Assembly (NCBI GenBank): GCA_020328045.1
Contig: JAIXMY010000004.1
Location: 1-35,039, forward strand
Direction: 5' to 3'
Length of the DNA: 35,039 nt
Origin: Candidatus Endomicrobiellum pyrsonymphae
GTDB lineage: Bacteria > Elusimicrobiota > Endomicrobiia > Endomicrobiales > Endomicrobiaceae
Part shown: in pieces, positions 1 to 35,039 of the stretch
How positions within the stretch are numbered: the stretch's first letter is position 1
How the letters are laid out: each line of letters starts with the position of its first letter
Translations under genes and position numbers: made by a program
The notes under the pieces: generated by a model
Told to the model about the DNA's origin: nothing
The model's database searches: none
Seen by the model: only the letters and a program-made list of their open reading frames with translations

Positions 1-263
1 CCACCAGCTTCATAGTCGATCCATTTCGCACTATGAAGCTGGTGGGTAGTCGGTTTGAAAAGTGTGAGCTTGACAGCGCCACAGGGGAAACAGTATGTGT
101 AAATCCTTGCCTTCAAGAAGCTTATCACCATATTTCATGCTCTTAAACCTAACAGTCGAGGTACTTCCCTTATTTACACATACTGTTTCCCCTGTGGCGC
201 TGTCAAGCTCACACTTTTCAAACCGACTACCAACCAGCTTCATAGTCGATCCATGTCGCACTA
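1..263. repeat. Large inverted repeat: arms 31-104 and 172-245 (74 bp, one mismatch at 44/232), 67-bp spacer; nested 15-bp perfect hairpin 1-15/31-45; direct repeat 1-33 vs 231-263
   Basis: Arms read directly: tatgaagctggtgggtagtcggtttgaaaagtgtgagcttgacagcgccacaggggaaacagtatgtgtaaat and its reverse complement. Confidence 0.95.
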
Positions 264-342
264 CATCCTCTGCCACACCAACGGTTTTAATGTCGTTCTC
301 AAATACATTAAATCTTCTTACCTCAAACTTTTCTGCCGGCAA
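31..342 (-). pseudogene. Truncated/rearranged ORF of unknown function whose 3' part is replaced by the inverted copy of its own internal segment
   Basis: TTG-start minus frame reads ...GSTMKLVGSRFEKCELDSATGETVCVNKGSTSTVRFKSMKYGDKLLEGKD and then runs into the antisense copy near 104. Confidence 0.45.
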
Positions 343-437
343 ATGTAACTGCCACTATTATGTCAATCCGATTATATTAACTTAAACCTTCTAATTTGCA
401 AGGACTGAAAAATCTCAAACACATATTGTACATTTTG

Positions 438-479
438 AAAGTTGGTACAATGAAGTTAACAGCATATGGTGCCAACTTT
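438..479 (-). terminator. Probable intrinsic terminator of the truncated minus ORF at 484-693
   Basis: AAAGTTGGTAC ... GTGCCAACTTT stem (10/11 paired) immediately downstream of the ORF stop. Confidence 0.5.
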
Positions 480-483
480 TTGT

Positions 484-693
484 TTAGTATCTTGTGGCAT
501 TATGCGTGCCGTATTCTGCTGTTTTGTTGCGTCCGCATGCCACATGTTGTGTGCGCTCGGCAGAAACAAAACCGTAACGATTATTGTTGCTAGCATACGA
601 GTCATAGAAAGCACCAGTAACTCCAAGTACTTTAGAGATCTCAGAAATCCCTTTTACTGCGCAGACTTTTCTTTTTTGAACCGACAGAATCAA
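484..693 (-). pseudogene. 3' fragment of an unidentified gene
   Basis: Open frame ...KVCAVKGISEISKVLGVTGAFYDSYASNNNRYGFVSAERTQHVACGRNKTAEYGTHNATRY* ends just before a terminator-like hairpin; no convincing 5' end. Confidence 0.35.
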
Positions 694-722
694 GACATTT
701 ACCGCAAAATCCTCATGCTAGG

Positions 723-1400
723 TTAAGTTAAGTTTAATAATTCACTTACGGTGACTATTTCGTAGCCTTCCTCTTTAATTTCATCAATAAAAGTTCCTAG
801 AAATGATAATACTTTTTTATTTTTAGATAAATCATGCATTAAAAATATTGCTCCGTTTTTAATGGCCTGTTTATACTTTACATGCATCTCTTCAGCGCTC
901 ATATCTTGCCAATCAGTTCCAAAACTCCAATTTATCAAATAATAATTATGTTTCTTAGTCGCTTCTATAGCATCGGATTTCATATATCCGTAAGGGAAAC
1001 GCGCTAAAAACGACTGAATGCCAAGGGTTGATTTTATCACTTCTTCACACTGCAAAAGTTCTTTTTCTATTTTTTCTGCCTTATCTTCATCTTTATAAGC
1101 ATAAAAATTTATATGTTCGTAAGTATGATTACCAATTTCATGCCCTGCAGCAACAACCGCCTTTGCAGTTTCCGGGTCGTCTACTACTCTTGCACCTAGC
1201 ATAAAAAACGTAGCTTTAACATTTTTTTCTTCCAGTATTTCTAAAATCTGTTTTGTCGCTTTTCCCGGTCCATCGTCAAAGGTTAAAGAAATTTTTTTAA
1301 CATCTTCCGATCCATCGGCATAAAACATTTTTGTCTGCGCAAAACATGCGATTGAATAAAAAAGAAGTATTAATACAATAATTTTTTTCATTTTGCCCAC
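723..1400 (-). CDS. Polysaccharide deacetylase (NodB homology domain, CE4-like), signal peptide
   Basis: TFDDGPG motif, GHEIGNHTYEH motif, N-terminal hydrophobic signal. Confidence 0.9.
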   Translation of the reverse strand: MGKMKKIIVLILLFYSIACFAQTKMFYADGSEDVKKISLTFDDGPGKATKQILEILEEKNVKATFFMLGARVVDDPETAKAVVAAGHEIGNHTYEHINFYAYKDEDKAEKIEKELLQCEEVIKSTLGIQSFLARFPYGYMKSDAIEATKKHNYYLINWSFGTDWQDMSAEEMHVKYKQAIKNGAIFLMHDLSKNKKVLSFLGTFIDEIKEEGYEIVTVSELLNLT

Positions 1401-1981
1401 GCTATAAAACTTGATAGTAATGTTAACGCTCCAGCATTAACCAGCTGCATCCAAAAATTATCATTTAATTTCCAAGGTGCTGCTTCAACAAGCGTTGCTA
1501 TAATAGCCCCGGCAAATGCAAACTGCCATTTAAAAAGAAATAGTCCCAATATAAAACACACTACAAAACAAGCTAAACTGCCTTCAAAGCTTTTACCTGT
1601 AAAAGTTTTATGTTTTCCAAAAGTTTTGCCAACTAAAGCCGCGACAGCGTCGCCAAACGAAAGATAAAGCAAACTTGCAAAAACCATATATTTGTTAGGA
1701 AATATCAAAATAGCAAGTAACGCGCCCGATAACGTCCATATTAAACCGGTGACTTTATTAGCTTCTTCAGATCTGTAAAACCCTTTAAAATTATTTTTAA
1801 AAAAATTATTAAATTTTGGGAATTTAAACCTTGCATATTCAAATAGAGCGACAATGATAACTGCAGCAGTAAGCACATTTACAATGAAATTTTTTGGAAG
1901 ACACCAATACCCAAAAACATATATAAGTGTTAATAGATGAATTCCTTTTCTTTTTATCTCGTCTTTTGGAACGCTAACCAT
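1388..1981 (-). CDS. Membrane dolichol/phytol kinase-like protein (SEC59/VTE5 family)
   Basis: KRKGIHLL start, LSFGDAVAALVGKTFGKHK...GKSFEGSLACF motif, multiple TM segments. Confidence 0.75.
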   Translation of the reverse strand: MVSVPKDEIKRKGIHLLTLIYVFGYWCLPKNFIVNVLTAAVIIVALFEYARFKFPKFNNFFKNNFKGFYRSEEANKVTGLIWTLSGALLAILIFPNKYMVFASLLYLSFGDAVAALVGKTFGKHKTFTGKSFEGSLACFVVCFILGLFLFKWQFAFAGAIIATLVEAAPWKLNDNFWMQLVNAGALTLLSSFIAWAK

Positions 1982-2643
1982 ATTTCTAACACCCCGATGT
2001 ACAAAAATTTATAAATTTTTAATATATTATCATAAGCATGTAACCAAACATCTTTAATGTCTATGTCATCAACAAAAGCAGATGACGCTATCAGAGCAAA
2101 TGCTATAATATTTACAGTGAGAATTGCAATATAAGAAAAAAATGTTCCATAAACTTTCAAATCGGGCTGTTCTATGGAAAGAATGTACATGGTAAGAGCA
2201 ATATGAAAAGATATTGAAAACCCGATAAGAAAAAGATAATACGAATAAAATTGTTTTATGTTGGTAAACCAACCAAGTAAAACATAAATGCCTATTATTG
2301 CAATTGTATAAATCGGGAAAAAATATGGAGCAAGCGTTATCCATATATTATCTTCAGTTAAAACCACACTTCCGGATTCTGCGCCCAATTTAAATTTTTT
2401 TATCTTTGCGCCACTCAAAATCCCAGCTATCGCATGAGAAAGCTCGTGTCCAAATATATAGGTTCTCATAGGTTTATAAAAAACAATCTGAAAAACTATA
2501 TAACACAAAATTCCTATCCAAAACGGAACATAGAGACTTCCGGCAGAAACTGTGAAATACAGAAATTTTTTAACAAGAGTGTATCCTGCAGCGCAAATTG
2601 CAGGTATTAATAAAAATGCAAAAATATTTCTTAAAAATTTCAT
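1954..2643 (-). CDS. Membrane protein with HExxH (M50-like metalloprotease)
   Basis: FGHELSHAIAGILSGAKIKKF within a multi-TM protein; overlaps the next gene (operon). Confidence 0.6.
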   Translation of the reverse strand: MKFLRNIFAFLLIPAICAAGYTLVKKFLYFTVSAGSLYVPFWIGILCYIVFQIVFYKPMRTYIFGHELSHAIAGILSGAKIKKFKLGAESGSVVLTEDNIWITLAPYFFPIYTIAIIGIYVLLGWFTNIKQFYSYYLFLIGFSISFHIALTMYILSIEQPDLKVYGTFFSYIAILTVNIIAFALIASSAFVDDIDIKDVWLHAYDNILKIYKFLYIGVLEIWLAFQKTR

Positions 2644-2698
2644 TTTATTATAATAAAATAAACACTATAATCTAGCCACAACAAAAGCACCCAATCTA

Positions 2699-2785
2699 CA
2701 TACCCCTACGGATTAACATCCGTCCGCCACCGCCGAGCTAGGCTCGCCACCCCTTTCAACAATGAAAGGTGAATTACTAAGAGAG
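2699..2785. repeat. Decayed dispersed palindromic repeat, copy 1 (ATACCCC...GCCACC...CCTTTCAACAATGAAAGG)
   Basis: Shares an ordered set of motifs with 14085-14175 and 16547-16592; contains CGAGCtagGCTCG. Confidence 0.55.
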
Positions 2786-3068
2786 GACGGGAAGAGAGGC
2801 AAAGGATTGAGGAAAAAAGACACGAACTTAAAAGAGCAACTTAAAGCAATTTGACTCTATATCTACTAATTTTCAGTACCTGAAACGATTTTTGTTCGTG
2901 ACAGAACAATACCTCGTTCACAATAAAAACCTTCGAGGATAAACTCCACCTGACGGGTATTTATGTATCTATATATTTAAATAATGTTTTTATCGTGGGA
3001 ACTGCTACAATTTTCAGAAAAAGTGGAATAAAAATGGGAATTTACAACAACGTTTTTATCAGAGTAAT

Positions 3069-3416
3069 TTATGCAGCTTTTGCAACTTCAACTAATTTTT
3101 TAAATGTCGCATTATCGTTTACTGCAATTTCTGCAAGCATTTTCCTATCTATTACAACATTGGCTTTCTTAAGCCCAGAAATAAATCTGTTATAGGACAT
3201 TCCTTCTTCTCTTACTGCTGCATTAAGACGAATTATCCAAAGAGTTCTGAAATTTGCTTTATTATCTTTTCTTCCAGTATAAGCATAATTAAGAGACCTT
3301 TCTACCTGCTGAATAACCATTCTCCAACGGTTTTTCTTTGTAGCATAGGATCCCTTTGCAAGTCTAAATATTTTTTTCTTTCTTTGCCTAGTATATACAG
3401 CGCTTTTCGTACGCAT
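3069..3416 (-). CDS. rplT: 50S ribosomal protein L20
   Basis: MRTKSAVYTRQRKKKIFRLAKGSY... canonical L20. Confidence 0.98.
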   Translation of the reverse strand: MRTKSAVYTRQRKKKIFRLAKGSYATKKNRWRMVIQQVERSLNYAYTGRKDNKANFRTLWIIRLNAAVREEGMSYNRFISGLKKANVVIDRKMLAEIAVNDNATFKKLVEVAKAA

Positions 3417-3449
3417 CTCAAATCTCCTTAGATTATATAAATGATATTA

Positions 3450-3650
3450 TTAGAAGCCATATGGCATAATCTTTTTCATAGTTTTCATATCTGTATCTGC
3501 AACTATCACAGACTTTCTCGATTTTCTATTTTGATTACCGGAATCTCCAGTCATAAGATGCCTCTGTCCGGGTTTTTTATACTTAACTTTCCCTGTTCCT
3601 GTGACTTTAAAGCGCTTTTTTGCGCCACTATGCGTTTTCATTTTAGGCAT
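3450..3650 (-). CDS. rpmI: 50S ribosomal protein L35
   Basis: MPKMKTHSGAKKRFKVTGTGKVK...; infC-rpmI-rplT order. Confidence 0.97.
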   Translation of the reverse strand: MPKMKTHSGAKKRFKVTGTGKVKYKKPGQRHLMTGDSGNQNRKSRKSVIVADTDMKTMKKIMPYGF

Positions 3651-3726
3651 TTTTTCTCCCATTAATTGCAACGGATTAAATCATGTTTACAAAGTCCAAA
3701 CACGATATGTTATGAATGTTCGTTTT

Positions 3727-4287
3727 CTACTTTACTTTCTTTTTTGGAACCAATGTTAAGAACACTCTAGTACCCATTGAAGAAATTCTTCCTTCCGTCT
3801 CTGCGATGTCAGACAAAGCCTCTTTGATTTTATCCATAATTTTAATTCCCAAATCTTTGTGTTGCATTTCCCTTCCGGAAAACATTGCAGTAAGCTGCAC
3901 TTTATCTCCACCATCAATAAAACTTCTAGCATGTTTAATTTTAATTTCTAAATCATGCGCACTGATACGAGACCTTATTCTAACTTCTTTTATATGAGAA
4001 ATCTTCTGCTTTTTCTTTGCTTCTTTTTCCTTTTTATCCATTTCATACTTAAGTTTAGAGAAATTAACTATCCTGCATACAGGCGGACTTGCCTGAGGAG
4101 AAATTTCCACTAAATCTAATTCTTTAATTTGCGCTCTTGCTAAAGCATCGGTTGTTTTTACCACTCCCATCATTGTCCCATCAGAATCTACAAGTCTTAC
4201 CTCAGGCACTCTGATAAATTGGTTTATACGAAATCTCTTGTTTTCGACGACTCCTCCTCTTGGCATTTGGGACATTGTCCCAACCAA
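3727..4287 (-). CDS. infC: Translation initiation factor IF-3 (true start uncertain: 4266 or a downstream non-AUG codon)
   Basis: NKRFRINQFIRVPEVRLVDSDG...VEISPQASPPVCRIVNFSKLKYE; IF3 N- and C-domains. Confidence 0.97.
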   Translation of the reverse strand: MVGTMSQMPRGGVVENKRFRINQFIRVPEVRLVDSDGTMMGVVKTTDALARAQIKELDLVEISPQASPPVCRIVNFSKLKYEMDKKEKEAKKKQKISHIKEVRIRSRISAHDLEIKIKHARSFIDGGDKVQLTAMFSGREMQHKDLGIKIMDKIKEALSDIAETEGRISSMGTRVFLTLVPKKKVK

Positions 4288-4295
4288 TTTTTGAT

Positions 4296-4329
4296 AAAAA
4301 AATCAGGAGCGGAATATAAACTCCGCCCC
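4296..4329 (-). terminator. Intrinsic terminator/attenuator in the infC 5' leader
   Basis: Minus strand GGGGCGGA-gtttatat-TCCGCTCC stem followed by TGATTTTTTT, just upstream of infC. Confidence 0.75.
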
Positions 4330-4453
4330 GGAAATATAACAAACGCAAAAGAACACTATTTTACAGTTCTAATCTTTGCCCTCAAGCCACGTACTACATA
4401 CGGTGGGTGAAAGCCAGTTGGGACGGCTACTTTCTATAATGACCTATTGTATA

Positions 4454-4482
4454 ATTCTGCAATAAGCGTCTTGTTTTGTCAA
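4454..4482 (-). promoter_or_regulatory. Candidate sigma70-type promoter for infC operon (TTGACA-N17-CAGAAT)
   Basis: -35 TTGACA (4482-4477) and CAGAAT (4459-4454) with 17-nt spacing, upstream of the leader hairpin. Confidence 0.45.
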
Positions 4483-4502
4483 ATTTCCACTGTAAAAAAG
4501 TA

Positions 4503-4898
4503 TTAACGTTTTGAGAACTGGAAACGCTTTCTTGCTTTTGGTCTTCCTGATTTCTTTCTTTCTACCATTCTTGAATCCCTGGTTAAAAGACCTTCTTTTT
4601 TCAATGCTGTTTTTGAAGGTTCATTAAGTTGCAAAATTGCTCTTGCCAAGCTGTGACTGATAGCCCCTGCTTGTCCGCTGATGCCACCGCCATCAACATT
4701 AACATAAACATCATAACTCCTCATTCCTTCCCAAACTTCTAAAGGCTTCAAAGCTAATTTCTTAAGTCTTTCCAAACCGCTAAAATATTCATCCACAGTT
4801 TTATCATTGATTACAATTTTGCCACTACCACATGAAATCTTTGCTCTAGCAACCGCATTTTTTCTGCGTCCCGCACTTAAATAAGAAACATTACTCAT
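4503..4898 (-). CDS. rpsI: 30S ribosomal protein S9
   Basis: SAGRRKNAVARAKI... and C-terminal KKSGRPKARKRFQFSKR. Confidence 0.98.
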   Translation of the reverse strand: MSNVSYLSAGRRKNAVARAKISCGSGKIVINDKTVDEYFSGLERLKKLALKPLEVWEGMRSYDVYVNVDGGGISGQAGAISHSLARAILQLNEPSKTALKKEGLLTRDSRMVERKKSGRPKARKRFQFSKR

Positions 4899-5338
4899 TT
4901 TTTCTCCCTCTTCACCGACATCGCTAACTGTGCGCTATGCGTATGTTTACCATCTTTAAATACTCTTAATCTTGTAAGTTGCTTGTCAGCAAGCTTATTT
5001 TTAGGAAGCATCCCTTTAACTGCAGCAACCAGAGCTTTCTCAGGGCTCTCAGCCATTAAAACAGAATAAGGCGTTAATTTTGCTCCACCGGGATACCCTG
5101 AGTATGTAAAATATGTCTTTTGATCAAGCTTTTTGCCCGTAAGAACAATTCTACTTGCATTCGTAACAATCACAAAATCACCACAATCTACATGGTTGGC
5201 ATAGAAAACTTTATTTTTACCTCTTAAAAGTCCCGCTATTTCAACCGCAAGTCTGCCTAGAACCTTCTTATTTGCATCTATTAAGTGCCATTTTCTTTCA
5301 ACTGCATCTTGTTTCGGTGAATGAGTCTTTTTATTCAT
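4895..5338 (-). CDS. rplM: 50S ribosomal protein L13
   Basis: KWHLIDANKKVLGRLAVEIAGLLRGKNK...; start trimmed to MNKKTHSPKQD. Confidence 0.95.
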   Translation of the reverse strand: MNKKTHSPKQDAVERKWHLIDANKKVLGRLAVEIAGLLRGKNKVFYANHVDCGDFVIVTNASRIVLTGKKLDQKTYFTYSGYPGGAKLTPYSVLMAESPEKALVAAVKGMLPKNKLADKQLTRLRVFKDGKHTHSAQLAMSVKREKK

Positions 5339-5448
5339 CTTTTGAAACCTTGTCCCATTAAAAATTATATTTTTTGCTACAACTACGAAAATACACCAGT
5401 CCACTCTTCGCTGTTATACTCGACTAAGACCTTCTAGGATAAACTTGC

Positions 5449-5527
5449 TCTGTCGTCATTCTCACGAAAATGGGAATCTATGCTAAACATCAAAGAAATG
5501 GATCTCTGATTTCCGTAGATGACAACT
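5449..5527. repeat. Palindromic intergenic repeat resembling the widespread CGTCATTCCCGCGAAAGCGGGAATC type
   Basis: ctctgtcgtcattctcacgaaaatgggaatctatg...aaatggatctctgatttccgtagatgacaact: two imperfect inverted halves. Confidence 0.6.
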
Positions 5528-5706
5528 AAAGTGCGAACACACTCTAACTGCCTAGCACACGACTTGTCAAATCTTCAGTGAGACAACCAAAATCCTAACA
5601 ACAACACCCCGATTATTGTACACATTTAAGTACATAAAAAGCAAACGATGCAGAATAAACTACAAAACGCAGGACAAGCGTTGGCAGATAATAAACTAGC
5701 TCAGCC

Positions 5707-5748
5707 GAAAAACAAAAACGAAGCCAACATATAAAAATCGGCTTCGTT
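5707..5748 (-). terminator. Intrinsic terminator for the 49-aa DUF5679-like gene
   Basis: AACGAAGCC...GGCTTCGTT stem followed on the minus strand by TTTTTGTTTTTC. Confidence 0.7.
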
Positions 5749-5758
5749 AATTAAAAGC

Positions 5759-5908
5759 TTACTTGTTTTTGCCAACAATTTTAAAAACTTTTGTTGAACA
5801 ATGAGGGCATACTCCGGAAATAGCTCTTATACCATTTTTCATTACTACGTCCTGAGGATCCTTTACTTCAACTTGCTTTTTACATTTCATGCATCTTGCC
5901 TCTGCCAT
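5759..5908 (-). CDS. 49-aa zinc-ribbon-like mini-protein (DUF5679-like); absent from the supplied ORF track
   Basis: MAEARCMKCKKQVEVKDPQDVVMKNGIRAISGVCPHCSTKVFKIVGKNK*; GGAGG 8 nt before ATG; CxxC pairs; own terminator. Confidence 0.85.
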   Translation of the reverse strand: MAEARCMKCKKQVEVKDPQDVVMKNGIRAISGVCPHCSTKVFKIVGKNK

Positions 5909-6014
5909 AATAATATCCTCCATTTTTTACCGCCCGTAACCAGGCAAACTTATGTCGACATATCGCACCAATCAATACAAAGTTGTTTAACTACAATTAG
6001 CTCTTTATAACAGA

Positions 6015-6085
6015 AGCGGGCGATGGGAATCGAACCCACATCACAAGCTTGGGAAGCTTGGGTTTTACCACTAGACTACGCCCGC
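6015..6085 (-). tRNA. tRNA-Gly(CCC)
   Basis: GCGGGCG acceptor, anticodon stem CAAGC-TTCCCAA-GCTTG, GGTTCGATTCC T-arm. Confidence 0.95.
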
Positions 6086-6111
6086 GCTTGCTTATCCTTT
6101 TTGCCTGCCCG

Positions 6112-7557
6112 TCAGATTCTATACTTTTTTTTAATATGTGTCAATTTTGCTTTAACTAACTCTAACGCCTCCGCAGTGGTAGATGTTTCACATTCTTTAT
6201 GAGCTTCTACAGCAATTTTTAACAGTTCTCCAATCCACGGACCCGGTTTTAAGTTCAACTTTTTCATTATTATGTTGCCATCTATAATTTTTGGAAGAGG
6301 TTTTACATTTTTTAATTCGTAATAATACTCTAACAAATTTCTTACAGATTTTTCCTGAAGCTTTAACTCTTTAGAAGAAAAAACTTTCAGCGTTTTATAA
6401 GAGTGCCAATCTGCCGTTGCAATAATAAGCAAATCGGGAGTATTCTCGCCAACATCTCTAAAAAACTTTAATGAAGCTTTTTTTGTAACGATATTGTTTC
6501 TAGTTAAAGTTGACGGACGCATATGATGCTTTACTAAAAACATTGCAAACTCAATATCCTTTTTTCCACATTTAAGCTGGCCCATAATTTCTTTCATTTT
6601 TTTCGCGCCACGTTCTTCATGCTCAAAAAAACGCATTTTGCCATTCTCAAAAGATGCAGTTTCTGGTTTTGCATTGTCATGAAATAATGCTGTAAATTTT
6701 AATAGTCCCACCCTTGTAACATTCTCAGAAAAGAGACAACTATCATCAAAATGTTTTTGTATATCAACAAAATTTGACGGGAAGTATTTTCTTAGATTGT
6801 TTAGAATATTTTCGGCAGACCCCATAGTTTCAAAAGAGTGTTGAAATAAGCCGCCCTTATGATAATAATATTTTTTGCAGGATTTTTTCATTTTATTAAT
6901 TTCAGGAAAAAGTTCTGCAAGAAGTCCGCATTTGTCCATCTCGTCAATTAAAACTACGGCATTTTTTACTGCCAATACTCTAAAAAATTCATTTTTTATC
7001 CTTTCAGGAGCAACTGCGCTTATAAGTTTTGCATTTTGTTTTATTTGTTGTAATGTTTTTTTTGAAAATTTAAAATCAAATTCTGCTGCAAACCGGAATG
7101 CCCTAAGCATTCTTAAAGGATCGGACTTAAACGATTTTGTGGAAACAACATTTAATGTTTTTGATTTTAAATCTTTTAAAGTATTTTTGTTAGGTAAAAT
7201 AATATGCTTTTTAAAATTTTCAAAATTCTTCAAATCGAAAGCTACGGCATTAATCGTAAAATCTCTGTTTTGCAAATCTTCTCTTATTGTTTTGCCGTTA
7301 ATTAAAGATATATCTATATTTGCGACAACGTTATCTTTGAGTATTATTCTGTAAGTTTCGTTTGCCGCGTCCAAAGTAATAAGTTTTGATTTAAAAGCCA
7401 CAGCAATTTTTTTAGAATACTTTAAAGCATTTTTATTTACAGCCAAATCAACATCACTATATTTACGCTTTAAAAACAGATCCCTCGAGAATCCGCCTAC
7501 CGCGTAAATCTCGTCGCCCTGCGATAATTCGTTAATTTTCTTAATAAATTTATTCAA
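6112..7557 (-). CDS. CCA-adding / poly(A) polymerase family nucleotidyltransferase with HD domain
   Basis: YAVGGFSRDLFLKRKYSDVDLAV, RDFTINAVAFDL, LRMLRAFRFAAEF, HD segment LFHDNAKPETASFENG. Confidence 0.92.
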   Translation of the reverse strand: MNKFIKKINELSQGDEIYAVGGFSRDLFLKRKYSDVDLAVNKNALKYSKKIAVAFKSKLITLDAANETYRIILKDNVVANIDISLINGKTIREDLQNRDFTINAVAFDLKNFENFKKHIILPNKNTLKDLKSKTLNVVSTKSFKSDPLRMLRAFRFAAEFDFKFSKKTLQQIKQNAKLISAVAPERIKNEFFRVLAVKNAVVLIDEMDKCGLLAELFPEINKMKKSCKKYYYHKGGLFQHSFETMGSAENILNNLRKYFPSNFVDIQKHFDDSCLFSENVTRVGLLKFTALFHDNAKPETASFENGKMRFFEHEERGAKKMKEIMGQLKCGKKDIEFAMFLVKHHMRPSTLTRNNIVTKKASLKFFRDVGENTPDLLIIATADWHSYKTLKVFSSKELKLQEKSVRNLLEYYYELKNVKPLPKIIDGNIIMKKLNLKPGPWIGELLKIAVEAHKECETSTTAEALELVKAKLTHIKKKYRI

Positions 7558-7606
7558 CTATTATTATATCCACAGTATATTTGTTTTGCTGTTCTTTAAA
7601 AATATT

Positions 7607-8911
7607 TTACTTTTCATTGGGATTAATAATTACAGTAACAGAGTTTTGAGAGAACACCTTATTTGCAACGTTGATTATATCCTGCGTTGTAACTTTCTCT
7701 ATATCTTTAATAAACTCAGTGTCATATTGATAGCCTTTGCCCGTAACTTCGCGCAACCCATAATAATAAGACTGCTCCCATACTGTCTGCCTGCTCATAA
7801 CATAAGTACCTTTCATATACGTTTTTGTATCTTTCAATTCTTGTTCAGAGATTTTTACAGTACAAAAATCCTTTAAAATTTCGTCTATTTTTTTTAATGT
7901 TAAATCTATATTCTTTTTATCAAGACCTATGTGAACTGCAAAATGACTTTCTTCTCTTCTTGATGGATATACAGCGCCTACTGCGTATGCGAGACCTAAT
8001 TTTTCTCTAAGCTCTACAAACAACCTGCTTGTCATTCTCCCACCGTTTAAAACGCTTGTTGCGATATTGATAGCGGCAAAATCTTTGTCGTAAAGGTTAG
8101 GCGCAGGAAAACCCATATATATGTACGCTTGATTAAATTTACCTTTGATTTCTTTTTTTATAGATTCCGCATGTTTTATATTAAAAGCAGGCATTTCAAA
8201 TTTTACGCCGGTAGGAACATTTGAAAAATATTTTTCCAAAGATTGTCTTACTATTTTCTCATCAACGTTGCCTGATATAGAAATCAAAATATTTGAAGCA
8301 TTGTAAGAATACTGATGCCATTTTATTAAATCTTCTCTATTAAGTTTTGAAATAGTTTCTTTAGACCCCAAAATGGGCGTAGAGTACGGAACATTTCTAT
8401 AAAATATTTTTTTAAACTCATCGGAAGCAGTACAACCTATACTGTCTTTGCGAGAATCAAGAGTAGCTGTAATGGTTTGTTTTTTAAAAGACAACTCTTT
8501 TTCGTCAAATGCAGGATTTATAATTACGTCTGCAAGAATTTCCGCTGCTTTATCAAAATACTCAGGAAGAAAAAACATTCCGATTTCAGTTGTATCGTAG
8601 TCAGCATTAGCGGACAAATATGCGCCAATATTTTCTGTATCTTTCGCAAGAATCTCACTAGAACGATTTTTTGTAGAATGCGTCATAAGTTTTGCAGTAA
8701 GATGAGATATCCCGGACTTATCGGACGTCTCGTTTATCACGGAAATAGGTGTCATAATCCTTGCGGCAACAACTTCTGCTCCGGTTGTTCTGTTGAATAA
8801 AACTTTAATATTATTTTTAAGCGTAAAACTTTCCATTTTTCCCCCAAACGCGCTTTGCAGAAACATCATTTGAATCAAAATTACTAAGTACAATAATTTC
8901 TTTCTCCGCAT
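7607..8911 (-). CDS. M16-family peptidase-like protein lacking the HxxEH zinc motif (non-catalytic partner)
   Basis: GISHLTAKLMTHS replaces HFxEHxxF; GGRMTSRLFVELREKLGLAYAV R/Y region retained; signal peptide. Confidence 0.9.
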   Translation of the reverse strand: MRRKKLLYLVILIQMMFLQSAFGGKMESFTLKNNIKVLFNRTTGAEVVAARIMTPISVINETSDKSGISHLTAKLMTHSTKNRSSEILAKDTENIGAYLSANADYDTTEIGMFFLPEYFDKAAEILADVIINPAFDEKELSFKKQTITATLDSRKDSIGCTASDEFKKIFYRNVPYSTPILGSKETISKLNREDLIKWHQYSYNASNILISISGNVDEKIVRQSLEKYFSNVPTGVKFEMPAFNIKHAESIKKEIKGKFNQAYIYMGFPAPNLYDKDFAAINIATSVLNGGRMTSRLFVELREKLGLAYAVGAVYPSRREESHFAVHIGLDKKNIDLTLKKIDEILKDFCTVKISEQELKDTKTYMKGTYVMSRQTVWEQSYYYGLREVTGKGYQYDTEFIKDIEKVTTQDIINVANKVFSQNSVTVIINPNEK

Positions 8912-8943
8912 ATATCTGCTCCCTATGACTAACTTTACTTATA

Positions 8944-10254
8944 CTACTTTTTTGGCAACAATGCCACATTAGAAACTGTCGCAGATGAATAATACTTTTT
9001 AAAGAAATTTATTACATCTTCAACTGTCATTTTTTCCATTTCACTGATATATCCATCTATAAACTTGGAATTCCCCATCAATTGCCAAAAGCCGTTAATT
9101 TCAGCAATATCACAGGGCCTTTCATGTGAAAATGTCCAGCTGGTTTTTATTGCAAGTTTTGCTCGACTCAATTCTTCTTCAGAAATTCCATTGTTGATTA
9201 TATCCTCAATCTGCTTTTTTATTTCATCTTTTATTGCTACAAGATTTTTGGGATCAAAAATTGACGAAATATACATAACGCCTGCTCCCTTTGTCATTAA
9301 ATACGAAGAACCTATGGAATATACAAGATGCTTATCGTCATAGAGAGCTTTGTATAATCTTGAACTTTTACCGCCACCCAAAACGCTTGCAGCCAAAGCT
9401 GTGACATAAATATCATCCACATTTACATCCGGTCCCAAAAAGCCCGTAAGCATATGCCCAACCGCTACTTTGCCATATTCAACTATATCTTTGCCTTTAT
9501 GCGTTTTTTCTGTGAGCATCGGTTCTATTGGGATGGACTGTTTGGCAAATTTGCCAAAAGTTTCGTTTAAAAGTTTTTTTATTTTTAGTTCATCAAAATT
9601 ACCGGACACGACAACAATCATCTTTGCCGGAACATAATGGGTTTTATAATAATCGCATATTTCATCGCGCGAAACATTTGTAATAACTTGCGCTGAACCT
9701 ATAACACTGTTTTTTAATGCGCTTTCCATATAAAGCGTTTCATAAAATTTCCCCCAAAGAACAGAATTCGGAGTATCTAAGTGTCTTTGAATTTCTTCAA
9801 TAACAACTTTTCTTTCCATATCAATTTCGCTCTGAGGAAAAAGAGGATTGCAAACAGCGTCGGCAAGCATTTTTACGCTTTCTTCCACACCGTCTTGCTG
9901 AATGTCTATATGGTACATCGTAAATTCTTTAGAAGTCATAGCATTGATGTAACCGCCCATATTTTCGACATTTCTTGTCATTAAGTCACCGGGATAATTT
10001 TTACTGCCTTTAAACATCAGATGTTCTACGAAATGCGAAAGCCCGGCTTGCAACGGATTTTCATCAACCGATCCCGCCCTTACAAAAACAGCTACAGACG
10101 CTACAAGACTATTTTTATCGTTTATTAAAATGGACGTAAGACCATTCTCATATTTCACAGTTTCTACTCCTTTTGAAGCGCAGCCGATTATAAAAAGCAC
10201 AGCTGTTATAAGTGATAGTGTTATTTTATTTTTTAGTTTAAATTTTGCACCCAT
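8944..10254 (-). CDS. M16-family zinc peptidase, probable lipoprotein
   Basis: GLSHFVEHLMFKGSKNYPGDLM (HxxEH); lipobox-like IIGC near N-terminus. Confidence 0.92.
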   Translation of the reverse strand: MGAKFKLKNKITLSLITAVLFIIGCASKGVETVKYENGLTSILINDKNSLVASVAVFVRAGSVDENPLQAGLSHFVEHLMFKGSKNYPGDLMTRNVENMGGYINAMTSKEFTMYHIDIQQDGVEESVKMLADAVCNPLFPQSEIDMERKVVIEEIQRHLDTPNSVLWGKFYETLYMESALKNSVIGSAQVITNVSRDEICDYYKTHYVPAKMIVVVSGNFDELKIKKLLNETFGKFAKQSIPIEPMLTEKTHKGKDIVEYGKVAVGHMLTGFLGPDVNVDDIYVTALAASVLGGGKSSRLYKALYDDKHLVYSIGSSYLMTKGAGVMYISSIFDPKNLVAIKDEIKKQIEDIINNGISEEELSRAKLAIKTSWTFSHERPCDIAEINGFWQLMGNSKFIDGYISEMEKMTVEDVINFFKKYYSSATVSNVALLPKK

Positions 10255-11120
10255 CCGTCCTCCATGTTTAGCAACTTAAGATAATTTAACGCTTCTTCGT
10301 ATTCTTCTTCTGTCAACGAACGTAATAACTCTTGGAATTTATCTGATTTATAGGCGGGGTGATACTGTGCCATCAAACTTATAAAAGTCTTTCTCGACAA
10401 TTCTTTCGCTATAAGATATAAAACTTTTTTAGTATTTTCAATATTTCCCGGCAAAACCAAATGCCTTATAATGATACCTTTCTTTGCTACTCCATTGCAA
10501 TCAACCACTAAATCGCCGACCTGTCTTCTCATCTCTTTTAAAGCCGATTGATTTGCTTCAACATAATTTTTAACTCCGGAATACTTAAAAGCTGTTTCGT
10601 TATCAGAATATTTTATGTCAGGAAGATATATATCAACTATTCCTTCGAGAAGTTTTAGAGTTTCAACATTTTCGTACCCGCTACAATTATACAGTATAGG
10701 TATTTTTAACTCTTTTTTGCGTGCAAGGTACACAGACTTTGCAATTTGTGCGCTGTAATGCGTGGGCGTAACAAAATTTATATTATGCGCGCCTCTGTTT
10801 TGGAGATTTAGCATCATCTCAACTAAATCATCGATACTTATTTCTCTGCCGTTACCAAACTGACTTATTGGATAATTCTGACAAAAAACGCACTGTAAAG
10901 TACAATTTGAAAAAAAGATTGCGCCTGAACCGTTTTTTGCGCTTATCGGAGGTTCTTCGCCTGTGTGGATATTGCTACTTGCAATAAATATCTTATCGGT
11001 AGTTTTGCAAAGACCTTTCTGTCCTGCATTTCTATTTACGCCACACTTTCTTGGACATATTACACACTCGTCCATCATAGAGTAAAGCTTTTCTATATTA
11101 TCTTCAAAATTAATCATCAT
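10233..11120 (-). CDS. Radical SAM protein (PflA/AmrS-like)
   Basis: CTLQCVFCQNYPIS (CxxxCxxC), CPRKCGVNRNAGQKGLC, YLPDIKYSDNETA; start trimmed to MMINFEDN because the longer ORF runs through tRNA-Arg. Confidence 0.9.
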   Translation of the reverse strand: MMINFEDNIEKLYSMMDECVICPRKCGVNRNAGQKGLCKTTDKIFIASSNIHTGEEPPISAKNGSGAIFFSNCTLQCVFCQNYPISQFGNGREISIDDLVEMMLNLQNRGAHNINFVTPTHYSAQIAKSVYLARKKELKIPILYNCSGYENVETLKLLEGIVDIYLPDIKYSDNETAFKYSGVKNYVEANQSALKEMRRQVGDLVVDCNGVAKKGIIIRHLVLPGNIENTKKVLYLIAKELSRKTFISLMAQYHPAYKSDKFQELLRSLTEEEYEEALNYLKLLNMEDGWVQNLN

Positions 11121-11152
11121 TCTTGCTACACAAATACCGCAATCAAAAAAAC

Positions 11153-11225
11153 TGCGCCCATCCGGACTTGAACCGGAATCACCGGCTTCGGAGACCAGCG
11201 CTCTATCCAATTAAGCTATGGACGC
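11153..11225 (-). tRNA. tRNA-Arg(CCG)
   Basis: GCGTCCA acceptor, anticodon loop CTCCGAA, GGTTCAAGTCC T-arm. Confidence 0.95.
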
Positions 11226-11307
11226 GTCAAATTACATCACAGAAACGAAATTTCAACTTTATCGGTCGACGTCGTAAAGGAAGAATAAATGTAAAAGACA
11301 ATCACTA

Positions 11308-14043
11308 TCATATGTACTGCTGAGCATTTTCTATTGCGTGTTCTAAGTTCGACAAATCTTTGGTTCCACCTTGCGCAAAATCCGGCTTGCCACCACCCGA
11401 ACCATTAATTGCAACGGCAAAAGCTTTTGCAAATTTTCCCGCATTAATCCCCTTCTGCACACAGTCTGCCGTAGCAGAAACTATAAAAAAAGCTTTGCCT
11501 TCACTTTTTGAAACTATCAGTAATAACGCAGATTTTAATTTTGCTTTTAGCTGATCTGACATTTCTCTTAAAGATTTCACATCAGCGCCATCAACTAATA
11601 TACGTAAAAAGTTCACTCCGTTAACTTCTTCAATTTTTTTTGCATAATAGTCTATCTTACTGCTTTTATATGCATTAATTTCACTTTCAATTTTTTCAAT
11701 TCGCGTCTGCGCTTTGCTTACAGAAGACTCTTTCTCTGGAGGTAACGGAGGATCGAGAATTTCGTCCAATTTTTCCGAAACTTCATTTATCAAATCATCT
11801 CTTTCACGTAACTTTGCATCTCTTTCATTTAATTTTTCTAAAAGTTTAATTAGCAAAGCACTTTTTTTATCCAACTCTTCTAAAATTTTACTTTTTTTAG
11901 CTTCTTCATCTAAAATATAATCTTCCGCGGAAATACCGGCAACTGCCTTTATGCGTCTTACGCCTGCAGCAACAGAAGATTCGGACACAATTTTAAACGT
12001 TCCAATATCGCCTGTTCTATTAACGTGCGTCCCGCCGCATAATTCCATTGAATAATTGTCATTACTATCTTCGTTTTTTACAGACACTGCTCTCACTGTC
12101 TTACCATATTTTTCACCAAACAAAGCCATCGCGCCCGCGTTGCGGGCATCGATTATATCCATGGTTTCAATACACACTGCAGAGTTTGCTCTTACAACTG
12201 AATTTACTTTTTTTTCTATTTTAATTAAATCTTCTTTTTTAATTGCGGAAAAATGCGTAAAATCAAAACGTAAGTAATCGCTCGTTACCAAAGATCCCGC
12301 CTGCACTACATGCTCGCCAAGCGCTTCGCGAAGAGCTTTATGAAGAATATGCGTAGCGGTATGATGTCTTGCAATTTGTTTTCTGCGCTCAATATCTATG
12401 ATTGTTGACACTGTATTGTTTGTCTTTAACGAACCCTTTACAACTTTAACTTTATGGACAAACAAACTTCCTATAGGTTTAGAAACATCTTCAACAACAG
12501 CTTCAAAATTATTATTTTCTATTCTACCTTTATCAGAACTCTGTCCGCCTGATTGCGCATAAAAAGACGTTTGCGAAAGAATAATTTCGCCTCCATCACC
12601 GGCACTTAATTCGACAACTTCTTTACCGTCTTTAACTAAAGATAAAACTTTGCCTTTGCTTACATAATTTTCATATCCTTTAAAAACGGTATCATTTGTC
12701 TTTTTATGCAATATGGAGTAAAAAGTAACGTCTTTTTCACCTGACCCGCCCCAAGCCGCGCGGGATTTTTCTTGAGCATTTTGTTGCTCTGATTTAAAAC
12801 CGTTTTCGTCAACAGTCAGTCCGTTTTCGGAAGCAATTTCTTTTGTTAAGTCATAAGGAAATCCGTAAGTATCGTAAAGTTTAAAAACATCTTTCCCTGC
12901 AATAACATTTACACCCTTAGATTTATAAGAACTTACAATATCGGAAAGCATTTCAGAACCTGACTCAAGCGTTTCTAAAAATTTTTCTTCTTCTATTTTG
13001 ATAATAGATTTTATATTACTAAGTTTTGAAGCAAGTCCAGGATATGCTGGCTCCATAATGTTAAACACTGTTGAGGCAAGCTCGTTTATAAACGGTTTAT
13101 CGTATCCATAAGGTTTGCCTTGTCTTAAAGCTCTTCTTAAAATTCTTCTTAAAACATACCCTCTGCCCTCATTTGACGGAAAAATACCATCTGAAATTAA
13201 AAAAGTTACAGCCCTTGAATGATCTGCAATCATTCTAAGTTTTGATATATTTTTGCCTTCGTTTTTTATCTTTAATATTTCAGCTGCATTTTCCATTGTA
13301 GGCATAAACAAATCGGTATCAAAAATATTCTTTTTTCCGTTTGCCACAGCTACTATTCTTTCCAGCCCCATGCCGGTATCTATATTCTTCCTCGGAAGAT
13401 TTTTTAGAGAACCATCTGCCTGCCTGTCAAATTGCGTGAAAACAAGATTCCATATTTCAAGATATCTGTCGCAATTACAATCTAGACCGCATGTAGGTTT
13501 ACCACAACTCATTTCAGGTCCTAAATCTATTAAAACTTCCGAACATGGACCGCACGGACCTGTATCGCCCATATTCCAAAAATTTGTTTCGTCGCCCATT
13601 CTTATAATTTTATTTTCAGGAACTATCTTTTTCCATATTTCTACGGTTTCTGTATCGTCTTTATAAACAGTTATGTAAAGTTTATCTTTAGGCAACGCCA
13701 TATTTTTTGTTAAAAATTCCCATGCCCATATAATTGCTTCTTTTTTAAAATAATCGCCAAAAGAAAAATTACCTAACATTTCAAAAAATGTTAAGTGTCT
13801 TGTAGTTATTCCAACCTGTTCGATATCCGACATTCTAAAACACTTTTGACAGCTTGCAGCTCTTGTAAAAGAATCTTTACTCTGACCTAAAAAATGTTGC
13901 TTAAACTGAACCATGCCAGCTGAAGTAAAAAGCAACGTTTTATCGCCTGTAGGAACAAGCGAGTCCGATGAAACAACAGTACAACCGTTATTGTTAAAAA
14001 AGTTTAAAAATTCTGCTCTGATTTTTGAGGATTGTTCATTCAT
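11308..14043 (-). CDS. alaS: Alanyl-tRNA synthetase
   Basis: HLTFFEMLGNFSFGDYFKKEAI, GRGYVLRRILRRA, RHHTATHILHKALREALG, CGGTHVNRTGDIG. Confidence 0.98.
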   Translation of the reverse strand: MNEQSSKIRAEFLNFFNNNGCTVVSSDSLVPTGDKTLLFTSAGMVQFKQHFLGQSKDSFTRAASCQKCFRMSDIEQVGITTRHLTFFEMLGNFSFGDYFKKEAIIWAWEFLTKNMALPKDKLYITVYKDDTETVEIWKKIVPENKIIRMGDETNFWNMGDTGPCGPCSEVLIDLGPEMSCGKPTCGLDCNCDRYLEIWNLVFTQFDRQADGSLKNLPRKNIDTGMGLERIVAVANGKKNIFDTDLFMPTMENAAEILKIKNEGKNISKLRMIADHSRAVTFLISDGIFPSNEGRGYVLRRILRRALRQGKPYGYDKPFINELASTVFNIMEPAYPGLASKLSNIKSIIKIEEEKFLETLESGSEMLSDIVSSYKSKGVNVIAGKDVFKLYDTYGFPYDLTKEIASENGLTVDENGFKSEQQNAQEKSRAAWGGSGEKDVTFYSILHKKTNDTVFKGYENYVSKGKVLSLVKDGKEVVELSAGDGGEIILSQTSFYAQSGGQSSDKGRIENNNFEAVVEDVSKPIGSLFVHKVKVVKGSLKTNNTVSTIIDIERRKQIARHHTATHILHKALREALGEHVVQAGSLVTSDYLRFDFTHFSAIKKEDLIKIEKKVNSVVRANSAVCIETMDIIDARNAGAMALFGEKYGKTVRAVSVKNEDSNDNYSMELCGGTHVNRTGDIGTFKIVSESSVAAGVRRIKAVAGISAEDYILDEEAKKSKILEELDKKSALLIKLLEKLNERDAKLRERDDLINEVSEKLDEILDPPLPPEKESSVSKAQTRIEKIESEINAYKSSKIDYYAKKIEEVNGVNFLRILVDGADVKSLREMSDQLKAKLKSALLLIVSKSEGKAFFIVSATADCVQKGINAGKFAKAFAVAINGSGGGKPDFAQGGTKDLSNLEHAIENAQQYI

Positions 14044-14084
14044 GGTGTCGTAATTCTACTAAAAAAATTCTAGCAACTCAAATG

Positions 14085-14175
14085 ATACCCCGACGGCTAT
14101 GCCACCAACCCGCAAATACCTCGACAATGCCTAAAGGCATTGTCGTCACTTTTTACAAAATGGGAATAAAATGAT
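14085..14175. repeat. Decayed dispersed palindromic repeat, copy 2, with perfect hairpin CGACAATGCC-taaa-GGCATTGTCG (14122-14145)
   Basis: ataccccgacggctatgcca matches ataccccgacagctacgcca at 16547 (18/20); tail TGTCGTCAC...AAAATGGGAAT matches 5449 element. Confidence 0.65.
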
Positions 14176-14508
14176 ATTTCGCGCTAAAACGAAAAACACG
14201 GACAGTAGTATTAACACTGATCGTGCTTCTTAAATTTCGCTCGCAACCGCTTCTGATTACAATCGCTAATCGCTGTCTCTCGTTCTTGCTATTTATTACA
14301 TCAAATAGCATATATATATAACGTAATATACTTTTATGTATCCAAACACGAGTCAAGCAAAGAACAGAAACTATATTTAAAAATCACAACCAAAACCTTA
14401 ACAACAATAACTTACACATTCGTGATATAAAATTTTATTTGGAACTAAGCAAAAAAATGTGAATTCTTGTGAAATTTACTCTGCGCTTATTTTTTAAAGT
14501 TTTAGATT

Positions 14509-16479
14509 TCAATCATGTCTTAAAGCATCGATAGGATTTAAAAGAGAGGCTTTTCTTGCGGGCCAAACGCCAAAAATTAAGCCTGTGAATACTGAAAAAC
14601 CGAAAGCAAGAACTACGGAAAAAAGCGTTATATAAGTTTTCCATTCGTCGGCAAACTTGCTTATTATAACTGATATGCCTGTTCCAAGCAATATCCCTAT
14701 GATGCCGCCCACGCAACATACAAAAATAGACTCAATTACAAACTGAAATAAAATGTCCGCATTATTTGCGCCTATAGCTTTACGCAAGCCTATTTCTTTT
14801 GTTCTTTCTGAAACAGAAACAAACATAATGTTCATTATGCCTATTCCTCCAACAAGCAAACTTATAAAAGCAGTAGATCCTAAAAGAATAGAAAATGTTC
14901 GTGCTGTTGAAGAATACATTTTTCGAATATCTTCCATATTAGACACTTCTATAGCATCTTGCTCTGAAGACGGCATTCTGTGCGTAAACAGAAGTCTTTT
15001 TTTTATAGCATCGGCAACTTCATTCATATTTGCATCATCTTTTACCTGCGCGCCCATATAGTCTAGTTTTCTATCACCCACAACTCTATGCAAAGCAGTG
15101 TTTAAGGGTATAATAACTAAATCATCCTCATCAAACCTCCCGTCAAAACCTTTAGCAGGTAAAACCCCTATAACTTGAAAATCTATTTTGTCAATTTTTA
15201 CATGCTCGCCTATAGGATTAAATTTTTTGTCTTTGTAAATTTTTCCAACTACAGTTTCTCCAAGCAATATAACTTTCTTTCTTCCCTTATTTTCATCTTC
15301 TGTAAAAAATCTGCCAATAGACGGATGCGCAGGCTTTAAATCCGCATAAGCTACCGAAACACCGCAAAGAAACATATTGTGATTATTACCATTTGCGGCA
15401 ATTTGTACTCGCTTATATTTATACCCAGTTATATATTTTATACCGGGAACGTTCCCCTTGATATCATCAACATCTTCGCTTCCAAATTTCATATAGTCGC
15501 CGGTTTCATAAGAAATTCCACCTTTTTTTGTAACACCGGGTGAAATGTATAAAAAATTTGTACCCAAATATGAAAGTTGTTTTTCAACAGATTTTTTCGC
15601 CCCTGTGCCTACGGCAAGCATTGCAATCAAACTTGCAACGCCTATCATTACACCCAAAACTGACAACATGGAACGCATCTTGTTTCCTGTAATAGCTCTT
15701 GAAGCCTGAATAAAATAATCTTTAATTCTTGATAACGAAAAAGATTTGTATTTGAATTGTCTTGTCGGTTGTTGCTGCGCGCTTGCGCTGCTTTTATCCG
15801 ATACTTTTTCATCAGATATTATAATTCCATCTTGCATCTTTATAGTTCTTGTCGCATAAGAGGTAAGCTCAGGCTCGTGAGTTACCATTATTATTGTTAT
15901 GCCCGCGTTATTTAAATCTTTAAGTATTTTTATAATTTCTCTTGCGGATTTTGTGTCTAAATTTCCCGTCGGTTCATCCGCAAAAATTATCAGAGGTTTG
16001 TTTATAAGGGCTCTTGCAATAGCGACCCTCTGCTGTTGCCCTCCTGAGATTTCACTTGGACGATGACCTATGCGCTCAGACAATCCTACCATATTAAGCA
16101 GTTTTACGGGATCTTCATGTTCTTTTTTATCCTTTAAACTCGCATACATCGCGGGCAGAGCAACATTTTCTAAAATTGTAAGTTTCGGTAAAAGATTAAA
16201 CTGTTGAAAAACAAATCCTAAATACTGGTTTCTTAATGCGGCAAGCTCGTTATCGGAATAATTTGAAATTTCTACTCCCACTAGTTTATAAGACCCTTCT
16301 GTTGGTTTATCAAGCAATCCCAAAATATTTAAAAGCGTGGACTTTCCGCTACCGGAATGTCCCATAATCGCAACGAACTCACCCTGCATAATTTCTAAAT
16401 CTATGTCGTGCAAGACCGGAACGTCCAACTTTCCCAAATAATATGTTTTCTTGAGATTTTTAAGTTCTATTACATTCAT
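14509..16479 (-). CDS. macB: MacB-like ABC transporter, ATPase fused to permease
   Basis: [30 protein letters not shown]-terminal MacB/FtsX permease. Confidence 0.93.
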
Positions 16480-16546
16480 TTTAATTTTTATTTACCTGAA
16501 AAATATTTTACAACTAGACGAATGCCAAATATTAACACTACATGCC

Positions 16547-16592
16547 ATACCCCGACAGCTACGCCAGCCACACCTTTCAATGAAACGGGAAT
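16547..16592. repeat. Decayed dispersed palindromic repeat, copy 3 (no inserted palindrome)
   Basis: ataccccgacagctacgccagccacacctttcaatgaaacgggaat; ordered motif match to 2699 and 14085 copies. Confidence 0.6.
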
Positions 16593-16611
16593 TAAAACTG
16601 CGCCGTTTTTA

Positions 16612-17526
16612 TTACTTTTCCGCTTTCGGTTTTGTCTTTGGTTTTGGGCTTAAAACCACGACTGTTTCACTCGCATTCAAACCTGAAACTATTTCTGTAA
16701 ATTTGCCGTCGGTTATGCCCGTTGTTACTTCTCTTATTTCAAATATCGGTTTTTTTGCAGTCCCTGTTTTTATAGTTACCGTCTTTGCTTGCTCTTTTTC
16801 CGTAACAAAAATACTTGGAATTGACATCGCATCCTTTTTAGATTCCGCCGTTATCGTTATAATCACGCTCATCCCTGCTCTAAATACTTTGGGCTTTTCT
16901 AGAGGTTTTATTCGTATGGTATAGACCGTAACATTGTTTACTGACTTGGATTCATGATATATATGCTCTACAACACCTTCAAACCTTTCAGCTGGATATG
17001 CATCTAAGTACATCCTAAGCTTAAGTCCAATCTCAATGCGACTTAAATCTGTTTCATCTATATCCGCAAAAACTATCAAATCGTCAGCCATAGCCAAAAT
17101 TGTATCAGAAGAAGACACGATCTGTCCGGGCTCTTTATTCCTTGCAATAATAAACCCATCCATCGAAGCTACTATTGGCGCAGGCTTATAAATATTCTGC
17201 CACCGTTGATGTTCTTTCTCACTTATCGCCATCGCAGCATCTATCAGTGAAGCCCTTTCCCTGGAACTCATCCAAACAATAATTTGACCTTTTCTTATTG
17301 CATCACCTTCCTCTACAAGAATTTCTTCAATTCTTCCGGGAAACTGAGGTGTGATTGCAAGTCTGTTCCTTGGATATACTATTCCGTTTTCTCTAAACTC
17401 TACATGCAATTCCCTCGATTCTAGCCTTGCTTCCTGTTCTATTTTCTGTTTTTGCGACTTAAACACAGCTATCGCTATTGTTGATGCAACAATCAAAAGC
17501 CCAAAAATTAACAATATTTTTTTCAT
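16612..17526 (-). CDS. Periplasmic adaptor (HlyD/MacA-like membrane fusion protein)
   Basis: PGRIEEILVEEGDAIRKGQIIVWM, DETDLSRIEIGLKL; 4-bp overlap with upstream gene. Confidence 0.9.
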   Translation of the reverse strand: MKKILLIFGLLIVASTIAIAVFKSQKQKIEQEARLESRELHVEFRENGIVYPRNRLAITPQFPGRIEEILVEEGDAIRKGQIIVWMSSRERASLIDAAMAISEKEHQRWQNIYKPAPIVASMDGFIIARNKEPGQIVSSSDTILAMADDLIVFADIDETDLSRIEIGLKLRMYLDAYPAERFEGVVEHIYHESKSVNNVTVYTIRIKPLEKPKVFRAGMSVIITITAESKKDAMSIPSIFVTEKEQAKTVTIKTGTAKKPIFEIREVTTGITDGKFTEIVSGLNASETVVVLSPKPKTKPKAEK

Positions 17527-18776
17527 TTATTTTCCTCTTCGTCATTAGTAAAACCTTTCCCTAAAAAATTGTCCCAGTTAACCCTCGATTGCGCCACCTT
17601 CTTCCTGTGATCCAACAGTTCTATTTGAAAGTTTATATAATTGTCTTCCATCGTGTGCCAATCGTGATAAATTAAAAATCCGTTTAGATATTTTTTTGAC
17701 GAAATTTCCGCTTGCAATTTTAATGCGCTTAAATGATATGTTTCTGTTTCTAGCGCTTCTTGAGCATCGATAATATCGTTATAGCGTTTTACTGCGTCTA
17801 CTTTTAATCCACTTATTGTGTCTTTTAATGTTTCTGAAGCTATTTTTAAATTATTTGAAGCCGTTTTGACATTGTTGTAGTTTTTGCCTCCGTCAAAAAA
17901 GGGGAATGATATCCTTATTTTAGCAACCCATTCTTCAGTATCAGGAGACCATTTATTGGAACGCATCATATCCCCAACAATATCTACCGATGGCAGCCAA
18001 CATTTTTTCACCATCGCACTGTGAGCTTTACTCGCATCTTGCTTGTATTTGGCAATCAAGAATTCAGGAATTGTTGCTATAAGACTATTGTAGTCGGGTT
18101 TTGAGAGCGCTTGTTCTAAAGATATAATTTTTTCATCTGTTTCTAAAATTACAGCATCATCATTTCTACCTGTTGCTTTAAGTAAAGCCGCGGAAGTCGT
18201 CTCTATGTATCTTTGTGCTCTACGTAAATTATGATCGGCATTCGCAACATTGGCTTCTTCTATCTTTAGCGAACTGATATCTACATCGCCCAAATTGTAT
18301 TTAAACTTTATTAAATCTTTGTTTTTTATTCTTCTTTCTCTTATTTGGACTGACAATTCAACTGTTTCATACGCCCACATTAAATTTATATATTCGGTAC
18401 GAGCCGTGCACATAGCATTGGAAACAGCTCTATCGTAATTTGCCTGTGCAACTTTAACAAAGGCAGCTTTCTCTTTTACGTCATTGTATGTTTTAAAGCC
18501 TGAAAAAAGGGAAAGAGATGTCTCTAATCCGTAAGAACGCTCTCGTTTTTCAAATTTAGCGTCTGAGGATGTTCCAAACAAAGTCAAGCTAGGAAAGAAC
18601 GAACCGAAAGAACCATAATATGCTCGCTTTGCATTATCCAAGTTAAGTTTTGCCACAGCAATAGACGGATTATTTTTCAAGGTTTGTTTGTCAACAAGCG
18701 CTCTATTAATTTTTTCTGCGTAACCATAAGAACCTAAAAACATTATTGATAATAAAATCATAACAATCTTTTTCAT
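17523..18776 (-). CDS. TolC-like outer membrane efflux protein
   Basis: Signal peptide, NNPSIAVAKLNLDNAKRAYYGSFGSFFPSLTLFG, LKIEEANVANADHNL coiled-coil repeats; operon with macA/macB-like genes. Confidence 0.88.
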   Translation of the reverse strand: MKKIVMILLSIMFLGSYGYAEKINRALVDKQTLKNNPSIAVAKLNLDNAKRAYYGSFGSFFPSLTLFGTSSDAKFEKRERSYGLETSLSLFSGFKTYNDVKEKAAFVKVAQANYDRAVSNAMCTARTEYINLMWAYETVELSVQIRERRIKNKDLIKFKYNLGDVDISSLKIEEANVANADHNLRRAQRYIETTSAALLKATGRNDDAVILETDEKIISLEQALSKPDYNSLIATIPEFLIAKYKQDASKAHSAMVKKCWLPSVDIVGDMMRSNKWSPDTEEWVAKIRISFPFFDGGKNYNNVKTASNNLKIASETLKDTISGLKVDAVKRYNDIIDAQEALETETYHLSALKLQAEISSKKYLNGFLIYHDWHTMEDNYINFQIELLDHRKKVAQSRVNWDNFLGKGFTNDEEENK

Positions 18777-18919
18777 AGCTAACTAATTAGCCCCCATATT
18801 CCCCATTGCGCAAAGATAATCAACAACACTGGATCCATTGTATCAATATTATTTAACTAATGCAACGCACGCACCATAATCATGTAAAATGACACCGAAA
18901 AAGAGCAAAATATACTACT

Positions 18920-18939
18920 CTAATCCCGCAAGGGATTAG
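18920..18939. repeat. Perfect short hairpin CTAATCCC-gcaa-GGGATTAG in a divergent intergenic region
   Basis: Direct reading; followed by a second stem AAAAAGGC...GCCTTTTT. Confidence 0.85.
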
Positions 18940-19193
18940 AATGAAAAAGGAAACTAAAAAGGCTTCTAAATCGGTGCCTTTTTATGATATTTTACTTCCT
19001 TTTTCCTTCCATTTTTCGATGCCTTTTTTTAATGATTTGGCAGGAAAAGTGAAGAATATGTAGTAACTGTCAAGATAAAAATTAAACAGTGACGGTTAGG
19101 CATAACAGCTTCCCGCTTTTTTTATTTAAATTTATTACTCTAAAAATGATATAATATTTTGTCTAACAAAAATCCAAACAACAGGTGTTTTCT

Positions 19194-22100
19194 ATGGTGG
19201 CAGAATTTGTACATTTACACAATCATACCGAATATTCACTCCTTGATGGCGCATGCAGATTGACAGATGACAAAGGAAAACCCGGAGCGTTATTTAATCT
19301 TATAGCTAATGAATATAAAATGTCCGCTCTTGCTATTACAGATCACGGTAATATGTACGGAGCTATGGAATTTTATTGGGCTGCAAAACAAAGCGGCATA
19401 AAACCGATTATAGGTTGTGAAGTATATGTTGCTCCAAAATCACGTTTAGATAAAGTTATAGATAGGACAGCTGAAGATGGCGGTAATTACAATCATTTAA
19501 CGTTGCTTGCCAAAGATTTCGAAGGTTATCAAAACCTTATGCGTTTGGTAAGCGTGGGTTTTACGGAGGGTTTTTATTATAAGCCTCGAGTTGATAAGGA
19601 AAGTATAGGAAAATACAGTAAAGGTCTTATTGCTCTTTCGGGTTGTCTTGCAGGCGAAGTTGCGTCGGCGCTACTTAAAGGAAATAAGGAGAAAGCGGAA
19701 AAAGTTGCAATAGAATACCGCGATATTTTCGGCGCGGATAATTTTTATATAGAAATTATGGATAATGGTCTTGAAGATCAGAAAAGAATAATTCCCGATT
19801 TTATTGAACTGTCAAAAAAAACAGGCATTCCTCTAGTTGCAACAAACGATTGTCATTTTTTAAGAAAAGAAGATTCTAAAATTCACGACATTTTGCTTTG
19901 TATTGGCACAGGGAAGATGTTAGACGATGTAAAAAGACTGCGATTCGATTCAGACCTTTTTTATTACCGTAGCGCGGAAGAGATGACAAAAACGTTTTCT
20001 TACGTACCTGAGGCAACAAAAAACACTTTAATCATTGCTGAAAAAATTAATCTTGAAATCAATACAGATAAACTGCTCTTGCCACAATTTCCCGTACCAA
20101 AAGAATATCAATCAGATTCAGAATATCTTGAAACGCTTTGTCGTCAAGGACTTGCTAAAAGATACAATATAATTAAACCCGAACATGATGAAAGATTAAG
20201 GCATGAACTTTCTATTATTAACAGGATGGGTTTTGCGTCTTATTTTTTAATAGTATCTGACTTCATAAAATATGCAAAAGATCATAGCATTCCAGTAGGA
20301 CCAGGTAGAGGTTCAGGCGCGGGCTCGATGGTCGCATACACTTTAGGCATTACAGACATTTGTCCGTTAAAATATGATTTATTGTTTGAAAGATTTTTAA
20401 ACCCTGATAGAAGATCAATGCCTGATTTAGATATAGACTTTGCAGATACGGGACGTGACGAAGTTATAAAATATGTGCGTCGCAAATACGGTGAAGAAAA
20501 ATGCGCGCAGATTATAACATTTGGCTCAATGCAGTCTAGACTTGTTATAAGAGACGTTGCAAGAGTGATGGGATTTACTCCTACGGAATCAAATAACATC
20601 GCAAAACTTATCCCCCAAAATGCAAGTATTGCGGAGGCTTTAGAGACTACAACAGATTTGTCAAAACTTGTTAAAGCGGACGAACGTATTGCAAAACTCA
20701 TAGCTACTTCGCAAAAGTTAGAAGGTCTCAAAAGACATACCGGAGTGCATGCCGCGGGGATGGTTATAGCAAATGAAGAAATTACAAATTATTCTCCTCT
20801 TGCAAAAGGTTCAAAAGATATTATTACAACTCAGTATGACGGCGTTGTACTGCCTCAGTTGGGTCTTTTAAAAGTTGACTTTTTGGGATTGAGAACGCTT
20901 ACAATTATTGACGATTGCGTTAAATTTATACATGAAAAAAATCCGGATTTTAACTTAGACATTATTCCGTTAAACGATAAAAAAACTTATCGATTACTTG
21001 ACGAAGCTAAAACTATGGGCGTGTTTCAGTTAGAAAGTAAAGGTATAAGGGATTTGATAAGAAAACTTCAGCCGAGCAGTATTGACGATATAGTGGCATT
21101 AATTGCCTTGTATCGACCTGGTCCTATGGGTTCAGGAATGTTGGACGATTTTGTAAACCGCAAACATGGCAGAACAAAAATTGTTTACGATTATCCTTTG
21201 CAAGAACCTATATTGAAAAGCACTTACGGCGTTATTTTGTATCAGGAACAGGTAATGAAGATGTCAGTTGCCATGGCAGGATTCACACCCGGAGAAGCAG
21301 ACAGTTTACGTAAAGCTATGAGCAAAAAGATACCTGAAGTTATTGAAAAAGAAAGAGAGAAATTTATAAATGGCGCTAAAGAAAAAAATATTGATAGAAA
21401 AATATCAGAAAAAGTGTTTAATAACATTGTTGCTTTTGCTGGATATGGTTTCAATAAATCCCACTCTGCTGCGTACGGCGTAGTATCTTATCGTACAGCA
21501 TATTTAAAAGCAAATCACCCGTTAGAATATATAACCGCTTTGCTTAATAGTGAAATAGGCCGTTCTTCTGTAAAGGGTAATGAAGAAAATAAATTGATAA
21601 TGTATTTAGAAGATGCCGCCCTTTTTGGTATTAAAGTATTACCCCCGGACGTACAATACTCTGATGGAAATTTTAGAATAGAAGGCAAGAATATACGTTT
21701 TGGGTTGCTTGCAGTTAAAACTGTCGGAGAAGGACTAACAGAATCTATAGAGCAAGCAAGATTGGATGGTAAAAAAAGCAAAGAATTTAAGGACTGGAAT
21801 GATTTTTTACAAAGAATAGATTTGAAATCAACAAATAAGAAAGCTCTTGAAAGTCTTGCAAAGGCCGGCGCTTTCGATACTTTTGGCAAAGACAAACTTG
21901 CAATAAGAGCAAGTCTTATTCAAAGTATAGATTCATCTGTAAATAAAACTGAAAAAATAAAACAAGAAAGAGATTCAGCGCAAGGGTTCCTTTTCAATAA
22001 TTCAGAAACTATGGTAAGCGTATCTTCATTACAAAAGGCAAAACCGCTTGAACTTTCTGAAGCGTTAGCTTTTGAAAAAGAAGTTTTGGGATTTTATCTT

Positions 22101-22724
22101 TCGGGGCATCCGTTAACCCCGAGAAAGAGAGATCTTGTTGCATATTCTAATTATAGACTTGACAAATTACCGGAACCGAAAGAAAATGTTGATTTTAAAA
22201 CGGCGCAAAGCGTACGCGTTGCCGGTATGATAGTCTCTGTAAAAAAACTTATTTCAAAAGTAAAAAAAGAACCTTATGCGAGATTGAGAATAGAGGATCT
22301 GCACGGTAGTGTTGATGCGATACTCTTCCCAAAAAATTTTGAAAGATTTAGTTCTTATATTACGCCCAATAATGTTGTTGTAGCAAAGGGTGGATTAATG
22401 GGAACGCATGGACAACCTGAAATAATAGTAGAGGATATAATGACAATAGATGAAGCCAAAAAGAAATTTCCGGCAAATTGCGGAGAAGTGCATGTAAAAG
22501 TTTCTACAACAAGATATGATGATACTTTAAGCGATGAACTAAAGAAAATTTTTAGTCAACATAATGGCAAAGCAAAAGTTTATCTTGATTTAGAAGATTC
22601 CTTACACGGAAAATTTTCTATTGAAACAGAATATCTGTCCGAATGTTCTGATAAATTTATAGACGATGTTGAAACAGCAATAGGTTTCAAGGATTGTGTG
22701 GAACTACATTATATGAACATATAG
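19194..22724 (+). CDS. dnaE: DNA polymerase III subunit alpha
   Basis: FVHLHNHTEYSLLDGACR, GPGRGSGAGSMVAYTLGITDICP, PDLDIDFADTGRDEVI, GYGFNKSHSAAYG. Confidence 0.97.
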   Translation: MVAEFVHLHNHTEYSLLDGACRLTDDKGKPGALFNLIANEYKMSALAITDHGNMYGAMEFYWAAKQSGIKPIIGCEVYVAPKSRLDKVIDRTAEDGGNYNHLTLLAKDFEGYQNLMRLVSVGFTEGFYYKPRVDKESIGKYSKGLIALSGCLAGEVASALLKGNKEKAEKVAIEYRDIFGADNFYIEIMDNGLEDQKRIIPDFIELSKKTGIPLVATNDCHFLRKEDSKIHDILLCIGTGKMLDDVKRLRFDSDLFYYRSAEEMTKTFSYVPEATKNTLIIAEKINLEINTDKLLLPQFPVPKEYQSDSEYLETLCRQGLAKRYNIIKPEHDERLRHELSIINRMGFASYFLIVSDFIKYAKDHSIPVGPGRGSGAGSMVAYTLGITDICPLKYDLLFERFLNPDRRSMPDLDIDFADTGRDEVIKYVRRKYGEEKCAQIITFGSMQSRLVIRDVARVMGFTPTESNNIAKLIPQNASIAEALETTTDLSKLVKADERIAKLIATSQKLEGLKRHTGVHAAGMVIANEEITNYSPLAKGSKDIITTQYDGVVLPQLGLLKVDFLGLRTLTIIDDCVKFIHEKNPDFNLDIIPLNDKKTYRLLDEAKTMGVFQLESKGIRDLIRKLQPSSIDDIVALIALYRPGPMGSGMLDDFVNRKHGRTKIVYDYPLQEPILKSTYGVILYQEQVMKMSVAMAGFTPGEADSLRKAMSKKIPEVIEKEREKFINGAKEKNIDRKISEKVFNNIVAFAGYGFNKSHSAAYGVVSYRTAYLKANHPLEYITALLNSEIGRSSVKGNEENKLIMYLEDAALFGIKVLPPDVQYSDGNFRIEGKNIRFGLLAVKTVGEGLTESIEQARLDGKKSKEFKDWNDFLQRIDLKSTNKKALESLAKAGAFDTFGKDKLAIRASLIQSIDSSVNKTEKIKQERDSAQGFLFNNSETMVSVSSLQKAKPLELSEALAFEKEVLGFYLSGHPLTPRKRDLVAYSNYRLDKLPEPKENVDFKTAQSVRVAGMIVSVKKLISKVKKEPYARLRIEDLHGSVDAILFPKNFERFSSYITPNNVVVAKGGLMGTHGQPEIIVEDIMTIDEAKKKFPANCGEVHVKVSTTRYDDTLSDELKKIFSQHNGKAKVYLDLEDSLHGKFSIETEYLSECSDKFIDDVETAIGFKDCVELHYMNI

Positions 22725-22725
22725 T

Positions 22726-22891
22726 CAACTAACTTTTATGTTGATACAATTGCGCTACTTAATTTTCAATGAAATTTTGGCTGTTTTATAAGAGATAGTG
22801 TAGTATTGAACTATTGACCAATAAAACAGATGAAATTTACTGAAAAGGGTGTATGACGTAAAAATAGCGCGTTGTGGCGTTTGACTTCCTA
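22726..22891 (+). repeat. Dispersed intergenic repeat family 2, copy A (with ~52-bp internal insert)
   Basis: Shares GATACAATTGCGCTACTTAA, AAATTTACTGAAAAG, AAAAATAGCGC and GACTTCCTA in order with the reverse complement of 29477-29581. Confidence 0.8.
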
Positions 22892-22994
22892 GCAAGAGGA
22901 ATGAGTTATTGCTTCGTCGGTTCGTCTCGCGTTACATCCATTTTTGAGCTAACGTACCAATATAAAGTTAGCCGACTATATATAAGGAGAGAAA

Positions 22995-24284
22995 ATGCTA
23001 GACATCAAAGTTATTAAAGAAAATGTTGAAGCTGTTAAACAAGCGATGCTAAATAGAAATAAAGCTGTCAACTTTAATCAAATATTGAAGTTGGACGAGA
23101 AAAGAAAGTTTGTAATAGGGGAGATAGAAAAACTAAGGCTTAAAAGAAATAAAGAATCTGGAGAAATAGGAAAACTTAAAAGAGACGGCAAAGAGCCTTC
23201 TCCAGATATTCTTGCAGAAATAAATGAAACAAGAGATATAATTCAAGAGCAGGAAAAACAGCTTTTGCTGATTAAAAACCAAATGGAAGATTTTCTTCTT
23301 GGGCTTCCAAACATTCCTGACGAAAGTGTTCCGATAGGCAAAGATGAAAAAAATAATAAGATTATAAGAGTTGTCGGGGAGATAAAAAAAAATTCATTTC
23401 AACCTAAACATCACTGGGAAATTGGAGAGAAACTGGATATTCTTGATTTTGCGACAGCATCAAAAATTTCGGGTTCGCGTTTTGCAGTTTTAAAAAATGA
23501 AGGTTGCGCTTTAGAGAGAGCAATTATCTCTTTTTTCTTAGATACGCATAAATCAAGAGGATATAAGGAAATAATGACCCCTTATCTTGTGAACGGTGCT
23601 TCTATGAGGGGGACAGGTCAGTTGCCGAAGTTTGGAGAAGATGCCTTTAAATGCGCTAACGATGATTTGTATTTAATACCTACAGCGGAAGTACCTGTAA
23701 CAAATATTTACAGAGATTGTGTTTTAGACGAATCTTTGCTCCCACAAAAACTTGTTTCCTATTCCGCATGTTTTAGGAGAGAGTCCGGAACGTATGGTAA
23801 AGATGCTAAAGGGCTTATAAGAAACCATCAGTTTAATAAAGTTGAGCTCGTAAAATTTGTTAAACCCGAAACTTCAAGCGAAGAATTAGAATCTCTTGTT
23901 CTTGATGCAGGTAATGTTTTAGAATTGCTCAAGCTCCCATATAGAGTTGTTCTTTTGTCAACAGGCGACATGAGTTTTTCATCGGCGAAAACTTATGATT
24001 TGGAAGTATGGCTTAGCGGAAATTCAATGTATAGGGAAATTTCTTCATGTTCAAATTTTAGAAATTTCCAAGCAAGAAGAATGAATATAAAAATGAAATA
24101 TTTTCAAAATAAGAGAAAAGATCTTTTACACACACTAAATGGTTCAGGTGTCGCCGTTGGTAGAACTTTTGCAGCAATACTTGAAAACTATCAGCAAGAA
24201 GACGGCTCTGTAGTAATTCCTGAGGCACTGAGAAAATATACGGGTTTCGACATAATAAAATCTAAAAAAGCGCAAGTACCATAG
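22995..24284 (+). CDS. serS: Seryl-tRNA synthetase
   Basis: [66 protein letters not shown]. Confidence 0.97.
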
Positions 24285-24300
24285 GTGTGGCAACAAACAA

Positions 24301-24334
24301 AAAAAAGCCGACTCTTCTTAAGAATCGGCTTTTT
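24301..24334. terminator. Bidirectional intrinsic terminator between convergent serS and the 32-aa gene
   Basis: AAAAAAGCCGACTCTTCTTAAGAATCGGCTTTTT: long stem with A/T tracts on both sides. Confidence 0.85.
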
Positions 24335-24348
24335 CACTTCACAAAATT

Positions 24349-24447
24349 TTATTTTTTCTTCTTTTTAGCAACAGTTTTGCTTGCCACTTTTTTTACAATC
24401 TTCTTTTTCTTAGACACTGCTTTTTTTCCTGCGCATCCACAAGCCAT
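24349..24447 (-). CDS. 32-aa Cys/Lys-rich basic microprotein
   Basis: MACGCAGKKAVSKKKKIVKKVASKTVAKKKKK*; strong AAAAGGAG upstream of ATG and terminator downstream; the 67-aa ORF in the track over-extends the start. Confidence 0.7.
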   Translation of the reverse strand: MACGCAGKKAVSKKKKIVKKVASKTVAKKKKK

Positions 24448-24556
24448 GTGCGACTCCTTTTGGGAAGAATCTCCCTTTTTATACTTCCGCACGCAAAGCG
24501 CGGAAAGTTTCACTTCGGACACCATTATTATAAAAAAGAAAAAAAAAAGCAAATTA

Positions 24557-25351
24557 TTATTTTAAATCATTTGGAGTTTCACGAGGAGGAAGTTTGATAT
24601 TTCTCATTGCAAAAATGCCGGCAACGATTGAACCAATAAAATAAATAGACCACAGATAAGTGTAATAAGAGCCGCAAAGTACAGCGATGCCTGCTGCTAT
24701 AAACGATGCTGCAAAAATAATTAAACTTGCTTCAAGATATCTCCATTTTGTGGGTATTAAATTATAAATATTTGCAAGCTGATAATTATGTCGTCTATGT
24801 CTTACATATGCTGCAGCGAGAAGTAAAAATCCTACAGGTGAAACAAACTGGCAAATTAAATGTATTAATATAAGTTGTATCGATGGATGTACGGATTGAA
24901 ACCACACAGGGTCGTATATATTAATATCGCCCCATGTTGACACAACTTTAGATCCCGTTACGGCAATACTGTTTAGCAAAACAAAAATTATTCCCATTAA
25001 AGATCCCATTGTATAAGCGGCAAATTTTGTAGAGTGTGGCGCGCCGCTAGGTGTAGGTACCCAGTGGAAAATAGCAACAAGAATAGAAGGAGCAATTACA
25101 GCCATTAAAAAAAATTGCCTCATACAATTTATTATCAATGGCCATGGATGAGGTCCTAAAACATTCTGAAAGGGTCGCGTAATAAAATAAATACCAAATA
25201 TTATGAACGCAAATTCAATTTTTTTAAAACCGATTTCGCCAAACATCATAGAACGAAACCTGCTTGTACGTTTTACTTCAATCGCCATAAAAAAATACAG
25301 CGTACCTGCTAGAATCGGCAGGAAAAAAGTTATAATAAAATCAAAATTCAT
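24557..25351 (-). CDS. Multi-TM membrane protein of unknown function
   Basis: 264 aa with about 7 hydrophobic segments; 4-bp overlap with folD. Confidence 0.75.
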   Translation of the reverse strand: MNFDFIITFFLPILAGTLYFFMAIEVKRTSRFRSMMFGEIGFKKIEFAFIIFGIYFITRPFQNVLGPHPWPLIINCMRQFFLMAVIAPSILVAIFHWVPTPSGAPHSTKFAAYTMGSLMGIIFVLLNSIAVTGSKVVSTWGDINIYDPVWFQSVHPSIQLILIHLICQFVSPVGFLLLAAAYVRHRRHNYQLANIYNLIPTKWRYLEASLIIFAASFIAAGIAVLCGSYYTYLWSIYFIGSIVAGIFAMRNIKLPPRETPNDLK

Positions 25352-26238
25352 TTTATCTCCGAGCGAACGTAATTGTTTCTGTTGCTAAATGCTTTTAAAG
25401 TGTTTCCTAAAAGCATCGTTATTGTCATTGGTCCAACTCCGCCGGGAACAGGTGTTATTGTTATATCCATGTTTTTAACATCGTCAAAATCAACGTCGCC
25501 GCTCAGTCCGTTAGGCGTTCTATTTATTCCGATGTCAATAACCGTTGCTCCGTCTTTTATAAATTCTTTACTCACAAATTTTGGTTTGCCTATAGCTACG
25601 ATAACAATGTCTGCGATCTTACACATCTTTTTTAAATTTTTTGTTTTTGAATGAGCCATTATAACCGTTGCGCTGTTTGCAAGTAAGAGCATTGAAAGAG
25701 GTTTGCCCACCAAATTTGATCTGCCTATAACAATTGCTGTTTTTCCTTCAATTACTACATTTGATTCATGTAATAAATGTATAACGCCAAGAGGTGTGCA
25801 AGAAACTAAAATATTTTTTTTGATTATTTCGTCCCAGTTTTTTGATAAATTGAGAAGTCCCGCATTAAAAGGATTAAGACCGTCAACATCCTTTAAAGGA
25901 CTTATTGCATTAATGCATTCTTGAACATCTTCACCATTTGGAAGAGGTAGTTGCAATAAAATACCGTCAATTTTGGGATTTGCGTTCAATTCGTTTATTA
26001 AAGCGATAATCTCTTTTCGAGAAGCATTATTATCAAGATTGTGGTGGTAGGATATTATTCCAGCATCTTCGCATGCTTTAATTTTTGATTTAATATAAAC
26101 TTGGCTTGCAGGATCTTTGCCCACTAAAATCGTTGCAAGACCCGGGACATTTCCCGTTTGTTGTTTAAGCAGAGCAACTCTTTCTTTAATTTCAATTCTT
26201 TTATCATTTGATATTTTTTTACCGTCAATTATTTGCAT
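25348..26238 (-). CDS. folD: Methylenetetrahydrofolate dehydrogenase/cyclohydrolase
   Basis: VGKDPASQVYIKSKIKACEDAGI, GILLQLPLP, VIGRSNLVGKPLSMLLL, PVPGGVGPMTITML. Confidence 0.97.
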   Translation of the reverse strand: MQIIDGKKISNDKRIEIKERVALLKQQTGNVPGLATILVGKDPASQVYIKSKIKACEDAGIISYHHNLDNNASRKEIIALINELNANPKIDGILLQLPLPNGEDVQECINAISPLKDVDGLNPFNAGLLNLSKNWDEIIKKNILVSCTPLGVIHLLHESNVVIEGKTAIVIGRSNLVGKPLSMLLLANSATVIMAHSKTKNLKKMCKIADIVIVAIGKPKFVSKEFIKDGATVIDIGINRTPNGLSGDVDFDDVKNMDITITPVPGGVGPMTITMLLGNTLKAFSNRNNYVRSEIK

Positions 26239-26364
26239 TTATTGCCTCAATTGTAGACGCAACATTTCAGTGCGCATTATTTCTGCTTCGTCGAAACAGG
26301 ATTATATCAACTAATACGTTTTATTGCAAGGAACGGTAATATTTAGTACAATCCCTGCTTGTTT

Positions 26365-26456
26365 GGAGGGGTCGCATAGTTGGTCTAGTGCGCCGGTTTG
26401 CTAAACCGGTGTACGGATGAAAGTCCGTACCGAGAGTTCGAATCTCTCCCCCTCCG
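26365..26456 (+). tRNA. tRNA-Ser(GCT)
   Basis: GGAGGGG acceptor, CCGGT-TTGCTAA-ACCGG anticodon arm, long variable arm TACGGATGAAAGTCCGTA. Confidence 0.95.
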
Positions 26457-26582
26457 TTTGGAGATACTGTCATAAAAAAAATACGTCGTTGTCGTTTGAC
26501 AAGATGGACTTATTTATATACAATTCTGCTCCCGGTGATTTTTGCGACGGGTAAGCTATGGTGTTGAGTATGGAGGTACAGA

Positions 26583-26834
26583 ATGGCAGTTCGACTACGT
26601 TTGCAGAGAAGGGGCAAACCAAAAAGACCTTATTACAGAGTAGTAGCAGTTGATCAGAGGTCTAAGAGAGATGGAGAACCTATAGAAATTCTTGGTCAGT
26701 ATGATCCAATAGCAGTGGATAATAAATTCAATGTTAATATGGACAGAGTGAATTATTGGCTAGGTACCGGGGCGCAAGCTTCAGAAACGGTGGCTGCATT
26801 AATAAAAAAGAGCCAAATAATTGAAAATAGATAG
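26583..26834 (+). CDS. rpsP: 30S ribosomal protein S16
   Basis: MAVRLRLQRRGKPKRPYYRVVAVDQRSKRDG. Confidence 0.98.
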   Translation: MAVRLRLQRRGKPKRPYYRVVAVDQRSKRDGEPIEILGQYDPIAVDNKFNVNMDRVNYWLGTGAQASETVAALIKKSQIIENR

Positions 26835-26872
26835 TTGATAGTTACTAAGTTGTTTACTACGAGGGGGGGCTT

Positions 26873-27103
26873 ATGAAAGAACTTGTGCTTTTAATTGCGA
26901 GGGCTTTGGTTGACAGTCCGGAACAGGTAGAAGTCAGAGAAATTGCAGGAGAGAAAGCAACGGTTTTGGAATTAAAAGTCGCCGATGGGGACAGAGGCAA
27001 GATTATTGGTAAAGAGGGCAGAATTATTAAGGCAATAAGAATTATTGTGAATTCAGCTTCCGCAAAACTTAATAAAAGAGCAACTGTCGAAGTAATTGAG
27101 TAA
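26873..27103 (+). CDS. khpA: KH-domain RNA-binding protein
   Basis: GDRGKIIGKEGRIIKAIRIIVNSAS; between rpsP and rimM. Confidence 0.93.
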   Translation: MKELVLLIARALVDSPEQVEVREIAGEKATVLELKVADGDRGKIIGKEGRIIKAIRIIVNSASAKLNKRATVEVIE

Positions 27104-27107
27104 GGAA

Positions 27108-27419
27108 ATGGATCTGAAAAAGAACGATTTAAAGTGGAAGATTTCCGACATCTTGGGTTTTGAAGTCTTTAATCAAAACGGACTTCGTTTGGGGATTCTT
27201 TCGGATGTTGTGTTAACGGGTAGCAATGACGTTTGGATTGTAAAATGTTACAATGAAGAAATCTTGATTCCTGCATTAAAAAATGTAATAAAAGAGGTGA
27301 ACATTGCGAGGAAGAAAATTTTTGTTGCTTTACCTAAAGAGTATGAAGACATTTATGGTCAAGTGAAACTGGCTGACGATCTTTTTGAATATAATGGTCA
27401 TTATGTGTATGAGGATTGA
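27108..27419 (+). CDS. rimM: Ribosome maturation factor RimM-like (short, PRC-barrel part)
   Basis: LGFEVFNQNGLRLGILSDVVLTGSNDVWIV...ILIPALKNVIKEVNIARKKIFV; synteny. Confidence 0.8.
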   Translation: MDLKKNDLKWKISDILGFEVFNQNGLRLGILSDVVLTGSNDVWIVKCYNEEILIPALKNVIKEVNIARKKIFVALPKEYEDIYGQVKLADDLFEYNGHYVYED

Positions 27420-28128
27420 CATTCTTACGATTTTCCCTAAAATGTTTAAAGGTCCATTTACGGAAAGTTTAATAGGCAGAGCGGCAAAAAAAGAATTTCT
27501 TAAAATTAATATTGTTGATATAAGATCTTTCTCTGAAGACAAACATAAAAAAGTTGATGATAAGCCCTTTGGTGGCGGTGTTGGAATGGTTATGAAGCCT
27601 GAGCCGTTGTACAATGCTATAAAAAGCGCGGGTGTCAAAAGGAAAAACAGTGCTTATAAAAGTCCATATTCAAAACCATATGTTATTTATATGTCGCCAC
27701 AGGGTAAAACGCTAAACAATAAAATTGTAAAAAACCTTGCAGAGTTTAAATATTTAGTTCTTGTATGCGGGCATTATGAAGGTATTGATGAGCGTGTTAT
27801 AAATTATGTTGATGAAGAAATATCGGTTGGCGATTATGTTCTTACCGGTGGAGAGATTCCCGCAATGGTTTTAGTCGATAGTATTGCAAGAATGCTTCAC
27901 GGAGTTGTCAAAGAGGAAGATTCTGTAAAAAATGATTCATTCTATAATGGGTTGTTGGATTATCCCCATTACACAAGACCTGCAGTGTTTAAGGGTCATA
28001 AAGTTCCAGAGGTACTTTTGTCGGGGGATCATAAAAAAGTTGGCGAATGGCGTGCAAAAGAATCGTATAAAAGAACGAAGGAACGTCGCCCGGATTTATT
28101 GATAGACAAAGTAGAAATTGAAAAGTAA
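27409..28128 (+). CDS. trmD: tRNA (guanine-N1)-methyltransferase
   Basis: MRIDILTIFPKMF, DDKPFGGGVGMVMKPEP, CGHYEGIDERVI, SVGDYVLTGGEIPAMVL. Confidence 0.97.
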   Translation: MRIDILTIFPKMFKGPFTESLIGRAAKKEFLKINIVDIRSFSEDKHKKVDDKPFGGGVGMVMKPEPLYNAIKSAGVKRKNSAYKSPYSKPYVIYMSPQGKTLNNKIVKNLAEFKYLVLVCGHYEGIDERVINYVDEEISVGDYVLTGGEIPAMVLVDSIARMLHGVVKEEDSVKNDSFYNGLLDYPHYTRPAVFKGHKVPEVLLSGDHKKVGEWRAKESYKRTKERRPDLLIDKVEIEK

Positions 28129-28192
28129 AATGTGATTGGTTGCAGTGCAGTATAAGTGTATCTACATCGACGCCGACGACGCTGTATAGGGT

Positions 28193-28233
28193 GGCTGTAC
28201 TCAGCCAACCTCGCGGGCGTTATGCCCGCGAGG
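28193..28233 (+). repeat. Two adjacent perfect hairpins separated by AA: GGCTG-tact-CAGCC and CCTCGCGGGC-gttat-GCCCGCGAGG
   Basis: Direct reading, trmD-rplS intergenic region. Confidence 0.95.
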
Positions 28234-28352
28234 AATAAAAAAGTAAAATCGTGGAGTAGCGTAATTGACTATCGTGCTTGCTTTGGGAGCAAGAGGGTGT
28301 AGTATTTCTTGCTAGTCCAAGTTGTTTTGTTGTTCATAAAGGAGAGTAGTAA

Positions 28353-28745
28353 ATGTTATTACTAGAGCATGTTCAGTTAGCGCAGAAAAAGGATTTGGGG
28401 GTATCTTTCAAATCCGGCGATCAGATAAAAGTATATTTTAAAGTAGTTGAAGGTGAAAATGAAAGAACACAAGTTTTTGAAGGCGTAGTTATACGTGTGA
28501 AAGGTAGCGGACTTTCAGAAACTTTCACAGTAAGAAAAATTTCTTTCGGAGTAGGAGTTGAAAGGATTTTTCCTATTCATTCCCCTCGCATTGAAAAAGT
28601 TGAAGTTGTAAGACGTGGAAAAGTGCGCAGAGCAAAATTGTATTATCTAAGAAATCTTTCAGGTAAGGCTGCAAGAATTTCTGAAGATTCTTCTAGAAGA
28701 TTTGGGAAGAAAGAATCGCCAACGCAAGTTTCTGTTGCAAATTAA
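28353..28745 (+). CDS. rplS: 50S ribosomal protein L19
   Basis: [35 protein letters not shown]. Confidence 0.97.
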
Positions 28746-28759
28746 GATTGTACAAACGA

Positions 28760-29368
28760 ATGGTAACGTTCTCTTTTGATAGTAGCTTTTACGATAGAGG
28801 GTATGATGCCGTTGCAGGCATTGATGAAGCTGGGCGGGGTCCTTTGGCAGGTCCCGTGGTTGTAGCTGCAGTAATTCTTCCCAAAGACATAATAATCCAA
28901 GATTTAAACGATTCAAAACAGTTGTCGCCAAAGAAAAGAGAAAGGCTTTTTGAAATAATAAAAGAAAGAGCTTCGGCTTACGCTATTGAAACTGTTGATA
29001 ATGAAACCATAGATAAGATCAATATTTTGCAGGCGACATTCCTTGCAATGTCGCGGGCTGTGCTTAGATTACGAGTAAAACCTGATTTTTGTTTAATAGA
29101 CGGCAATCGTAAAGTCCCAAACCTATCTATTAATCAAGAAACAGTTATTAGCGGAGATGCAAAAAGCGCACGTATTGCGGCTGCTTCGATTCTTGCTAAG
29201 GTCATTAGAGATAGAATGATGGCAGATTATGCAAAGCAATACCCTATTTATGGGTTTGAAACACACAAAGGCTATGGCACGAAGAAACATATAGAAGCCT
29301 TGGAGAAGTACGGTCCATGCCCGCTTCATAGATTAACTTTTGCTCCCATAAGCAATATTGTTTCTTAG
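28760..29368 (+). CDS. rnhB: Ribonuclease HII
   Basis: VAGIDEAGRGPLAGPVVVAAVIL, DSKQLSPKKRERLF, KGYGTKKHIEAL. Confidence 0.97.
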   Translation: MVTFSFDSSFYDRGYDAVAGIDEAGRGPLAGPVVVAAVILPKDIIIQDLNDSKQLSPKKRERLFEIIKERASAYAIETVDNETIDKINILQATFLAMSRAVLRLRVKPDFCLIDGNRKVPNLSINQETVISGDAKSARIAAASILAKVIRDRMMADYAKQYPIYGFETHKGYGTKKHIEALEKYGPCPLHRLTFAPISNIVS

Positions 29369-29476
29369 ATAAAACTTAACATTTAGTTGAGTTACTTGTT
29401 ATCGTTGATGTACCGTTACTAGTTTGACTCGGAATTCATTTTGTGTAATATAGTCAAATTACTTAAAATTGCACCA

Positions 29477-29581
29477 TAGGAAGTCCAACGACACAGTGCG
29501 CTATTTTTGAGCTTAACCTACGAGCTACGCTCTTTTCAGTAAATTTAAGTAGCGCAATTGTATCGATATAAAACCTAGTTG
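29477..29581 (-). repeat. Dispersed intergenic repeat family 2, copy B (inverted relative to copy A)
   Basis: Reverse complement shares ordered exact blocks with 22726-22891. Confidence 0.8.
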
Positions 29582-29689
29582 ATCGTAGCTTGCCACAACT
29601 TGCAAACGTCGCAAGTCTCGCAATTGAGAGTCGTTAAACCTTAAATAGAGCAACTTAAAGTGATTTAACTATAGATAGCCAAGGATTTT

Positions 29690-30055
29690 ATGAAAACAAC
29701 CAAAGATATTGGCTTTGAGAAAGAAAAAGAAGTTGTTGAGTATTTAAAAAAGTTAAAATATGAAGTTATTGAAACAAATTTCAGTACAAAATTTGGCGAG
29801 ATAGACATAATAGCAAAGCATAAAGACGCTATAGTTTTTATTGAAGTCAAATACAGAAAATCTTTATATAGCGGTGTCCCTCAAGAAGCAGTAACATTTA
29901 AAAAACAGCAGAAAATTATTAAGTCAGCAATAACGTACGTCAAGCAGAATAATATCAAAAATGATATTCGTTTTGATGTTGCTGCCGCAGATGATAATAA
30001 AGTAGAAATTATAGAATCAGCTTTTACATCTTCCGATCATTCATATTACTTTTAA
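29690..30055 (+). CDS. yraN: YraN/UPF0102 family nuclease-like protein
   Basis: GFEKEKEVVEYLKKLKYEVIETNFSTKFGEIDIIAKHKDAIVFIEVKYRKS. Confidence 0.92.
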   Translation: MKTTKDIGFEKEKEVVEYLKKLKYEVIETNFSTKFGEIDIIAKHKDAIVFIEVKYRKSLYSGVPQEAVTFKKQQKIIKSAITYVKQNNIKNDIRFDVAAADDNKVEIIESAFTSSDHSYYF

Positions 30056-30768
30056 ATAATATAAAGTACAAACGATGTGATTTTAGAAAATCCGTTTGTG
30101 ATGAGTAATACGCCAGTAAAAATCAACAATATTCCTGATACGATTTCTATTGTTTTATAATGTTTTTTTATAACATTAAAGGCGCTTAAAAATTTATTTA
30201 CAAAAAGAGCAGTGAGCATAAACGGAATGCCAAAACCCAAAGAATAAAATACCAACAACCAAAACCCGTTTAAAATTGTTTCTTGAGTTGAAGCAACAAT
30301 TAAAATTGATGCCAAAACCGGACCAACACACGGTGTCCAACCTAAAGCGAATGTTACACCTGTAAAAAATATGCCTATGTTTGTTAGCGCTGAGGGTGGA
30401 CTTTTGCTTGCATAAGAAAAATGTCTATACAGAAAACTGATTTTTAATACTGCGCACATATGCAGTCCAAACAATATGATGATGCAACCGCCGATATATC
30501 TCAATATTGCGTTATATTTGCCAAGCAAACTTCCAAACTGACTCACAGACATTCCAAGTCCAATAAAAACAAGAGAAAAACCCAAAATAAAAAGCAAAGT
30601 TTTTATAAATATATGCTTTGATGATTTATTTGATGTCTTTAAATCGTCAACTGACATGCCGGTTATAAGAGAAATAAAAGATGGTATTAAAGGCAAAACA
30701 CAGGGACTTACAAAACTTGTAAGTCCGGCAACTAAACTTATAAAAACAGTGACGTCATTGGTAGTCAT
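30052..30768 (-). CDS. ccdA: CcdA/DsbD-family transmembrane thiol-disulfide electron transporter
   Basis: GLTSFVSPCVLPLIPSFIS, GVTFALGWTPCVGPVLASIL; start trimmed to MTTNDVTVF after GTGGGGG. Confidence 0.93.
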   Translation of the reverse strand: MTTNDVTVFISLVAGLTSFVSPCVLPLIPSFISLITGMSVDDLKTSNKSSKHIFIKTLLFILGFSLVFIGLGMSVSQFGSLLGKYNAILRYIGGCIIILFGLHMCAVLKISFLYRHFSYASKSPPSALTNIGIFFTGVTFALGWTPCVGPVLASILIVASTQETILNGFWLLVFYSLGFGIPFMLTALFVNKFLSAFNVIKKHYKTIEIVSGILLIFTGVLLITNGFSKITSFVLYII

Positions 30769-30798
30769 TTGTCCCCCACGATAAAAATCAAACCTATT

Positions 30799-31174
30799 AA
30801 TCATCCTTTTGCGCCATTAGACGCTTTTATTTTACTCTACGCTAGGCGCAAAGTGTGTTTACAATCACCCTACAACGTCTATTTCCTCTTTTGTGGTATT
30901 ACTACAGTATTTAATTAATGAATAACCGTAAGTTTTCTATGAAATCTTTTGAGAACTCTTAGGGAATGTTACATGCGACTTGTTAAATCTTGTGTTGATG
31001 TGAATTCAAGAGTTATCCAAACTATTGGCGGGCGAGAAAAGAATATACAACTTTTTCTGTTTGACTGCTGTCTATGAAAGAATGCTACATCTTTTCTATG
31101 GGTTTGTCAAATTTAAGATATTAAGATATAAAGTATTTATGAAATCTTTATGATTCTTATGTTTTCCTTGCAGA
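30799..31174 (-). repeat. Paralogous leader/promoter block, copy 1 (upstream of ccdA)
   Basis: gttgatgtgaattcaagagttatccaaactattgg (30994-31028) matches 34430-34464 with one mismatch; homology spans the whole block. Confidence 0.85.
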
Positions 31175-31251
31175 TGTGTGCATATCACTCAAGAGTCTTA
31201 AGCAAGACTTTAAGGAGCTTTGTCTATTTCCTATTCATCTTCATGTTCATC

Positions 31252-32124
31252 TCATTTTTCTTCAGGAAGAGCTTCGTTTATAATTTTTTCTAAGTTCTTT
31301 TTTTCCCGATCTTCTACTTCTTTTATTTTTTTTGCTAGAACCATTTTGCCGTCTTTGACTTTTTTAAACAAAAACAAACTTGGAACACCCTCTATTTTTA
31401 TTTGCAACTTCTCCAACAGGGAGGACTTAAATAATTCCCCATTTTCACTTGTATTAACTTTACATATTTTTGCTTTCTTCCCCTCATACGTAGATGCAAG
31501 TTCATTAACAGTAGGAGAAAGTTTCCTGCAGTGTGGACAATTTGGACTCGAAAAAACAACTAACACCACCGGCTTGTCCGACGACAAAACCTCTCTTTCA
31601 AATTCAGCTTCTCCAACAATTTCAACTGGCTTGGGTATTTTGCTAACTCTTTCTTCTGCTTTTTCGACTGCGTCTGCTTCTAACATCATCCCAACTGACA
31701 ATTTTTGGGCTATTTCCTTAATTGTTTCATCATATCCGTAGTCAGAGTATCGTTTAAGAAAACCTTTTTTAGTAGTAGCTACAGTATATCTAGTTGGATC
31801 GACATAGCATGAATGTTTGGCAGGGTCAACGCATTTACCTAAGCCTATGTCAAGATCATCATGGAAACAACACGAGGAAATTCCCTTTGAATTATCTCTT
31901 GGAACGATGTTGGTGTTATAACATACACCTTTATTTGGATCAATACATTGATTTTCCTTAAGACCCCATTGAACCAGGTTTCCATCGTAACAACACGTAG
32001 TCGCAAGGTGGTTTCTCAGTATCCGATCATTTCCACCACTCCCATTATTCTTGTTGCTTCCACATGAACACAACACAAAGCTAAATAAAACAATAATGCT
32101 TACGACTTTCTTGAAATTAATCAA
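31252..32124 (-). CDS. Thioredoxin-fold lipoprotein with N-terminal tandem Cys-rich repeats
   Basis: Lipobox-like LCSC; CCYDGNLVQWGLKENQCIDPNKGVCY / CCFHDDLDIGLGKCVDPAKHSCY; VLVVFSSPNCPHCRKLSPTVNELA. Confidence 0.88.
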   Translation of the reverse strand: MINFKKVVSIIVLFSFVLCSCGSNKNNGSGGNDRILRNHLATTCCYDGNLVQWGLKENQCIDPNKGVCYNTNIVPRDNSKGISSCCFHDDLDIGLGKCVDPAKHSCYVDPTRYTVATTKKGFLKRYSDYGYDETIKEIAQKLSVGMMLEADAVEKAEERVSKIPKPVEIVGEAEFEREVLSSDKPVVLVVFSSPNCPHCRKLSPTVNELASTYEGKKAKICKVNTSENGELFKSSLLEKLQIKIEGVPSLFLFKKVKDGKMVLAKKIKEVEDREKKNLEKIINEALPEEK

Positions 32125-32263
32125 ATCCCCTCCCCCGTGTTTTATTTACAAGCGTAATATATAAGTCTTTTGTCTTTCTTTACAAACAGTATTTATAGAA
32201 ACGACTAGCTCTCGTAACTGTTGTGATTATACAAAACTAATTATACCAATTTAAACCTTTTTT

Positions 32264-32623
32264 TTAGTTTGCCCATGTTGGCGCTGGAATATTAAACATG
32301 ATAGAATTGTTAGATAACAAAGGTAAATCGTCAACTAAATCTTTTGTACTTGTAGAAATTGCTTGCATTCCTGTAAATTTCCAGCCCATATTTTCGAGTT
32401 CTTCTCTCGCATCGAAATCTTTGTTGATCGTTTCTATCCACAGTTCGCAAGCCTCTTTAAACATTTCTTTAGCATGCGATAAATCTTTGCCTGAAGTCGC
32501 TATCAGCAAAGACGGACATTCTGCTACAACCTCTTTATGTTTTTGGTCGCAAAAAAATTGTACAACTAATTCTGCTTCTACTATCTGTCCATTTCTCACA
32601 ACTACCTTGTTTGCTGTTTTCAT
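32264..32623 (-). CDS. HicB-like fold protein (orphan; no HicA seen)
   Basis: VVAECPSLLIATSGKDLSHAKEMFKEACELWIETI resembles the HicB-like alpha-beta fold. Confidence 0.5.
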   Translation of the reverse strand: MKTANKVVVRNGQIVEAELVVQFFCDQKHKEVVAECPSLLIATSGKDLSHAKEMFKEACELWIETINKDFDAREELENMGWKFTGMQAISTSTKDLVDDLPLLSNNSIMFNIPAPTWAN

Positions 32624-32793
32624 GCTACTTTCCTTTATTTAGTTTATAATTTACTAAATAATCCCTTTACAACTTGCAGGGATTGATAAAATATCTGTGA
32701 AATAATAACATATTGTAAATTACAAAGTAAAATAAAAGAGATATGTTGTGGCTACAGAAAAACATGTATTGATTTCTAGAGGCGGTTAGTTGA

Positions 32794-32927
32794 ATATCCA
32801 CACGAACAAAAGATTATAGATTTAATTCATGGCTATCAAAAGTGTTGGATGACGGTTGGATAGAAAACAGATGCAGTGTGTTGATATCAGACAATTTTTA
32901 GTAGTTTTATCAAGCACAGAGTTGTAA
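32794..32927 (+). pseudogene. Possible decayed small ORF (unknown family)
   Basis: ISTRTKDYRFNSWLSKVLDDGWIENRCSVLISDN + frameshifted QFLVVLSSTEL*; no start codon. Confidence 0.3.
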
Positions 32928-33049
32928 GCAATTTGTAAGCAGAGAATGATTAAACTTGACAGGAATTGATAACTGTTGATATGTTTAATTTGTACAATTT
33001 CTCGTCAATAAAAAGAACTAACATCAGTATATTGTCGATATTTCAAAAA

Positions 33050-33123
33050 TGCTGCCAACGGGATTTGAACCCGTGATCTCCGCCTTGAGAGGGCGATGTC
33101 CTAAACCGCTAGACGATGGCAGC
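33050..33123 (-). tRNA. tRNA-Glu(CTC)
   Basis: GCTGCCA acceptor, anticodon loop CTCTCAA, GGTTCAAATCC T-arm. Confidence 0.95.
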
Positions 33124-33315
33124 ATGAACAGTAAGTGCGCTGTTTCAAACACTAAACAAATACCTGAGAACAGTGATTATATATAAAACGTGCTTATATT
33201 TCAATCAGAACTTATTAGATTGTCAACGCAAAATCAAAAAGATACTAAAAAATAGAAAGATGCAAAATCAAAACAATACTGTTTATATCTAAATCTAACA
33301 AGGTAGGAGGCAGGT

Positions 33316-33645
33316 ATGAAACAGTTAAGAATTTGTTAAAACAATATCGCCAAAACGAATTAAGTTTATCATACAATCGGACAAGCATCAATCAAAGTCT
33401 TGAAAAAGAACACAATAGTCTAATTCTTTATGAATTAAAAGAGCGGTTCAAACTTATACAAGACAGCGAAATACCGATATATCGTTATAATTACAGTTAC
33501 GCACAGCAAGCAATATTGTATTTTAGGTTACATTTGGGGGATATTAAACAGAAAAGAAATATCAATGAGAACAGGCATACCTAAGTATCAAGTAGAGAGA
33601 TTTGTAAAGGCAATTAGGACTTATGGATATGATGAGCTATCCTAA
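33316..33645 (+). pseudogene. Frameshifted gene for a small HTH/sigma-like (phage ArpU-like?) regulator
   Basis: TAGGAGG then ATGAAACAG.., frame switches to ETVKNLLKQYRQNELSLSYNRTSINQ...YFRLHLGD and again to EISMRTGIPKYQVERFVKAIRTYGYDELS*. Confidence 0.5.
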
Positions 33646-33687
33646 AACAGACAGTCATTATGGGGTCGGCGGGACAGATTAAAGAAA

Positions 33688-33724
33688 CTTACGGGCATAC
33701 TTAGGGTATTACCCGTAAGTTTTG
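33688..33724 (+). terminator. Intrinsic terminator downstream of the frameshifted gene
   Basis: CTTACGGG...CCCGTAAG stem (with inner ATAC/GTAT) followed by TTTT. Confidence 0.7.
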
Positions 33725-33764
33725 AAAGTACTTGAAGGAGTTGATTTATAGGTCTTTATCTTAC

Positions 33765-34181
33765 TCAGTTGTTTTTATTAACATTTACACGTGGCAAAGC
33801 TTGGAATTTTGAACTTGCTTTTTCCTCCAGTTCATCCATATCTATATCTTCTCCATAGCAAAGTTCCTCTACAAATTTCTCAGCTTCATCTACTTTCGTG
33901 CAGTAGTGGGCTCTGTCAATATCATTAGCTGCCTCTTCTGATACACTATGATCACATCCCCACGTTTTTGCACATTTTTCATGTTCTCCTTTTATATAAC
34001 GTGCCTGCATACAGTTCGCTCGAGAGTTTATATAGTTTTTCTGAGCTGCTGCACAATTAATTGTAATTGGTGGATCAAAAACTGGACATGTTTTAAATTT
34101 TTCAGCTCTACTAACCCCAGCAAAACAAAAACACAAAGCAAGTACTAAAACAACTTTTGTTACATCTTTAAATCTAATCAT
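33765..34181 (-). CDS. Secreted Cys-rich protein of unknown function
   Basis: Signal peptide MIRFKDVTKVVLVLALCFCFAGVSRAEKF; mature part has multiple Cys (KTCPVFDPPITINCAA...ANCMQ...EKCAKTWGC...HYC...ELC). Confidence 0.75.
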   Translation of the reverse strand: MIRFKDVTKVVLVLALCFCFAGVSRAEKFKTCPVFDPPITINCAAAQKNYINSRANCMQARYIKGEHEKCAKTWGCDHSVSEEAANDIDRAHYCTKVDEAEKFVEELCYGEDIDMDELEEKASSKFQALPRVNVNKNN

Positions 34182-34184
34182 TTA

Positions 34185-34654
34185 AACCATCCTTTTTTAA
34201 GCCATTAGGCTCTTTATTTAACTCTGCGCTAGGCACAAAGTATCTTCCTGCACAATCAAAGCTACCTGCTTTACCTTTCTTACACACTACGTACTGCTTC
34301 CTCCTTTGTGGTATTGTTGCAACATTCATTTAACTAGACTATGTGAATGTAGAGGTCTATTGTAAAACTTTTGTGAAATCATTTTGTGTCTTTTTTAAGA
34401 AATGTTACATGTGGATTGTTAAATTTTATGTTGATGTGAATTCAATAGTTATCCAAACTATTGGTGAGAAAAGAATATAGAACTTTTTTTATTTGACTGC
34501 TACTTGACAATTTTTATGCTTGTTTCTGTTTGATTCTGCTACTTGTAAGAGAATGTTACATTTTTTCCATGTGGTTTGTCAAATTTAAGATACAAAATAT
34601 TTACGAAATCTTTGGAACTTTGTTCCTTATGATTCTTAGCTTTTCCCTTGCAGA
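34185..34654 (-). repeat. Paralogous leader/promoter block, copy 2 (upstream of the Cys-rich protein gene)
   Basis: Homologous throughout to 30799-31174; includes conserved TTGACA-N17/18-TARCAT on the minus strand. Confidence 0.85.
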
Positions 34655-34772
34655 CCCGTATTATATCAAATCAAATTCTTAATTTATAATTCAACCCTAA
34701 AATCAAACAAAGATGACAAACAAAAATCAATCAAAAACTCTCAAAAAACGGCTAATAGGACTCTATAATAAA

Positions 34773-34830
34773 GGAGCTAAGCTCCAAGAGCCAATGGCTC
34801 AAGGAACAAAGTTCCAATGAACAAAATTCA
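34773..34830. repeat. 15-nt-period array of non-identical 13-nt triloop palindromes with AA spacers
   Basis: GGAGCtaaGCTCC AA GAGCCaatGGCTC AA GGAACaaaGTTCC AA TGAACaaaATTCA (4th unit 4/5 paired). Confidence 0.93.
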
Positions 34831-34937
34831 AAGACTTTTCAGATTAATACAAAGATTTTTATACGCGAATCACGCATGCGTATATTTTCTCGTCGGATAG
34901 CAAAGATTTTTCAGACTAGTATAAAGATTTTTTATAC
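34829..34937. repeat. Imperfect direct repeat (~36 bp, two copies: 34829-34864 and 34901-34937)
   Basis: caaagacttttcagattaatacaaagatttttatac vs caaagatttttcagactagtataaagattttttatac. Confidence 0.85.
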
Positions 34938-35039
34938 TGCAGCTACAACCTCTCTTGCAATATCTTTCTCGTCCCCAAATCTGTTTTCAACGCCGCCATC
35001 ATTCTTTCCTCAAGCATCCTGCCATTTTCGCCATATTGC
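34932..35039 (-). pseudogene. 3' end of a gene entering from the right edge; probably frameshifted or interrupted
   Basis: One frame reads QYGENGRMLEERMMAALKTDLG..., another ...GDEKDIAREVVAAV*; the latter frame has an upstream in-frame TGA at 35010. Confidence 0.35.

Follow-up and report, generated by a model that had tools for sequence, protein, structure and literature searches.

A 15-nt palindromic unit gained in a multi-copy leader of Candidatus Endomicrobiellum pyrsonymphae, with a neighboring inverted array as its candidate template

Two paralogous leaders in the window, that is, the whole 35,039-nt stretch of DNA analyzed here (contig JAIXMY010000004.1), differ by a single short palindrome, which raises the question of whether this palindrome was gained or lost, and from where it could have been copied. 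In copy 1, gaaatcttt (31141-31149) is followed directly by atgattctta (31150-31159). In copy 2, the same two motifs (34605-34613 and 34629-34638) are separated by GGAACTTTGTTCC (34614-34626) and TT (34627-34628), the extra stretch GGAACTTTGTTCCTT (34614-34628) being exactly 15 nt long. The extra TT may be placed before or after the 13-nt palindrome, as the insertion site is a stretch of T. The preliminary description of this DNA read both leaders in the same way; the range that it gave, 34610-34632, contains the unit but also spans a few flanking bases. The features considered are as follows.

34614-34628, no strand: inserted unit, 13-nt triloop palindrome GGAACTTTGTTCC plus TT; not in copy 1, contigs C37 and C92 of this genome, or six leader copies of the congener G044
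34370-34670, plus strand: leader copy 2, filled, delimited by alignment; upstream of the minus-strand gene 33765-34181
30940-31190, plus strand: leader copy 1, empty; insertion point between 31149 and 31150
33765-34181, minus strand: small gene downstream of leader copy 2; signal peptide probable by eye
34750-34772, plus strand: conserved array-start word ggctaataggactctataataaa, common to the array loci of C51, C46, C117, C35, C91, C52, C85 and G044
34773-34785, plus strand: array unit 1, GGAGCTAAGCTCC
34788-34800, plus strand: array unit 2, GAGCCAATGGCTC
34803-34815, plus strand: array unit 3, GGAACAAAGTTCC; together with the AA linkers on its two sides, it corresponds exactly to the leader insert and its TT flanks in reverse complement
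34818-34830, plus strand: array unit 4, imperfect, TGAACAAAATTCA

The leader belongs to a family with several members, located ahead of different genes (window 30940-31190 and 34370-34670; contigs C46, C51, C37 and C92), and at least two of the downstream genes (C69, C46) start with a near-identical signal-peptide-like sequence. Copy 1 is flanked by the genes of a DsbD-like membrane protein and a secreted thioredoxin-domain protein (30052-30804, 31252-32124). The small gene 33765-34181 has no match in Pfam or PHROGs.

An inverted match to the insert lies in the array of the same window. The array segment AAGGAACAAAGTTCCAA (34801-34817) is the exact 17-nt reverse complement of the insert with its flanks, at a distance of 189 bp start to start, which bears out the earlier claim that the insert is the reverse complement of an array unit plus AA some 190 bp away. 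Given this exact match, array unit 3 is proposed as the template. A chance hairpin as the origin of the leader palindrome is ruled out by the excess over shuffles and controls: GGAACNNNGTTCC occurs twice in the window (0.01 expected from shuffles) and at 16 places in the 1.25-Mb genome, versus none for the reversed control.

The insert is one representative of a large set. About 41% of the genome (516 kb) was analyzed directly, and genome-wide figures come from sequence-search counts. Palindromes with a 5-bp stem, at least three GC per arm and a 3-nt loop number 113 versus 38-52 in shuffles, the highest count among loop sizes of 0-9 nt, in a sample comprising the first 336 kb that included contigs picked for holding GGAACNNNGTTCC; free of contig choice, GGRRCNNNGYYCC is found 48 times genome-wide versus once for the control. 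In G044, the closest congener found (96% identity over the deaD leader and start), the counts for GGRRCNNNGYYCC are eight and one, and only some of the eight places resemble array units. Palindromic 11-mers inside well-conserved genes (ispD, coaBC) were taken as chance matches, the control pattern also yielding 20-27 hits per strand.

Tandem pairs of units occur in this genome and G044 only, two of the 43 genomes of the genus. A tandem-unit scan of the genome collection gave five scattered hits (Treponema, a cyanobacterium, Dependentiae, Planctomycetota and Lachnospiraceae), which were treated as independent small arrays because these genomes show little or no overall excess. In a RadD-like helicase of Dependentiae (L076:1844-3598), the conserved PTGVGKT motif is closely preceded by three 15-nt palindromic units, in frame and joined by TT linkers, an architecture resembling the present arrays in an unrelated phylum, and a Treponema gene (L074:2334-3650) contains two adjacent 15-nt units, GGAACTTCGTTCC TT GGAACTTTGTTCC TT, encoding RNKVPRNEVP. 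The leader and array found no match in a plasmid search, and no report of such repeats in the Endomicrobium-like host group was found in the open-access literature.

The stems of these units vary in concert. Among 101 units chosen by purine/pyrimidine pattern alone, both variable stem pairs are Watson-Crick in 76, versus 29 in shuffles, a figure inflated by shared descent of the copies; among the 60 distinct 13-mers the count is 38 versus 16 expected. There are four main stem types (AA/TT, AG/CT, GA/TC and GG/CC), and the loops occur in both orientations. Adjacent units spaced 15 nt apart are few; in these pairs, the arms match within units in seven of eight cases and across units in two of eight.

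The unit occupies the same position in three leader copies of this genome (copy 2, C46 and C51) and is missing from three others (copy 1, C37 and C92). G044 possesses many leader pieces, and all six that cross the insertion site are without the unit. C92 and two of the G044 copies present a clean empty site. The four other G044 copies (L143, L152, L157 and L161) carry an unrelated tandem duplication of the 8-bp TATGACTC nearly at the insertion spot; given this duplication, replication errors may be favored at this site. Because all six G044 copies lack the unit, the empty leader is, on the sequence comparison, the ancestral state, and the 15-nt unit was gained, in line with the preliminary description, which had favored insertion over a deletion in copy 1. 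A tree of the leaders in this genome, run to date the gain, is mosaic and requires two changes, and the three filled leaders are therefore not counted as independent gains. They are probably copies of one leader-plus-array module, so that perhaps a single event is involved. The best explanation of the insert is a derived insertion of one unit from a lineage-specific set of 13-nt triloop palindromes.

Changes of unit length recur at other loci. Self-comparison of about 0.5 Mb revealed indels of 15 nt (leader, C99/C35 and C46/C110), 14 nt (C74/C120), 17 nt (C51/C46) and 12 nt (C75/C70); the initial portion of C110, being a long inverted duplication, is to be discounted. The preference for exactly 15 nt proposed earlier holds insofar as this is the commonest array spacing, but the spacings range over 12-16 nt, with 12, 14 and 16 nt also present, and the indels are not confined to 15 nt. 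At a second site, G044 contig C15 reads TGTAACGACCTTGCGCC without a unit, while C99 contains two units, and a single one is present in C91 and in C35, with CT or AT flanks. The added sequence preserves the reading frame in C99 and, by our reading, would likewise preserve it in C35. Within about 100 bp of the second site, C91 and C35 possess an array unit whose loop is complementary to that of the inserted unit; there is no array directly beside the units of C99.

We suggest, with a probability of about one half, that the 15 nt were gained by short-range inverted template switching from the neighboring array. An array of opposite loop sense is located 134-171 bp downstream of all three filled leaders, and downstream of none of the seven empty leaders for which the following 700 bp are available. 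With this adjacency, local copying could explain the insert without mobility in trans. A nascent strand ending in ...CTTT would pair, about 190 bp away, with one of the AA linkers in the array, polymerization would copy one unit (GGAACTTTGTTCC) as far as the next AA linker, and return to the original template via the new TT would leave exactly 13+2 nt, the AA/TT linkers supplying a 2-nt microhomology at both switches. Arrays could expand and contract by slippage between the 2-nt linkers, and fold-back switching would keep both arms of a unit complementary, so that stems diversify while the palindrome is retained.

Template switching is known to homogenize arms and to invert spacers (PMC8604942), and the stem covariation and the two loop orientations fit this mechanism for that reason. 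The second-site units of C91 and C35 and the unit-length indels of the arrays fit as well. On the other side, the units of C99 have no array beside them; the array association may rest on one event, if the filled leaders are copies of one module; the C46 array is now without the exact unit; and the spacer inversion described in PMC8604942 concerns yeast, with arms longer than 5 bp.

The varied identical 2-nt flanks would also fit target duplication, and the units could then be, though with a rather small likelihood, a trans-acting mobile micro-element, in which a putative nuclease or transposase inserts 13-nt hairpins and yields a 2-bp target duplication. Flanks of 2 nt are identical (AA, GG, CC, GA and AG among them) at 18 of 43 chromosomal units, and flanks of 3 nt at only one; however, most of the former are linkers within arrays, and the C25 case included in the count is a conserved hairpin. 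Empty and filled sites at two loci, many copies within one genome, and the similar behavior of yeast mitochondrial GC clusters with their AG flanks (PMC4478555) also favor mobility, whereas 13 nt seems too short for two transposase ends, the stems of the units vary, and the filled leaders always adjoin arrays. The preliminary description had called the palindrome a mobile or copied micro-element: copying from the adjacent inverted array is the favored half of this statement, while mobility of its own, though possible, is opposed by the location of all filled leaders, and of no empty one, beside arrays. That the units constitute a novel type of mobile DNA in bacteria, below the size of any other known to us, seems unlikely; in that case 13-nt covarying hairpins would insert with a 2-bp target duplication, form 15-nt arrays and add five codons on landing in genes, and a prophage rich in them might have spread them in this lineage.

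Contig C30 (L016, 4916 bases) encodes a phage neck/tail-completion protein and has the highest unit density among the sampled contigs. Its units are located between genes, filling the gaps, and in reading frames, where they code for low-complexity stretches such as SSEQSSEQS. By way of speculation, C30 may be the source of the units. The phage-like protein has no relatives in the viral contigs searched, and the two matches of the array pattern in viral contigs were both to unrelated GC-rich contigs and were set aside.

Quite improbable is that the units are simply selected hairpins, which arose by ordinary mutation plus selection and persist through a structural role in RNA or DNA, for instance within 5' or 3' untranslated regions. 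Covarying stems would agree with this, as would the deaD gene, whose ribosome-binding region is closely preceded by a hairpin of this class here, in G044 and in several other congeners; but many units are in arrays and reading frames without a common position relative to genes, and the leader unit appears as a sudden 15-nt gain. The deaD hairpin, GGAGCTTTGCTCC (L048:4332-4344, contig C25; L101-L119), lies just ahead of the ribosome-binding region of the deaD-like helicase gene and is shared, with changes, by several congeners. This palindrome of the deaD 5' untranslated region (C25:4332) was ruled out as a further insertion, being an old hairpin, and is possibly a separate regulatory element.

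Deletion of an ancestral unit from copy 1 is highly improbable, as the unit is missing from all six site-crossing G044 copies and from two further copies in this genome. Since the mosaic tree needs two changes, one loss or conversion could be placed in copy 1, where a later loss is possible. That the insert is an artefact of assembly or whole-genome amplification is hardly credible: although many long, chimera-like inverted duplications, frequently located at the ends of contigs and with 3-39 nt between their arms, are present in the assembly (positions 86-128 of C110 lie within one), the insert is present in three contigs whose leaders differ by 6-18%, covarying stems cannot come from chimeras, and an amplification chimera was rejected as the source of the leader insert, the window having no long inverted duplication. 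Palindromes at the loci that do have such duplications (L016, L017, L037, L038, L045, L053, L054, L055, L072, L088, L092 and L096) need care.

Covarying stems, combined with exact gains of units at sites that are empty in a sister species, provide a natural test of how short palindromes originate, remain perfect and multiply in bacterial genomes. If template switching is true, this genome richly documents a process studied mostly in reporter assays; if transposition is true, the unit is an exceptionally small mobile element.

Among known systems, CRISPR arrays have repeats that are identical and are separated by unique spacers some 30 nt long, while the present units vary and have 2-nt linkers. 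Cyanobacteria reportedly possess very small mobile repeated elements, said to have been described by Elhai et al. in 2008, of 21-27 nt with conserved sequence and proposed to be mobile. The units are likewise very short bacterial repeats for which mobility can be proposed, but they have 13 nt and are conserved in structure more than in sequence. Rickettsia palindromic elements are in-frame palindromic repeats adding whole codons. The present units share this with them and with PARCELs (PMC2996958), whose repeat, however, is 75 nt long and encodes a 25-aa motif matching DUF285, whereas the units have 12-15 nt (4-5 aa) and are also abundant outside genes; the repeat-bearing ORFs that were scanned gave no Pfam match. 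REP and REPIN sequences with RAYT transposases (PMC3116915, PMC3733652) are similar in being short dispersed bacterial palindromes, both single and clustered, but REPs are palindromes of 20-40 bp with GTAG or CGTC tags that work as doublets, while the 13-nt units are untagged and the flanks examined are without such a tag.

Quasipalindrome mutation by template switching (PMC8604942, PMC7202029) is close in mechanism, as fold-back copying equalizes arms and can invert the spacer. The perfectly complementary arms, the four stem types, the loops in both directions, and a nearby inverted template (the 17-nt match 189 bp away and the arrays beside all filled leaders) agree with it. Quasipalindrome mutation, however, is usually described as correcting an existing imperfect palindrome, whereas here a whole palindrome would have been copied to a new place.

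The GC clusters of yeast mitochondria (GC42 and its relatives), which have AG or ACT repeats at their flanks (PMC4478555), are likewise short palindromes with sporadic presence or absence, clean empty sites, 2-nt terminal direct repeats, and units that merge and shuffle. Presence versus absence with a clean empty site is observed here at the leader, among paralogues and in G044, and similarly at the second site. The direct repeats could correspond to TT in the leader and to CT at the second site, the 18 of 43 identical 2-nt flanks being mostly array linkers. As to movement between unlinked places, all filled leaders adjoin arrays, and dispersed arrays are present on many contigs. Unlike the units, GC clusters are mitochondrial and longer (42 nt in GC42); the units are bacterial, have 13 nt with widely varying stems, form 15-nt arrays, and offer only one well-polarized single-unit gain. 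The case is best read as inverted copying from the neighboring array, and so as a new instance, on a very small scale, of the spread of palindromes inside a genome.
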